A stretch of 64,000 nt of DNA from positions 125,077 to 189,076 of the forward strand of contig CAMYOL010000029.1 in NCBI GenBank assembly GCA_947260005.1. Reading direction: 5' to 3'. How positions within the stretch are numbered: the stretch's first letter is position 1; the number at the start of each line of letters is the position of its first letter. Shown one piece after another: positions 1 through 64,000 of this stretch. A model generated the notes under the pieces. It made no database searches. It had not been told where the DNA came from and worked only from the letters and a program-made list of their open reading frames with translations. Origin of the DNA: an uncultured Ectothiorhodospiraceae bacterium (GTDB lineage Bacteria > Pseudomonadota > Gammaproteobacteria > UBA6429 > Thiohalophilaceae). The translations under genes were made by a program, and so were the position numbers.

Positions 1-1262
1 GTCCGCCCAGTGAGTAAGGCCGCCTCATTAACCACGTTTTCCAGATCTGCACCGGAGAAACCCACGGTCAATGCAGCCAGACGTTTAAGGTCGACGTCAC
101 TGGCCAACGGCACCTTGCGAGAATGTATCTTTAATATGGCCAGACGCGCCTTTCTATCCGGTAAATCAAGTACCACTTTGCGATCAAATCGCCCGGGTCG
201 TAATAAAGCCGAATCCAGTACATCAGGTCGATTGGTCGCCGCCAGCACCACGACGGCTTCATGCTCGGTAAAACCGTCCATTTCATTTAAGATCTGATTG
301 AGTGTTTGTTCACGTTCATCATGCCCTCCGCCTAAACCCGTGCCGCGGGCACGACCCACTGAATCAATCTCATCAATAAATAATATAGACGGTGCATTTT
401 TCTTGGCATCGGTAAACATATCACGCACCCGTGACGCCCCTACACCCACAAACATTTCCACAAACTCTGAGCCACTAATACTAAAAAACGGCACATCGGC
501 CTCACCGGCCATCGCCTTGGCCAACATGGTCTTGCCGGTACCCGGTGGACCCATAAGTAAAATACCACGTGGCACTTTGGCTCCCAATTTTTGATAACGC
601 TCCGGGTTTATCAGATATGACGTAATTTCACGTAGGTCGGCCTTGGCATTGTCCAACCCAGCCACATCATCAAAAGTCAGTTTAATACTGCCTTTTTGGT
701 AACGCTTGGCTTTGGATTTACCAAAACCAAACAAGCTGTCTCCAGTAGACATACGTTCTGAAAATTTACGGCTGATATAAAAAAATATCCAAATAAAAAA
801 TATCCACGGTAGGATGGATATGATCATTTGCACCCACCAGGCGGCTTCTTGTGGTTTGGCCTCGACATCAACCTGGTGTTTTTCTAATAAGGGGATAAGG
901 CCAGGGTCATCCACTGGGGGTAAGGTGGAGGTAAATTTCGCAATCCGCGCCGGGCGAGTACTTTCCTCTACCGTATCGATGCCCATCGCAGGACTGCGTA
1001 ATGTGCCAATGATCCGTTCACCTTGCAGGGTCACCTTTGCCACTTCATTGGCCCGTATCTTGGCTTTGAATTCACTATAAGATATCTGGGTCTTGACCTG
1101 ATCACGGAATAACTGCCCATAGTAGAAATAGACAAGCACGCTGATCATGATGACCCAAGCCATATACCGCCATGTTATCGGTGGCATTTGCGGTTGCTCT
1201 GGACCTGGCCGCTGCCCACGTTGATTTTCAGGTTCTTTATCGTTGTTCATTTCGGTTGTCAT
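1..1262 (-). CDS. ftsH: ATP-dependent zinc metalloprotease FtsH (partial, C-terminus outside window)
   Basis: Membrane-anchored AAA+ protease that degrades misfolded and regulatory membrane and cytosolic proteins. The visible 420 codons show two membrane helices (about residues 33-50 and 143-163) flanking a periplasmic domain, then the AAA module with Walker A GPPGTGKT (238-245), Walker B ILFIDEID and the second region of homology ending in [11 protein letters not shown]. The HEXGH zinc site lies beyond the window edge and cannot be checked. The start chosen is the first in-frame ATG; a second ATG four codons later (1250) is also possible. The N-terminus has a proline- and glutamine-rich extension of about 30 residues before the first helix. 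Identity is secure from the AAA motifs and the two-helix topology. Confidence 0.96.
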
Positions 1263-1417
1263 ATAACCAATAACTTACTCCCAAATACCAATAAAGTATA
1301 ACTGTTAAAACAGCTATTTAATTGAGCTTGCTCAATTTTTGCTAATTTAAACAGATTTTCTATTGGAAAAGAATAATAGCGCTCTGAACCTGATTTTTTA
1401 CTGATTTTTTATCGGCC

Positions 1418-1448
1418 AAAAAAAACCCCCGCGAGAGTCGCGGGGTTT
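1418..1448 (-). terminator. Rho-independent terminator of the cold-shock gene
   Basis: Read on the minus strand, a GC-rich stem (AAACCCCGCGA / TCGCGGGG, triplet loop) is followed by a run of T. It starts about 27 bases after the stop codon of the cold-shock gene. Confidence 0.9.
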
Positions 1449-1474
1449 CCGGTAATACATCAAACTAAAAGCGC

Positions 1475-1675
1475 TTAGGCTTTAATGTTTGCTGCTTGTG
1501 GGCCTTTCGGTCCGTCTTCCACATCGTAGGTTACTTGCTGGCCTTCAGCCAGTGAGCGAAAACCTTCGCTAGCGATCGCAGAAAAATGAGCAAAAACGTC
1601 CTTGCTGCCATCGTCAGGTGTGATAAAACCGAAGCCCTTAGAGTCGTTAAACCATTTAACAGTTCCTGTTGCCAT
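1475..1675 (-). CDS. Cold-shock domain protein (CspA family)
   Basis: A 66-residue single cold-shock domain, the usual length for the family. RNP1 appears as KGFGFITP and RNP2 as DVFAHFSAI, the two single-stranded nucleic acid binding motifs. Such proteins bind RNA and DNA and melt secondary structure in mRNA. A GAGG ribosome binding site lies about 9 bases before the ATG. The gene is followed by a strong terminator, so it is probably monocistronic. Upstream lies a gene-free stretch that could hold a long leader typical of cold-inducible csp genes. Which csp paralogue it is cannot be told from one sequence. Confidence 0.96.
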
Positions 1676-2097
1676 AATATAATTACCTCATTAAATATAA
1701 AAAAGTGTGTTACAAATCTTACGCGGTAATTAACAGGAGAAAACTTTAGAGAACTACTGACAAGAACCAGGATAGAATGTAGTAATGTACGTTTGTTGTA
1801 AACTAAATCACACCACACCCTCGTAGTATAGGACTCAAAAACAGTTATACAAGGTGTATCACCCTTATTTTGCTCGTAACGGGCAATAACACGATTTATT
1901 CTCTCTAGTTATGCCTTTTTATCTAATTTTTGCCGATAACAGCATGAATACCGGTTAGCGAATTAAAGTCAGTTGTACTTAGCCACAGATAACCAATAGC
2001 CAGAGCCAGAGCCAGAGAACAATCATAGCTTGCAAATAAGCGAATCCTGCCCTCTAAACTCGTCTATCGAATATTCGATATCGTTATTCCGTAACGA
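1676..2097. other. Gene-free region upstream of the cold-shock gene
   Basis: About 420 bases without a convincing gene. It should contain the promoter and leader of the minus-strand cold-shock gene. Around 1998-2018 there is a short tandem of the hexamer CCAGAG (three copies). I see no confident promoter hexamers and no structured RNA of a known class. The only longer reading frames are antisense or out-of-frame extensions of the csp gene. Confidence 0.5.
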
Positions 2098-2562
2098 CTA
2101 AGCTGCTATGGCGAGTGTTTTTGTAGCGCGTTTTTTGCGTTTTTTCTTTTTAGGCTTATTCAAAATCTTATCTGCCTTTTCGAGGGAGCTTGAATAAGCC
2201 GCAATACGTTTTTGTGATGCCTTCAGTGATGCTAATTCAGAGGCATTTGCAGATTTCATCGGGGTAAGCTTGCTGATTTCTTTTTTTACATTGGTCAGCT
2301 CTTTTTCAACGGTTTTAAGGGCTTTACGGTTGTCTGCATTAGCCGTTTTCTTTAAACGCGCCGTAGCTGTTTTTTTACGTTTGGCCAAGGCAGCACGCTT
2401 TTTACTAAGCCGTTTGGCGGCCGACAAATAAGATTTAGCCAGTTTGGTGGAAACGGCAATACTCTTGGCACAATCAAGACCGGCACTAGAGAGAGCATTC
2501 ATCGCATTATTAATCGATTTTTCAACAACATCATTTTTCACTATTCGTTTTGCTTTTGGCAT
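2098..2562 (-). CDS. Lysine/alanine-rich basic protein, possibly nucleoid-associated
   Basis: A 154-residue protein dominated by Lys, Ala, Ser and Leu. The central part (about 50-130) reads as long charged helices of coiled-coil type, and the C-terminus has a very basic tail (KPKKKKRKKR). No enzymatic motif is visible. The composition resembles bacterial histone H1-like proteins that bind DNA without sequence specificity; this is inference from composition, not from a recognised domain. The start chosen has AAGGA about 9 bases upstream; an in-frame earlier ATG lacks a ribosome binding site. The gene stands alone with gene-free flanks. Confidence 0.75.
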   Translation of the reverse strand: MPKAKRIVKNDVVEKSINNAMNALSSAGLDCAKSIAVSTKLAKSYLSAAKRLSKKRAALAKRKKTATARLKKTANADNRKALKTVEKELTNVKKEISKLTPMKSANASELASLKASQKRIAAYSSSLEKADKILNKPKKKKRKKRATKTLAIAA

Positions 2563-2770
2563 TTTATTTTTCCTTAAAGAATGAATAGTGCCCATGTTAC
2601 CACGTTATAATAACCATTGCTTTTTTAAAAACATAGAGACTACTGCCCCGATTTAAATAAGCCATTACAATTACCGCACTACCAACAAACAACAACATCC
2701 CATCTGACATGGGTCTATTACCTCATGCTCGACCAAAAAATCTGTTAAACCTTTTAATCTAAGTGCTATA

Positions 2771-3121
2771 TCAATCATTCTGACCAACTACTTTAAGAAA
2801 CGAAGTTGAAAGTTCACCACGTCCTGCTTTATCGAGTATCTGGCTAGCGGTTTGTATTATTTCGGATAGAGGCCCAGTCAGATACACCATCCCCATCTCA
2901 AGCATCACACGTTTGTCCGCAAGTGGGTTGTTAATATTAGGATGTGCTGGCTTAAGGAACACCATTTGTATCTCATCGACTTCATCAGGTATTTTTTCAC
3001 AATCGCCGCCCGGAGCGATAAATGCAAAGAGCTCTTCAGGGTTGTGGAAAGAAACACTTTCTTCTTTAAACTCCACTTTGCCTGCTTCTGCGGTAAACTC
3101 GACTGTAATACTTGGTTGCAT
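2771..3121 (-). CDS. Uncharacterised small soluble protein
   Basis: A 116-residue acidic protein with no signal peptide, membrane helix or recognised motif. The chosen ATG has an excellent GGAGG eight bases upstream; a longer reading frame of 20 extra codons has no such site. The sequence looks like alternating strands and helices with a conserved-looking HNPEELFAFIAPGGD stretch and a C-terminal helix. It is a single gene, opposite in direction to cbpA. I do not recognise the family. Confidence 0.75.
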   Translation of the reverse strand: MQPSITVEFTAEAGKVEFKEESVSFHNPEELFAFIAPGGDCEKIPDEVDEIQMVFLKPAHPNINNPLADKRVMLEMGMVYLTGPLSEIIQTASQILDKAGRGELSTSFLKVVGQND

Positions 3122-3370
3122 GGCCTTTCCTCCTATTTTGTCGTTATACCTATATCTTAATACTAGACCAAAACTTTTCAAAATTAGGTATTAATACCGA
3201 GTCACCAACAATCTAGTGGTTACCCAATCACCATTCTGATTTACTTATAGAGAGCATATATTAGTGTTACGATAATCATTGAAAATGATCCAGTTTGGCA
3301 TTATTTTTAACTATATAAATTGCATTAACGTGATAATAACCGAACTACTAATCGCTCTCTGGAGCACTAT

Positions 3371-4321
3371 ATGGATTTTAAAGACTACTATACCATTATG
3401 GGCGTCAAGCGTGATGCCAGCCAGGATGAAATCAAACGCGCCTATCGAAAACTGGCACGCAAATATCATCCTGATGTCAGTAAAGAGGCCGATGCCGAAA
3501 TCCGATTTAAAGAGGTCGGCGAGGCCTACGAAGTGCTCAAAGACCCTGAAAAACGCACCGCTTACGACCAATTGGGGGCAAACTGGAAAGCCGGTCAGGA
3601 CTTCAACCCTCCTCCCGACTGGAATGCCGGTTTTGAATTTAATGGCGGCGGCTTTACTGGTGGTAACGCTTCGGACTACAGCGATTTTTTTGAATCGTTA
3701 TTTGGACAAGGCTTTGCGAATGCACAAACCGGTTACCAACAGCCCGGCTATCACGCCCATGGTAATGACCATCATGCTAAAGTCCTCATTGATCTGGAAG
3801 ACGCCTATCGGGGCGCAAGTCGCAGTATTACCCTGCAGGCACCGGAAGTTGATAACAATGGACATGTCGTCACAAAACAACGCACTCTGAATGTTAAAAT
3901 TCCCAAAGGCGTCAAACAAGGGCAACGCATTCGACTATCCGGCCAGGGTAGCCCCGGTATGGGTCAGGGGCAGGCCGGTGATCTCTATCTGGAAATCGAA
4001 TTCAAACCCCATAGCCTTTATAAAGTTGAAGGACATGATGTATACCTTGATCTACCCATTACACCCTGGGAGGCCGCCCTGGGTGCAACCGTAAAGGTAC
4101 CCACACCGGATGGCCCGGTTGATCTGAAAATTGCAAAAGGCACCACCAGTGGCCGCAAACTACGATTAAAAGCGCGCGGCATTCCCGGCAAACCCGCCGG
4201 CGATCTCTACGTAGTGGCAAAAATCACCTTACCACCCGCCGACAACGATGCCGCCACAGAGTTATATAAAAAGATGGAACAAGAACTGGCATATAACCCA
4301 CGTAGCCAAATGGGAGTGTAA
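3371..4321 (+). CDS. cbpA: DnaJ-class co-chaperone / curved DNA-binding protein CbpA
   Basis: A 316-residue class B J-domain protein. The J domain (about 1-70) carries HPD at 33-35, which stimulates the ATPase of DnaK. A Gly/Phe-rich linker (about 80-130) is followed by two C-terminal substrate-binding domains. The four-CxxC zinc finger of true DnaJ is absent, as expected for CbpA. In E. coli the family also binds curved DNA. A GGAG site precedes the ATG. The gene for its modulator follows after five bases, which strongly supports the name CbpA over other J proteins. Confidence 0.95.
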   Translation: MDFKDYYTIMGVKRDASQDEIKRAYRKLARKYHPDVSKEADAEIRFKEVGEAYEVLKDPEKRTAYDQLGANWKAGQDFNPPPDWNAGFEFNGGGFTGGNASDYSDFFESLFGQGFANAQTGYQQPGYHAHGNDHHAKVLIDLEDAYRGASRSITLQAPEVDNNGHVVTKQRTLNVKIPKGVKQGQRIRLSGQGSPGMGQGQAGDLYLEIEFKPHSLYKVEGHDVYLDLPITPWEAALGATVKVPTPDGPVDLKIAKGTTSGRKLRLKARGIPGKPAGDLYVVAKITLPPADNDAATELYKKMEQELAYNPRSQMGV

Positions 4322-4326
4322 CTACG

Positions 4327-4644
4327 ATGAAACAGACAACATTAAATGGCCTGCTTCTCGACGAACACACCGAACTGTCATTGAACGATCTCTGTCGGGC
4401 CTGTTCAACCTCGGCCGAATGGATCATCGAACTGGTTGACGAAGGTGTACTCGAACCCGTCGTTTACCAACAAACGCAATGGCGCTTTTCAGCAAATAGT
4501 CTTCAAAAAGCACAAACAGCCATGCGCTTACAACGAGACCTTGGCATCAACCTGGCCGGCATCGCCTTAGCATTGGACTTACTCGACGAAATTGAAACAT
4601 TGCAACGACGTTTGAATCGCATTGAGTTAAACGACGAGTATTAA
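4327..4644 (+). CDS. cbpM: Chaperone modulator CbpM
   Basis: A 105-residue MerR-like helix-turn-helix protein. Known CbpM binds the J domain of CbpA and blocks both its co-chaperone and DNA-binding activities. The N-terminal part reads like a MerR fold (LCRACSTSAEWIIELVDEGV), and the C-terminal part is an Arg/Leu-rich helix (IETLQRRLNRIEL). Length fits the family. It starts five bases after cbpA stops, with the GGGAG inside the end of cbpA as ribosome binding site, so the two are cotranscribed. Confidence 0.93.
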   Translation: MKQTTLNGLLLDEHTELSLNDLCRACSTSAEWIIELVDEGVLEPVVYQQTQWRFSANSLQKAQTAMRLQRDLGINLAGIALALDLLDEIETLQRRLNRIELNDEY

Positions 4645-4675
4645 TGGTCTAAAAATGTCTAATTGGAATTATATT

Positions 4676-4710
4676 AAATTAAATTAAATTAAATTAAATT
4701 AAATTAAATT
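4676..4710. repeat. Tandem repeat AAATT x7
   Basis: Seven perfect head-to-tail copies of the pentamer AAATT, flanked by related A/T-rich sequence. It lies 32 bases after the cbpM stop in the space between cbpM and the convergent soxK. Such a tract is prone to slippage, and no gene is directly affected. Confidence 0.95.
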
Positions 4711-4873
4711 AAAAATTAGAACAGTAATTTCTAAAACCAGTTAATTACGGTGAAAGATCTACAGGGTTTTATTGTTATTAATGTACTATCGATGTAAATC
4801 TACATTAAATTTACTTTACGAAATAAGCTAAATCCAAGCGAAATTCAGGCAAAATTAAAATCACTTCTCTTTA

Positions 4874-5185
4874 TTAACGTTCAATGTAGGATGGTTCAGT
4901 CCAATTTTTAGCCTGTTCTTCAGCCTGAGCTATACTCAACTTCGCCTCTGTTCGCGCTTTATTGGCTAATTTTGTGGCGGTAGACTTGTCTCCTTTTTTT
5001 AAAGCCGCCTCTGCCTTCTTGATTAACTTGCCAGTCGTCACCCAGGCCCCCTGTAACTTGGCCGCATTCTTATAGAGCATTTTTGTTTCTTTAAGTACAT
5101 CACTAATGGATTCCGCCGCATGTATAACCGGACTGAAAAGAAATAAAACGCTAAACAAGATGATAGATGTAAATTTCGTTTTCAT
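4874..5185 (-). CDS. soxK: SoxXA-binding protein SoxK
   Basis: A 103-residue periplasmic protein: signal peptide 1-23 (cleavage after HAA), then a helical, Lys/Ala-rich body containing WVTTGKLIKKAEAALKKGD and QAEEQAKNW. This pattern matches SoxK, the third subunit of SoxXAK cytochromes of sulfur oxidisers. It has no haem motif, as expected. AGGAG precedes the ATG. It lies 41 bases downstream of soxA in the same direction, and this context is the main support for the name. Confidence 0.88.
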   Translation of the reverse strand: MKTKFTSIILFSVLFLFSPVIHAAESISDVLKETKMLYKNAAKLQGAWVTTGKLIKKAEAALKKGDKSTATKLANKARTEAKLSIAQAEEQAKNWTEPSYIER

Positions 5186-5226
5186 AACTTAACTCCTGAC
5201 TGGTGTGTACATCAATCCCATTGTAT

Positions 5227-6063
5227 TCAAAATCGTGTTCCAGGTGCATTCATAGGGATTCCATTACTCAGAAATGTGTGAAAGTATTCAAGGTTATTCA
5301 TAGCTTCAGTTTGTTGCTTGAGAGGTTTTGCGCCAATATTTTTCATACACCCTTTATAGCGACGCTGGATCGTACCCATGCCACCCCACTTGGAACGATA
5401 AGTTGGAAAATGAGTGGCCTGACCCACGGCCGTACTCAACTCATTACCACGAATCTTTGAACCGGCAGCCTCCCAATGACAATGGTAACAAGCAAACGCC
5501 CTTGGCCCACGACGGGTGAAATAAATACGTTTGCCATCTTCATATGCTGCCAGTGCCGCAGGTTCAGCAGGTACTTCAACGTTCATGAGTTGACCCCGTG
5601 ATGTATCGGCCATATAGGCCAAAATAGAAGCAAGCTTACCTTTTAAGTACGGCAGAGGTTTTTCACCGTTCTTAACCCTGCATTCATTCACCAGCGCCGC
5701 TAATGTTTTCACTTTGCCAGATTTTTTATCAAAGCGAGGATAGGTATGAGCAATCGCCTGCCCCCCCTTCTCAAAGCAACTTGCATAGGTTTTGCCGTTC
5801 TTAAAAGGGGTTGTGAAAAGTGCTTTACCATCATCTATGGCGATCTCATAGGGAGGAAAAGACATGATGTCTTCCCATTGCTCACGCTTATCTTTGTTAA
5901 AATTGTACATCCCATTGGATAAGTCAACTGCAGACAAATCAGGAAATTTCTTATTAAAATATTTCTGGTAAGCGGCAAGATCTTCTTGAGGGCCAGCATT
6001 AACAATTGGCAACGTCACAAGTGATATCAGTAACGATATTATAATGAAATATAATCTTTTCAC
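5227..6063 (-). CDS. soxA: Sulfur-oxidation c-type cytochrome SoxA (single haem site)
   Basis: Catalytic subunit of SoxXA(K), which links thiosulfate oxidatively to the cysteine of SoxYZ in the periplasm. Signal peptide 1-23. One CxxCH haem site, CYHCH at 192-196. The cysteine expected to act as distal haem ligand and persulfide site is Cys239 in RRYKGC. The N-terminal half keeps two cysteines (96 and 128) but no CxxCH, so it is the one-haem form of SoxA rather than the two-haem form. Translation starts at GTG with an AGGAGG nine bases upstream. Between soxX and soxK. Confidence 0.95.
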   Translation of the reverse strand: MKRLYFIIISLLISLVTLPIVNAGPQEDLAAYQKYFNKKFPDLSAVDLSNGMYNFNKDKREQWEDIMSFPPYEIAIDDGKALFTTPFKNGKTYASCFEKGGQAIAHTYPRFDKKSGKVKTLAALVNECRVKNGEKPLPYLKGKLASILAYMADTSRGQLMNVEVPAEPAALAAYEDGKRIYFTRRGPRAFACYHCHWEAAGSKIRGNELSTAVGQATHFPTYRSKWGGMGTIQRRYKGCMKNIGAKPLKQQTEAMNNLEYFHTFLSNGIPMNAPGTRF

Positions 6064-6149
6064 GTTCCTGTCCTCCTAAATTATGGCAGTAGTGAAACAT
6101 CTACTCTACTGCTTTTTAATTTGAATTAACATAAATCTCTTACCAGCAA

Positions 6150-6512
6150 TTACAACGTATATAGATAATCAATGACCAACTCTATTTCCTTCTTATCCAG
6201 AAAACCATGCCGACCAAATGGTGGCATCATAGTATGAGGTTTAAGTGCTTTTTGTGGATCGTAGATTATGTCGCGCATACGTTCACGTTTAGGAAACCGT
6301 TGTGACATTTGTATGAATGGTGGTCCGACCGTCCCTGCTTGATCAGCACCTTTGAATTCATGACAAGCCTGGCACAACTTTAAGGCTAGAACCTTACCCT
6401 GCTCTAGCGGTGTTTTTGGCTTATCGGCTGATAGAACAGGTATCGAAATAAGACTACATAACACAACCAGAACCGGACCTTGCAGATATTTGCTAACCAG
6501 CCATCTATTCAT
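6150..6512 (-). CDS. soxX: Sulfur-oxidation c-type cytochrome SoxX
   Basis: A 120-residue monohaem cytochrome c, electron-accepting partner of SoxA. A signal peptide covers about 1-29. CQACH (47-51) binds haem, and the methionine ligand is expected in TMMPPFGRHGFL, a stretch typical of SoxX. AAGGGG lies seven bases before the ATG. It is the first gene of the soxXAK operon. soxB, soxYZ and soxCD are not in this window. Confidence 0.95.
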   Translation of the reverse strand: MNRWLVSKYLQGPVLVVLCSLISIPVLSADKPKTPLEQGKVLALKLCQACHEFKGADQAGTVGPPFIQMSQRFPKRERMRDIIYDPQKALKPHTMMPPFGRHGFLDKKEIELVIDYLYTL

Positions 6513-6858
6513 GTTATACCCCTTTTATTTTTCAACACTTTTAATCTGAGGTTGAATTTTTACTCATTACGAAACATCGATTTTATTGTTACAGTCCTTG
6601 CAAGACAGGGTTATTCGACAAGGAGTCAATATAGTGTAAACCGTGATTGGTGAAACTACTTTTTCTACTGAAACGGCATCACACTACGGATAACACCTGA
6701 AGCGCTAACGCTGTTAAAAATACTGTTCCTTATCTTATAGTCTAGCTCAATAACCACATTCTCTCTATGTAGAGTTCATCTCAAATTAAAAAAAGATAAG
6801 ACTTTACGAAAGAGCAGTGGCCAAATTTAGCAATAGTCGATAAAACTTCACTCTAACA
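6513..6858. other. Gene-free region upstream of soxX
   Basis: About 345 bases between soxX and a small membrane protein gene, both read on the minus strand. It should hold the sox promoter. I found no convincing sigma-70 hexamers, no perfect palindrome suitable as an operator and no coding potential on either strand. Confidence 0.4.
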
Positions 6859-7038
6859 CTATTTTTTCTTCCTCAAAATGTACACCAACAGCCCTAAATT
6901 AACGATTAACAATGTTAGCCACGCCAAATTGGCGAAGGTATTAGTATTGATCGCCAATGCACAAAAAAAAGTGATGACCATCAAGGCTGTCAATAGTAAA
7001 TAAGTGAGGATTTTATTTTCAGGCTGAATATTGGACAT
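6859..7038 (-). CDS. Small two-helix membrane protein (59 aa)
   Basis: Read directly from the sequence. The frame opens with ATG and ends with TAG after 59 codons. The product has a short polar N-terminus (MSNIQPENK), two hydrophobic helices (about 10-30 and 36-55) joined by a short NTNTF loop, and a basic end (LRKKK), so both ends should lie in the cytoplasm. The layout matches small DUF-type inner-membrane proteins, but I do not recognise a family. The ribosome binding site is weak. It is downstream of yheS in the same direction. The coherent topology argues for a real gene. Confidence 0.6.
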   Translation of the reverse strand: MSNIQPENKILTYLLLTALMVITFFCALAINTNTFANLAWLTLLIVNLGLLVYILRKKK

Positions 7039-7140
7039 GATTTTAACTTAGCATAAAACACAGGCACGCTGAACGATGACGTTAGATTAGATAATAAGAT
7101 TTATTTATATTAGAAAAGTATTAACCAATTATATATTTTA

Positions 7141-9045
7141 CTACTGCAACTTTTCCATTTCTTCATATTCTTCACTCAGCGTAAGCCAGTCTTCTTCGGA
7201 TTGCATCAGGTCTTGTGACACGATGACCTGCTGGGCTAATAGATTCTTTAATTCCAGTTTATTATTTTCATCGTAAAGGCCATTATCTGACAATTTGGTC
7301 TGGATCTGTTTTTGTTCCAGATTAAGTTTGTTAATCTTCTTTTCCAATGTGTTCAGCTTGCTGCGTAAAGGCTTGAGCCGTTTACGATTCGCGGCATTAT
7401 TCTGTCGTTGTTGTTTTTTATCTTGTTTATTCTGAGGCATTGTTGACTGAGAAGCCTCAGCATTATTTAATTCTTTAAGTGAAGCCTTCACCCATTGTCG
7501 ATAGTCTTCCAAATCGCCATCAAATGTCATAACCTTACCGGCATCCACCAACAACAATGTATCGGTAACGGTACGTAATAAATGTCGATCATGCGAGACA
7601 ATCACCATTGCACCCACATAATCCTGTAGTGCCACACTCAGGGCATGACGCATTTCCAGATCGAGATGATTCGTTGGTTCATCAAGTAGCAATAAATTCG
7701 GTTTTTGATATACCAATAACGCCAGAACAAGGCGTGCTTTTTCACCGCCAGACATCGGAGCCACCTGTGACGTTGCCATATCGCCAACAAAGGCAAATCC
7801 ACCGAGAAAACTACGCAGGTCCTGTTCCCGTGCCTCCGAGTCCAGCCTTTGTAAATGTAATAAAGCGCTTGCCTCGCCATCTAATTGTTCCAGTTGATGC
7901 TGTGCGAAATAACCGATGTTTAAATCCTTGGCATCCGTGCGTTCGCCATCTTGTAATACCAATTCGCCCGCCAGCAATTTAATCAGTGTCGATTTACCGG
8001 CGCCGTTATGTCCTAACAGACCAATACGATCTCCGGCGTTAATTAATATATCGATTTCGTCTAACAATCGTTTATCACCATAACCCGCAGCGGCCTTGTC
8101 TAGCTTTAATAACATACCCGGCATTTTGTCCGGTTGCCGAAAAGCAAAATCAAATGGCGAATCCACATGCGCCTGCGCGATCAGTTCCATTCGTTCCAAC
8201 GCCTTTACCCGACTCTGTGCCTGTCGAGCTTTAGTGGCCTTGGCCTTAAAACGGGTAATGAATGACTGCATGTGCGCTATTTCGCGTTGCTGCTTTTCAT
8301 AGGCCGATTGTTGATTCGCCAGTCTCTCGGCACGCCGCACCTCAAACGCAGTGTAGTTACCGGTATACAGTGTTAATTCATTTTGCTCGATATGTGCAAT
8401 GTGAGTGGCAATCTTATCCAGAAAATCTCGATCATGTGAGATCAACAACAAAGTACCTGCGTAATTACGTAACCAGTCTTCCAGCCAGATCACCGCTTCC
8501 AGATCCAGGTGATTAGTCGGTTCATCAAGCAATAAAAGATCCGAGCGACACATCAGGGCCTGGGCGAGATTAAGCCGCATTCGCCAGCCGCCTGAAAAAC
8601 TTCGTACCGAATTCGTTTCCTGGGCAGTGCTAAACCCGAGGCCATGCATCAGGATTGCGGCACGACTACGAGCACGGTAACCATCAATACTTTCCATCTG
8701 CATATACAAAGTCGCTAATCGTTCACCGTCGTTTTCTTGTTCGGCTCGGCTGATATCATTTTCCAATGCACGCATTTCAATATCACCATCCATGACATAT
8801 TCAATGGCATCAACATCCACTGCCGAAACTTCTTGCGCAACATGGGCAATAATGGTTTTCGGCGGCAACGAAAAATCACCGGTATCTGCCTGTAATTCAT
8901 TGCGAATCAACGCAAATAAACTTGATTTACCCGTGCCATTAGCACCCGAGATACCGACCTTTTGGCCCTGGTGAATCGTACAATTGACATTATGGAGAAG
9001 TTCACGGGTAGAACGACGTAAAGACAGGTTTTTAAAATTCAGCAT
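7141..9045 (-). CDS. yheS: ABC-F family ATPase YheS
   Basis: A soluble ABC-F protein of 634 residues with two ATPase cassettes in one chain and no membrane part. Members act on the ribosome. Walker A sites are SGANGTGKS (33-41) and GHNGAGKST; signatures are SFSGGW and MSGGEKARL; both Walker B sites end in LLLDEPTNHLDLE. A charged linker with the ABC-F antenna separates the cassettes, and the C-terminus is a coiled coil of about 90 residues. Length, the opening residues and the antenna match YheS better than Uup or EttA. The ribosome binding site is poor. Confidence 0.92.
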   Translation of the reverse strand: MLNFKNLSLRRSTRELLHNVNCTIHQGQKVGISGANGTGKSSLFALIRNELQADTGDFSLPPKTIIAHVAQEVSAVDVDAIEYVMDGDIEMRALENDISRAEQENDGERLATLYMQMESIDGYRARSRAAILMHGLGFSTAQETNSVRSFSGGWRMRLNLAQALMCRSDLLLLDEPTNHLDLEAVIWLEDWLRNYAGTLLLISHDRDFLDKIATHIAHIEQNELTLYTGNYTAFEVRRAERLANQQSAYEKQQREIAHMQSFITRFKAKATKARQAQSRVKALERMELIAQAHVDSPFDFAFRQPDKMPGMLLKLDKAAAGYGDKRLLDEIDILINAGDRIGLLGHNGAGKSTLIKLLAGELVLQDGERTDAKDLNIGYFAQHQLEQLDGEASALLHLQRLDSEAREQDLRSFLGGFAFVGDMATSQVAPMSGGEKARLVLALLVYQKPNLLLLDEPTNHLDLEMRHALSVALQDYVGAMVIVSHDRHLLRTVTDTLLLVDAGKVMTFDGDLEDYRQWVKASLKELNNAEASQSTMPQNKQDKKQQRQNNAANRKRLKPLRSKLNTLEKKINKLNLEQKQIQTKLSDNGLYDENNKLELKNLLAQQVIVSQDLMQSEEDWLTLSEEYEEMEKLQ

Positions 9046-9263
9046 AGAGGGAGTATAAAGGATATTCGCCTAAAGGTAATTGGGCTTAGAAAAATATAGG
9101 TCTTTCGCTAGTCGCTTTAAACAGCGAACCAGGATAAATTGTTACAAAAATGTAACGAGAAGTAATAATGTGTGTTTCCAATAGGATTGACCTGTTTTTG
9201 AACTAGTATTTATATGAAGGAGATAAGCTTTAAGTTCTAAACTTTAACGATAGGGAGATTGAC

Positions 9264-9839
9264 ATGAAATATTTAATACTCGTACTCACCATGTTAACAC
9301 CATTCTCAGTTCAGGCCGGAGAACACCACCTAGTACCGATGGTTGGTTTTACCAATTGGTCAGATGAATCCGGGCATACCGCACGCGCCACCCCAATCAC
9401 ATTCGAGGATGACTCGAACTTTGTCTTAGGCTTTAAGTACTTATATATGCTCGACAATGGCTTTGCCTTCGGTGCCGATACTTATCTCTACAAAAAAGAT
9501 GTAGCCTCACCCGTCACGATCAGTGATGCCGGTGTATCGCACTTTCATGCCCTGGTACAGTATTATTTTAATTCGAAAGAATCCATTTCACCCTTTATTG
9601 GCGCAGGTTTTGGATTTACAGGGATTGCCTTCAATGGTGGCCTGCTTGATGACGAAAGCTCATCTGGTTTGTCATATGAATTGAATGGCGGCGTACTGTT
9701 CCGTATAACCGATCTGATAGGTGTACAAGTTGAGTATAAATTTACCGACTTTGATGTGGACGACTCTATCAATGGCTTTCGAACGGATATCAATACAGAT
9801 TCCCACAGTCTACTGTTTGGCGTCGCGATAATTCTTTAG
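9264..9839 (+). CDS. Outer-membrane beta-barrel protein
   Basis: A 191-residue secreted protein: signal peptide 1-18 (cleavage after VQA), then alternating amphipathic strands with repeated aromatic girdle residues (GLKYLY-type and VEYKFTDF), ending in a strand ...SLLFGVAIIL whose hydrophobic terminus fits barrel insertion. The pattern resembles small 8-strand barrels of the OmpA/opacity-like type (GAGFGFTG, GVQVEYKF). A GGGAG lies before the ATG. It is a single gene. Ligand or role cannot be read from the sequence. Confidence 0.85.
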   Translation: MKYLILVLTMLTPFSVQAGEHHLVPMVGFTNWSDESGHTARATPITFEDDSNFVLGFKYLYMLDNGFAFGADTYLYKKDVASPVTISDAGVSHFHALVQYYFNSKESISPFIGAGFGFTGIAFNGGLLDDESSSGLSYELNGGVLFRITDLIGVQVEYKFTDFDVDDSINGFRTDINTDSHSLLFGVAIIL

Positions 9840-9934
9840 TCAGACCGAAACGGCTAAATCTCAGCTATTGATTCCTTGCCTTGATTTACGTTGAGGTAGG
9901 CTTAATAAAGGGAATCTAATGTAGCAACAGATTA

Positions 9935-9951
9935 AATACGTCTCTGACCCC
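9935..9951. repeat. REP-like half site
   Basis: A single copy of the core AATACGTCTCTGACCCC that recurs as inverted pairs elsewhere in the window. No partner copy is found within the surrounding gap. Confidence 0.75.
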
Positions 9952-9981
9952 GGTTTTTTAAACTGGTATACTAGTCGGACT

Positions 9982-10641
9982 ATGTTTAATGATCTCAGTA
10001 CCGGCCAATTAGTCGCCGTCGCCATCTTGCCAACTTTGCTGGCTATCGTGGTTCACGAAGTGGCGCACGGCTGGGTGGCCTATCGCCTTGGCGACAACAC
10101 CGCTTTTATGATGGGTCGCTTAACCCTCAACCCTTTCAAACACATTGATCCGATCGGAACTATCCTGGTCCCATTCATTCTTATCATTACAGTTGGTTTT
10201 GCCTTTGGTTGGGCCAAACCCGTGCCAATCGACTGGCGAAACCTGCAACAACCAAAACGTGATATTCCGCTTGTAGCCGCAGCCGGACCCGCTAGTAATT
10301 TTCTTATGGCCATCGGCTGGGGTTTATTAACAAAGCTTGCCAGCATATTACCATCCAGCCTGAGCGCTTTTGCTGAGCCACTTACCTACATGGGAATTTG
10401 GGGTATTTGGATCAATATTATCCTCATGGTGTTCAATCTGATGCCCATTCCACCTACCGATGGTGGCCGGATCGCCATCAGTCTACTGCCATCGCGTATG
10501 TCATATTCTCTGCAGAAAATTGAACCCTACGGCATGTTTATCATCGTGGGCTTACTGCTAACAGGTATTCTCTGGCAAATTATAGGGCCAGCGGTAGAAA
10601 TCGTTGTAACCCTAATTCAGTATCTAACCGGCCTGCATTAA
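9982..10641 (+). CDS. Site-2 protease family (M50) intramembrane metallopeptidase
   Basis: A 219-residue polytopic protein with about five or six hydrophobic segments. The zinc site HEVAH is at 25-29 in the first helix. The third ligand region NLMPIPPTDGG (Asp160) has the NxxPxxxxDGG pattern of the M50 family. No PDZ or CBS domain is fused, so this is the short bacterial form (YwhC-like) rather than RseP. The family cleaves within membranes; the substrate is unknown. The ribosome binding site is weak. Confidence 0.92.
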   Translation: MFNDLSTGQLVAVAILPTLLAIVVHEVAHGWVAYRLGDNTAFMMGRLTLNPFKHIDPIGTILVPFILIITVGFAFGWAKPVPIDWRNLQQPKRDIPLVAAAGPASNFLMAIGWGLLTKLASILPSSLSAFAEPLTYMGIWGIWINIILMVFNLMPIPPTDGGRIAISLLPSRMSYSLQKIEPYGMFIIVGLLLTGILWQIIGPAVEIVVTLIQYLTGLH

Positions 10642-10725
10642 ATAATCCTAGAGGTAAAACGATTTAAATAGGCTACTCTTTGATAGACCCTCATCTTAGG
10701 CAAGACGAAATACAAAGGAACTGTG

Positions 10726-11211
10726 ATGCCCCCATCTGATCCTATCGCGCGGTTGCAACGACTATGGCAGCGTTTAGCGCCTCTACCAGGTGGCACCTGG
10801 TTATTTAGCCGAATTTTGGGCTGGATTATTCCTTACACGGGCACGATTGGCGCCAATGTAAAAGAATTAAAACCGGGTTACGCATTAATAGAGTTGCGTG
10901 ATCGACGGCGTGTGCGGAATCATTTGCATTCAATTCACGCCCTGGCATTAGCAAATTTAGGTGAACTTGCCAGTGGACTCGCCATGCTGGGCACTTTACC
11001 AGCTAATACTCGCGGCATTCCGACCCAGTTGTCAATTGACTACTTTAAAAAAGCACGTGGTATGTTAACGGCTGAGAGCCATTGCAGACCACCAATGGTA
11101 AGCGAAGATATTGACTTTAAAGTTTACGCTGATATTCGTGATAGCGAAGGCGATCAAGTCGCACGTACTACAGTAATCTGGCGTCTGGGCCCGGTACCAG
11201 ACAAAACATGA
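10726..11211 (+). CDS. DUF4442 hotdog-fold protein
   Basis: A 161-residue protein of the hotdog thioesterase superfamily, DUF4442-like. The stretch RVRNHLHSIHALALANLGEL places the Asn/His and helix seen in this group, and the FKKARGMLTAES part fits the following strand. Known relatives are putative acyl-CoA or acyl-ACP thioesterases. The ATG used has AAGGA ten bases upstream; a GTG one codon earlier is possible. Its stop overlaps the start of the nitronate monooxygenase gene (ATGA), so the two are translationally coupled. Confidence 0.85.
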   Translation: MPPSDPIARLQRLWQRLAPLPGGTWLFSRILGWIIPYTGTIGANVKELKPGYALIELRDRRRVRNHLHSIHALALANLGELASGLAMLGTLPANTRGIPTQLSIDYFKKARGMLTAESHCRPPMVSEDIDFKVYADIRDSEGDQVARTTVIWRLGPVPDKT

Positions 11212-12203
11212 CACAACCCTCTCCCAGCTACGAAACGCCACTAAGTCGTGCCTTTACTAATCAGGTTGATATAAGCTTACCGATTATCTGCGGACCAATG
11301 TATCCCTGTAGCAATCCGGAGTTAGTCGCAGCCGTTTCAGACGCAGGCGCATTAGGTGTCGTACAACCCATCTCATTAACTTATGTACATGGATATGATT
11401 TTCGTAAAGGCTTACGATATATCCGTACACTTACTGACAAACCAATCGGCCTGAATGCACTTATCGAACAAAGCAGCAAACGTTATCACGAACGTATGGT
11501 GCAGTGGATTGATATTGCCTTGGAAGAAGGTGTTCGATTCTTTATCACATCATTAGGTAAACCTGACTGGGTCGTTAAACGTGTCCATGCTGAGGGCGGC
11601 GTGGTTTATCATGATGCGACTGAAACTAAATGGGCAAGAAAAGCCGTGGATGCCAATGTCGATGGGTTAATAGCGGTAAATAATCGAGCCGGTGGCCATG
11701 CAGGAAAACTTTCGACTCAAAACTTATATGATAAATTACGCACGTTTGGGTTACCCATAATATGCGCCGGCGGTATCAGTACACCGACCGAATTTCGACA
11801 TGCTCTCGAACAGGGTTACGCCGGAGTACAAATGGGCACGCGTTTTATCGCCACCACCGAATGCAATGCTCCACTGCCTTATAAACAAGCGATTGTAGAT
11901 GCCAATGAAACCGATATAGTATTAAGTGAACGCGTCAGTGGTACACCGGTATCATTAATACATACACCCTATCTCGATCGTCTGGGCTTAAAGACTAACC
12001 GCTTTGAAAAATGGTTACTTCGCAGGCAAAGTACAAAATATCTATTACGAACGCTATATATGCTTAGATCATTATGGAAGTTAAAACGCGCCATACTCGA
12101 TAAAACCGGCAGATTGGATTACTGGCAAGCAGGAAAAAGTGTCCAGGGTATTAAGGCGATCGAACCGGTAAGTGACATTATCAAACGCTTTGCCGGTAAT
12201 TAA
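11208..12203 (+). CDS. Nitronate monooxygenase family flavoprotein
   Basis: A 331-residue TIM-barrel FMN enzyme of the nitronate monooxygenase (2-nitropropane dioxygenase) family. Seen are the opening PIICGPMYPCSNPELVAAVS, the NNRAGGHAG segment with the conserved histidine of the active site, and the FMN phosphate loop ICAGGIST followed by VQMGTRF. It oxidises nitronates with oxygen in known members; many relatives have untested substrates. The ATGA overlap with the DUF4442 gene suggests a shared acyl or alkyl substrate context, which is inference. Confidence 0.9.
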   Translation: MTQPSPSYETPLSRAFTNQVDISLPIICGPMYPCSNPELVAAVSDAGALGVVQPISLTYVHGYDFRKGLRYIRTLTDKPIGLNALIEQSSKRYHERMVQWIDIALEEGVRFFITSLGKPDWVVKRVHAEGGVVYHDATETKWARKAVDANVDGLIAVNNRAGGHAGKLSTQNLYDKLRTFGLPIICAGGISTPTEFRHALEQGYAGVQMGTRFIATTECNAPLPYKQAIVDANETDIVLSERVSGTPVSLIHTPYLDRLGLKTNRFEKWLLRRQSTKYLLRTLYMLRSLWKLKRAILDKTGRLDYWQAGKSVQGIKAIEPVSDIIKRFAGN

Positions 12204-12232
12204 CTAATACGTCTGCTAATATGGATGAAGCT

Positions 12233-12355
12233 TTATTTTGTAGTTGATGGTGCTACTGGTCTTATTCGGCCTACCGCTACGATAAATAATCCACAGATAA
12301 ATCTGATCAATAAAATTACAAGAAATAATTTAATAACCGCACTGAAAACATTCAT
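12233..12355 (-). CDS. Possible 40-residue single-helix membrane peptide
   Basis: Found by reading the gap downstream of the nitronate monooxygenase gene. It opens with ATG preceded by AAGGA at a good distance and codes for one hydrophobic helix (about 4-28) with a basic, proline-containing tail. No family is recognised. It lies just downstream of another minus-strand membrane protein gene. Short length means chance cannot be excluded. Confidence 0.4.
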   Translation of the reverse strand: MNVFSAVIKLFLVILLIRFICGLFIVAVGRIRPVAPSTTK

Positions 12356-12468
12356 CTGAAAGATCCTTTTTAATGTTCCCCAATATATTCCCGTATTAGG
12401 TATACACTACCACTACCTCCCTTATTTAATACTTACTCCAATAATGCTTACCTAAAATAAATTATGCT

Positions 12469-12894
12469 TCACTGTGCAGGTTTTGGTATCTCCGATTTTG
12501 AGTCACCAGCCGTCTGACTGGAAGAACTGGAGGCTGGCCCAGGCAGAAGTGGATTACAATTTTTAATGGTTACCTTACCTTGCAACAGGTTACCTTTGGA
12601 ATATTCGTTAAAGTGACAGGTATTTGAAGCGGGATCATAATTTTCAATCCATAAGTTATCGTCTTTCCAGGTTGCCGCAATATGATGTTGTCCTTCAGGT
12701 ACCGTAATCGACATCACGCCACCATAACGTTTCACGAAGAGTTGTTGAAAATGAAAAAAGTAAGCCGCCCATCCGATAATGAATACAACCAACGCTCCAA
12801 TCAAGCCCACTTTCCACTTATCCAGTCGACCAAGAATAAATACAAAGCCCATTGCGATAGCGATCACCATCGCCCAGTAAAAATATGTAATCAT
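12469..12894 (-). CDS. Uncharacterised two-helix membrane protein
   Basis: A 141-residue protein with two membrane helices close together (about 2-20 and 30-47), separated by a short basic loop (GRLDKWK), so the remaining 90 residues should be outside the cytoplasm. That part holds a small beta domain with two cysteines (NTCHFNEY and KNCNPL), perhaps a disulfide, and a low-complexity Ser/Pro/Lys tail. Family not recognised. Confidence 0.75.
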   Translation of the reverse strand: MITYFYWAMVIAIAMGFVFILGRLDKWKVGLIGALVVFIIGWAAYFFHFQQLFVKRYGGVMSITVPEGQHHIAATWKDDNLWIENYDPASNTCHFNEYSKGNLLQGKVTIKNCNPLLPGPASSSSSQTAGDSKSEIPKPAQ

Positions 12895-12928
12895 CCTGTC
12901 ATGCTCTCCATTATGGTTATAAGTATCT

Positions 12929-13017
12929 AATTGGGGTCAAAGATGTATTTTCTGGATTCCCTTCTTCAAGGGAAATGTGCCCTGCGGGTATGACTTTATT
13001 GATAAAAACGTCTCTGA
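12929..13017. repeat. Degenerate REP-like inverted pair
   Basis: AATTGGGGTCAAAGATGTATTTT at the left and AAAAACGTCTCTGAC at the right are decayed, opposed copies of the window's REP core. Between them is a 7-bp hairpin (TTCCCTT/AAGGGAA, 12956-12973). It sits between arfB and the two-helix membrane protein gene. Confidence 0.65.
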
Positions 13018-13044
13018 CGGTGATAAAGTGGCCTCAATTAAACG

Positions 13045-13467
13045 CTAGCTATTGTAGTCCGTTACCTTACCACGGGAGACCTTGACCTTACCACGACGAG
13101 TTTTCTGATCAAGACGCTTTTTCTTCGCACTCTTGCTGGGTTTAGTCGCTTTTCGTTTCTTTTGAGTGACTCCCACGCTGCGAATTAAGGCCTGTAAACG
13201 TTGCAGAGCATTTTCGCGATTTTTTTCCTGGCTGCGATATTGCTGTGCCTTGATAATAATCACCCCATCCTTGCTAATACGCTGATCCGACAACGTTAAT
13301 AGCCGCTGCTTATAAATCTCGGGCAAACTCGATGCATGAATATCAAAACGCAAGTGAATCGCCGTAGCGACCTTGTTGACATTCTGGCCACCTGCTCCCT
13401 GGGCTCGAATGGCACTAAGCTCGATTTCTTCATCGGGGATATTGACCTGATTGGATATTCTTAACAT
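13045..13467 (-). CDS. arfB: Ribosome rescue peptidyl-tRNA hydrolase ArfB
   Basis: A 140-residue release-factor-like protein that frees stalled ribosomes by hydrolysing peptidyl-tRNA. The catalytic GGQ motif is at 26-28 within [12 protein letters not shown]. The C-terminal 45 residues are highly basic ([16 protein letters not shown]), the tail that in known ArfB enters the empty mRNA channel. Length matches YaeJ/ArfB and excludes full release factors. It follows icd after a terminator-like hairpin. Confidence 0.95.
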
Positions 13468-13488
13468 GATATTATTTGAATCAAAATA

Positions 13489-13510
13489 AAAGGCCGGATA
13501 ACCGACCTTT
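13489..13510 (-). terminator. Terminator-like hairpin after icd
   Basis: On the minus strand AAAGGTCGG, loop TTAT, CCGGCCTTT and then T-rich sequence. One G-T wobble in nine pairs. It lies about 13 bases after the icd stop and just upstream of arfB. Confidence 0.7.
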
Positions 13511-13522
13511 AGATTTTGTCTT

Positions 13523-15814
<2,292 letters not shown>

Positions 15815-15845
15815 CTATTATATTTCAAATCGAAGATAGGGGCAG

Positions 15846-15940
15846 AATTTAATAGGGGTCAGAGAGGTATTTTTTAAGATCCTTCACTTCGCTCAGGATG
15901 ACAATCACATAAAAAATACCTCTCTGACCCCTATTAAATT
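15846..15940. repeat. REP-like element, perfect 30-bp inverted repeat
   Basis: Arms 15846-15875 and 15911-15940 are exact reverse complements over 30 bases and contain the core GGGGTCAGAGAGGTATTTTT. The 35-base spacer includes CTTCACTTCGCTCAGGATGA. Its left arm begins 98 bases upstream of the icd start, and its right arm ends six bases from the stop of the ABC permease gene, so it could also end transcription of the ABC operon. Confidence 0.95.
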
Positions 15941-15945
15941 CCATC

Positions 15946-16707
15946 CTATTGTCTCAAACGATACCCGGTTTTGAACATCCACCACACAATGATCAGACAG
16001 ATGCAGAGGAAGACCAAGATCATGGCAAGACTCAAGCCAACGCTGACATCAGCGACCTCAAAAAAACTCCAACGAAAGCCGCTAATCAAATACACCACTG
16101 GGTTAAACAAAGTGACGGTCTGCCAGGCAGGTGGCAGCATACTGACGGAATAAAAACTACCACCAAGAAACACAAGCGGCGTCACCACCAGCAATGGAAT
16201 CAGTTGTAATTTTTCAAAGTTACTGGCCCATAAACCAATAATAAATCCAAACAAGCTAAATGAAATGCAGGTTAGAATTAGAAAGCTCAACATCCATATT
16301 GGATGAGCAATCTCCAATGGGACAAATAATCCAGCTGTAAAAAGTATAATCAAACCGATAATAAACGACTTGGTCGCCGCCGCCCCGACATAACCTATCA
16401 CAATCTCTACAAACGAAATTGGCGCAGACAAAATCTCATAAATAGTCCCGGTAAACTTGGGTAAATAAATACCGAATGACGCATTGGCAATGCTTTGCGT
16501 CAATAATGCCAGCATCATCAGGCCTGGTACGATAAAGGCACCGTATGAAACACCATCAACAGACTCAATACGCGAGCCAATCGCGGTACCAAACACGACG
16601 AAGTAAAGCACTGTGGAAATAACGGGAGACGCAAAACTCTGGGCCAGGGTCTCCCAGGCACGCATCATTTCGTACTTATAGATAACCTTAATCGCTTGTG
16701 TGTTCAT
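15946..16707 (-). CDS. ABC-2 type transporter permease
   Basis: A 253-residue inner-membrane protein with six hydrophobic helices, ABC-2 superfamily, the membrane half of an exporter. The segments [27 protein letters not shown] and [13 protein letters not shown] match the YadH/DrrB-like group. Its ATG overlaps the stop of the ATPase gene by one base (TAATG), so both are made together. The cargo cannot be inferred. Confidence 0.93.
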
Positions 16708-17630
16708 TATTTTGTATTCACCAGACTAACAAAAATTTCTTCCAATGAAGTTTTGGTCGTATTGACATCTTTTATCAGCAACCCGGCCTCACTAACTGCC
16801 TGTAATAATCCGTTGATGCCCGTATTCGTTTTGTGTGGATCATAGGTGTAAATCAGCTGTGCACCCTCTTCCGACGATTCAAGTGACCAAGGTGCCAGAG
16901 CCTCAGGTAAATTCGTAAGCTCCGCTTCAAGTTCGATAACGAGTTGCCGTTTGCCTAGCTTATGCATCAAGGCCTGTTTATCATCGACCAATAGTAATTC
17001 ACCCTTATTGATGACACCAACCCGATCAGCAATCGCTTCGGCTTCCTCTATATAATGAGTCGTAAGAATAATAGTCACACCCGACTCACGCAGGCGTTGC
17101 ACTAATGCCCACATATCCTTTCTTAATTCCACATCCACACCAGCAGTCGGTTCATCTAAAAACAAAATCATTGGTTCATGTGCCAGTGCCTTGCCAATCA
17201 GTACACGTCGTTTCATTCCACCCGACAGGGCCATCAACATGCTGTCTTTTTTATCCCATAACGACAAATCCTTTAGTAACTTTTGTAAATAATCCGAATT
17301 CGGCTTTTTACCGAACAGGCCTCGACTAAAAGACACCGTATTCCAGACTTTTTCAAAGGCACCCAGGGTGAGTTCCTGTGGAACCAAACCAATCATACTG
17401 CGTGTAATGCGATAGTCCGTATCAATATTATGACCACCGACCGTAACCGAACCCGAACTGGCATTAACTATTCCGCAGATAATAGAAATAAGTGTCGTCT
17501 TACCCGCTCCATTCGGGCCCAACAACGCCAGTATTTCTCCTGGCTGAATATCCAGGTTTACTTCTTTAAGCGCCTGAAAACCACTGGCATAGGTCTTAGA
17601 TAAATTCGAAATGGAAACGATTGGTTGCAT
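16707..17630 (-). CDS. ABC transporter ATP-binding protein (YadG-like)
   Basis: A 307-residue ATPase partner of the downstream permease. Walker [11 protein letters not shown], signature [10 protein letters not shown], Walker [13 protein letters not shown], then the switch histidine in [10 protein letters not shown]. The C-terminal extension beyond residue 220 is typical of the DrrA/YadG exporters. The gene pair has the same order and sizes as E. coli yadGH. The ribosome binding site before its ATG is weak. Confidence 0.94.
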
Positions 17631-17820
17631 ACTAATATCTTTTTTTGTTTAGGTTATTCGCTAATTTAAATAAATATAAATCGCTTAGACAATAAACTAC
17701 CATGTCACAAAACACGACTCGAGTCTTTACATATTTATAATATCCCCTAACTCTTCAGGTTTGTCATATTGAATGAGCATGGCCTGATGATAACTTAAAA
17801 TCAGATTGCTCAGGACTATT

Positions 17821-18189
17821 TTAGGATTTATCTTTATCCAACATGGATTTCAAATCTGCAAATGGATGATGAGTCGATGCTGAAGCTCCATTATCGCTAC
17901 CGGCTTTACTTTGTTGTGCTTCCAATTGGCGCTGGTGTTCATTGTCATGACAATATAAACATAATAACTCCCAGTTGCTACCATCTGGCGGATTGTTATC
18001 GTGGTTATGGTCGCGGTGATGAACGGTCAACTCAGCAAGGTTTTTACCTGAAAACTCCCGACCACATCGGCCACAGATATGCGGATACATCTTTAACGCT
18101 TGCCCTCGGTAAGTCTGATCGCGCTCTTCGTTGACACGCCGGGCCTCGGCTACTAATTTGTTCAGCTTATCATCATCAGATTTAGTCAT
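17821..18189 (-). CDS. yajD: YajD-like HNH nuclease
   Basis: A 122-residue HNH endonuclease-fold protein. Two zinc-binding pairs are seen, CGRC and CLYC, around the catalytic HHRDHNHDNN segment (HNH). Length and motif order match E. coli YajD. The start chosen has GGAG five bases before ATG; an earlier ATG eight codons upstream has no site. It begins about ten bases after the stop of the DUF6629-like gene, whose end contains this ribosome binding site, so the two are probably coupled. Confidence 0.9.
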   Translation of the reverse strand: MTKSDDDKLNKLVAEARRVNEERDQTYRGQALKMYPHICGRCGREFSGKNLAELTVHHRDHNHDNNPPDGSNWELLCLYCHDNEHQRQLEAQQSKAGSDNGASASTHHPFADLKSMLDKDKS

Positions 18190-18199
18190 AACTACTCCA

Positions 18200-18874
18200 T
18201 TAAGCATCTTCATGTGTCGTTTTTGTGATACGAATGATCATAAAAAGAACATACAAAGACAAGACCGCGGCAAAGTAGCACCAGATAGAAATAAAAGCGT
18301 GTCCAAAGTAGACAGTTGATATAACAACTGACATCGCAATAATGACTCCGAAAACTCTCAGATAGCGATCACTTGATAGTAACAATGACGCTATAACGAG
18401 CACTGCATACAATACCCGTACCGCGATTCGTGGTATGTAATCATCATACAACAACGTCGCTTTGTAACTAATGGATTTCTGAACTAACTCCACTACCAAC
18501 CAGTCAGAATTAAACCAAAGTGGAACATACATTATCAGGCCATGTACCGCACCTAACAGAAAAAACGTAAACATGACTTTCCTTTTCAGTGTGTTACTTT
18601 CAACCACGTAACAAGCAAGCGGTATCCAAAAAAGCCAAAATAAATGCGAGAAAAACATAAAGCCCAGGGCTGGTAAACGCGTAGCCCCTCCTCCACCTGG
18701 CTCAATTGCTAACCAGACAAAACCTTCGAACAACTGCTGGATTCCAAAAATAAGAGGCAACAAGACAATCAGCCGATACTTTTTATTAAGCGGGGCGACT
18801 TTTTTAATACAATAAGCCCCAACGGGAATTAGGACGACAGCAGCACTAAAACTAGCCGTAGCTGAAAAACACAT
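18200..18874 (-). CDS. DUF6629-like polytopic membrane protein
   Basis: A 224-residue protein with about seven hydrophobic segments. It opens with MCFSATASF, an N-terminal signature shared by this uncharacterised family. A loop with GGGG and the pair QQLFEGFVWL lie after the second helix. AAGGAG is well placed before the ATG. Directly upstream of yajD in the same direction. No function is known. Confidence 0.82.
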   Translation of the reverse strand: MCFSATASFSAAVVLIPVGAYCIKKVAPLNKKYRLIVLLPLIFGIQQLFEGFVWLAIEPGGGGATRLPALGFMFFSHLFWLFWIPLACYVVESNTLKRKVMFTFFLLGAVHGLIMYVPLWFNSDWLVVELVQKSISYKATLLYDDYIPRIAVRVLYAVLVIASLLLSSDRYLRVFGVIIAMSVVISTVYFGHAFISIWCYFAAVLSLYVLFMIIRITKTTHEDA

Positions 18875-19248
18875 ACATTCTCCTTCAATAATCCAGCAGA
18901 GAAAAATTATTATAAGTCATTCTAACTCGCGATAATAACTCAGGCTGGCCTTTTTTACCGCACCAGTGTTACTAATACCTGTTGCAGGCTTTGCGGTGGA
19001 CAAATCATGGTAAAAAAGCCACATTTAAAAACCTTCCTACTTCCTACTTCCTACTTCCTACTTCCTACTTCCTACTTCCTATTTTCAGTCCAGATATTTA
19101 CCGTCATTTTCCATAAAAGACATTCCGCCCCTCCTAAATTAACTATAGATGCCAGACTTTAATTATAGTTTAAAAATAAGTGGCTAAGCACCACAGACAA
19201 TACTCTTAGTATATTGGGTGTCTTATATACATCTAATGTAAAAGGTAA
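18875..19248. other. Gene-free region with repeats
   Basis: No convincing coding frame. It contains the CTTCCTA tandem array and, to its left, an inverted pair (CTTTTTTACC near 18948-18957 and GGTAAAAAAG near 19009-19018) that encloses a second pair around CCGCACC/GGTGG. This may be a decayed hairpin element or a terminator of the acetyltransferase gene. Confidence 0.5.
19033..19081. repeat. Tandem repeat CTTCCTA x7
   Basis: Seven perfect head-to-tail copies of the heptamer CTTCCTA in 49 bases, in the gap between the DUF6629-like gene and the acetyltransferase gene. Confidence 0.96.
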
Positions 19249-19674
19249 CTATAATTTCAGTATCATTTTTACATGCGGGATACCCGCATCCATAAACGTC
19301 GCACCACTCACTTCAAAATGGGCTTTTTTGTAAAAATCGACCACGTACAATTGTGCATGTAAGTAAACCTGAGTGTGCCCATCTAGTTTAGCCAGCTCGA
19401 GTAATTTTTCCAGCAATAGAGACCCAATTCCGTTTCGCCGGTAGTCCTTACAAATGGCCATTCGACCAATTTGTCCATCGGCGACAAGTCGCCCGGTACC
19501 GATGGGGAGATCAGTCGATAGATCCCGTGCCAGGACATGGCGGCATTCTGAATCGAGGCCGTCCCATTCCAATGCTTCAGGTACATGTTGTTCTTCAATA
19601 AACACCTCTTGACGAATCATGCCCAACGCATTCTGGTCACGCGGCCACTCGGCCTCAATGATATCAATCTCCAT
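19249..19674 (-). CDS. GNAT family N-acetyltransferase
   Basis: A 141-residue acetyl-CoA-dependent acyltransferase. The acetyl-CoA loop is seen as RMAICKDYRRNGIGSLLL (Q/RxxGxG/A variant RRNGIG), preceded by IGTGRLVADGQ and followed by the LHAQLYVVDFYKKAHFE helix-strand. It resembles the ElaA/YjcF-type GNATs. Its start overlaps the end of roxA by 11 bases, indicating cotranslation. Substrate unknown; the pairing with a ribosomal oxygenase hints at protein modification, but this is inference. Confidence 0.92.
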   Translation of the reverse strand: MEIDIIEAEWPRDQNALGMIRQEVFIEEQHVPEALEWDGLDSECRHVLARDLSTDLPIGTGRLVADGQIGRMAICKDYRRNGIGSLLLEKLLELAKLDGHTQVYLHAQLYVVDFYKKAHFEVSGATFMDAGIPHVKMILKL

Positions 19675-20914
19675 TGTCTTCTACATCCCGCTCAAAATAC
19701 AAATATCCTTGATTGATCACATTTGTTAAAAATAATAAAGCCTCTTTATTATTTAGTGCATCGGTTAATTGACCCAACGGCGGATAACGATGATTACAGA
19801 CAAGACTGACAATGGTAAGCAGGTCCAGCGAATAATATTCAACCTGCCCGTTACTAAAAAAATGAATCGTTTGCTTTTCATCTTTTTCATTACCATCCGC
19901 CAGGAAGAATGCCAGTTTCGAGGCTTCATTTCTAACCAGTTGCTGTCCATCGGCTATTCTTTGAAAGCACTGCTGGTTAGTTATGTTAAATGGAACTACA
20001 TCTACCAGCAAAGCCTCTTGTGTGCCCGACATAGCAGTTGAGCTGGTAATGTATTTTCCAAACCAGTCACTGTCCTGAATTCGGTGATTGAGTTCCTGCT
20101 GTAACATGCTATTAATTTGTTCTAATGCCTGGGGGCTGATTTCTCCCGGATTATCCTGTAAAGGCAAATGGGGATCCTGATAGAATTTTGAGTTTATAAT
20201 CTCTGTTGGATCTAACAAAACCTCATCCAGCAACGCCGTGCTGAGCTCTTTTAAATTGGGTGCACGGAAACCGATGGATATCGTGATGCAGTCATCGTCC
20301 TTATTATTTTCCTCTGCAACACCATGATGAGCCACACCGGGCGGAAGATACAACATATCGCCCGCTTCAAGCTCCCAGCTTTGTTCAGCACTAAACGATT
20401 TTAAGATCTTAAGATCAAGATTGGGAACAAAATCAGTATCATCAACTGGCTGTGTCGAAATTTTCCATTTTCGTTTACCTTCTGCTTGAAGTAAAAACAC
20501 ATCATAATTATCCGTATGCGGTCCGACCGATCCACCGGGTGCTGCGTAACTAACCATAACATCATCCACTCGCCAATTAGGAATAAACCGAAACTGTTCT
20601 AATAATTGTGCAAAAGCAGGAATATGAAGATTGCAGGATTGTAATAACAGGGTCCAGTGAGAGTCGGGTAATTGAGTAAAAAAAGCCTCTTCAAATGGAC
20701 CATGCAAGCATTGCCATGGGTGTTTACCATCACGTTCTAAAATAATCCGGGATTCAACACCCGGTTCACAGGCCAGTCCGGCCATTTCATTGGCGCTAAT
20801 AGGACAAGAAAAGCTGTCAATCGCATTACGAATCAACAAGGGTTTCTGTTGCCAGTATTCCTGTAAAAAATCCGTCAGAGCAACACCGCCCAAAATGTGA
20901 TCATTATTTTGCAT
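19664..20914 (-). CDS. roxA: Ribosomal protein uL16 arginine hydroxylase RoxA (YcfD-like)
   Basis: A 416-residue cupin/JmjC oxygenase, 2-oxoglutarate and Fe(II) dependent; E. coli YcfD hydroxylates an arginine of ribosomal protein uL16. The iron ligands are HTD (133-135, in GPHTDNYDVF) and a histidine in GVAHHGVAE (196 or 197). The opening DFLQEYWQQKPLLIRNA is typical. It is slightly longer than E. coli YcfD (373). The ribosome binding site is weak. First gene of a pair with the GNAT gene. Confidence 0.92.
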   Translation of the reverse strand: MQNNDHILGGVALTDFLQEYWQQKPLLIRNAIDSFSCPISANEMAGLACEPGVESRIILERDGKHPWQCLHGPFEEAFFTQLPDSHWTLLLQSCNLHIPAFAQLLEQFRFIPNWRVDDVMVSYAAPGGSVGPHTDNYDVFLLQAEGKRKWKISTQPVDDTDFVPNLDLKILKSFSAEQSWELEAGDMLYLPPGVAHHGVAEENNKDDDCITISIGFRAPNLKELSTALLDEVLLDPTEIINSKFYQDPHLPLQDNPGEISPQALEQINSMLQQELNHRIQDSDWFGKYITSSTAMSGTQEALLVDVVPFNITNQQCFQRIADGQQLVRNEASKLAFFLADGNEKDEKQTIHFFSNGQVEYYSLDLLTIVSLVCNHRYPPLGQLTDALNNKEALLFLTNVINQGYLYFERDVEDNGD

Positions 20915-21041
20915 AACTTAAGCAGTTTAACATCATATTTGGTAAAAAATGACGATGAATTCGCTTAACGATATCGATAATAACAGTATCAGAACCAACT
21001 TAACGCAGACGACCGATTTAACACCCCTATTAACTATCGAT

Positions 21042-21695
21042 TTAATTATCCTTATAAACAGGTTTCATTTTACGTTGCATACTCGTAACTAATTTACCAA
21101 GTTCACCCGGTTCCATTTTCTTATTTAAAAGGTCTTCTACCGTCATCAGCTGCTGCGCGGCCCCATCTATAGAATAACGACTCACGACTCCGGTATAGCC
21201 AGAAAATGAATAGCCTTTTGGTATTTTAAACTTATAACTGCCTAAAGGGATAGATTGGTTACGATTCATTATCGATTCGGAAAACTTCTCATAAGAAGCG
21301 GGATGGACCTTATAGTGCTTCACCTTATTACTTTTTGAATCGTAAGTTCTTGCCGTTACAGTTTGACCATCACTTAAATATAAAGTACTCGAACGATGTC
21401 CCATGTACCAAAAAACCTGATAATCGATCAAAATCGCAGTCTTTATTGCGGCCATATCAATATCAGCAAACATAGCATTGGGAAGATGCATTTTTCGAGA
21501 TTGACCTTTGCGGTGAAACGCATCATTAAAGTACTTTAGCATCGTGTCGTTTTGGGGGACTTCATGTTCAGAAAACACGGTCGTATAACTTATATCCCAG
21601 GAGAATGGGTTGTGGGGAACCGTTTCATCACCTATCGCGAATGGCGATACCAGGACAAGTAGAATAGTGAAACTCTTTTTACAAACGCTAATCAT
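21042..21695 (-). CDS. Uncharacterised exported protein
   Basis: A 217-residue protein with a signal peptide (about 1-21, cleavage after AIG or later) and no further membrane helix. The mature part has several short motifs (FWYMGHRSSTLYLSDG, PLGSYKFKIPKGYSFSGYTG) suggesting a beta-rich periplasmic domain, and a helical C-terminus. AAGGAA precedes the ATG. It stands alone. Family not recognised. Confidence 0.75.
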   Translation of the reverse strand: MISVCKKSFTILLVLVSPFAIGDETVPHNPFSWDISYTTVFSEHEVPQNDTMLKYFNDAFHRKGQSRKMHLPNAMFADIDMAAIKTAILIDYQVFWYMGHRSSTLYLSDGQTVTARTYDSKSNKVKHYKVHPASYEKFSESIMNRNQSIPLGSYKFKIPKGYSFSGYTGVVSRYSIDGAAQQLMTVEDLLNKKMEPGELGKLVTSMQRKMKPVYKDN

Positions 21696-21793
21696 AGTAA
21701 ATTCCTTTTTGCCTATTAGTTAAGCGAAATAATAAAAGCCCAACCTTAACCTTAGCTGAATGTAACGACACAAGCCACGAACGAATATTCCTG

Positions 21794-22258
21794 TTACCCG
21801 AGCATCTCCGGCCTGATCATCCAGTTAATCTGCCAATACGCATCTTCAATAAGTTCCAGACAAACTACACTCCCAGGTGTATAGGCGATAATAACTTCGT
21901 TTTCATCCTCTACAACCAGATGCGAAATCAATTTCGACAAAAACGGTAGATGACTAACAATCAAGGTATCGCGATTCGAACATTCACTCTGCCAGTCAAA
22001 AGCTCTGGGATTGTCATTCGGGTTAATCAGGCCGTTGATCTCCAATTCTATTTTTGAGGCAATGGCCTGTGCCAGACATTCAGCCGTCTGCTGAGCACGC
22101 ATCTTACCACTGTGTAATATTCTATGGACTGTGATGTCGGTCTGTTTAAGAAAACCGGCCACCCGTTCGACATCACGCTGGCCTTGATCCGTTAGAGGCC
22201 GTTCAGGATCAACTTCTTTGGCACAGGCTTCACCATGCTGTACGAGATAAAGTTTCAT
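21794..22258 (-). CDS. sixA: Phosphohistidine phosphatase SixA
   Basis: A 154-residue single-domain histidine phosphatase. The catalytic opening is LVQHGEA (His8; RHG is usual, so the arginine is replaced by glutamine) and the second histidine lies in IVSHLPFLSKL. Known SixA removes phosphate from histidine on phosphotransfer proteins. The ATG has a GAGG eight bases upstream; a GTG three codons earlier would overlap that site and is less likely. The Q-for-R change at the RHG motif occurs in some SixA-type proteins. Confidence 0.88.
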   Translation of the reverse strand: MKLYLVQHGEACAKEVDPERPLTDQGQRDVERVAGFLKQTDITVHRILHSGKMRAQQTAECLAQAIASKIELEINGLINPNDNPRAFDWQSECSNRDTLIVSHLPFLSKLISHLVVEDENEVIIAYTPGSVVCLELIEDAYWQINWMIRPEMLG

Positions 22259-22343
22259 TTCGGGCACCTCGTTATCACAATAACAGCCATTTGGTTAAAT
22301 AATCTCAATATTGGTATTTTAGAACAGCATGCATTTTTTTCAA

Positions 22344-22763
22344 TCAACGCAAACTCTGCATATAAATAATCAATACGGCAAGATCATCGTCATTTAAATT
22401 TCGGTAATTTAGTTTTATTTTTTTCACACTTTCGGGTAACACGCCCGGTAATGCATCTGCACCTACTATCCAGTTACCTAATGCTTGCGCAGAGTGTTTT
22501 GTTCCCACACCATCAAGGGGGTTACGTGGATTACCCCGCCCGGTAATCGAGTGACAATATACACAATTCTGTTGCTGGTAAATCAAACGACCTTGTTGGA
22601 CTAGTTCAGGATCAAGCGAAAGTTTTTCACTCGTATCGACAGTTAATTGTTGCCTGGTACCGTCTGGCTCGGTTGGGTTCTGAATGCGGGCAAAAACAAT
22701 CGCCAATATTAAAACAATCAATCCGGTGAAAATTACGATTCGTCTGGCCCATATCTCACGCAT
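22344..22763 (-). CDS. Membrane-anchored monohaem cytochrome c
   Basis: A 139-residue protein with an N-terminal helix (about 8-26) that works as anchor, then a periplasmic cytochrome c domain with CVYCH (67-71). The methionine ligand may be in the C-terminal LIIYMQSLR segment. It starts 11 bases after the stop of the flavocytochrome gene, so both were one transcription unit. It probably exchanged electrons with that protein, which is now broken. Confidence 0.9.
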   Translation of the reverse strand: MREIWARRIVIFTGLIVLILAIVFARIQNPTEPDGTRQQLTVDTSEKLSLDPELVQQGRLIYQQQNCVYCHSITGRGNPRNPLDGVGTKHSAQALGNWIVGADALPGVLPESVKKIKLNYRNLNDDDLAVLIIYMQSLR

Positions 22764-22774
22764 GACTCTTTTCC

Positions 22775-24031
22775 CTAAACCATGTCGAACAGTTCAAAAT
22801 GAATATGCCGCAATGGCACCTGCAGATCATGCAAGCTCTTTTGCACCGCATTGCTCATGGGTTTGGGCCCGCACAGGAAATACTCAAAGCCTGGTGCCTT
22901 GTTGGCAAGCACATTCTGTAATAGCGCCATAGTGATCCAACCCGACTCACCTGACCAACCTGGAGATGGGTTGCTCAATACGTGCACGACTTGCAAATGC
23001 AGGCGCGTTTGCAAAGTTTCTAACTCCTCTTTAAACAACATGTCGTCCTGGCTTTTATTACCATAGATGAATAACAAAGGCCTTTGTTCTTCTCGGTCTG
23101 CCAGGGTACGCAACATACTGATAATCGGTGCGACCCCGATACCGCCAGCGATGAAAACAAAACCCGTTGCATCGGGATAACGATCGACTGTGAACACACC
23201 ATAGAGCCCATCCAGGTAGGCCACCTCCCCGACCTGGGTTTGATTTATCGTGCGGGTGAAATCACCCAACTCTTTGACCGTAAATTCAACACTGCCTCGT
23301 TTAGCTGAACTGGATGAAATTGAAAAAGGATGTTCCTTAATGTGAAGTGTCAGCGTCCAGGAGTTGCAACATGCATGTCTTACTTCTTCAACCCGATAAG
23401 GTTTGCCCCGCATTCGCCATGGTTTGATCAGGCGCATATAAACCACCAACAAAAGCCAGAACAATATAAATCCCGTCCATATTGCATGCTTGACAGGCGC
23501 GTTGATATAAAACCCCACACCCTCGATATGCCCCACCGCCAATAAAAAATCGGCAATGGCCACACCTATATGCAGTAAACTCCATTCATCATAATGAATT
23601 CGAAAACGTTTGCGCCACAAAGAGCTAATCACGAGTAATATAAATAACCCAGACGAAATGCGCCCCACCGTCATATACCAGGGGGCTTGCAGGGGATTAA
23701 GCTCGCCCAATGTATCGACATAATAGATGCGTATGATCAGGTAATGGAGAAAAACAAGTGTAATGGCCTATATAGCCAGATAACGATGAAAAAAATAAAT
23801 AATGTCGATACCAAACGGCGCCGCCGCATGCCGAAACCGCGCAGTAAGAATAAACTATACCCCCATCATGGCCATCGCGGTAAAGCCCAGCGCCATCGAG
23901 AAATCCCACCAGAAGCCTGATCCCGCAGGTACCGGTCTTGTCAACAGAACAAATAGCGGTGTCAATACCAGTGCCAGATAAACGCAAAGCCAGATAATCG
24001 TTGAAAAAATAGAGGACATTAATTCGACCAT
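22775..24031 (-). pseudogene. Ferric-reductase-like flavocytochrome b, interrupted by two in-frame TAG codons
   Basis: A single reading frame of 418 codons from ATG (24031, or 24019) codes for a complete NOX/ferric-reductase-type protein: membrane helices with haem-binding histidines (FFHRYLA, FLHYLI, LLHIGVAIA), an FAD-binding barrel and an NAD(P) domain (FIAGGIGVAPIISML, FLCGPKPM). The frame is broken only by TAG at 23855-23857 (after MMGV, where family members commonly have Q) and TAG at 23768-23770 (after YLAI). No indel is seen. The first change fits a C-to-T transition of CAG. The intact part after the second stop still has 300 codons but lacks several helices. TAG is used as a normal stop elsewhere in the window, so decay or sequencing error is likelier than recoding. 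Confidence 0.88.
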
Positions 24032-24091
24032 TTAGTGTAGATCTTAATTGTATCGCTTGATCGGCTCTTCTGTCGTCTTTTTATAGAGCTA

Positions 24092-24469
24092 TCATTCCTT
24101 TCCGCCCAAGTGTTTAATAACTTCTGCATATTTCTCCAGAGTCGCACGTTCCTGAACCTTATCCGCTACTGATATAAAACGGCGGATCTCTTCAGCCGCT
24201 TCTTCATGTCGCCCCTGCTGCCACAGTGAATTAAACAACGCGGTTGAAAGCAGGCCCGATCCCGGTTCGGCCAGAATCAGGCGTTCGTAAATCATCTCAG
24301 CCTCGGCATATTTTTCCTCAGAAAAATAAACTCCACCTAAGATCAATAAGGCCGTGGTGTTTTCAGGTTCATCTTTGAGCAGCTCAAGCAATACGATTCG
24401 GCCTTCGGCGTTATTGCCGGCTTCGAGTAAGCTTTTAGCCTTTTTGAGCCTTTCTTCAATCGTATTCAT
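24092..24469 (-). CDS. Tetratricopeptide repeat protein
   Basis: A 125-residue soluble protein built of about three TPR units: KAKSLLEAGNNAEGRIVLLE, ALLILGGVYFSEEKYAEAEM and STALFNSLWQQGRHEEAAEE. TPR units form helical hairpins for protein-protein contact. No signal peptide. It lies just upstream of the broken flavocytochrome gene in the same direction. Partner unknown. Confidence 0.85.
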   Translation of the reverse strand: MNTIEERLKKAKSLLEAGNNAEGRIVLLELLKDEPENTTALLILGGVYFSEEKYAEAEMIYERLILAEPGSGLLSTALFNSLWQQGRHEEAAEEIRRFISVADKVQERATLEKYAEVIKHLGGKE

Positions 24470-24508
24470 TTTTGATATATTAAATTAATTAAACCTAAAG
24501 TAATAGAT

Positions 24509-24784
24509 TCAGACTGAATCATTACGAAAAGGCTTAAATAAATATTCAAGTCCATTGAGTTTTATTTCGTAAAGTATGCCTAACATTACGCCAAGCTCAC
24601 CTTTTGGAAAGCCCTGTTTTGAAAACCAGACTACATATGGTTCGGGTAAATCAATCAACAACGAGCCTTTGTATTTACCAAACGGCATTCGGTAACTGGC
24701 GAGCTTAAGAATCTGATCAGTCTGCAATGATGGTTCGCCACCTTTATTTGATATGTCATCAGCCTTGTTACCAGAGTCAGTCAT
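24509..24784 (-). CDS. DUF3820 family protein
   Basis: A 91-residue protein whose core MPFGKYKGSLLIDLPEPYVV is the hallmark of DUF3820 (GKYKG, LPEPY), followed by FSKQGFPKGELG. The N-terminal 28 residues are a variable polar extension. Family members are small cytoplasmic proteins of unknown function, sometimes annotated as quorum-sensing regulated. Same direction as, and 39 bases before, the TPR gene. Confidence 0.88.
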   Translation of the reverse strand: MTDSGNKADDISNKGGEPSLQTDQILKLASYRMPFGKYKGSLLIDLPEPYVVWFSKQGFPKGELGVMLGILYEIKLNGLEYLFKPFRNDSV

Positions 24785-25301
24785 GTATGAGTATTTCTCA
24801 CGTAAATACGGTGGATATCACACGGTAAAGTATAAAATATTAACTTAATAGTTTACATCTTTTAAGTCATCTAATGGTCTGTATTGTTAGTCCATGTTTT
24901 CACGTAAAAGCTCCAACAATTTAGCCTTTATTTTATCTGGATCAATGTCCAGAGCGACTATATATGCTTTAGTTTATTCTTTAATAGTTAAATATTTAGG
25001 CCTATCTGAGTATTAGATGGAATTTTAATATTTTGATCCATATTTCTAATGAGTTTACTTTGAATGACATTATTATTATTTGTTTCTCACTACCTTATTT
25101 AAAAATACACCGACGTACAAACATAATTAATACTCTATGGGGAATAAACCCAACTGGTTGATATTTACACACGGCCGATAGGAAAAATGTCTAATGTCTA
25201 CCACTATTAATACGGTCACATGACAACACATTTGAACCAATTGACCGTTTTGTTTTCAAATGTTCAAGCTATTCTCTAAGCAAAACCAGGAGGAAATTCA
25301 T
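24785..25301. other. Gene-free region between DUF3820 and the Spy-like gene
   Basis: About 515 A/T-rich bases between divergent genes. On the minus strand at 24888-24974 a 28-codon open stretch without a start (ending IDPDKIKAKLLELLRENMD, stop TAA) has protein-like codons and may be a gene remnant. The promoter of the Spy-like gene should be near the right end, but no clear hexamers are visible. Confidence 0.4.
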
Positions 25302-25757
25302 ATGAAATACCTAATGATAACCATATTAACTAGCGCATTAATGACGACAGGTGTCGGTTTCACTTCACAGGCGATGGCAAAACAAGCTGGGCATCATGGA
25401 GGCGGATATGGCCAGCATCACGATGGCAGCCATTGGAAAGCTACCTTAAGTGATGAACAACGCACGAAACTTGACCAACTTAAGCTGGACTATAAAAAGA
25501 AAAAGTATCCCATCAAGGCCAAACTTAAAGTGGCCAAGGTTGAGCTGGCTTTGTTGATGACAAGCGACTCGCCATCACAAAGCGACATTGATAAAAAGAT
25601 TGAAAGTATCCTAAAACTTAAAAGTGAAAAAATGCGCCTAAAAGCTGCACACAAAATCGGGGTTCGAAAAATATTAACCGCGGAACAACGCGTGAAGTTT
25701 GACATGCATGTTTTGGCTAAGGCATTTAAAGGTAAACACCATCGTCGCCATCACTGA
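25302..25757 (+). CDS. Spy/CpxP-like periplasmic protein, histidine-rich
   Basis: A 151-residue exported protein with signal peptide 1-26 (cleavage after AMA). The body has two LTxxQ-type motifs (TLSDEQRTKL and ILTAEQRVKF), the mark of the Spy/CpxP fold, with a long charged helix between. Histidine clusters flank the fold (HHGGGYGQHHDGSH at the N-terminus and KGKHHRRHH at the C-terminus), suggesting metal binding as in zinc- or copper-responsive relatives (inference). AGGAGG precedes the ATG; a longer frame 14 codons upstream has no such site. Confidence 0.88.
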   Translation: MKYLMITILTSALMTTGVGFTSQAMAKQAGHHGGGYGQHHDGSHWKATLSDEQRTKLDQLKLDYKKKKYPIKAKLKVAKVELALLMTSDSPSQSDIDKKIESILKLKSEKMRLKAAHKIGVRKILTAEQRVKFDMHVLAKAFKGKHHRRHH

Positions 25758-25765
25758 TTATTAAT

Positions 25766-25809
25766 CGGAAATATACAGGGATCGAACTTGCTGATCGGTC
25801 CCTGTTCCG
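25766..25809. terminator. Hairpin between convergent genes
   Basis: CAGGGATCGA and TCGGTCCCTG pair over 10 bases with one wobble, and CGGAA/TTCCG extend the stem. It lies just after the Spy-like gene and before the stop of the convergent lipoprotein gene. It lacks a long T run, so it is a possible rather than certain terminator. Confidence 0.5.
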
Positions 25810-25832
25810 ATTCCAATTATTCAGCCGCCAAC

Positions 25833-26549
25833 TTATAAGAACCCCTGCTTATTCATGAGTTTCCATATTTCAGCAAAGATGACGTCTTTGTGTCCGCCCG
25901 GCAAGGTGATCACTTGTTGTTGTGGCAAGGCCTTCGCCAGCAGTTCATGGCCATTGAGTCGGTCCTGCTCGCCATAACCCAGGAATATTTTTTTCTTTAA
26001 TTCAGAGTCTTGAGTGATGATTTTTAAACGTTGCCAGATGAAATAATTCCAGTCATCCTTATCTTCTTTGTTAAGTTGCCATTGTTCTAAGCCACCCGCT
26101 TTTCGAATTTGTTCATGCACTTCATCTTTGCCGAGAAAAGGTGAGACCAGGTAAATACGATCGATATCGGTGGGAAATTTATTGCTGTATAAAATTGAGC
26201 CCAGGCCACCCATTGAAATACCGGCAATAGAGATGGTCTGGTAGCCGCGTTTTTTAGCCGGGATGATCACATCTTCATTTAGACGTGGTAACAGGCTTTG
26301 ACTCATGTAATAGCCAAAGTGGGCAAAGGGGGCGATAAAATCGACATCGGAACCATACTCGCGGGCAATCTTGACCCACTCATTATCCTGAAAATAGGTG
26401 TCGCTGGCGCCCCGCCCGCTTAGCAATATAATCAGGTGTTTGGCTGGCTGCTTATCGGCTGGAAACTCACTGATCTGCATCGGAGCGTGCGGATAGAGCC
26501 CACAACTGAAAAGAAAAGGGCTAATAAGTAGAACCAGGTAACGTTTCAT
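25833..26549 (-). CDS. Alpha/beta-hydrolase lipoprotein
   Basis: A 238-residue lipoprotein: signal peptide with lipobox LFSC (cysteine 16), then an alpha/beta-hydrolase. The nucleophile elbow is GISMGG, the oxyanion region LLSGRGAS, and a late histidine in PGGHKDVIF completes the triad, with an aspartate in GYGEQDRLNG. The likely substrate is an ester or thioester, not defined. The start MKRYLVLL fits a lipoprotein signal; earlier in-frame ATGs would spoil it. Confidence 0.85.
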   Translation of the reverse strand: MKRYLVLLISPFLFSCGLYPHAPMQISEFPADKQPAKHLIILLSGRGASDTYFQDNEWVKIAREYGSDVDFIAPFAHFGYYMSQSLLPRLNEDVIIPAKKRGYQTISIAGISMGGLGSILYSNKFPTDIDRIYLVSPFLGKDEVHEQIRKAGGLEQWQLNKEDKDDWNYFIWQRLKIITQDSELKKKIFLGYGEQDRLNGHELLAKALPQQQVITLPGGHKDVIFAEIWKLMNKQGFL

Positions 26550-26677
26550 AACTAAATTCCAAGTGATTTTGGCCGACATCATGCTATAAGACATTATATT
26601 AGTATATAGTTCTGTCGTTAGCGCTAGTCGCCATCAATCGATAACAACAAAAGCAGATTATTTATAAGGAGATCCTA

Positions 26678-27073
26678 ATGTTGTTTAAAAATTATTCCCC
26701 CCTAATTTTAATTGCCAGTATCGTTGTATTTATGGGCTGTGGTAGTGGCTCTCCCATTCAGAATTATAATAATTCCCCCATCAAGGCATCCGCGGGGAAA
26801 AAGAATCAGGAAAATATACGTCGCGCCATCATATTGGCTGGTACAAGCACAGGCTGGCAGATGCGTGAAGTCAGCAAAAGTCAGGTCTTTGCGACCCGTT
26901 ATAGCGGTGGGCATATGGCGAAAGTTGAAATCAACTACACCACCGAAAGCTTTAACATCACCTATAAAGACAGCAGTAATCTTCAGTACGATGGTACGAA
27001 CATACATAAAACCTACAACTCCTGGGTAAAGAAATTGTACAAGACCATCAAGAAAAACATTTCTAAGATGTAA
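26678..27073 (+). CDS. Small uncharacterised lipoprotein
   Basis: A 131-residue protein with lipobox FMGC (cysteine 21) after a hydrophobic helix. The mature part has a Ser/Asn-rich linker, then a domain IRRAIILAGTSTGWQMREV ... KVEINYTTESFNITYKDS that resembles small beta-sandwich lipoproteins seen in many proteobacteria. TAAGGAG lies seven bases before the ATG. No function is known. Confidence 0.8.
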   Translation: MLFKNYSPLILIASIVVFMGCGSGSPIQNYNNSPIKASAGKKNQENIRRAIILAGTSTGWQMREVSKSQVFATRYSGGHMAKVEINYTTESFNITYKDSSNLQYDGTNIHKTYNSWVKKLYKTIKKNISKM

Positions 27074-27172
27074 AAAAAATAGGGGTCAGAGACGAAAAAT
27101 TAATTGGGGTCAGAGACGTATTTTTAGTCAAAAAATCTAAATAAAAAAATACGTCTCTGACCCCTATTTTTT
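27073..27172. repeat. REP-like element, three core copies
   Basis: Two forward copies of the core (GGGGTCAGAGACG at 27082-27094 and GGGGTCAGAGACGTATTTTT at 27106-27125) face one reverse copy (27143-27172, AATACGTCTCTGACCCC). The outer arms form a perfect inverted repeat of about 21 bases. It fills the gap between a plus-strand lipoprotein gene and the convergent end of the APE operon and may end transcription of both. Confidence 0.93.
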
Positions 27173-27177
27173 ATCTA

Positions 27178-28407
27178 TTAAGACCAACGCTTAAAAATTA
27201 AAGAGGTGTTAATGCCTCCAAAGGCAAAGTTGTTACTCATGATATATTCATTATTCATTTCTCGTCCGGAACCGGTAATGTAATCGAGCTGGCCGCATTC
27301 GGGATCGACTTCGGTTAAATTGATCGTCGGCGCATACCAGTCACAATTCATCATCTCAACCGACAACCAGGCCTCTGTTGCTCCGCAGGCACCCAGGGTA
27401 TGTCCGTAATAACTTTTTAATGAACTCAATGGTATCTGATTGCCCATTACCCTCTCGGTGGCTTGTGATTCCGCAACATCCCCACGATCAGTCGCGGTGC
27501 CATGTCCACTGACATAACCAATCTCACTGGCAGGTAATTTGGCATCATCGAGAGCAAGTTGCATCGCAATACCCATGGTTTCGGATTTTGGTTGCGTGAC
27601 GTGGGCGCCATCGGTATTGGTACCAAAGCCGATTACTTCAGCATAGATTTTAGCGCCACGGGCTTTGGCATGCTCGAGTTCTTCTAGTACAAACGTACAC
27701 GCACCTTCACCGATGACCAGGCCATCACGATTTTTATCATATGGGCGCGGACTTAATTCAGGAGTATCATTTTTCGTAGAGGTGGCAAACAAGGTATCAA
27801 ACACAGCTGCCTGGGTTGGGCATAATTCTTCAGCGCCACCGGCCAGCATCATATCCTGCAAACCGTATTTAATTGTTTCATAGGCATAACCAATCCCCTG
27901 GCTGCCTGAGGTACAAGCGGTACTGGTCGGTATTAATCTTCCGGTCACGCCAAAAAAAACGCCCATATTGACAGGGGCGGTATGACTCATCATTCTTATG
28001 TATGAAGTCGACTTCATGAAAGAGGCAGCACCTTTGATCAACATCGCACCAAAATCTTTAAACGCATCGGTACTTCCGGACGATGAACCATAGGCGATGC
28101 CGGTATTGCCTGATTTTATTTCAGGATCATTTAATAAACCGGCTTGTTCGAGTGCCAATTCCGTTGCCCGCGTCGACATTAAGGCCACACGGCCCATGCT
28201 ACGAACCTGTTTGCGCGTGTAATGCTCGGGCTGTTCGAAATCGAGAATGGGCGCAGCTAATTTAGTTTGTAAATCGGGAAAGCGATCCCAGTCCTGCATA
28301 TACACGACGGCATTTTTACCGGCTTGCAATTTTGCTTTAATCTCATCCCATTCTGTGCCATGCGCGGTAATGCCTGACATAGCGGTAACAACCACTCTTC
28401 GACTCAT
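27178..28407 (-). CDS. apeR: Beta-ketoacyl-ACP synthase, APE type (ApeR-like)
   Basis: A 409-residue KAS I/II enzyme that condenses malonyl-ACP with acyl-ACP. The nucleophile is the cysteine in STACTSGSQG; the two histidines are in SGHGTATDRGD and YGHTLGACGAT. Last gene of the APE operon, overlapping apeQ by four bases (ATGA). In studied aryl-polyene systems this position holds the separate homodimeric KS. Naming follows position and similarity only. Confidence 0.92.
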   Translation of the reverse strand: MSRRVVVTAMSGITAHGTEWDEIKAKLQAGKNAVVYMQDWDRFPDLQTKLAAPILDFEQPEHYTRKQVRSMGRVALMSTRATELALEQAGLLNDPEIKSGNTGIAYGSSSGSTDAFKDFGAMLIKGAASFMKSTSYIRMMSHTAPVNMGVFFGVTGRLIPTSTACTSGSQGIGYAYETIKYGLQDMMLAGGAEELCPTQAAVFDTLFATSTKNDTPELSPRPYDKNRDGLVIGEGACTFVLEELEHAKARGAKIYAEVIGFGTNTDGAHVTQPKSETMGIAMQLALDDAKLPASEIGYVSGHGTATDRGDVAESQATERVMGNQIPLSSLKSYYGHTLGACGATEAWLSVEMMNCDWYAPTINLTEVDPECGQLDYITGSGREMNNEYIMSNNFAFGGINTSLIFKRWS

Positions 28408-29129
28408 GCCATACCACCATTAACTGAGATAACCTGGCGAGTAATATAAGCCGCATTATCAGAACATAAATAACGGGCCAGGCCCGCAATCTCTTCGGGT
28501 TTACCCATACGTTGCGCAGGAATAAACTTCATTGCTTCTTTCAAAATATCTTCATCAATCATATCCGTTTCAATTAAACCCGGCGCGATACAATTAACGG
28601 TAATTTTTCGTTTGGCTAACTCCAGGGCCAGGGATTTTACCGCGCCGATTAAACCAGCCTTTGACGCAGCATAGTTAGTTTGGCCTCGATTACCCATGAC
28701 GCCCGACACAGATGACATGGCGAGAATACGTCCACCCTGTTTCGCACGTACCATAGGCATGATCAATGGTTGCACAACATTAAAAAAACCGTCCAGATTC
28801 GTATGGATCACTTGATCCCAATCGTCTTCAGTTAGCGCAGGAAAAGCACCATCGCGAGTAATACCGGCATTACTCACCACACCATAATACGCACCGTGTT
28901 GTTCCATGATCGATTCGAGGGCGTCGCGAGTTTGTTGCCGCTCGCTAATATCAAAACCAATTAAATCGGCCTGCCCACCCGCTGACAAGATCTCATCCAC
29001 AACGGCTTCGGCTTCTTCTTTACCCGAACGGTAATGAACCGTTATTGAAAATTCTGCTTTGGCCAATTCGAGAGCGATGGCCTTACCAATTCCACGACTT
29101 GAACCGGTCACTAACACACGCCGACTCAT
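28404..29129 (-). CDS. apeQ: 3-ketoacyl-ACP reductase (FabG-like, ApeQ)
   Basis: A 241-residue short-chain dehydrogenase. The NADPH site is TGSSRGIG near the N-terminus, and the catalytic residues are Ser in SSVSG and Tyr/Lys in YAASKAG. It reduces the keto group after each condensation of the polyene. Both ends overlap neighbours by four bases. Confidence 0.94.
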   Translation of the reverse strand: MSRRVLVTGSSRGIGKAIALELAKAEFSITVHYRSGKEEAEAVVDEILSAGGQADLIGFDISERQQTRDALESIMEQHGAYYGVVSNAGITRDGAFPALTEDDWDQVIHTNLDGFFNVVQPLIMPMVRAKQGGRILAMSSVSGVMGNRGQTNYAASKAGLIGAVKSLALELAKRKITVNCIAPGLIETDMIDEDILKEAMKFIPAQRMGKPEEIAGLARYLCSDNAAYITRQVISVNGGMA

Positions 29130-29596
29130 ACCCCTTCCCCTTTTAAAAATTTCTCTACATTATCAGGTGCATACACATTTAATTTAGATTCTGCAATCAA
29201 CTTATTACCCTGGCGTATACTGCAGTCAAAGGCACCCAAACCATTTTCTTCTCGATATAACTGCTGGACCTGAATCACGAACTCTTCATCGAGTTTGAAC
29301 ACACTGGTCGTCGGCTCATATTTGCGAGAGCCTAATAAAAAACCAACCTGAACCGGTTTGTTATTTTGCAGCGCAGTTATCCCGGCAATCGCTGCAATGG
29401 TCTGCGCCATCCATTCCAGACCAATCTCACTGTGAATACCATTGATGTCCTGATCATAAAATTTCGAGTCGGTACGAACTTTCACGCCAGACACACCATA
29501 ATCATCGCCGTACTCGAGCATTTTATCGATTAGCACCATGTCGCCGCTATGGGGTAACAGGTTTTCGACGTCTATTTTTGTATAATCTGTCTTCAT
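29126..29596 (-). CDS. apeP: 3-hydroxyacyl-ACP dehydratase (hotdog, ApeP-like)
   Basis: A 156-residue FabZ/FabA-related hotdog protein. The expected catalytic histidine is in LLPHSGDMVLID, and the acid is the glutamate in IGLEWMAQTIA. In known APE systems ApeP pairs with ApeI as a dehydratase heterocomplex; both partners are present here. Translation is coupled to both neighbours by ATGA overlaps. Confidence 0.92.
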   Translation of the reverse strand: MKTDYTKIDVENLLPHSGDMVLIDKMLEYGDDYGVSGVKVRTDSKFYDQDINGIHSEIGLEWMAQTIAAIAGITALQNNKPVQVGFLLGSRKYEPTTSVFKLDEEFVIQVQQLYREENGLGAFDCSIRQGNKLIAESKLNVYAPDNVEKFLKGEGV

Positions 29597-30789
29597 TTGC
29601 GCCTGGCGATTATAACCGAAGCGTTGTTGCCTCCGAAAGCGAAGGAGTTACTCAAAAAGGCGGTACCGGCAGAAATTTCAACTTGAACCCCCTCTTTTAA
29701 CAGGTTAATGGCCGGTAATTTTTCATCCGCTTGACCATCCCAGCGATGAGGTGGTAGAAATACCGCGCCCTCAGACTCATTTAATAGTAACCAACAAAAC
29801 CCTACTTCGGTGGCTCCGGCGGCACCAAGAGTATGGCCTACCAGCGGTTTGGTTGAGCTGACCGGGGTCTCAGTACCGAATACCTGTTCAATGGCAAGGC
29901 TTTCCATCGAATCATTAAGAGGCGTCGCCGTGCCATGCAGATTGATATAGCTGATGTCACTAGCTTGCAGATCGGCCTCATCTAGTGCCATACGCATTGC
30001 AGCCATCGCGCCTTTGCCTTCGGGATGGGGGGCGGACATGTGATGAGCATCGGAAGATTCACCAACCCCCAGTAATTCAATATTCGACTCATTACGACTT
30101 AATATAAATAGTGTTGCAGCTTCACCGATATTGATGCCGTCTCGGTTTACACTCATTGGATTACATCGTCCAGCCGACACCGACTCAAGTGAGGAAAAAC
30201 CGTTCACGGTTAATCGGCATAATGAGTCTACACCGCCAATGATAGCGACATCACATAGATCGCTATTAATCAAACGGCTGGCACAGGCAAAGACTTTTGC
30301 ACTTGAAGAACAGGCCGTTGAAACTGTATAAGCCAATCCTGTTAAGCCAAGATACTCTCGTAAAAAAATAGCCGGGGTACCGATTTCTTGTTGGCGATAA
30401 TTAAAGCTCTCAGGATAAAACCCTTTGTCAGTTTTTGCTTGGAGTGCATTCTCGCCTTCCAGTATACCAGAGGTACTGGTACCTAATACGACCGCAATAC
30501 GATCGAGTGGGTAAGTCGATTTTAATTCATCGATGTCGGTTTTGATTTGTTCAAGTGCGGCCAACATTAGCTGATTATTACGGCATGCAAACTGTTTAAA
30601 TTGTTCAGGCACGCCTGGTAATCTTGTGTGCACCTGACCGACGTAAACGGTTTTGTCCTGAATTTTGATGTCCCAGGGTAAAACTCCGGCAGTATCACCT
30701 TCACTTAGGTGCTTTAATATGGTTGGTTTATCACCGCCCAGCGCATTCACCATGCCACAGGCATTTAAATATAGTTTTGCGTGCGTCAT
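29593..30789 (-). CDS. apeO: Beta-ketoacyl-ACP synthase (ApeO-like)
   Basis: A 398-residue KS with cysteine in STACSSSAK and histidines in NLHGTATPLND and VGHTLGAAGAT. In APE systems ApeO partners the chain-length factor ApeC, encoded at the other end of this operon. Overlaps the DUF3261 gene by four bases. Confidence 0.93.
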   Translation of the reverse strand: MTHAKLYLNACGMVNALGGDKPTILKHLSEGDTAGVLPWDIKIQDKTVYVGQVHTRLPGVPEQFKQFACRNNQLMLAALEQIKTDIDELKSTYPLDRIAVVLGTSTSGILEGENALQAKTDKGFYPESFNYRQQEIGTPAIFLREYLGLTGLAYTVSTACSSSAKVFACASRLINSDLCDVAIIGGVDSLCRLTVNGFSSLESVSAGRCNPMSVNRDGINIGEAATLFILSRNESNIELLGVGESSDAHHMSAPHPEGKGAMAAMRMALDEADLQASDISYINLHGTATPLNDSMESLAIEQVFGTETPVSSTKPLVGHTLGAAGATEVGFCWLLLNESEGAVFLPPHRWDGQADEKLPAINLLKEGVQVEISAGTAFLSNSFAFGGNNASVIIARRK

Positions 30790-31385
30790 AAGCGCTCTAC
30801 CCCGAGCGATTTTATTTCGATTGAATAATCGCGTGTATGATTAGTGTAAGAAATATTGCTATCCCACACTTTCGTATCTGAATAGTGTATAGAAATTTCA
30901 TCCGTTCCACCGATACGAAGTAAACGAGTAGTATCCTTATCACGAGATAGCATAAAAGGAATCCTGGCCTGGGTAAAACACTGCCTGAGTGATTCGTCCG
31001 TTCCGTAAATCAGGCTGATGTCCGTTAATAAATAGGCTGGTTCAAAACCAGCCGGGACACCACGTCCACTATAATCCAATTGTTGTTTTTGATATTGTAA
31101 TTGAAAAAGTTTTTGTCCCACCGGGGTCAATGCTGCCAGACTTAGTTTATTAGGGTGTATCTCCAGCAAGGAAACAAACTCAAATTTTTCTTTTTTCGTT
31201 CTGATCACAATTTTCTGAGTGCTTAATAAAGTTACCCCGAATTCTGATGGATGAAGTGATGGTAACTGACTTGCAGCATGAACATCACAATTTGAGTATC
31301 CTTGAATACCGGCACACGAAGTCAAATTAAGAAGGCTTAGCAGACTAACCAGAATAATAATCTTTGGATTTTTAATATACATCAT
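30786..31385 (-). CDS. DUF3261 lipoprotein of the APE operon
   Basis: A 199-residue protein with signal peptide and lipobox LTSC (cysteine 24). The body contains FQLQYQKQQLDYSGRG and a C-terminal beta segment, the DUF3261 pattern found next to LolA-like and MMPL genes in aryl-polyene loci (position of apeN). It is inferred to help deliver the product to the outer membrane. The ribosome binding site is weak and a repeat lies just upstream, so expression may differ from neighbours. Confidence 0.85.
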   Translation of the reverse strand: MMYIKNPKIIILVSLLSLLNLTSCAGIQGYSNCDVHAASQLPSLHPSEFGVTLLSTQKIVIRTKKEKFEFVSLLEIHPNKLSLAALTPVGQKLFQLQYQKQQLDYSGRGVPAGFEPAYLLTDISLIYGTDESLRQCFTQARIPFMLSRDKDTTRLLRIGGTDEISIHYSDTKVWDSNISYTNHTRDYSIEIKSLGVERL

Positions 31386-31455
31386 ATATTACGCCGTTAC
31401 TCTCACGGGACACATTTCCAACATTGGATATGTCTACATAATTCATAGGTTAAGC

Positions 31456-31543
31456 CGTCATTCCCGCGGAGGCGGGAATCCAGTCTGAAACTATCAACAC
31501 GAAACTTAATTTTATATGGATTCCCGCCTCCGCGGGAATGACG
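31456..31543. repeat. dRS3-like inverted repeat inside the APE operon
   Basis: Two 27-base arms (31456-31482 and 31517-31543) are exact reverse complements. Each contains ATTCCCGCGGAGGCGGGAAT, itself a small hairpin, the pattern of the neisserial dRS3 repeat and related proteobacterial elements. It occupies the 244-base gap between the MMPL gene and the DUF3261 gene. Confidence 0.95.
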
Positions 31544-31629
31544 TGAATGATGCTTTGTATTGTTAGCAAGCCAATTTATACCCTGGGCGGATGAAATAAC
31601 GAGTGTAATGTATTTATTCCAGGTTCTAA

Positions 31630-33930
31630 TCATGATGTCTTAGGTCGTACAATAATAGGGGTTAATACTAACGAAAATAGCACCCCGAGCAATAATGACA
31701 AACCAAATGCACTCAGCGCTGGCGTAAAACTCAATGATAACAGGCCCAGCGCTAATATCGTGGTTATACTTGCCAAACTAATGGCGAGATAGGTTCCCTT
31801 GCTATATCCCTTTGATTCACGAATAAAGATCGCATAATCAATCGATATCGCGATAGTAATAATCAGGCCAAAGATACTAAACAGATTATAACTTCCGACA
31901 ATAATATTCAGGCATAAAAAGCTTAACATCGCAGCTAACAAAGGTGCGCTCACCACCCGAAAGGAATCGTGTAAACCAAACCGAAAGCTTAATATTATAA
32001 AAATAGCGAGCAACACTAATGGAAACATTCTTTCTATAGTCACTCGATATTTTGCTAATAAATTCGAGATAGAAGCGGAGCGATCGATCAGGCTGACCGA
32101 TAATTCATCAGCAATACTGTTTAAGATTTGTAAATCTTTATAACCATACAGACTGACAATGGAATAAAACTGTCCCTCCACCTCACCAAGCCACAAATGC
32201 TTATGTATCTTACCTAGTGGTGAATTTAAAAAAACATCAAGATTCATTGGTGTAAAATTTGAGCCGCTTAGTTTCTCTCGATACTTATCTAACAACCCCT
32301 CTGGTAACCCCGCTTTGGCTAAATCTGTACCGAGCGTTTTGTTCTGACTGATGTTCTGTTGAAGAAGATTATAGTTTTGCTCCTGTTGTTGATAGTCAGG
32401 GAACCAATCGCTTAACGCATAAACACGTCCAGCGCCTGAATCTATTTGCCGTATTTGTTTTACTAGTTCTCGTTCATTTTTTATGGTTTCGTGTTTCGAT
32501 TTCCCTGATACCACAAAAAACTGGCTATTAGGAAATTCGCCAATGACCTTTTGTACGTATTTGTCGATAATTTCTAATTCAACCAGATTTGCACGTAGGA
32601 TCTTTACGTTATCTTGATTGTTTTTGCTAAAATAATTCAACCCATAAAGCACGACAACAAGTAATACAACAAACCATATCGACACAGGTTTTTTGTCCCT
32701 AAGCCAGTTTATCCAGACACTAACCAATGAAATAAATACTGGTTGTACTTTTAATGGTTTTTTTATAAGTGTAGGCAACCAAAACAGCACGGTAAAATAT
32801 GCGCCCGCCAACCCTGCAATCGCTAATGCGGCCATTTGCCGCAATGCTGGAAAATCAGCGATTGATAATGTTAAGTAACCTATAGATGACGTAACCAATC
32901 CCAGACTCAACGCGGATCGCACTTCGGTTAAGGCCTGTATATTGTCATTCGAGTTTGATAAGTTCGAATGACTGCAACAGTAATGCAAGGCATAATCAAT
33001 CGAGACACCAATTAAACTTACGCCAAATACCAGACTGATTAAATGCAATTCGCCAAAGATAAACAGGCTTACTGAAAAGGCCGATAAACCGCCAATTGCA
33101 ATTGGTAATAAAATTATCGGCAGGAATAATAAACGACGAAACACCAGATAAAAGATAAGCATAATGCCAATCAAGGACCCTAATCCAATCGCCAACATTT
33201 CCTTTTCAGCTAACTCCCGGTTTTGCAGCGCATATCGAATCACACCAAACACTTTAATTGTTTGTTGTTCCAATCCTCCAGTATTTAACTCTGACTGCAA
33301 TTGACTGAATTGATCCTGGATATTTTGAATAAAGGCACCATTAGCTAATTCAGTCAACACCAATACATGTGACTGATTATTTTCATGAAACAGAGTATAG
33401 CCATTAACCAGTTGAGCTTTAGGGTTCCCCCTTGGCAATTCAGTCAGATAATCTCTATATAATAAGAAAGGATCATTGCTTAGCGAGTTCGAATCCAATC
33501 CTGATACCGGCGAGATTAATAGTTTGGTTAATTTAGTTATCAACCAACTAGATGGCTGTTTTATTAGTCCTGCCCGATCTTTGGCTGACAACAGTGAAAA
33601 TTGATAAGATTCAAAACTTTGGTTATAGGCTGCCAGCTCTTGATCCGTAACTTTTGCCTTGATATCTGAATATAATTGGCTCTTTTCTAATTTGGGAATA
33701 TTAAGTTCAGCCAGGTGAATAGCCGACTGGTCATTGTTTGCCGTAAACAGGTATATAACTTTCCGACTTAATTTCTCCGAATAAGCATCGACCGCCTGCT
33801 GTGGGATGTTTTTATTTTGCTCATCGGGCAATAGCGCAAACAAGTTGGTTTTAATCGAGTTTTCAGTCAGGGAAGAATACAGTAATATGCCTAGTAATAA
33901 AATCACCCCTGCCCAGATAAGTTGACGCAT
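31630..33930 (-). CDS. MMPL/RND-superfamily exporter of the APE operon
   Basis: A 766-residue membrane protein with about 12 helices in two repeats: one N-terminal helix, a large extracytoplasmic domain, a bundle, then a second set. Typical motifs are SLIGVSIDYALHY (GxxxD-type) and the mirror ITIAISIDYAIFI. Homologous pumps in APE loci (ApeM position) are thought to move the polyene lipid across or out of the inner membrane. Four bases separate it from the LolA-like gene. Confidence 0.93.
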   Translation of the reverse strand: MRQLIWAGVILLLGILLYSSLTENSIKTNLFALLPDEQNKNIPQQAVDAYSEKLSRKVIYLFTANNDQSAIHLAELNIPKLEKSQLYSDIKAKVTDQELAAYNQSFESYQFSLLSAKDRAGLIKQPSSWLITKLTKLLISPVSGLDSNSLSNDPFLLYRDYLTELPRGNPKAQLVNGYTLFHENNQSHVLVLTELANGAFIQNIQDQFSQLQSELNTGGLEQQTIKVFGVIRYALQNRELAEKEMLAIGLGSLIGIMLIFYLVFRRLLFLPIILLPIAIGGLSAFSVSLFIFGELHLISLVFGVSLIGVSIDYALHYCCSHSNLSNSNDNIQALTEVRSALSLGLVTSSIGYLTLSIADFPALRQMAALAIAGLAGAYFTVLFWLPTLIKKPLKVQPVFISLVSVWINWLRDKKPVSIWFVVLLVVVLYGLNYFSKNNQDNVKILRANLVELEIIDKYVQKVIGEFPNSQFFVVSGKSKHETIKNERELVKQIRQIDSGAGRVYALSDWFPDYQQQEQNYNLLQQNISQNKTLGTDLAKAGLPEGLLDKYREKLSGSNFTPMNLDVFLNSPLGKIHKHLWLGEVEGQFYSIVSLYGYKDLQILNSIADELSVSLIDRSASISNLLAKYRVTIERMFPLVLLAIFIILSFRFGLHDSFRVVSAPLLAAMLSFLCLNIIVGSYNLFSIFGLIITIAISIDYAIFIRESKGYSKGTYLAISLASITTILALGLLSLSFTPALSAFGLSLLLGVLFSLVLTPIIVRPKTS

Positions 33931-33934
33931 TGTT

Positions 33935-34540
33935 TTACATCATCTCTAATAACTTAAGTTCGTCTCTATTAAAGGCATCCTGCCTGAACTTTTCGTTCTT
34001 AAATTTAACCAAGGTACTATCACCACCATTTTCTATAATATTTATCAATTCGACACGCTTTTTACCAGAAATTTCAATCTGTCTTATCGCTTTTTTTATG
34101 GTTTCATCTTTCGGTAACAAAATATATTTTTGCTTACCATGATTAGATTCAGCCATATTAATATCAAAAACCTGTTTAATTTTATCTAAATCTAAACTAA
34201 TGATGGTAACAAACACCATCGATACGGACTTTACAATGGGGTTATCTATTTTTACTAATTTACTGGTCTCTTTATCTAACTGACCTACCCCATCATAACC
34301 TATAAATAACACATCTCGTATTGGTTTAAGTGTTTCCCAAACAAGTCCCTTTTCAGGTAAAAAAAGCACTTTCCCACTAGTCGTGAATGGGCGACTTAAT
34401 ATTTTAAGTTTACGAATTTTGGTAAACTCGGCTTTTAAGAACGGTTCGGCTAAGAATAACTTTATCTGATTATCATCTGCTGATACTGTTGAAATACCTA
34501 TCAAAAACAGCAGGCAGGAAGTTAAAATAAATTTAATCAT
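33935..34540 (-). CDS. LolA-like lipoprotein-carrier protein of the APE operon
   Basis: A 201-residue periplasmic protein: signal peptide 1-21 (cleavage after VSA), then an open beta-barrel type sequence with FTKIRKLKILSRPF and KGLVWETLKPIRD typical of LolA and its paralogues. It is a diverged paralogue, not the housekeeping LolA. Probable job: shuttling a lipid-like product through the periplasm (inference from locus). ATGA overlap with the thioesterase gene. Confidence 0.88.
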   Translation of the reverse strand: MIKFILTSCLLFLIGISTVSADDNQIKLFLAEPFLKAEFTKIRKLKILSRPFTTSGKVLFLPEKGLVWETLKPIRDVLFIGYDGVGQLDKETSKLVKIDNPIVKSVSMVFVTIISLDLDKIKQVFDINMAESNHGKQKYILLPKDETIKKAIRQIEISGKKRVELINIIENGGDSTLVKFKNEKFRQDAFNRDELKLLEMM

Positions 34541-34953
34541 AAATAAGCGGCCAATTTTTCCCGTAATATACTCGGCGAAACTATTTGCATCTCAGAATCG
34601 ACTATGGTTACCGCGACTTGCTTGCTCGCTCCTTTGGTGAGCCTTTGCCCGCTTTGCTGATCGCGAATTTCGTATTTTATTCGTAAATAATTTTCGTATT
34701 CAACGATACCTGCTTCAACATCAATATTTTGTTCGAAATACATAGGCTTTATGTATCGTATTTCTAAATCGATAATAGGCCAGCTATAACCTGAATCACG
34801 CATAGTCCGGTAGTTGTAATCGATTTTGTCAAATAAATTACATCGAGCTAATTCAAAATACTTTACGTAGTGCCCATGCCAACAGATCGCCATTGGATCA
34901 CAATCATAAAAAGGAATCTTGATAGTCGTTATTTCAGATACGATACTTTTCAT
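34537..34953 (-). CDS. Acyl-CoA/ACP thioesterase, 4HBT type
   Basis: A 138-residue hotdog thioesterase. The motif CDPMAICWHGHYVKYFELAR is a variant of the 4HBT active site (D..G..H...Y..Y.E); the aspartate is kept. In APE loci it may release or edit stalled acyl chains (position of apeK). Three bases separate it from the ammonia-lyase gene. Confidence 0.9.
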   Translation of the reverse strand: MKSIVSEITTIKIPFYDCDPMAICWHGHYVKYFELARCNLFDKIDYNYRTMRDSGYSWPIIDLEIRYIKPMYFEQNIDVEAGIVEYENYLRIKYEIRDQQSGQRLTKGASKQVAVTIVDSEMQIVSPSILREKLAAYL

Positions 34954-34956
34954 ATA

Positions 34957-36498
34957 CTATTTATATAGATCTAATGTTTGCTGCTGAATTTGATCAGTAA
35001 AATATCGTAATTCTTTTTCTAATGGCCGATCTTCTAATAAAAAGGCAAAATCCTTATGTACAAATCGTATCGTTTCTCTAATCTGATCAGTCAGCGTATT
35101 TTCTTTCACTTCTCCATTTTTTATGCGTATTTTAATACCCTGTACAGAGGCTAATAACGTTGCTGAGGCAACTTGTTCAGTAAGCTGTAAAATTCTCAGG
35201 CAATCACGTGCCGCAATAGTCCCCATACTAACTTTGTCCTGGTTGTGACTCTCAGTGGAACGGGAAAACACACTCGCCGGCATGGTTTGCTTCAGGGCCT
35301 CAGCCGTCCAGGCCGATACGCCAATCTGTACCGCTTTAAAGCCATGGTTCAGGCTCAACCGTTCACCAGATGCGCCTGATAGATTTCGTGTTAAGCCGTG
35401 ATTAAATTTCGGGTCGACTAACAGGGCCATTTGACGATCCATTAAATCAGCCAGATTTGCAATACAGTTTTTCATTGAGTCCATTACAAAAGCGATATGA
35501 CCACCGTAGAAATGACCACCATGTAATACATGCTCCCCTTCACCATCAATAATTGGATTGTCATTGGCACTATTTAATTCATTTTCAATATCTCTACGCA
35601 TCCAACCGAGCGCATCACGAAGCACGCCTACTATATGTGGTGCACAGCGGATGGAGTATCGATCCTGAAGCCTTGCAGAATTACGAGGGTGCTCATGATA
35701 ATTAATATCGTTTTGAATCCATTTGGCGATTTGTTGCTGACCTTCATGTGGTTTGACCTGAAACAACAAATCATCAAAGTGCGCGCCATTCCCTTGCGTG
35801 GCTAACAACACCAATGAGGTGATACGTGAAGTTAAACGTGTCAAATATTCTGCGCGAGAGTAAGCGAAACAGGCTAATGCAGTCATCACTGCCGTCCCGT
35901 TCATGATCGCCAGGCCTTCTTTCGGCATGAGCTTAATAGCAGACAAACCTAGTCTTTTATAAACTTCTTCTGCACTTAATATCTCGCCTTTATAGATAAC
36001 GTTTCGCTCACCAATCAAAGTCGCAGCCACATACGATAAGGGAGTTAAGTCGCCCGAAGCACCAACGGAACCTTCCTGAGGAATATGTGGCGCAATCCCA
36101 TGATTGAGCAGCAAAACTAGTTGATCAAGCAGTTCTTTGCGCACGCCGGAATAACCTCGAGCTAGTGATGCTATTCTTGTCGCAACAATACCGAAACCCT
36201 GCTCTTCATCAAAATATTCCCCCAGTCCACATCCATGGAAGCGAGTCAGGTGAACCGGTAAATCGTAAGCTAGTGAGGTGGGTACGGTCACCGTACACGA
36301 ATCACCATAACCAGTTGTAACACCATAGATTACACCATCTTCTTTCAATAATTTCTCTAAAAATTTCCAACCTGATTCAATTTTATGGATAAATGCAGGG
36401 TCCGATGAAAGTTGAGCCAGCTTTTCGCGTTTTGCAAGCGCCAGAACATCTTCGATGCTTAGATCGCCTTCACCAAATGTGACGGTTTGTTGGCTCAT
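34957..36498 (-). CDS. Aromatic amino acid ammonia-lyase (HAL/TAL/PAL superfamily)
   Basis: A 513-residue MIO-dependent lyase that removes ammonia from His, Tyr or Phe. The MIO prosthetic group forms from Ala147-Ser148-Gly149 in GSVGASGDLTPLS, and the essential tyrosine is Tyr58 in YGVTTGYGDS. My alignment of residues 82-94 puts Phe87-His88 at the selectivity pair, where HAL has Ser-His, PAL Phe-Leu and TAL His-Leu, so specificity cannot be read with certainty. Its place between the thioesterase and the glycosyltransferase genes suggests that it makes an aryl acrylate starter (coumarate or cinnamate), as in flexirubin-type loci. E. coli ape loci lack it. Confidence 0.93.
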   Translation of the reverse strand: MSQQTVTFGEGDLSIEDVLALAKREKLAQLSSDPAFIHKIESGWKFLEKLLKEDGVIYGVTTGYGDSCTVTVPTSLAYDLPVHLTRFHGCGLGEYFDEEQGFGIVATRIASLARGYSGVRKELLDQLVLLLNHGIAPHIPQEGSVGASGDLTPLSYVAATLIGERNVIYKGEILSAEEVYKRLGLSAIKLMPKEGLAIMNGTAVMTALACFAYSRAEYLTRLTSRITSLVLLATQGNGAHFDDLLFQVKPHEGQQQIAKWIQNDINYHEHPRNSARLQDRYSIRCAPHIVGVLRDALGWMRRDIENELNSANDNPIIDGEGEHVLHGGHFYGGHIAFVMDSMKNCIANLADLMDRQMALLVDPKFNHGLTRNLSGASGERLSLNHGFKAVQIGVSAWTAEALKQTMPASVFSRSTESHNQDKVSMGTIAARDCLRILQLTEQVASATLLASVQGIKIRIKNGEVKENTLTDQIRETIRFVHKDFAFLLEDRPLEKELRYFTDQIQQQTLDLYK

Positions 36499-36499
36499 A

Positions 36500-38200
36500 T
36501 TAATTTACCTTTACTTCCTCAGTACTTTGTGACGAGGATTTATCCTTCGCCCAAAAATCAAAAAAATTAAACCATTGCAGCGGAGCCTTTTTGCAATAAT
36601 ACTCCAGACGTAATGCATAGTTTTGTATTAACTCTTTTAGCGCGGACTCGCGTTGGTTGCGTGGTAATTTTGCATTATCCGTAAAAGGTTCCAGGTAAAT
36701 TTTATAGCCATCACCTTCATCGATACAAAAAAGCAAATAGACGGGGCATTCCATAAGGCTCGCCAGCACAAATGGACCTTGCGGAAAGGCTGCTGGCTCA
36801 CCTAAAAATTTCGTATAAATATTTCGATCATGAGCAAACGGTGAAGTGCGGTCTCCGACAATCACCAAAATCTCACCCTTGCTAATTTTTTCACGAAAAC
36901 GAATGGCGGTATCGATACCAAATGAGCTTACTTGTTCTAAATTAACATCAAAATCAGGATTAACTTCTCGCAAAGTTCGAGTGAAGTTTTCGGCATGTTC
37001 AGTAAACATGACGGCATTTATTGTTTTGTTAGTCTCACTCTTGGCCAGGGCACGACAATATTCGAGATTCCCCAAATGCGAACCAATAAAAACAGCGCCT
37101 TGTTCTTTTTGTTCGAGCTCACTGTATTCCTGAGCACCATGAAATTCTTTTACGCTAATATCCTTTTCAAGCCATGCGGCTAATTTATCCAACGCACTAT
37201 AGCCAAAGGTAACAAAATGTTTATAAAGATGATACCAACGAATCGTTTTCTGGACGCCCATTTGCTGGTAAATCAAATGTAAATATTTCCGGGATGCCTG
37301 ACGTTTTTCCGGGCTAAAAATAAAGAAAAAGAATATAACCGGATGTAAAAACAGGGTGAAAAACCCGCGACCAAACCACTTATATATCGTAAATAATGTT
37401 TTAAGGCCCCAATAAGTGCCCTTCTCCGTCTGTCTTGACCAGTGATGTTCGTAGTCATCGTTACGTCTGATGTTTCGCAATAATAATTTTGGAAATCGAA
37501 ATAACATACCAATAACCAGTTTAGTATGCATTAATGATATTAAGACATTATCCTTGAACATACGAAAATTAGAACTACCATCCTGATTATAACGAACCCG
37601 GGTTGGGACATTAATCACTTCTACTCCAAGCCAGTATAATTTCACAATTATATCGGTATCAAAATCCATATGCGTACCAATACCGGTTTTATTGATCAGA
37701 TAATTGGTTTGCTTGAGGGGATAGACTCGAAACCCGCACATTGAATCTTTGATTTGAAAAGACAGTGTCTCAATCCAGACCCAAACATGGGTAAGATAAC
37801 GCATAACAAAACGTAATCGATTTACCGTTTCATCATACTCAGGGATGGCCGTTACCAGAGCATTAGGAAACGTTCGCGCATGTTCAATCATGATGGGAGT
37901 ATTGGATAAATCGTGTTGACCATCTGCATCGACCTGCAACGCATGGGTAAACTCGAGTTCATAAGCCAGGTGAAATGCCTTCAACATGGCCACACCTTTA
38001 CCCTGATTCACATCAAAACGGTACAAAAATAACTTTTCGCCATATAATTCCGCTAAATGTTCAAGGGCTAAGCGTGTTTCGTCACGACTACCATCATCAA
38101 CAATGATAACTTTTTCGACATATTCAAGTAATGCACGGACGGTATCTGCAATCACCGCATGATGGTTGTAACTGGGAATGACTGCACAGAATCTTGGCAT
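36500..38200 (-). CDS. Glycosyltransferase family 2 / LpxL-like acyltransferase fusion
   Basis: A 566-residue two-domain protein. Residues 1-225 form a GT-A glycosyltransferase (CAVIPSYNHH, VDDGSRDET, DXD-type LQVDADGQHD). Residues about 285-545 form a lysophospholipid-type acyltransferase with HXXXXE in SHLGNLE and later GDRTSPF. The fusion is characteristic of APE and related lipid loci (ApeJ position) and probably builds the glycolipid or lipid anchor of the pigment. Two bases separate it from the ammonia-lyase gene. Confidence 0.92.
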   Translation of the reverse strand: MPRFCAVIPSYNHHAVIADTVRALLEYVEKVIIVDDGSRDETRLALEHLAELYGEKLFLYRFDVNQGKGVAMLKAFHLAYELEFTHALQVDADGQHDLSNTPIMIEHARTFPNALVTAIPEYDETVNRLRFVMRYLTHVWVWIETLSFQIKDSMCGFRVYPLKQTNYLINKTGIGTHMDFDTDIIVKLYWLGVEVINVPTRVRYNQDGSSNFRMFKDNVLISLMHTKLVIGMLFRFPKLLLRNIRRNDDYEHHWSRQTEKGTYWGLKTLFTIYKWFGRGFFTLFLHPVIFFFFIFSPEKRQASRKYLHLIYQQMGVQKTIRWYHLYKHFVTFGYSALDKLAAWLEKDISVKEFHGAQEYSELEQKEQGAVFIGSHLGNLEYCRALAKSETNKTINAVMFTEHAENFTRTLREVNPDFDVNLEQVSSFGIDTAIRFREKISKGEILVIVGDRTSPFAHDRNIYTKFLGEPAAFPQGPFVLASLMECPVYLLFCIDEGDGYKIYLEPFTDNAKLPRNQRESALKELIQNYALRLEYYCKKAPLQWFNFFDFWAKDKSSSQSTEEVKVN

Positions 38201-38206
38201 AACGGG

Positions 38207-38545
38207 TTATTGAAAAATCATCTTGCCAGAGGCATGAATACCGTGATCGGATCGATATTGAAACTGAACCGTGTCAGGCTTTGGTCGACTCAATTCAAGC
38301 TCAACCTCGTAGTCTTTAGACATGATGCGCATAAATTTAAGTTTCTCGACTCGTTTAAATTCACCCTCAGCGAGATTAAATTGTTTTGCTAAAATTTCAA
38401 TCCAGCGTAACTGAACCACTCCCGGCAAAACCGGATGTGCCGGAAAGTGTCCCGCAAAATAGCTAAGTCCTGCTGGCACTTTTAATTGCAACAGCAAGCC
38501 ACCCTCTATTTCCCTACTTGAAAGAATCTCCGGATTCTCAATCAT
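38207..38545 (-). CDS. apeI: ApeI-like 3-hydroxyacyl-ACP dehydratase
   Basis: A 112-residue single hotdog protein with AGHFPAHPVLPGVVQLRW, the FabZ-type motif bearing the active histidine. The partner of ApeP. The chosen ATG has GAGG six bases upstream and overlaps the stop of the ligase gene by eight bases; a TTG five codons earlier is less likely. Confidence 0.9.
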   Translation of the reverse strand: MIENPEILSSREIEGGLLLQLKVPAGLSYFAGHFPAHPVLPGVVQLRWIEILAKQFNLAEGEFKRVEKLKFMRIMSKDYEVELELSRPKPDTVQFQYRSDHGIHASGKMIFQ

Positions 38546-39929
38546 GCTGTTCCTCATCAAATAACCTGGCTAACTCTGCCTGAGTCAGCTTACCCTGGCT
38601 ATTATAAGGAAAATCAGGTACATAACGCCACTTCCGGGGTAAAGTTACGCGATCAAAATAGCCTGCTAAATAATCACGCAGGCGCTCAGAAAATTCCCTG
38701 CGTGTGAGCTGGGCGAATAACTGTTGCCCCACGTCACTGAGTCTGCAAACCACGCCCAGGATGGTACGATGTCCTGGCAATACGGTGACTTTAGCCTGTT
38801 CGATGAACTCATGTTGTCCAAGAACGGCTTCCATGCGGTCCAATGAAATGCGTTTTTCTTCTAATTTAACGATGCGATCCAGACGCCCCAATAATTTGAA
38901 GTTTGTCTCAGATTTCAGCTCGACCGCATCCCCCATTTCATACCAGTCGTCACTGAAACAAAAAGGCGATTTGATCGACAATGCACCATTTGTCGGCTCG
39001 CGTCTCAACTGAACTTCATCAAATTTTTGCCACAATACCTCTTTCACAGCAGATTGTTGTCGAAATGCAATTCCGCCAGTTTCCGTACTACCAAGAACCT
39101 CAATGGGCGTCGTCAGAAATTCCTGCCCATATAAGGCGGCCGTTTCGAGTTCCAAAGGCCCACCAGAAGAATAGATGACCTTAACATACTCTTGCATTAT
39201 TTCTTTATTTAAGACACTAGCCATGCGTTTTAAATAGGCCGGGCTTGAAATTAAAACTATCTTGCCATGCTGTTTTGCTATCGACGTAATTTGTTCAGGA
39301 TATTCGATATTTTCTGCCATGAAGGTTCGCTTCGCCATCGCTGGCCACAACACCCTGAACAACAAACCATATATATGTTGGTGCGATACGGTACTAATGA
39401 CCACTTTATCGTTAACTAACTCACCCCATTGTCTTTCTAAACAACAAAGCTCTGATTCTAAGGTCGCCAATGACTTACGGATCTGCTTAGGCTCCCCCGT
39501 CGAGCCAGAGGTACATATCTGAATAAATTGTGCGTCGGGGTCAATACGGACATCGTCAGGTTCAGAATCGCCCGCTAAATCAGATAGATTGATAATGGGT
39601 AATTCAATCTCAATATCTAAATCCGTCAGGACAGCCTGTGCACCCTGAATGGTTTCAGACAACATTCCAATTAAATTATTTGGCGGTAGCAGGATCTCTT
39701 TTTTTGCAGATATAAGTGCGAGCAAACCGACAAAAAAAAACAGGGTAGAATCGGTTGCCAGAATCCATTGTGAATGTTTCGTAGTTAGCAGTTTTTTGCG
39801 TAATATGAACACATGCTTACGCAGTGATAACCAGTTGACGGTTTCACATGCACTGAAACTTATAATACGATCGTTATGATCATTTAATAATTGTTCAAAA
39901 TTAAACAGTTCAGCTTTAACAACCGTCAT
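38538..39929 (-). CDS. apeH: AMP-dependent aryl-acid/ACP ligase (ApeH-like)
   Basis: A 463-residue adenylate-forming enzyme. The phosphate loop is ICTSGSTGEPKQI; later motifs are GSTETGG and the hinge region LLGRLDRIVKLEEKRI. Shorter than typical acyl-CoA ligases, as in APE loci, where it activates the aryl starter acid and loads it on the carrier protein. Its start overlaps the downstream-reading membrane gene by four bases. Confidence 0.92.
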   Translation of the reverse strand: MTVVKAELFNFEQLLNDHNDRIISFSACETVNWLSLRKHVFILRKKLLTTKHSQWILATDSTLFFFVGLLALISAKKEILLPPNNLIGMLSETIQGAQAVLTDLDIEIELPIINLSDLAGDSEPDDVRIDPDAQFIQICTSGSTGEPKQIRKSLATLESELCCLERQWGELVNDKVVISTVSHQHIYGLLFRVLWPAMAKRTFMAENIEYPEQITSIAKQHGKIVLISSPAYLKRMASVLNKEIMQEYVKVIYSSGGPLELETAALYGQEFLTTPIEVLGSTETGGIAFRQQSAVKEVLWQKFDEVQLRREPTNGALSIKSPFCFSDDWYEMGDAVELKSETNFKLLGRLDRIVKLEEKRISLDRMEAVLGQHEFIEQAKVTVLPGHRTILGVVCRLSDVGQQLFAQLTRREFSERLRDYLAGYFDRVTLPRKWRYVPDFPYNSQGKLTQAELARLFDEEQHD

Positions 39930-40489
39930 TTTTCTGGCTCAACAAAGAATTTTCGCAGCAAAACTTCTAACGCTAATATCGTGCCCATTATGATATAGGA
40001 AATCAAACCGTTATAGAGTGTCCACAGCTCCATCGAGCCATAAATAACCGTCCAACTTGAAATTAAGGCATTAATTACAAAAAAAACTGTCCAGATAATA
40101 GTGACGTTGCGAGTATAGATGACACCGGAAGCCGGTAAATCTTTACGATGACTTCGCGCTATTTGTTCAATAATACTTGGAGGAGAAATTAATGAGGCAG
40201 CAAACACCAGGAAAAAAACAATATTTAATCCGACTGGATACCACTTTAGATATTCGACCGAGTTAGAAACCCAGGTGAGTATAGCAAGTGTACCACCGAT
40301 CAAAACTGTGAAAATAATCTGAAGTCTTGCGGTTTTATTATTCTTCCGGCTAAACACCACACGTACAGCAAAAAGCCCAATTAAAAACAAACCCAGTTGG
40401 GCAGGAGAAAAATAATTTATACCAAAGTAGATAAAAACAGGGTAGAGAAATAACAGTACAACGACAATAACCTTAACGAGGTTATACAT
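39926..40489 (-). CDS. APE-operon membrane protein (COG4648-like)
   Basis: A 187-residue protein with five or six membrane helices and no catalytic motif. The pattern YPVGLNIVFFLVFAASL and the IIWTVFFVINALI helix match the uncharacterised membrane protein always seen next to the ACP genes of aryl-polyene loci (apeG position). Role unknown; it may recruit the soluble enzymes to the membrane (inference). Confidence 0.85.
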   Translation of the reverse strand: MYNLVKVIVVVLLFLYPVFIYFGINYFSPAQLGLFLIGLFAVRVVFSRKNNKTARLQIIFTVLIGGTLAILTWVSNSVEYLKWYPVGLNIVFFLVFAASLISPPSIIEQIARSHRKDLPASGVIYTRNVTIIWTVFFVINALISSWTVIYGSMELWTLYNGLISYIIMGTILALEVLLRKFFVEPEK

Positions 40490-40744
40490 TTAGTCTTCTA
40501 ACAAATTATGTATTATGTCGACAACATCCCCAACAGTACGAACAGCTTTAAACTCTTCTGGCTTGGCCATTTTCCCAGTAATATCTTTTAGTTTAATGAC
40601 TAAATCAACAGCATCGATACTGTCTAAATCCAGATCATCATAAAGGTGCGAGCTTAATTCAACATCACTTTTATCTACCTCAAATAATTCTTCGAGTACA
40701 TCTTTGATCTGTTCGAATATTTCGTCTTTCGTCTGCTTTGACAA
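40490..40744 (-). CDS. apeF: Acyl carrier protein (ApeF-like)
   Basis: An 84-residue acidic carrier protein. The phosphopantetheine serine is in DLDLDSIDAVDL. The reading frame starts with TTG; there is no in-frame ATG upstream. The following membrane gene begins immediately (TAAATG-like junction). Confidence 0.92.
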   Translation of the reverse strand: MSKQTKDEIFEQIKDVLEELFEVDKSDVELSSHLYDDLDLDSIDAVDLVIKLKDITGKMAKPEEFKAVRTVGDVVDIIHNLLED

Positions 40745-40758
40745 CGTACCAATCCCAT

Positions 40759-41016
40759 TTAACTTTTATTTTCAGAAACAAATTTTGCTAAATTTTTTAC
40801 TGAGGCAAACAATTCTCGTGTCTGCTCCCCCTCAGCTTCAATTTTTACACCGTAACGCTTTTGTAATGCCACACCAAGCTCTAGCGCATCTATCGAATCT
40901 AAACCCAGACCATCTACAAATAACGGCTCTTCAGAATTTATGTCGTCGGTCGTAATATCTTCTAAATCAAGCACCTCGATAATCAGGGCTTTAAGCTCTA
41001 GCTCTAATGATTCCAA
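40759..41016 (-). CDS. apeE: Acyl carrier protein (ApeE-like)
   Basis: An 85-residue carrier protein with the modified serine in GLGLDSIDALEL. No ATG exists at the expected start; TTG before ESLELELKALIIE matches the family start and has AGAGG ten bases upstream. A GTG ten codons earlier is an alternative. It overlaps the acyltransferase gene by 26 bases. Confidence 0.88.
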   Translation of the reverse strand: MESLELELKALIIEVLDLEDITTDDINSEEPLFVDGLGLDSIDALELGVALQKRYGVKIEAEGEQTRELFASVKNLAKFVSENKS

Positions 41017-41794
41017 ACTGGTCCAGCCTCTTGGTAAAATAATCACGTAAATATCTAGTTAAGCGTCGCGAAGTTAATGTCGCTGGCTCATCACTCATCA
41101 CTATTTCGCTGATATCGAGTGGATCGCCGACTTCCGCCGTTAAACAAAAGGGACGACTGGGGATATGATACCACTTATGCGCCTTGGTTAATGTAGGCGG
41201 ATCGCAGGTTATTGTGACTGGGACGACCTCTGCACCGCTGCGTGTGGCAATATGTGCGGCTCCGCGCTGAAAACTCAACGCTTTGCCAGGCACGGAACGA
41301 GTTCCTTCCGGAAAAATGACCAGATTATCACCTGCCTTTAAGGCCTCTGCACATTCATCGATAATCGCCTCAGTGCCATCATTGTTGATATACCCTGCTG
41401 CTTTAACGGCCCCCTTTAAAAATGGGTCTTTAAATAAGCTCTTTTTAACCACACAGTTTGTACGCTTTAAGAGTGATATCAACAAGACCACGTCCACCAG
41501 GGTCGGATGATTGGCAAGTATTAGTTTGGCATTATTGTTGTTCAGCTTGGCCATTCCCTCGACATTCATACGCATGATACCCAGGATGACCATTTGCCAG
41601 AGAAAAAACTTAAATGAATAATGAATCACGGCCTGGGCACGATGATGTTTTAGTTGCGCATTTGGTGAAAATACGTCAATAAGATTAATCACGGGAAAGA
41701 CAAAGAGTGCCAGTAGTAAACCACCGACGCTAAAGGTAATAAAACACCAGCCAGTTGCGATCAATCGCCAGACATAAAAAAGTTTATTTAACAT
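40991..41794 (-). CDS. 1-acylglycerol-3-phosphate acyltransferase-like protein (PlsC family)
   Basis: A 267-residue membrane acyltransferase with an N-terminal helix (residues 8-35) and the motifs NHPTLVDVVLL (HX4D) and FPEGTRSVPGK. In APE loci (ApeD position) it is expected to esterify the polyene or its lipid. The start chosen, MLNKLFYVW, has GGAAG upstream and overlaps the ApeC gene by 11 bases. Confidence 0.9.
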   Translation of the reverse strand: MLNKLFYVWRLIATGWCFITFSVGGLLLALFVFPVINLIDVFSPNAQLKHHRAQAVIHYSFKFFLWQMVILGIMRMNVEGMAKLNNNNAKLILANHPTLVDVVLLISLLKRTNCVVKKSLFKDPFLKGAVKAAGYINNDGTEAIIDECAEALKAGDNLVIFPEGTRSVPGKALSFQRGAAHIATRSGAEVVPVTITCDPPTLTKAHKWYHIPSRPFCLTAEVGDPLDISEIVMSDEPATLTSRRLTRYLRDYFTKRLDQFGIIRARA

Positions 41795-42500
41795 TAAATT
41801 GCCACTTCCAGTTATTGATTTCACCCATCGTTGAGCACACCGGGTGTCCTTCTAGTAAACAACCGATTAAAGGATCTATCGGATCTTTATCGATTAATTC
41901 AACCTTTTTCTCTATTTGTTCTAACTGCACACGTTTCAGAAAAGTACGGTTACTATCGTTATCAAGCCTCACCATTGCCGCAAATCCATGTAGCTGGTTA
42001 ATCGCAACAAAATCTGCCAATTCGTTCGGCACTTTATCGTCGGCAAAAACAACCAGTACTTTACTCACCTCTTCTCGTTGCAATAACGCATAAGCTTCAA
42101 CGAAGCACATCGCTATGCTGTCCAGACCCGCGGCGATTGAGGTACAGGCAGCGGTATTTTGATTGTTGATTGAGTGCAAGCCTACAGCCGTATTATGTAC
42201 TGAGGCACTAAACCCAGCCGGTGACACCACTTGCTCATCCACAATGCTTTGTAGTAAACCTTGAGTTGTCATCAGCTCGCCATGCTGAGAACCAAAGACA
42301 CAATTGCCCTGGTACTCCGGGCTAATCGTATAGGCCAGACGTAAACTCAATCGACTCAATGAACTCAGTCGACGCCGTTTTATAGCCGGCAAAAATTTAA
42401 CGTCCGTCGCTGTATCCCGGTCCAGTAATTCAACTGCATTATGTTGAAGCCAATTAGGAGAAAACGCGCACCATGCTTCTAAAGCGAAGTTTATTCTCAA
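41784..42500 (-). CDS. apeC: Short ketosynthase-like protein (ApeC, chain-length-factor type)
   Basis: A 238-residue protein corresponding to the N-terminal half of a ketosynthase only. NQNTAACTSIAAG keeps a cysteine (119) where full KS enzymes have the nucleophile, but the C-terminal histidine motifs are absent, so it cannot act alone. In known systems ApeC forms a heterodimer with ApeO. The first gene of the operon starts at TTG with GGGA eight bases upstream; an in-frame TAG just upstream rules out a longer form. Confidence 0.88.
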   Translation of the reverse strand: MRINFALEAWCAFSPNWLQHNAVELLDRDTATDVKFLPAIKRRRLSSLSRLSLRLAYTISPEYQGNCVFGSQHGELMTTQGLLQSIVDEQVVSPAGFSASVHNTAVGLHSINNQNTAACTSIAAGLDSIAMCFVEAYALLQREEVSKVLVVFADDKVPNELADFVAINQLHGFAAMVRLDNDSNRTFLKRVQLEQIEKKVELIDKDPIDPLIGCLLEGHPVCSTMGEINNWKWQFNVK

Positions 42501-42525
42501 AATCTATCCCGTCTAATGCCATATA

Positions 42526-42567
42526 ATTATAATGGTTATTGGCAATAAATACACACGATATGTGTGT
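42526..42567 (-). promoter_or_regulatory. Candidate promoter and operator of the APE operon
   Basis: On the minus strand a perfect TATAAT (42526-42531) lies about 26 bases before the apeC start. Upstream is an inverted repeat ACACAC-N5-GTGTGT (42551-42567) that overlaps the place for a -35 box, which itself is poor. This is the layout of a regulated promoter; no regulator gene is adjacent. Inference from sequence only. Confidence 0.45.
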
Positions 42568-42686
42568 TATGCAGCGAAATTTTAGTGCTCACACTACTAA
42601 ATGGCAACCGTTAACAACTGGATGAAAACAGAAAAATACCGCCTGAAAAGCGGATTATTAATTACTATTAAACTTCGAAAGGAATG

Positions 42687-43364
42687 CTACTCGGTAATCA
42701 TGATTTTATGGATTGAGCGGATATTACGCACCCATGGGGACCATTTTCGAAGGTCCTGGGGCAAATCCGCTATGGCCGATTTGGCCGAATGTACTGAGTT
42801 ATAGGAGCCGTATACCAGTGCATACCAGCGCTCACCCTGACGCATCGAACTATAATATCCAGCTTTACCGCTCAGATTATTGAGTGAGTAGTATTTCTCA
42901 ATGAGCTCTTTATTCGTGCTGCTGGCAAGTTGAAGCGTGTAATGCTTAGGATTTTGCGAAGCCACCCATTCCTGGGGACCGGATATTAACGAGGTAACCG
43001 ACAAAGGTTGTTGGGTCGCCTGCACCCCATTGGTATTTAACCGTTGGTAGGCCTCGACCATACCCTGGCGAGCCGCCATGGTTAACCAGTAGTTTGACAT
43101 GTTGTTATCTGCATTGACGCCATCGCCCTGCTGGTATAACAAGGCAAGATTGTATTGTGCGATCGCATCACCATCGTTCGCCAACTGTTGCCATAGATTG
43201 ACCGCTGTTTTGAAATCACCTTTTGCCTGGGCATCCAGGGCCTGAAGTGCGCTTGCCATTGAAAACGGGGTATAAAATAAACTAAATAAAACAATGAACG
43301 CCGCTAAATTAAACACAGGGAACCCACATCGATCTCTTAACTCAGGTAATTCAGTGCCCAACAT
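42687..43364 (-). CDS. Sel1-repeat and SPOR-domain protein
   Basis: A 225-residue exported or membrane-anchored protein. A hydrophobic segment lies at about 18-37; two Sel1-like units follow (KGDFKTAVNLWQQLANDGD, DNNMSNYWLTMAARQG); the C-terminal 80 residues form a SPOR domain (HYTLQLASS, ERWYALVYGSY) that binds denuded septal peptidoglycan. Suggests a role in cell division or envelope. It lies directly upstream of the APE promoter region but is not part of that operon. Confidence 0.85.
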   Translation of the reverse strand: MLGTELPELRDRCGFPVFNLAAFIVLFSLFYTPFSMASALQALDAQAKGDFKTAVNLWQQLANDGDAIAQYNLALLYQQGDGVNADNNMSNYWLTMAARQGMVEAYQRLNTNGVQATQQPLSVTSLISGPQEWVASQNPKHYTLQLASSTNKELIEKYYSLNNLSGKAGYYSSMRQGERWYALVYGSYNSVHSAKSAIADLPQDLRKWSPWVRNIRSIHKIMITE

Positions 43365-43407
43365 CTATAGCGATTCCATCTGCAAATTAGGTAATATCAC
43401 GGGGGGA

Positions 43408-43848
43408 TCAGCAATTCTCAATTAAAGTCTCTTTGTAGTTTAGCCGAGTACACGCATTAAGCCAGTCATACAAAAGCAGGTTACATTGTCTTTTTTCATC
43501 AGGCACAAACATACCTTCATTTGGATAAGGGTATTTATACTGAATACTGTGTTGACCTTGATAACTGATTACTTCGGCCAGGCGAGCATCTTGATAAATC
43601 CGGATGGTAAAAACTACATCGGCCAGCAACACATCTGTCTCGCTAAATTTCTGGGATATTTTAAGTAGTATCGTATAACGCGTGTCTTCCAGTATTTCGA
43701 GCTCAACAGGATAGCAACCTAACTCAAATTGAACGCGTTCCATTTCCAATAAGCGCGTCTCATCCAGCATCGCCATAAGCGCACTGTAGTTTCGCTCGAA
43801 ATACCACATCGGATCTCGCAATCGATCATTTTTAATAGAATGAGACAT
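43408..43848 (-). CDS. DUF1249 family protein (YqiB-like)
   Basis: A 146-residue soluble protein. Typical DUF1249 features are the opening LRDPMWYFERNYSALMAML and the C-terminal NEGMFVPDEKRQCNLLLYDW. The chosen ATG has AGGTG upstream. The family is found in gammaproteobacteria, with no known biochemical role. It lies 43 bases upstream of the SPOR gene in the same direction. Confidence 0.9.
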   Translation of the reverse strand: MSHSIKNDRLRDPMWYFERNYSALMAMLDETRLLEMERVQFELGCYPVELEILEDTRYTILLKISQKFSETDVLLADVVFTIRIYQDARLAEVISYQGQHSIQYKYPYPNEGMFVPDEKRQCNLLLYDWLNACTRLNYKETLIENC

Positions 43849-44109
43849 CGGCACCTATTATCGATATTTGTTATTAACTCATGTCGGCAAGTTAACCGTT
43901 AAACTTGAAACTTTTATGAATTTATTATTTTCTGAGTGTGATTGTCAATCTTGACATTAACGGAAAGGAAAAATATTCCAGACTCTCATACCCATTACAC
44001 CCATTTTAAAATTATAAACAGGTATAACGGGCGAAAATCAAAATATTATTATAAGAATTCCCCAATCCAGGGGAGTAACTGTGTATTTATTATCAAATAA
44101 GCAGTAAAT

Positions 44110-44760
44110 TTAATTAAAAATCGGTTCCAAACGAGAAAGATCATTAATCACTTTCCATTCGCCTTCTCCGGTTTGCACCCGAAGCTCCCAGGCTTCAAGA
44201 CGATCAAGGTATTCACGCGGGTCTATATTATCTGAACGTAACTTGGTTACATTCACAGCAATCACTTGATATCCTGTCAGCTGTAACGGTATATCGCGAA
44301 CAAAACCTTTTTTCAGTTCTTCTTTTAAATCAGAAAATATTAATATGGTTTTCTTACGGGTACCAGCCTCGTTTAAATATTCAATGGCCTGTAAAATTCC
44401 TCCGGTTATGTCGGTATAAGAACTCGGCTTGGCGGTTTTAATAAACTTGTCGATAACATCACGAAATTTCCGTTTTTGCTTATTCGTCATACTGGGACGA
44501 TCATCAAAAAACTGCTTATAGACAATATCTTTTTCACTAAAGCTCCCAGTATCTACTCTGGCAACCGCAAAAGTATCGCCTGGGTTGAGCTTTGATAAAG
44601 TGAAATTAATAATTTTTTGAGCTTGCAACAACTCTTTAGTGTAAGTACCCGAGGTATCGACCAACATGTAAACGCCCTGATTATTTGGGCCCGTCGGTTG
44701 TTCTGAACAACTTAACAAAAAAAATGCGAATAAAATAAGTATGAATTTTCTAAAGCTCAT
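44110..44760 (-). CDS. von Willebrand A-type lipoprotein
   Basis: A 216-residue lipoprotein: lipobox LLSC (cysteine 18) followed by a VWA fold with a complete MIDAS: Asp35-Thr-Ser37-Gly-Thr39, Thr116 (SYTD) and Asp144 (FSDLKEE). Such domains bind a metal ion and a partner protein. It is encoded with an 11-base overlap after a large membrane protein, so the two are made together. The lipid anchor puts the VWA domain in the periplasm. Function unknown. Confidence 0.88.
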   Translation of the reverse strand: MSFRKFILILFAFFLLSCSEQPTGPNNQGVYMLVDTSGTYTKELLQAQKIINFTLSKLNPGDTFAVARVDTGSFSEKDIVYKQFFDDRPSMTNKQKRKFRDVIDKFIKTAKPSSYTDITGGILQAIEYLNEAGTRKKTILIFSDLKEELKKGFVRDIPLQLTGYQVIAVNVTKLRSDNIDPREYLDRLEAWELRVQTGEGEWKVINDLSRLEPIFN

Positions 44761-46213
44761 TACTTGCTCCCTTTTTTAAGAATACTGATGAGGCATCAGT
44801 AGCCGCATCGTCTTTGGCGTGTTTCGATTTTATTATTCGTTCAATCCACAGCGGTCCAAATATAATTAAATCATATATTTGTACCAGTGAATTTGAGAAA
44901 AAACGCACGACATTTCCGATCAAACGTAAGATCCAGGCTATTGCTCTTAATGTTCCAACACCCATCAAACCAAATACCGTACGCATAGAATGCACAAAAG
45001 TCTCAAGTGGAATTGCAACAAACATTAATGCAAAGGGTAAGACAAAACCCATTCCCATTTGCGCAACGGTTGTGATCCATAAATAACTATTAGTTGCATC
45101 GGCATAACCTCCTTCAGTCGTACCCGTTAACGCCGCCACAACTTTAGAATCATCTTCCATTAACATTTCGCGCATAAAGGCCAACCCAGCTTCGACCAAC
45201 GCCAGGAATAGGAGGATAGAGAAAAACACCCACACCAGACGCAAACGCACCTTATCATTTAATGCGCCTATCACCGGAAACAATCGGGTGATCCGTAATG
45301 TTTCCATTAAAAACAAACCCATGGCCAATTCAACCAGGATAATGACCATTGCGGCAATATTATTTATCGCAAAACCCATTATCTCACTGGTACCACCGAC
45401 CATCTCAGCCATCGGACGAGCTATTAAATTAAAATTAATAAAAGCGCCACCAATGGCTATGGCAAGTACAAGTAGTGAAATAAAAAATTGAGTTAGCGAG
45501 GAAGAAGATAAACTGCGTACCGCACGATCGGTCTTAGAAATAATATTTTCGTATTCTTCCATATGACGATCGATAGTCGTTGAACGCGCCAGTAAGCTGG
45601 TGACATTTTTATCAACCTGCCCTAGCACACTCTTTACTTTACGCCAGTGTGGCATCATCGTTTTTAAATGTTCATGACGTTTATGACTTGATTTGCGATA
45701 AGCCTCAATCGCCTGGGTATTGGCCTTGACCATCGAAATATGGATATCTTCCAGAATGCTCGCCACCATCGGATCTTTACCAGGTATTTTTGCTACCGCA
45801 TCGACGGCTTTAACCCAGGCTGGGGGTTCCGGTGGCACTTCGGTACTTTCTTTATAATCATCATCGATGATAGTGATTTCTTCGCTCAACTGGCGATGCA
45901 AGGCCGGATATTCCGATAAATCTCGGCGAACGGTCCCATCCACTCGATCGAATTCGCGTTCTATGATCCGTTCAACGGCTTCACGTCCCTGTTCTAATAA
46001 CACTTCACGATTACGTTGATTAAGTCGATCTTCAGCACCCATCACCGCTCGCGACGTCAGGCGCATGGCGTTATGAATCACTCGGCTCACTGAAATAATA
46101 GCCAAATGAGCTGGCGAGCGAGCAAAGTACATAATTGCCACAATACCAACAACCCAGATCAACCCTGCTAAAAAGGGATTCGGCACAATCAAAAATATGT
46201 CATTAAAACTCAT
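44750..46213 (-). CDS. Uncharacterised polytopic membrane protein with long coiled region
   Basis: A 487-residue protein. Helix 1 is at about 13-30; a charged, helical stretch of some 200 residues follows (40-235, many heptad-like positions, likely coiled coil); then about five further helices (around 240-262, 280-305, 326-348, 378-405, 415-435) end in a basic tail. No enzyme motif. AAGGAG lies before the ATG. Coupled to the VWA lipoprotein gene. Not recognised as any named family. Confidence 0.85.
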   Translation of the reverse strand: MSFNDIFLIVPNPFLAGLIWVVGIVAIMYFARSPAHLAIISVSRVIHNAMRLTSRAVMGAEDRLNQRNREVLLEQGREAVERIIEREFDRVDGTVRRDLSEYPALHRQLSEEITIIDDDYKESTEVPPEPPAWVKAVDAVAKIPGKDPMVASILEDIHISMVKANTQAIEAYRKSSHKRHEHLKTMMPHWRKVKSVLGQVDKNVTSLLARSTTIDRHMEEYENIISKTDRAVRSLSSSSLTQFFISLLVLAIAIGGAFINFNLIARPMAEMVGGTSEIMGFAINNIAAMVIILVELAMGLFLMETLRITRLFPVIGALNDKVRLRLVWVFFSILLFLALVEAGLAFMREMLMEDDSKVVAALTGTTEGGYADATNSYLWITTVAQMGMGFVLPFALMFVAIPLETFVHSMRTVFGLMGVGTLRAIAWILRLIGNVVRFFSNSLVQIYDLIIFGPLWIERIIKSKHAKDDAATDASSVFLKKGASNEL

Positions 46214-46249
46214 TCATTATCTCCTTCAAGGACAACGGTATTCCCCCTG

Positions 46250-46318
46250 CTCGGCAGGAAGTCTAAGGCTGCATTGGGCTGCGTAACTGCCGAGTGGTTC
46301 ACATATCCAAAATGGATA
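46250..46318 (-). promoter_or_regulatory. Structured leader upstream of the membrane/VWA pair
   Basis: On the minus strand a perfect 6-bp hairpin (TATCCA, loop TTT, TGGATA; 46304-46318) is followed by an 8-bp stem CTCGGCAG/CTGCCGAG (46287-46294 with 46250-46257) closing a 29-base region with the direct repeat GCAGCC. Then comes CAGGGGGAATACCG. It lies between fliA and the membrane gene. It could be a leader RNA or protein-binding site; it does not match a riboswitch class I know. Confidence 0.4.
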
Positions 46319-46398
46319 CGCAACTGAGACAGTCAAAAGATACTATATAAATAAGAATAAACGTTAATGTTGGATTCGCCAGTAGCAATGGCTAATAT

Positions 46399-47151
46399 TT
46401 AGCCGTATTCCTGCACTTCTGGCTCAATAAATTCTGAAAGTGTCGATCGCATCCGGGTATGGGCCTGACTCATCAATTGGCTGACACGGGACTCACTGAC
46501 GCCCAGCACGCTGCCAATTTCTTTTAAATTAAGTTCTTCATCGTAGTATAAACTGATAATAAGCTGTTCTCGATCAGGTAATGTCTTTATCGCATCCACC
46601 AGGTATTGTTTAAACTCAGCTTTTTGAATCCCGCCGAGTGGACCCTGAACAGATTCATCGGTCACCCCGTCACTGAAACTCTGGTCTTCATATTCAACTT
46701 CAACAAAATTAAACACCCTGCAGGTATTGGTCTCTAAAACCAGCTGGTGATATTCCTCTAACGATATATCCAGTGCCTCAGCAATGTCAGCAGGCTTAGC
46801 ATCACGCCCCGTACGGGCCTCAATCTTGTTCACCGCCGCCATCATGTCACGGGCTTTGCGATGAACTGATTTTGGTGCCCAATCATTGCGGCGTAACTCA
46901 TCCAGCATCGAGCCACGTATTCGAATCGATGCATAGGTTTCAAAACTGGCTCCCTGGCTGGGATCATAGTGTGAAGCAGCATCCATCAGGCCCATCAATC
47001 CGGCCTGGATTAGATCATCGACCAGGACACAGGCTGGTAATCTGGCGGAGAGATGATAGGCAATCTTTTTGACCAGCTCGGCATGCTGCTCAACAAGTGC
47101 GTTCAGATCGACCCCACCAGCCTGATCATATGTTTTTGCTTTATTCGCCAT
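46399..47151 (-). CDS. fliA: Flagellar sigma factor FliA (sigma-28)
   Basis: A 250-residue sigma-70 family factor for late flagellar and chemotaxis genes. Region 2 shows LIQAGLMGLMDAASHYD and FETYASIRIRGSMLDELR; region 4 shows LNLKEIGSVLGVSESRVSQL. The WAPKSVHRKAR stretch is typical of FliA. It lies 46 bases after cheB, at the end of the che operon. A matching sigma-28 promoter precedes cheY. Confidence 0.96.
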   Translation of the reverse strand: MANKAKTYDQAGGVDLNALVEQHAELVKKIAYHLSARLPACVLVDDLIQAGLMGLMDAASHYDPSQGASFETYASIRIRGSMLDELRRNDWAPKSVHRKARDMMAAVNKIEARTGRDAKPADIAEALDISLEEYHQLVLETNTCRVFNFVEVEYEDQSFSDGVTDESVQGPLGGIQKAEFKQYLVDAIKTLPDREQLIISLYYDEELNLKEIGSVLGVSESRVSQLMSQAHTRMRSTLSEFIEPEVQEYG

Positions 47152-47197
47152 AAATAGGGATTTCCTTTTGTCTTGTATTACTATGCAAAAATCGGTC

Positions 47198-48271
47198 CTA
47201 TGATTTCGATAATCTCAAGATTTTTGGCGTTATGGCCATCAGGTCTAATTGTTCATCAGCGGCCCCTATCTTGACTGCCTCACCGGGCATACCCCAAACC
47301 ACGCTAGAGGCCTCGTCCTGAGCCATTGTTGGCGCACCAGCCTCTTTCATTTCCAGCAAACCACGCGCTCCGTCATCCCCCATTCCGGTTAAAATTACTC
47401 CAATTGCGTTGGGACCAACATTCTGTGAGACCGAACGAAACATCACATCGACGCTGGGTTTATGTCGGTTAACTGGCGGACCGTCATTCAAACGACACAC
47501 ATATTGAGCCCCATTGCGTTCCACAACCAAATGTCGATTTCCGGGAGCAATGTATACATGGCCGGGTAATATTTGTTGATCATCTTTAGCCTCATAGACC
47601 GTCATAGTAGAAACCGTGTTCATGCGTTTAGCAAAAGGTGCGCTAAACGCCTCTGGAATATGTTGGCTGATCACAATGCCCGGTGCGTCTGGCGGCATCA
47701 TAGACAACACGTCCCGGATAGCCTCAGTACCTCCGGTAGATGCACCTATCGCAATCAGAGTATCTGTCGTCTTGAAATGTTTGTTCGTTTTTTTACTTAG
47801 AATGGCATCTGCATTTAATTTAGGATCGACCTGCATTTTGCGAGTCGGTTCTACATCATATGTCCGGACTTTTGCCTTGGCTGCCATCTTTACTTTATTG
47901 ATGATCTCGTCCCGATATTCATCCAGACCTTCTTTTACATCGATCTTCGGTTTAGCGACAAAATCAACAGCCCCTACTTCCATCGCTTCCAGGGTAATAT
48001 CCGCACCTTTTTCAGTTAAAGATGAAATCATTACAACCGGCATAGGTCTTAAGCGCATTAAATGTTTTAAAAAGGTCACCCCGTCCATCTTTGGCATTTC
48101 AACGTCCAAAGTAATCACATCAGGATTCAGTTTTTTAATTTTGTCTCGTGCAATAATTGGATCTTGCGCCTGGCCAACCACCTCAATGCCAGGATCAGAA
48201 TTTAAGATTTCGGTTAAAATCTGTCTGACCAGGGCAGAATCGTCAACTATCACAACTTTTATTTTAGACAT
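47198..48271 (-). CDS. cheB: Chemotaxis methylesterase/response regulator CheB
   Basis: A 357-residue protein with a receiver domain (Asp56 in [11 protein letters not shown]) and a methylesterase domain (Ser in GASTGGTEA, His in SQHIPEAFS, Asp in GMGDDGARG). It removes methyl groups from chemoreceptors to reset adaptation. It pairs with CheR, and the MCP here ends in a pentapeptide of the type that binds CheR and CheB. Confidence 0.97.
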
Positions 48272-48276
48272 AGTGT

Positions 48277-48939
48277 TTAATCAAATAACTCGATATCACT
48301 TTCTACAGGTTGATGTTGAATTTTAACCTTATAGCGTTTCTCACGTTTCACAATCGTCTCATTATCAACCTTATGAAGTTTTTTAAGCCAGACTTTACCT
48401 GTACGGGGGAAATACATAACTTTTCTTGGGTAGACGTCACCAAGATCCTGCGCTAGAACTTTCAATCCTTCTAAGATTATATACCCACGAATAAATGAAA
48501 CATTTTTATCACCAATATCGATTTGATCCATACCATTGAGAACTTTACCACCACCAAATAATTTAACTTCAAGGTTCTCACGTTTACCACCATGACTTAA
48601 TATTGTATTGATGAGTTGTTCCATTGCAAAATTTCCATAACGTGCAGCATTACCGACTTTATCTAACATAACCCGATTGTCTTCTTTACCACCCGGTAAC
48701 ATAAAATGATTCATACCGCCGATCTGTATATCTTTATCGCGAATACAGGCGGACACGCAGGAACCTAATACGGTAACGATGGCTTCATTGTGTTTGGTGA
48801 CATAGAATTCTCCAGGCAGGATCTTGGCTGCATGGATCTCATTACGCCGATCCCAATAGCGATTAATTTGTTCAAACCCTTCAAAACAAATTGCTTTGGG
48901 ATGGTTACGTTCGTCCTCTAATCTATTGACTGCTATCAT
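48277..48939 (-). CDS. cheD: Chemoreceptor glutamine deamidase CheD
   Basis: A 220-residue CheD. The catalytic cysteine is in VLGSCVSAC and the histidine in [11 protein letters not shown]. It converts receptor glutamines to glutamates. The protein has N- and C-terminal extensions compared with short CheD (about 160 residues). ATGA overlap with cheR. CheC, its usual partner phosphatase, is not in this window. Confidence 0.95.
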
Positions 48940-49805
48940 AAACTAGTCTTTTTATAAATCGTTTTACCTATCAGCTCGAAGTCATCACTAACTCGATTTA
49001 ATGACTCGGAATGACCAATAAACAAATGACCATGTGCAGCTAATAAATTTGAATAGCGAGAGAATAATTTTTTTTGCGTTTCTTTGTTAAAATAGATCAC
49101 AACATTACGGCAAAAGATCACATCCATAGCTTCGCGCATAGGCCAGTCATTCAGAAGGTTCAGTTGTCTAAAAGCAATTATATCCTGTAATTCCGGTTTA
49201 ATTCTTACCTTTCCTGCATTTTGACCTATACCTTTTACGAACCAGCGCTTCAATCTTCGTTTATCGATTCCGGTTACACGATCATCAACATAGATGCCTG
49301 CTTCCGCTTTAGTCACCATATTTGAATCCAGGTCAGTCGCAATTATTTTAATATCCCACCCAGATGTTTCTGGAAAATATTCTCTTATTGTCATAGCAAT
49401 CGTATAAGGTTCCTCACCCGACGAACATCCTGCTGACCAGATTCGTAATCGACGATGCGACTTACTTTCTTCTAGTACTGGTAAAACTGATTTAGCCAGA
49501 TATTCAAAGTGATGAGGTTCACGAAAAAAAGAAGTTAGATTAGTCGTTAAAGCATTGGTAAAATTAATTAACTCGTTTGGATCGCCATCGCGCAGCAAAT
49601 TGCAATAGCTGGAAAAATCCTTAACCCCAAGTTCGCGAATTCTTCGGGTTAAACGACTGTAAACCATTTCCCGTTTACTATCAGACAATACTATACCCGT
49701 ATACTCCCCCACCAACTTAACAATAAATCTAAAATCTTTTTCTTTAAAAATAAATTCGCGATTTTTTTTAAGCGCCTGTTCAGTTTGTGCAGACAACACG
49801 CCCAT
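48936..49805 (-). CDS. cheR: Chemotaxis protein methyltransferase CheR
   Basis: A 289-residue SAM-dependent enzyme that methylates receptor glutamates. N-terminal helical domain 1-95; the SAM site is SAGCSSGEEPYTIAM with DLDSNMV following; then FCRNVVIYF. Follows the globin-STAS gene directly (TAA then ATG). Adjacent CheB and CheD complete the adaptation set. Confidence 0.97.
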   Translation of the reverse strand: MGVLSAQTEQALKKNREFIFKEKDFRFIVKLVGEYTGIVLSDSKREMVYSRLTRRIRELGVKDFSSYCNLLRDGDPNELINFTNALTTNLTSFFREPHHFEYLAKSVLPVLEESKSHRRLRIWSAGCSSGEEPYTIAMTIREYFPETSGWDIKIIATDLDSNMVTKAEAGIYVDDRVTGIDKRRLKRWFVKGIGQNAGKVRIKPELQDIIAFRQLNLLNDWPMREAMDVIFCRNVVIYFNKETQKKLFSRYSNLLAAHGHLFIGHSESLNRVSDDFELIGKTIYKKTSL

Positions 49806-50684
49806 TTATGCAGCTACCTTCAAAACATGACTCATACCTAACAGGTTTACAGAACGTTCAAATGCTTCTGAGGAACCCATGATTTTTGTTTCATAGCCGT
49901 TAATATCTGCGTCTCGAAAAACCAAATAAAGTATTTGTAAACAAGAAGCATCTACACGAGTTACTTTTGAAATATTTATATATAATTGATCGTTAGCAAT
50001 GTAATTCTTTATGTTATCTAATAACTCTGCAACAGTTGAAATATCCTGCATTGCATCCAAATACAATACACCCTCTTCATCACATGACGTTTCAGGAAGG
50101 TTTGATTCTGATGGCTCGGGTAACTCCTCATAAGCATTTAGCATAACCTCTGCACCTTTGAGTAAAACAGCCTCCCAGTTTTCAGCTATTTTTTTCGTCC
50201 ATTTTCGGCCAATATTTTTTTTAATACTAACCAGTAGCGTATTTGCTACCGCACTGTAATGTTCTTCTGTTGCGCCATATTTTTGATGGCTTTTTCCTAA
50301 GACTGACAACACAGAAACTAATTTATCGATATCATTTATATTTTTGGCTAAAAGACCAAGCACACTGGCAAGTTTCTTTTCTTGCCCTAATAAATCCGAA
50401 CTTTCAAACAGAGGTTTTACTGATGGATATTCTGCAAATAAGGTTTCATAAAAATCTGAGACAATAGCACTGGTTTTATCTTGCATCAGTTCATAGCCAC
50501 GATTAAAAGCCTCAACATCAATACCTAAAGGGTGGTCTTTTGGTTTCGAGTCTGATCCAGATTTAACTGAAGAATTTTGTTTAAATTTTACTGACAGTTC
50601 TTTTTCTGCTACCTCGTCCTCGTCATCAACTGATATCCAGGACAATGGATCGTGACCAATTATATTACTTTTACGTTTTGTCAT
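49806..50684 (-). CDS. Globin-STAS fusion protein in the chemotaxis operon
   Basis: A 292-residue soluble protein. Residues 1-50 are polar and low complexity. Residues about 55-187 form a globin: SDFYETLFAEYPSVKPLF gives the B to CD region with Phe93 (CD1), Gln101 is at the E7 place, and LGKSHQKYG puts His133 at F8, so haem binding is expected. Residues about 205-292 form a STAS domain (LYINISKVTRVDASCLQIL) with Ser247 at the possible phosphorylation site. There is no transmembrane or signalling domain. ATGA overlap with parC and direct contact with cheR show it belongs to the operon. I know of no described member with this domain order. Confidence 0.88.
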   Translation of the reverse strand: MTKRKSNIIGHDPLSWISVDDEDEVAEKELSVKFKQNSSVKSGSDSKPKDHPLGIDVEAFNRGYELMQDKTSAIVSDFYETLFAEYPSVKPLFESSDLLGQEKKLASVLGLLAKNINDIDKLVSVLSVLGKSHQKYGATEEHYSAVANTLLVSIKKNIGRKWTKKIAENWEAVLLKGAEVMLNAYEELPEPSESNLPETSCDEEGVLYLDAMQDISTVAELLDNIKNYIANDQLYINISKVTRVDASCLQILYLVFRDADINGYETKIMGSSEAFERSVNLLGMSHVLKVAA

Positions 50685-51436
50685 TGTATTGTCCTGCCTT
50701 TGCAAAAATCGCTGGCGAGTTTTTCGTAATCAGCCGAGCCATAACTTTTGTTTCGATATTCACTAATCGTTAACCCAAAACTCGGGCCCTCAGCCAGAGC
50801 GGACGTTTCTCTAATAGGAGTTTTTAATACTGAACCAGGAAAATGTTCCACTAAGTTGTCTATCACACCTTGCGATAATCGACGTCTTGGATGAAAACGG
50901 GTTACCACTATCCATTGCTTATGCTTTAATTTTAACAACCTTTCAAATTGGGCTAAGGTACCCATCAAATGGGACATGCCATGTAATGCAAGATAAGCAC
51001 TTGCTACAGGAATTAATATTTCTTCAGTCGCGAACAAGGCACTGACAACCAGAAAACCAGATGAAGGCGGGCAATCCAGTAAGACATAATCAAATCCTTC
51101 AAGACTTTTAAGTGTATTACGTAAGCGTTTTGCCACATCGGATGTGATTTTTAATTTTTGTTCACAGGTCGCTAGTTGTGGGCCGCAGGCGACAAGTTTT
51201 AAATTATCCCGAACTTCATGCATCACATCGTAGATATCGGCATCGGCAATTAACACTTCATCGATATCTGCTAAACTACGCGAGTTTTCACCGAGACTAA
51301 CTGTCAAACTTCCTTGTGGATCGAAATCAATCGCAGCCACTTTTTTTCCACTTAAAGCCAGCATATGCGATAGATTAGCGACAGTCGTGGTTTTGCCTAC
51401 TCCACCTTTTTGATTAACGACCGAAACCAGACGCAC
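50681..51436 (-). CDS. parC: ParA-family ATPase for chemotaxis arrays (ParC-like)
   Basis: A 251-residue deviant Walker A ATPase: NQKGGVGKTT (8-17), DFDPQGS, DCPPSSG. In vibrios and relatives ParC places and segregates chemoreceptor arrays at the poles, and the gene sits in the che operon as here. GTG start with AGAGG ten bases upstream. No ParB or partition site is near, which favours this role over chromosome or plasmid partition. Symbol used by analogy. Confidence 0.85.
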   Translation of the reverse strand: MRLVSVVNQKGGVGKTTTVANLSHMLALSGKKVAAIDFDPQGSLTVSLGENSRSLADIDEVLIADADIYDVMHEVRDNLKLVACGPQLATCEQKLKITSDVAKRLRNTLKSLEGFDYVLLDCPPSSGFLVVSALFATEEILIPVASAYLALHGMSHLMGTLAQFERLLKLKHKQWIVVTRFHPRRRLSQGVIDNLVEHFPGSVLKTPIRETSALAEGPSFGLTISEYRNKSYGSADYEKLASDFCKGRTIQ

Positions 51437-51539
51437 TTTTCAATACCTCTTGATAATTAATTGCGTTCATTGCCCATTAGTTTGTGTTCGCTTTTTGGGA
51501 TTATTGAATCACAATAAACGAAGATTTAGTCAACCGCTA

Positions 51540-54500
51540 TTAAAACTCTTCCCATTCTTCATCATCAGGAATTGCCTTGGGCTTTGATTCCCCCCCCGCT
51601 ACTGCACTACTTGCAGAATGACTTTCACGTTTGGTTACCTCAACTCTTGGTCTGGTCTTAACCTCGCTGACACTGCTTTGTTTACCGGTTGAAAAGAAGG
51701 TCATTAATTCAGACAATCCTTCTGCCTGGCCTTGCATGGCCTCACTAGCCGCAGCTGCTTCTTCAACCAGTGCCGCATTTTGTTGAGTCATATCGTCCAG
51801 TTGGGTCACAGCTTTGTTAACTTGATCGATACCGCTGGCTTGTTCAGCGCTCGCCGCAGCAATTTCGGCGACTATGTCACTTACTTTCTTAATTCCATTT
51901 ACAATTTCTTCCAGTGTCTCACCTGATGCGTTCACTAGCTCAGTTCCTTCATCAACCTTATTTACGGATTCTTCAATCAGGTCTTTTATTTCTTTAGCTG
52001 CACCAGCTGATCGTTGTGCCAGGTTTCTCACTTCCGAAGCAACCACAGCAAATCCACGACCCTGTTCTCCGGCACGAGCCGCTTCAACAGCTGCATTTAA
52101 TGCTAGCAGATTGGTCTGAAAGGCTATTTCATCGATAACACTTATAATATCCGCTACTTTTTTACTGCTGGTATTGATCTCACTCATCGCATTGACAGCC
52201 GAACCAACTACTTCACCACCTTTTTCTGCCTGGTTGCGAGCAGCAGCAGCAAGCTGGTTTGCCTTATTAGCATTATCAGCATTTTGACGAACCGTGCCGG
52301 TCATCTCTTCCATACTGGATGCGGTTTCTTCCAGACTTGATGCCTGCTCCTCATTACGTTGACTTAATGACTGATTACCGGTCGAAATTTCTGATGCACC
52401 AGTATTAACTGAAGCAGAGGTATTTTGAATTTCGTCAACGACTTCAACAAATTTATCAATAGTCGCATTTGCATCCGCTTTTAGTTGTTCAAACGAGCCC
52501 TGATATTCTTTAGTTATTTTTTCAGTTAAATCTCCATCAGCCATGGCACCAAAGACTCGAATGGTATCTTTGATAACATCATCACAAACCTCTGCCAATT
52601 GATTAATCCCTTCGCTAACATTGCGGAAAAAGCCTTTTTTTCCATCCATTGTTAAGCGTTTACCTAAATCTCCGTTTGCTGCTGCAGTAACCACATCTTC
52701 TACTTCCTGCTCTATTTGTAGTTCTGCGGTTCGGTCATTCCATTCGACTGCTGTGCCCAGACGATCACCTTCATCATTAAAAACTGGAGTTGCAACTAAT
52801 GTAAATGTTCGCCCACCGACCTCTATTTGACTTTTAATCGTTTCTTTTAGACCATCAATCATACGTTGTTGATGAGCCGGGTTTTTGTGGAATTGATCCA
52901 TATTCCCACCTTGCAGTTTTGTACGATCAAAATTGGGTAAATCCTTACGGATATCATTTTGAGCAATATCAAACATTTCTTTCAGGGCTTCATTCATAAA
53001 AATGATGTTGTTTTCAGCGTCTGCGACCATGACATTCGACGTTACTGCTGCTAATGCTGATTGAACTCGCATAGCTTCATTCATCAGGCGTTTTTCATTT
53101 TCTATAACTTTCAACTCTTCGGTTCGGTCTTTCCATTCAACCGCTGTACCTAAACGCGTACCAGTATCGTCTACAACAGGGGTTGCTACCAGAGAAAAAG
53201 TTCGTCCACCTACTAATATTTTCGCGCTAATTGATTCTTTTAAACCGCTAATCATTTTTCTTTGATGAGATGGATCTTTGTGAAACTGATCCATGTTACC
53301 ACCCATTAAATTCTTTTCATTGAACCTTGGTAAATCTTTGCGGATATCGTCAGCAGCAATTTCGAACATTTCTATTAATGCATCATTCATATAGACAATA
53401 TCATTATTTTCATCTGCCACCATAACATTCGTTGTTACTGCATCTAATGCTTGCTTGACACGACCATTTTCAGCTGCTTCTTTTCTATCCGTGTCAATAC
53501 GTGTTTTTAATTTTGTTTGCATATCTTTAAATGCTGACAAAAGCTGACCGGTTTCATCATTTGATTTAACTACTATTTCAGAATCCAGTTCATCGTTTGC
53601 AATTGCATTCGCTACAGAAACCGCTACCGACATTCCAGCCACCAGATTTTTTATAACCCAATAACCAATGATAAATGCAATAACGACAAACATTAACACT
53701 AATCCTATTTCCCAATTACGAGAAGATACCAAGGAATTTACACGCACCTGCAATAGTTCATTTAACGCAGGTCCTGTAGCATCACCCAATGCCTGCACGG
53801 CCATGATAGCTTGAGTTCCTGATGTGAAATATTTATCGGGTGAAACAGAAATCGTAGTACCACCATAAAGAAATTCTTTATTCGTCACATCCAGAAAACC
53901 ACTCACACCCTGGATAAATTGATTTTCGTAACTGCCAAGCTTGGACTTAAGCGTTGAATTACTTTGAAATGCTGTCGCAATACTAACCAATGTATTTCTA
54001 TATAGACCTTCTATTTTCTCCACTTCTTTTGCCATGTACAGTAATTCTTTATTTGTCATATGCCCTCTTGCCGCCTCTACCACACCAGCACCACGAGCCT
54101 TACCTATTTCCTCAGCAAGAAATGGAAGTTTATTAATAATCAAATCCATCAAATAAAAACTGTCTAAATCAGGATCCAAAATAAGACTTGACGTGTCGCC
54201 AATATGGGTCGACAGTGCTAATACGTCATTAATAACATCCGAATGAGCCGAAAAATTCTGTTTTACATCCATATTTTGATAAGAAAGTTTTAAGGCATTC
54301 CACTTTTGTTTTATTACCGCCCATTTATCAGTTGTTTTTAATTCAACTCCGTATAGCTCATTAAGCTTGTCGATTTCGACAATATTGTTCTCAATCGAAT
54401 TTACGACTGGCGCCAACTGAGACTTAAGTTCATCTCCACCATTAAGAACAGCAGAAGAAATCCCTCTATGTTTTGCTATACTCCCAGCCATATGCTGCAC

Positions 54501-54662
54501 AGGTAAAACAAATTCAACACCATGTATTTCTTTTTGAGAAATTGCAATGCTTTCATTTTGATTGCTTACCAGTAAATACACTGAAACAACCAATGGTATT
54601 GCGACCAGCAATACTACAAAAATTAACTTTTGCCAAACTTTGGTGTTACTAAATACGTTCAT
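51540..54662 (-). CDS. Methyl-accepting chemotaxis protein with tandem PAS domains and CheR/CheB tether
   Basis: A 1040-residue receptor. Helix 1 at 13-32; periplasmic domain 33-315, helical, with [12 protein letters not shown] like nitrate-sensing NIT domains; helix 2 at 317-337; HAMP 338-391; two PAS domains (402-517 and 533-648) that are near copies (GGNMDQFHK and GGRTF in both); a second HAMP-like part 650-740; MCP signalling hairpin around [20 protein letters not shown] (843-862). It ends in DDEEWEEF, an xWxxF pentapeptide on a flexible linker, as in E. coli Tar and Tsr (NWETF), for CheR/CheB docking. Confidence 0.95.
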
Positions 54663-54763
54663 TACAATACCCTCATCGTATGTGGTGCAAATTCTAACTT
54701 ATAATCTTATGTTTTACTTTTGCCATAACCCCAACATATAAATACTGAGAACAGCATCTCTAG

Positions 54764-55282
54764 CTACTCATTGACAATTGATTCCAAAGAAGCTAATTCG
54801 TTAGAATTGAGCATATGATCGATATCTAAAACGATCACCATCTTTTCACCTACTGTTGCCAGCCCTTTGACAAATTCCATATCAACCGTTGTTCCGAAAT
54901 CAGGTGAAGCTTTTATTTGGCTGGTCGGAACATCATGCACATCCGACACCGCATCAACTACCACACCCATAGTACGAACTGTTTCTGAATCTTTTTCTAC
55001 TTTTAAAACAATAACGACTGTAGTAGGCCCATACTCCAACTGTTCCAAATTAAACCTAAGGCGCATGTCAATAATAGGAACGATCGTACCCCGCAAGTTG
55101 ATAACACCACGAATGTAATCAGGCGTGTTTGGAATATTCGTTACAGAATCCCAGCCTTTAATTTCCTGAACCCTCAATATATCTACACCATATTCTTCAC
55201 CAGCCAACATGAAAGTCAGAAACTCACGAGTTTCAGTGTCTTCATTTTCTTTATCTTCGGCTACTGCTACTGCGTCTGTCAT
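54764..55282 (-). CDS. cheW: Chemotaxis coupling protein CheW
   Basis: A 172-residue SH3-like scaffold that links CheA to receptors. Core motifs: FLTFMLAGEEYGVDILRVQEI and YIRGVINLRGTIVPIIDMR. GAGAGG precedes the chosen ATG; a frame 11 codons longer has no site. Ten bases after cheA. Confidence 0.96.
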   Translation of the reverse strand: MTDAVAVAEDKENEDTETREFLTFMLAGEEYGVDILRVQEIKGWDSVTNIPNTPDYIRGVINLRGTIVPIIDMRLRFNLEQLEYGPTTVVIVLKVEKDSETVRTMGVVVDAVSDVHDVPTSQIKASPDFGTTVDMEFVKGLATVGEKMVIVLDIDHMLNSNELASLESIVNE

Positions 55283-55292
55283 ATTTCGCCTC

Positions 55293-57332
55293 TCATGCTG
55301 CAACACCACCACCATGAATCACTTTCAATTCAGATGGAACTATATTCTTTTGATACAAATGATATAAACCAACAATATCCGCTATCAGTGCAACGGTACC
55401 ATCACCTAAAATGGTCGCCCCTGATAGCCCATCAATTTTCTTAAAATTGGTTTCTAAACTTTTTATAACGACTTGTTGTTGCGACAATAACTCGTCAACA
55501 AAAATTGCTATTTTCTGTCCTTCTGACTCAACTACAACCAGCATACCTTTGGTTAAGTTTTTCGTATCAGGTTCAATATCAAACACTTCATAAAGTCGCA
55601 AAATTGGAATATATTCATTTCTAAGTTTATACACTTCCGCACTGCCCGTTACCGCATTCACAAACTCACTTTTCACTTGCAGGGATTCAATAATTGAAAT
55701 TAATGGTACTACATAGGTTTCATTACCAACTCGCACCAATTGACCATCTAAAATTGCCAGCGTTAATGGTAAGCGAATGGTAAAAACCGAGCCAACCCCA
55801 GGTGATGAACTAACATCAACCGTTCCATTTAAAGCCCTTATATTTCGTCTCACTACATCCATACCCACACCACGTCCTGATACATCGCTCACAACGTCAG
55901 CGGTTGAAAAACCGGGTTGAAAAATCAAATCGTTTATTTGTTCCTTTGTTAGCGTGTCTGTTTCTTTTACCAGACCATTGTCTTTTGCTTTTTGTAAAAT
56001 TTTGTTTGTATTCAAACCTGCGCCATCATCCTTAATCTCAATTACAATATTACCCCCCTGGTGAAAGGCGTTGAGTTCGATTGTTCCAGTCTCAGGCTTT
56101 CCTGCTTCACTTCGAACATCCGGCATTTCTATCCCATGATCCAAAGAATTACGAACCAAATGAACTAATGGATCACCGATCTTTTCCATAACCGTTTTAT
56201 CTAGCTCAGTTTGTTCTCCAGTTAATTTTAGTTCGATACTTTTTCCAAGCTGATTGCTTAAGTCACGAACAAGACGAGGGAAACGCTGGAAGGCAAAACT
56301 GATCGGCATCATACGAATGCGCATAACATTTTCTTGTAGTTCGCGAGTATGCTGTTCAAGCTGAGCAAGCCCATCTTGCAAACGCTCAAGAGTGTGCTGA
56401 TTAAACTCTTCAACGTCATGTAATTGATGTAACATGGATTGAGTAATAACAAGCTCGCCCACCATGTTAATCAAGTCATCTACTTTGTCTGTTCCAACAC
56501 GAATAGAGGATTGTTCTTTGCTAGCACTGCGACGATTTGCGATCTGTCTATCTTGCCCAACTGGCTGAGAATCTCTACGATCCGGCCCGGTATATTCTCC
56601 ACTAACAACAAGTGGCGTTATTTTAAGATCACATTCATCATCAACCCATGCAAAGACATCTTTAATCGTTTCTTCATCGGCCTCCGTTTGTAAAGTTAAC
56701 TTCCAGGACAAATAACAATTTTCTGGGTCAATCTCATCTGTGGATGGGATTTTTTCATCATCTAATTCTATTTTTAAATCACCCAGCTCATCAAGCTCAC
56801 GAATAATCCGTACTGGATCGTTTCCAGTTTTCATCAAATTTGGGAATGGTGTAAAGTCTATTAACCAGCCACCATTGCTTTGATTTTCTTTGTTGCCTTC
56901 GACAGAAGAAACAGACTCATCTATTTCGTTTGAAGAGCTCGATCCTTCAGACAGTAAATCAGTAAGTTGCTTGTGAGATGAGGCAATACGGTCATGCTCC
57001 AAATCTTCACTACTTTGTAAGGCGGATAACATTTCGCGTAACACGTCTACAGATTGCAACATTAAGTCGACAGAGTACTGGCTTACATCGCGTTTTCCAT
57101 CACGCATTTCGTCAAGTAATGTTTCTAAGACATGGGTGTAATCAGCGACCGAGCTTAAACCAAAAGTCCCGCTACCACCCTTGATTGAGTGCGCGGCACG
57201 GAAGATTGTATTGATCGTTTCTTTATCAGCAGAACCGACATTAAGATTAAGTAATTCAGACTCCATAATATCGAGGCCTTCAAAACTTTCTTCATAGAAG
57301 GTTTGTAAAAACTGAGAAATATCAATCGACAT
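55293..57332 (-). CDS. cheA: Chemotaxis histidine kinase CheA
   Basis: A 679-residue kinase with P1 phosphotransfer domain (His48 in FRAAHSIKGGSG), a CheY/CheB-binding P2-like region (about 150-250), dimerisation P3 (VDDLINMVGELVITQSML), ATPase P4 (LVRNSLDHGIE, DDGAGLN, GRGVGMDVV) and a CheW-like P5. Preceded by cheY and followed by cheW. Confidence 0.97.
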   Translation of the reverse strand: MSIDISQFLQTFYEESFEGLDIMESELLNLNVGSADKETINTIFRAAHSIKGGSGTFGLSSVADYTHVLETLLDEMRDGKRDVSQYSVDLMLQSVDVLREMLSALQSSEDLEHDRIASSHKQLTDLLSEGSSSSNEIDESVSSVEGNKENQSNGGWLIDFTPFPNLMKTGNDPVRIIRELDELGDLKIELDDEKIPSTDEIDPENCYLSWKLTLQTEADEETIKDVFAWVDDECDLKITPLVVSGEYTGPDRRDSQPVGQDRQIANRRSASKEQSSIRVGTDKVDDLINMVGELVITQSMLHQLHDVEEFNQHTLERLQDGLAQLEQHTRELQENVMRIRMMPISFAFQRFPRLVRDLSNQLGKSIELKLTGEQTELDKTVMEKIGDPLVHLVRNSLDHGIEMPDVRSEAGKPETGTIELNAFHQGGNIVIEIKDDGAGLNTNKILQKAKDNGLVKETDTLTKEQINDLIFQPGFSTADVVSDVSGRGVGMDVVRRNIRALNGTVDVSSSPGVGSVFTIRLPLTLAILDGQLVRVGNETYVVPLISIIESLQVKSEFVNAVTGSAEVYKLRNEYIPILRLYEVFDIEPDTKNLTKGMLVVVESEGQKIAIFVDELLSQQQVVIKSLETNFKKIDGLSGATILGDGTVALIADIVGLYHLYQKNIVPSELKVIHGGGVAA

Positions 57333-57353
57333 ACCTGTACTCGTTATACTTGA

Positions 57354-57719
57354 TTAACCAAGTACCTTCTTAATCGTGGTTAATAACTGATCAGGATTAA
57401 ATGGCTTTACTATCCAGCCTGTGGCACCGGCCGTTTTACCCTCCGATTTTTTATCCCCCGTACTTTCTGTCGTGAGCATTAATATGGGAGTGAATTTATA
57501 ATTTGATAAAGTCCTTAGTTCTTTTATTAACGTGATGCCATCCATAACCGGCATGTTCACATCAGACAGTACGAGATCAAATTTTCCACCTTTTGCCTTG
57601 TCCAACGCTTGTTGCCCATCTGCTGCTTCTTCAACGTCATAACCTGCACCTTTAAGTGTAAATGTAACCATTTGTCTCATTGATGCCGAATCGTCAACCG
57701 CAAGAATTCTGGTAGCCAT
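57354..57719 (-). CDS. cheY: Chemotaxis response regulator CheY
   Basis: A 121-residue receiver-only protein. Acidic pocket Asp9-Asp10, phosphorylation site Asp53 (LSDVNMPVMDG), switch Thr in LTTES and Lys in VKPFNPD. AAGGAG precedes the ATG. First gene after the sigma-28 promoter. No cheZ is in the window. Confidence 0.96.
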   Translation of the reverse strand: MATRILAVDDSASMRQMVTFTLKGAGYDVEEAADGQQALDKAKGGKFDLVLSDVNMPVMDGITLIKELRTLSNYKFTPILMLTTESTGDKKSEGKTAGATGWIVKPFNPDQLLTTIKKVLG

Positions 57720-57907
57720 GAACGAAAAACTCCTTTAAATTAAATCTTCCACTTCGAGCAACTTTATCTACATCAAGATTTTGAACGAAGCCATAAAAGG
57801 CCTGAAAAAACAACTCAAATTCGAATCTGTTCTACCAGGGTATAATAACCTTGTTTTCTATGCGCCTAAATAGCCTCAATCAGCGCAAAGGCCCAACTCT
57901 ATTGGCT

Positions 57908-57934
57908 TTATCGACTGGTGAGATTTGAGCTTTA
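57908..57934 (-). promoter_or_regulatory. Sigma-28 (FliA) promoter of the che operon
   Basis: On the minus strand TAAAGCTC, 11 bases, GTCGATAA. The family consensus is TAAAGTTT, N11, GCCGATAA, so spacing is exact and the -10 differs in one base. It lies about 190 bases before cheY, in the 256-base gap after fliK. This gap has no other gene. Confidence 0.8.
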
Positions 57935-57975
57935 GCGTTTTACCGAAAACAAAAATTTATATTTAATTGAAGGTC

Positions 57976-59100
57976 TTAAGCATAAAAATCGATAACGCCG
58001 TTACCCGTTATGGTCTTAATATTCTGGTCGTCTAGGCTGGCTGCTGGCTCTGATGTTGATTCTCTGTCTGACTGGTCAGAATTAGATTCTTCACCCTGTT
58101 TCGCATTTTGCTGCCCTTGTTGGGACACATTGACATCCGCTAATTCAAGGCCGTTCTCAGCTAACATCTCTCGTAAACGAGGTAACGCGGAATCCAGCGC
58201 GTCCTTAACCTCTGCATGTGCCGTATTAAACTGGATAGATGCCTGATCACCCTGCATTTGTACCCGAACCTCGAGCATACCCAGTTCAGGCGGATTCAAA
58301 CGAATATCGGCCTGGCGAAGGCCTTGAGAAATCATCCAACTAACCCGATCTCCAATTTGTTGGTTCCACTGGGGCTGGTTTAACGTTGCGGTCATTGGTT
58401 CAGGCGTCCGAGTACTTGCCGCTAACACATTAGAAAATTCGGTTGCTCCTTGTAACCCTACTAGCGCCTGGCTGGGTGATTGGCTGCTTAGATTCATAAG
58501 CGCATCTGTCGTGGTTGGTAAACTGTGTTGAGGCAACGTCGCTAGTAAATCAGCCTGTTTACCTATATCAACTTTTGGTACCGCCAACATTTCCATGTCC
58601 TGAGGCATCAAAACACCTGGTTGTATTATTTCGCGCAATTGAACCTGGGATTGCTGAATAGCAGGAGTAATCGTGCTTGCATACTGGGGACCTGTCGCCA
58701 GAATATGTTTTCCATCACCCTGAAAGGCGATCGCTGCGGCACCATCTTGATCCGTTAGTGCGCTAAATCCAGAAACGGACACAAACGGAGTTGTCGACGG
58801 CAAAGTTTTGCCGTTATGTTGTAACATTGCCGCCTGTAATGAATGGTTGAGTGGTTGAGTTTGTTCCTCACTACCGGACAAAGGCGTTGCCAGTAGCGGG
58901 TCGATAAACTCTGACAGTTCGGTAAGCGTATTGGCTGTGGGTTTTTCAGGATTTAGTGAATCGAAACTCACATCACCAAAAAGTGAAGCAAAATCAGATG
59001 CTTCTGAACTATCGACCACATCTGCTAATTGGCCAGCTGACGTTTGTCCTGCCCCAGGCGGCATGTTTCCAGCAAGCATTGATGATACTAATTCGGACAT
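57976..59100 (-). CDS. fliK: Flagellar hook-length control protein FliK
   Basis: A 374-residue secreted molecular ruler. The first 270 residues are variable, Gln/Ser/Thr/Leu-rich; the C-terminal FliK domain is conserved (DIRLNPPELGMLEVRVQMQ, HAEVKDALDSALPRLREML). GAGGGAG precedes the ATG. Last gene of the fliFGHIJK set in this window. Confidence 0.93.
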   Translation of the reverse strand: MSELVSSMLAGNMPPGAGQTSAGQLADVVDSSEASDFASLFGDVSFDSLNPEKPTANTLTELSEFIDPLLATPLSGSEEQTQPLNHSLQAAMLQHNGKTLPSTTPFVSVSGFSALTDQDGAAAIAFQGDGKHILATGPQYASTITPAIQQSQVQLREIIQPGVLMPQDMEMLAVPKVDIGKQADLLATLPQHSLPTTTDALMNLSSQSPSQALVGLQGATEFSNVLAASTRTPEPMTATLNQPQWNQQIGDRVSWMISQGLRQADIRLNPPELGMLEVRVQMQGDQASIQFNTAHAEVKDALDSALPRLREMLAENGLELADVNVSQQGQQNAKQGEESNSDQSDRESTSEPAASLDDQNIKTITGNGVIDFYA

Positions 59101-59205
59101 ACAACTCCCTCAAATGAGTCTCTGTTTGAGAGGTAAGTTGCAATGGCTATGCCAGAAAGGCATGACAAACAGCCGTCTGTTAACTCAGCTTAGCGAGCTC
59201 TGCTG

Positions 59206-59655
59206 TTATGTCTCTTTGGCTTTTGGGTGAGAATTATTACGGTCATCCATTTCTATTTGTTCACGTTGGGCTTTCGCACTTTGTTCGCTCTCGATAAATC
59301 TTTCTACCGTTTTATCATAGATGCGTGTTTCTTTATGCTTTCCTTGCCAGCTGTGTTTTTTGTTACGATGATCATGCTCTGCGTGAGTGACTGTCTGTTT
59401 TTGTTGTTCTATGGCCACATCAATTTGTGAAATGAACTGTTGAAATGACTGCATCGCGGTGCTGTTAATACCTGAGGAGCCAGACTGATAAAATTGCTGG
59501 GTATATTCCTCGCGAAATTTTTGTAATTCCACTAAACGTGATCGTTGTGCATCCAGATTGCCGACCGATATTCCTAAGTCCTGTGCTGCCAGGTCTTCAT
59601 AACGTCCGGCTAATTTTTGTAGCACCTTAAAACGTTCTGATTTAAGTTTGGACAT
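59206..59655 (-). CDS. fliJ: Flagellar export chaperone FliJ
   Basis: A 149-residue coiled-coil protein, a component of the export ATPase complex with FliI and FliH. Charged helix throughout, with the family features KSERFKVLQKLAGRYEDLAA and RRSRLVELQKFREEY-type central part. Starts 14 bases inside the end of fliI. Confidence 0.9.
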   Translation of the reverse strand: MSKLKSERFKVLQKLAGRYEDLAAQDLGISVGNLDAQRSRLVELQKFREEYTQQFYQSGSSGINSTAMQSFQQFISQIDVAIEQQKQTVTHAEHDHRNKKHSWQGKHKETRIYDKTVERFIESEQSAKAQREQIEMDDRNNSHPKAKET

Positions 59656-61078
59656 GGCTTACCATATCAGTATTCATATTTGAGGCCAGCGTTTGTTGTT
59701 GTCGAGAATCATGTTCAGTAAACATGGCTTGTAATCCATCGACACTCGTTTTCCAGTTCATTGCCGTATTCATTTCCTGCTTTAAAAAACGTTGCAGAGT
59801 CGGATAAAAATTAATGGCTTCATCAATACGAGCATCAGTTCCTACAGTATAGGCACCAACACTGATAAGATCTTCATTTTGACGATAAATAGAATTAATT
59901 AAACGACAACGTTGCGCTAATTGTAATTGTTCTTCACTTACAATTTCATTCATGGTCCTGCTTATTGAGGATTCAATATCAATGGCTGGATACTGTCCCG
60001 CCTCAGCAAGATCACGTGATAAGACGATATGACCATCTAAGATTGCCCGGGCCGCATCAGCAATGGGATCCTGGGTAACATCACCACCTTCAGTCAAGAT
60101 CGTATAAATTGCAGTGATCGAGCCACCATCTTTATCACCATTACCGGCTCGTTCAACTAATTGCGGTAAACGTGCAAATACCGATGGTGGAAATCCTTTT
60201 GTGGCTGGCGGTTCACCGATCGCTAAGGCAATTTCTCTTTGCGCCTGCGCATAACGGGTTAGTGAATCCATAAGCAATAAAACGTGTTGGCCCTGATCAC
60301 GAAAATATTCCGCAATGGTCGTCGCCATAGCCGCTCCATGCATACGCATAACCGGTGTGTAGTCCGCAGGCACAGCCACCACAACCGAACGTGACATACC
60401 TACTTCGCCAAGAATACGGTTAATAAATTCCTTCACTTCTCGACCACGTTCACCAATCAGACCAACCACAATAACATCCGCACTGGTAAATTTGGTCATC
60501 ATACCCAACAAGACACTCTTACCGACGCCACTGCCGGCAAATAAACCCATACGTTGGCCGCGACCAATGGTCAGTAAAGAATTAATACTCCTGACACCAA
60601 CATCAAGTGGTTGTTCGATTGGTTGGCGAGACAAGGGATTTATTTGTCGACCTGTCAATGGAAGCGTTTGTGAAGTATTTAACGCTCCTTTACCATCAAG
60701 TGGTCTTCCTGCACCATCAAGTACACGCCCGAGTAATTCATGGCCAACCGGTGCTTCATAAACTCGTTCGGTAGGAATCACTCGGGCATTTGGTCGTAAG
60801 CCCTGTATACTCCCTGTCGGCATTAAAAATAATCGCTCATTAGCAAAACCAACCACTTCAGCTTCAATGGGTAGACTATCATTGCTATCCACCAGACAAC
60901 GCGCACCAATTGCCGCGTGGCAACCCACCGCCTCTAAGGTTAAGCCTACCATCCGACTTAATTTTCCTTCGACAATAATACCCGGGGGTTCTTTAAGACG
61001 ATCTTCACATGCAGAGAGTGATTGCGACCAGATTTTTTGTCGGTCAGATCGATTGGATGCACTATTCATTTTTGACAT
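59642..61078 (-). CDS. fliI: Flagellum-specific ATPase FliI
   Basis: A 478-residue ATPase of the type III export apparatus, F1-beta related. Walker A GSGVGKSV (about 182-189), GLIGERGREVKEF, Walker B LLMDSLTRYA. Drives or assists unfolding of exported flagellar proteins. Between fliH and fliJ, in the usual order. Confidence 0.97.
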   Translation of the reverse strand: MSKMNSASNRSDRQKIWSQSLSACEDRLKEPPGIIVEGKLSRMVGLTLEAVGCHAAIGARCLVDSNDSLPIEAEVVGFANERLFLMPTGSIQGLRPNARVIPTERVYEAPVGHELLGRVLDGAGRPLDGKGALNTSQTLPLTGRQINPLSRQPIEQPLDVGVRSINSLLTIGRGQRMGLFAGSGVGKSVLLGMMTKFTSADVIVVGLIGERGREVKEFINRILGEVGMSRSVVVAVPADYTPVMRMHGAAMATTIAEYFRDQGQHVLLLMDSLTRYAQAQREIALAIGEPPATKGFPPSVFARLPQLVERAGNGDKDGGSITAIYTILTEGGDVTQDPIADAARAILDGHIVLSRDLAEAGQYPAIDIESSISRTMNEIVSEEQLQLAQRCRLINSIYRQNEDLISVGAYTVGTDARIDEAINFYPTLQRFLKQEMNTAMNWKTSVDGLQAMFTEHDSRQQQTLASNMNTDMVSHVQT

Positions 61079-61097
61079 TTAAAGAAAACCAGGCTAC

Positions 61098-61727
61098 TTA
61101 GTCATCATCTTTCTCACGCTCACCACCGAGTAAGTTAGCAATGACGCGATTAAGCTGTTGTTCCACTGTCATATCGATTTTAGAGTTCTCTGCCTCAATA
61201 CGACAACCACCACGAGTTAATACAGGATCTTCACTAATTTGCCAGGCTTGTTCAAAGTTTTCTTCAATAGAAAAAGCCCCCCTAACCAGAATCGCATCAT
61301 CAGGGTGTAAATGTATATTTATTTTACGAGCCGCAATAGGCAATGATTTAATACATTCTCTGACCACCGCGATCACTTGACCAGGATCAGCTCGTAGTTC
61401 ACGTCGTATTACCTGTCCGGCAATGATCGTCGTTAAATCAAGCAATTGTTTAACAATGGCTTCATCTAATTGATTTAATGGTTCACTCAGTAATTCCATT
61501 ATCGAATTTAAATGAACGATATTCTCTTTTACCAGCCCTTCTCCTGCGACATAACCGTCCTTTTTACCCGCTTCAAATCCCTCAGCATAGGCTTGTTTCT
61601 GGATTTTCTCGAGATTACCTGCGGTAACCATGCCTCCATAGCTACCTTTGTCATCAGATAGTTCGACATCGGGTGCCTGCCAGGCCTTGACTTCAGAATC
61701 TTCATCAGAGGAGAGTACGTTAGACAT
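61098..61727 (-). CDS. fliH: Flagellar assembly protein FliH
   Basis: A 209-residue regulator of FliI. N-terminal acidic variable region, then a coiled coil with the AYAEGFEAGKKDGYVAGEG GxxxG-type repeat, then the C-terminal FliH domain (LTRGGCRIEAENSKIDMTVE). Its start overlaps the fliG stop; a GTG three codons earlier is possible. Confidence 0.93.
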   Translation of the reverse strand: MSNVLSSDEDSEVKAWQAPDVELSDDKGSYGGMVTAGNLEKIQKQAYAEGFEAGKKDGYVAGEGLVKENIVHLNSIMELLSEPLNQLDEAIVKQLLDLTTIIAGQVIRRELRADPGQVIAVVRECIKSLPIAARKINIHLHPDDAILVRGAFSIEENFEQAWQISEDPVLTRGGCRIEAENSKIDMTVEQQLNRVIANLLGGEREKDDD

Positions 61728-62739
61728 ACTCGTCACCGCCCTTACCGCCTAAAGAAATTTCTCCTGATTCGGCCATACGTCGCGCAACAGTCAGTATCTC
61801 TTTTTGTCCGCCCTCGACTTCACTAAGCTTAACCGGCCCGCGTGCCTCGAGATCATCCTTTAACATCTCTCCTGCGCGACGAGACATATTTTTTAATATC
61901 TTTTCTTTTACCGCATCGTCTGCGCCTTTTAAGGCAAGGATCAAAGTTTCAGCAGAAACCTCACGTAATAATGCCTGGATACCACGATCATCGACTTCGA
62001 TAAGATTCTCAAAAACAAACATCAGATCTTGTATGCCGGTGCCGATATCTTCGTCGACCTCTTTTACTTTCTCGATTATTTCGGATTCAATGCTACTATC
62101 AAGGAAATTCATAATATTAGCCGCGGTCTTAATTCCACCAACCGCTGAAGTCCGTATGCTTTCTGAATTACCTGAGAACTGTTTTTCCAGCATATCATCG
62201 AGTTCATGAATGGCACTAGGCTGAATACCATCCAGCGATGAAATACGTAAAACGATATCGACACGCATGTTTTCAGGAAGGGCCACTAAAACATCAGCCG
62301 CCTGATCTTGTTCTAAGTAAGATAAAACAATGGCAATAATTTGCGGGTGTTCTAAGCGAATCATATCGGCGACTGCTCGTGGTTCCATCCATTTTAAAGA
62401 ATCCAGACCTTTGGAATGACGCCCTAATAAAATCCGATCGATGACACTGCTTGCCTTGTCTTCACCCAATGCCGAGTTCAAAACATTTTTAAGGTATTCT
62501 TCATTGCCTATGCCTAGCTCGGTTTGTTCATCAACCGTATCACAAAAATCACCAAGTACCGCAGTTACAGATTCTTTTGGAATGTTTGCCATACTGGCCA
62601 TAGCTTCACCCAGTTTCTGTACTTCTTTCGGGCTCATATGCTTTAAAACCTCGGCAGCATCGTTTTCACCCAGCGTCATTAATAATATCGCCGCTCGTTC
62701 AGCACCATTTAATTTTTCTTTTTTTTGTTCACCTGCCAA
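61720..62739 (-). CDS. fliG: Flagellar motor switch protein FliG
   Basis: A 339-residue switch protein with three armadillo-like domains. N-terminal GAERAAILLMTLGE binds FliF; the middle MEPRAVADMIRLEHPQ is the EHPQ motif; the C-terminal torque part has GIQALLREVSAETLILALKGA. No ATG at the expected start; TTG with AAGG upstream gives the normal N-terminus (MAGEQKKEKLNG). Length is standard. Confidence 0.96.
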   Translation of the reverse strand: MAGEQKKEKLNGAERAAILLMTLGENDAAEVLKHMSPKEVQKLGEAMASMANIPKESVTAVLGDFCDTVDEQTELGIGNEEYLKNVLNSALGEDKASSVIDRILLGRHSKGLDSLKWMEPRAVADMIRLEHPQIIAIVLSYLEQDQAADVLVALPENMRVDIVLRISSLDGIQPSAIHELDDMLEKQFSGNSESIRTSAVGGIKTAANIMNFLDSSIESEIIEKVKEVDEDIGTGIQDLMFVFENLIEVDDRGIQALLREVSAETLILALKGADDAVKEKILKNMSRRAGEMLKDDLEARGPVKLSEVEGGQKEILTVARRMAESGEISLGGKGGDEYV

Positions 62740-62751
62740 TGTTCATTTACC

Positions 62752-64000
62752 TTATTCATTAACCCACTGTTTCACTACTTGCGCGACGCGTTTTGGTTCC
62801 TGCACAACCATCGACTTGGCCATCTCGAGATCAGACTCATAATCATTTGGTTTTGGCAGACGGGCCTCTTGTTCTCCCGTCAGAGTTAACTGGTCGTCTT
62901 GCAACTCATCTCCTGCTTCTTGACCGGCCGCTAGCGCCGTAACTTTAGGAATGACTGATAAATTGCGCATTACTGGACGTAAAATTCCAAATAAGATAAT
63001 TGCAGCTAATAAACCACCCAGGATTTGCTTGCCAATTTCCCATACCCAGGGTTCATCTAGCAATGATTTTTCTGGAATAGGTCCCAGTGGATCCGGGACC
63101 GAAAAAGCGGCATTTATAACATTAACGGTATCACCACGTATTGTATTAAAACCGACGGCTTCTTTTACTAGCAAGGTAATTCGATCCAGTTCATTTTTTG
63201 TGTAAGGGGTAGCAACCTCCTCACCCTCTGCATTGGTAACGGATTTATGATCCACTACCACGGCAATAGATAATTTTTTGATATCGCCAGGACTTTTACG
63301 TTTATGGACAATTGAACGATCAAGTTCATTATTTATCGTGTAACGAACACTCGATTTACTGCGTGCACCGGCGACATTATTTGAAGTAACATTGGTTGTT
63401 GTTTGTGGCGCCGTTGCCGCACCAGGCGGTTCATTACTTAATGCGCCAGGGACGCCAGACACTGCCGCGCTACCGTTAGTATTTTCTTCAACACGTTGCT
63501 CACTGCGTACTGCAGGCACATCAGGGTTAAATGATTCCTGGGTCATCTCATATTGGGTAAAATCCATATCAGCGACGACCTGTGCTCGCACCTTTGCATC
63601 TCCGGTAATGGGTGCGACGATATTTTCAATATTATTCTTGAAATCTTTTTCTATCTGTTTTTTATACGCCAACTGTCTTGACGACAAGCCGATCCCAGCC
63701 ATTTGGTCAGACTTTGAAAGTAATCGACCCTTCTCATCCACAACAGTCACATCTTTGTTATTAAGATTCGGCACACTAGAAGCAACCAGGTTCATAATTG
63801 ATTCTACCTGCTCATCTTCCAGGCTTCTGCCCGAAGCAAGGTCCAGTAATACTGAGGCACTTGGTTTTCTCTTATCCGCCAGGAATGAACTTTGTTTAGG
63901 CAAAGCCAGATGCACGCGTACATTATTGACTGCAGACATCCACATAATGGTTTCCGCCAGTTCATTTTGCAGGGCAACCTGGTAGCGTTTATTCTGGATA
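62752..64000 (-). CDS. fliF: Flagellar MS-ring protein FliF (partial, N-terminus outside window)
   Basis: The visible 415 codons cover the C-terminal part of the MS-ring protein: VHLALPKQSSF, the periplasmic region (GDAKVRAQVVADMDFTQYE), the C-terminal membrane helix (LGGLLAAIILFGILRPV) and the FliG-binding tail ending RVAQVVKQWVNE. The frame runs through the window edge without a start codon of its own. It begins the fliFGHIJK transcription unit. Confidence 0.96.
   Translation of the reverse strand, partial: IQNKRYQVALQNELAETIMWMSAVNNVRVHLALPKQSSFLADKRKPSASVLLDLASGRSLEDEQVESIMNLVASSVPNLNNKDVTVVDEKGRLLSKSDQMAGIGLSSRQLAYKKQIEKDFKNNIENIVAPITGDAKVRAQVVADMDFTQYEMTQESFNPDVPAVRSEQRVEENTNGSAAVSGVPGALSNEPPGAATAPQTTTNVTSNNVAGARSKSSVRYTINNELDRSIVHKRKSPGDIKKLSIAVVVDHKSVTNAEGEEVATPYTKNELDRITLLVKEAVGFNTIRGDTVNVINAAFSVPDPLGPIPEKSLLDEPWVWEIGKQILGGLLAAIILFGILRPVMRNLSVIPKVTALAAGQEAGDELQDDQLTLTGEQEARLPKPNDYESDLEMAKSMVVQEPKRVAQVVKQWVNE

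Follow-up and report, generated by a model that had tools for sequence, protein, structure and literature searches.

A conserved gene pair encoding a membrane protein and a VWA lipoprotein, proposed to form an envelope device in Proteobacteria

In Bce modules, a membrane transporter is both the sensor and the target of the system (PMC10314905). Another described system, the proteobacterial dedicated sortase system (TIGR03785, TIGR03787 and TIGR03788), resembles the genes studied here in combining a VWA protein with a kinase and a regulator of its own. Here we describe a pair of genes encoding a membrane protein, P0001, and a VWA lipoprotein, P0002, located in a 64,000-nucleotide stretch of DNA from an uncultured Ectothiorhodospiraceae bacterium. 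This whole stretch is referred to below as the window. Both open reading frames, their coordinates and their overlap were re-read from the window sequence and agree with the original prediction (Table 1). A literature search revealed nothing specific on the pair.

Table 1. Features of the locus (window coordinates) and of P0001 (residue numbers).
Feature	Position	Strand	Basis
P0001, 487 aa inner-membrane protein	44750-46213	-	ORF and translation
P0002, 216 aa VWA lipoprotein	44110-44760	-	ORF and translation
P0001/P0002 gene overlap, 11 bases	44750-44760	-	sequence
P0001 ribosome-binding site AAGGAGA	46220-46226	-	sequence; kept in relatives
-10-like hexamer TAGACT, fixed spacing (TANNNT in clade)	46260-46265	-	clade comparison
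Conserved upstream element TGTGAACCACTCGGCAGTT, proposed activator site	46285-46303	-	22 clade members
Candidate weak terminator 3' of P0002	44059-44074	-	pattern scan, near chance level
P0001 TM1	residues ~13-31		hydropathy and AlphaFold model
P0001 long helical part, putatively cytoplasmic	residues ~33-240		hydropathy and AlphaFold model
P0001 TM2-TM5	residues ~243-261, 285-303, 326-344, 380-402		hydropathy
P0001 amphipathic C-terminal part with conserved YD...PL			

The two proteins and their distribution

P0002 encodes a signal peptide followed by the lipobox LLSC, with the cysteine at position 18, and a set of MIDAS residues (D35-T-S37-G-T39, T116/T119 and D144) in which Thr replaces the last Ser of the DxSxS motif. 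Judged from these residues, the metal site is nearly but not strictly canonical. C18, D35 and D144 are identical in all 31 members aligned, and the earlier description of P0002 as a lipid-anchored module with a metal site is borne out by the lipobox and the MIDAS residues. The AlphaFold model (pLDDT 80) has the Rossmann-type fold of VWA domains, with a Foldseek E-value of 4e-7 against VWA and a Z score of 16.0 (rmsd 2.5, 161 aligned) against a VWA chain (VIA). The only Pfam match, VWA_2, reaches 23.7 bits, below the cut-off of 27. Although it stays under this curated cut-off, P0002 is, by predicted fold and metal site, a VWA protein.

According to hydropathy and the structural model, P0001 contains five hydrophobic segments, the first two of which are separated by a helical stretch of about 200 residues. 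By the positive-inside rule, the long helical part and the C terminus would lie in the cytoplasm, and the periplasmic loops would be short. The AlphaFold model is all helical and weak (pLDDT 66), and a structure search with it matched no known fold. Matches of the model to TTYH (E 0.05) were set aside because of the weakness of the model, and matches of the P0001 profile to angiotensin receptors (E ~1e-4) were taken as chance resulting from membrane composition. Two acidic positions in the predicted periplasmic loops are strongly conserved among the 83 copies that have a partner with a MIDAS motif: E270 in the first loop is kept in 79/83, and an acidic residue at position 349 (E or D), beside R348 in the second loop, in 83/83. 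E270 is present in only three of eight P0001 copies lacking a partner; these copies are diverged everywhere, and its loss from them gives only a hint of a role as MIDAS ligand.

The only match of P0001 in Pfam and NCBIfam is DUF7341, at 23.7 bits and below the cut-off of 27. No curated Pfam or NCBIfam cut-off was reached by either protein, nor by the wider family of both in further scans, in line with the original prediction that neither is covered by a recognised family. Searches with the PADLOC defence families, including Zorya, gave no match up to an E-value of 1, and no copies of the pair were found in phage and plasmid collections. A defence system or a mobile element was rejected on these grounds.

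P0001 was found in 47/96 relatives. Furthermore, it is present in 53 of the 369 gammaproteobacterial genomes sampled, and beyond the Gammaproteobacteria it occurs in one family, in many of its members. P0002 lies directly downstream in 85 of 93 non-redundant P0001 copies, 83 of which have a partner with the MIDAS motif, and both genes are on the same strand in all 94 loci where both were found. The tight coupling of the two genes and their co-occurrence in other genomes, on which the original prediction had staked its proposal, are thereby confirmed. The gene junction in relatives is mostly an overlap of 4 or 1 bases or a short gap, and in two genomes (G338 and G140) duplicated P0001 copies each have their own P0002. 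In the tree of 93 sequences, the eight copies for which no partner was detected sit on long branches. The pair is a real two-gene unit, chromosomal as far as seen.

Two individual loci deserve mention. Genome G325, which has a pair linked to a two-component system (see below), also carries a second, diverged P0001 (L099, 8994-11146), and the overlapping lipoprotein gene next to it has lost the MIDAS residues. In G408 (C7:253556-254899) P0001 is in pieces with several internal stops, i.e. decayed; intact copies are common in the family concerned. In the window itself, fliA and chemotaxis genes are located upstream of the pair. On the 3' side, genes for a DUF1249 protein (43408-43854) and a Sel1/SPOR-domain protein (42687-43364) follow, an order shared by most of the window's lineage.

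Promoter elements and linked two-component genes

A structured leader had been proposed upstream of P0001. In folding, the 185-nt gap does not stand out from its shuffled versions (z -1.08, with 27 of 200 shuffles as good); it also matches no Rfam family, and a structured leader RNA was discarded on both grounds. The conserved feature of this region is a promoter-like DNA element, which in the window's clade reads TGTGAACC...GGCGGTT-N19-TANNNT. Allowing up to five mismatches, TGTGAACCRNTNGGCGGTTTTT and a TANNNT at constant spacing from it were found together in 22 clade members and in none of the shuffles. TGTGAACCRNTNGGCGGTTTTT mostly lies 78 to 112 bases upstream of the start codon, the distance being 157-175 bases in three cases. 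Among the genomes tested, a pattern search found an exact match of the element only at 46260-46303 on the minus strand of the window.

In several other families, a PhoB/OmpR-like regulator and a kinase are encoded beside the pair. A profile search found the regulator in 12/369 genomes, all of which carry P0001 (Fisher p 2e-11), although these loci belong to one clade and are therefore not independent of each other. The regulator gene adjoins P0001 in ten of these genomes and lies within 8 kb of it in the other two. It is divergent from P0001, co-directional and upstream (L104), co-directional and downstream (L076), or some kilobases away (L075 and L137). The 11 P0001 sequences tested from loci with a linked two-component system (TCS) form one clade with SH-aLRT 100 and no TCS-free member in the tree of 93. 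A sample of 259 genomes from the phylum yielded no copy of the regulator. The linked kinase and regulator are absent from the window's genome and from most carriers of P0001; thus, the TCS cannot be essential to whatever the pair does.

The linked kinases have two N-terminal transmembrane helices joined by a very short loop and almost no periplasmic part, and no sensing domain was recognised in them. As judged from sequence, this architecture is of the type called intramembrane-sensing. Having hardly any periplasmic domain, such a kinase would need its input to be supplied by another membrane protein or by the membrane itself.

Upstream of P0001 in the TCS-linked loci we found TTCACNNATTTTTCAC, a direct repeat of the TTCAC-N6-TTCAC type with an 11-base period, followed after about 10 bases by a -10-like hexamer. 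This layout of box and -10 hexamer is that of PhoB-type activation. With up to three mismatches, TTCACNNATTTTTCAC occurs upstream of P0001 in 12/12 TCS-linked loci versus 4/82 others; with up to two, the counts are 8/12 versus 0/82. The box precedes P0001 whatever the gene order, and was absent upstream of the regulator gene in L104, L075, L137 and L076. It is rare genome-wide, and in G091, G132, G252 and G325 its only exact copy is the one in the P0001 promoter. One further exact box, followed by a good -10 hexamer (TTCACCGATTTTTCAC-N10-TATAAA), is found in G302 (L168 ~1500-2067, G302:C109), where it precedes a gene for a small secreted protein. The predicted box suggests that the regulator activates the promoter of the pair. 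It differs from the element of the window's clade, and in the window's lineage another regulator would drive the promoter.

Other genes were also seen near the pair. Genes for a STAS protein, an anti-sigma-type kinase (HATPase_c_2) and an HDOD-SpoIIE phosphatase adjoin the P0001-linked kinase in G132 and G252, forming a partner-switching set (L134, 336-2946; L133, 4023-6619). A gene for a LonB-like AAA protease lies slightly upstream of the pair in four loci from two families (L087, L110, L111 and L144). One cluster from the neighbourhood survey (c18) consisted of antisense shadow ORFs and was rejected. The remaining recurrent neighbours (ABC ATPases, LysR and HDOD proteins) were judged generic, with no link to the pair.

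Possible functions of the pair

Tentatively, we propose that the pair is an envelope device, in which a periplasmic VWA sensor or effector is docked on a membrane transducer, and which has been wired to a TCS in one clade; we regard this as quite possible rather than probable. P0002 would be secreted and lipidated at Cys18, and its metal site in the periplasm would bind either a ligand or P0001 itself, at one of its acidic residues. Candidate residues are the conserved E270 and E/D349. P0001 may then relay the change via its membrane bundle to the long helical part on the cytoplasmic side. An activator-type promoter of its own would allow the device to be made on demand, and in the TCS-linked clade the pair would probably be both sensor and target of the dedicated kinase, as in Bce modules. 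A point against docking of P0002 on P0001 comes from the residue at position +2 of the lipoprotein, which is Ser in 40 of 80 members and Asp in only six. By the E. coli +2 rule, P0002 may be bound for the outer membrane, beyond the reach of the short loops of P0001. Nor can adjacency and the regulator box separate a sensor from a mere target.

A stronger form of this proposal holds that the pair is a new class of transmembrane signalling device. In it, the periplasmic VWA lipoprotein gates a five-helix transducer belonging to no known family, and it is this transducer and not the kinase that senses for the dedicated TCS, which in turn controls the promoter of the device. We consider this form unlikely.

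The pair may also be an effector only and sense nothing: P0002 would be the accessory subunit of a transporter, a channel or a complex for envelope maintenance, in the manner of the VWA alpha2-delta subunit of calcium channels, and the TCS would simply turn the complex on. Such a role is conceivable, although we are inclined to doubt it. Most carriers manage with no linked kinase, and in non-divergent loci the box stands upstream of the pair and not of the regulator; both observations favour an effector, as do the charged and proline residues conserved in the membrane part of P0001. However, a linked kinase of the architecture described above needs membrane-derived input, and no transporter or channel family in Pfam or NCBIfam matched P0001.

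The original prediction spoke of a signalling or assembly device. Its signalling half has gained support from the dedicated TCS and the regulator box in one clade, and its assembly half has fared worse. VWA partners often act in assembly, and P0002 could, like those working with MoxR ATPases, help P0001 or a metalloenzyme to mature or to be inserted. The strict coupling of the two genes would fit such a role. However, no MoxR-type ATPase or enzyme recurs beside the pair in 58 loci, and P0002 is predicted to be periplasmic, where there is no ATP. An assembly factor is therefore improbable.

An accessory role in the flagellum (in the motor, in chemotaxis or in passage through the envelope) with expression alongside fliA, the link hinted at in the original prediction, is very improbable: the pair adjoins fliA and flagellin is commoner in P0001 carriers than in other genomes (40/53 versus 160/316, p 0.0009), but this mild enrichment may stem from genome size and lineage, the block fliA-P0001-P0002-DUF1249-SPOR/Sel1 is common only to the window's lineage, P0001 copies in another class have unrelated gene surroundings, the operon has a conserved promoter element of its own, and 13/53 carriers lack flagellin, including the single-contig genomes G058, G121, G348 and G322, so that a flagellar function cannot be general.

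Should the envelope device proposed above exist, it would be present, together with a promoter of its own, in many Proteobacteria and would so far have escaped description. The use of VWA metal sites for periplasmic sensing on behalf of an intramembrane-type kinase would then be new. The proposal also gives an orphan family of kinases and regulators a likely target. Furthermore, the TCS-linked clade would offer a ready genetic readout, its kinase, regulator and predicted box being suited to a reporter.

Relation to known systems

P0002, the kinase and the regulator have weak best or near-best NCBIfam matches to the families of the dedicated sortase system. Their scores are far below the cut-offs (14.7 against 551.65, 44.5 against 612.2 and 38.6 against 335.7), and no sortase is linked to the TCS: a sortase is encoded in four of the 12 TCS-linked genomes, always on another contig. 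The dedicated sortase system was dismissed on both counts. Elsewhere in the window's genome (G000:C51, 64249-70035), genes for a sortase, a kinase-like ATPase and a VWA protein of 740 aa form a cluster. This is probably a dedicated sortase system of the proteobacterial kind and is unconnected with the pair.

The calcium-channel alpha2-delta subunit, like other adaptor domains with a MIDAS, offers a second comparison: as predicted from the fold of P0002, a VWA metal site would lie outside the membrane beside a multi-helix partner. However, the membrane partners have no sequence relationship, and a channel role of P0001 is hypothetical. Proteins of the MotA/TolQ/ExbB and ZorA type resemble the predicted P0001 in that a transmembrane helix precedes a large helical region in the cytoplasm, with more transmembrane helices after it. 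P0001 differs from them in that it matches none of these families, and in that its partner is a lipoprotein and not a transmembrane protein with an essential Asp.

The Bce type (BceAB-BceRS) differs in that a Bce module has an ABC transporter, whereas neither P0001 nor P0002 matched any ABC family and the pair includes no ATPase. The hosts of the pair are furthermore Gram-negative, and kinase and regulator are both missing from the window's genome. In our assessment, the pair is not a Bce module and would at most work in a Bce-like manner in one clade, the TCS-linked one, where a kinase without a sensing domain is encoded side by side with the membrane protein and inherited along with it, and where a predicted regulator box is placed at the promoter of the membrane protein operon.
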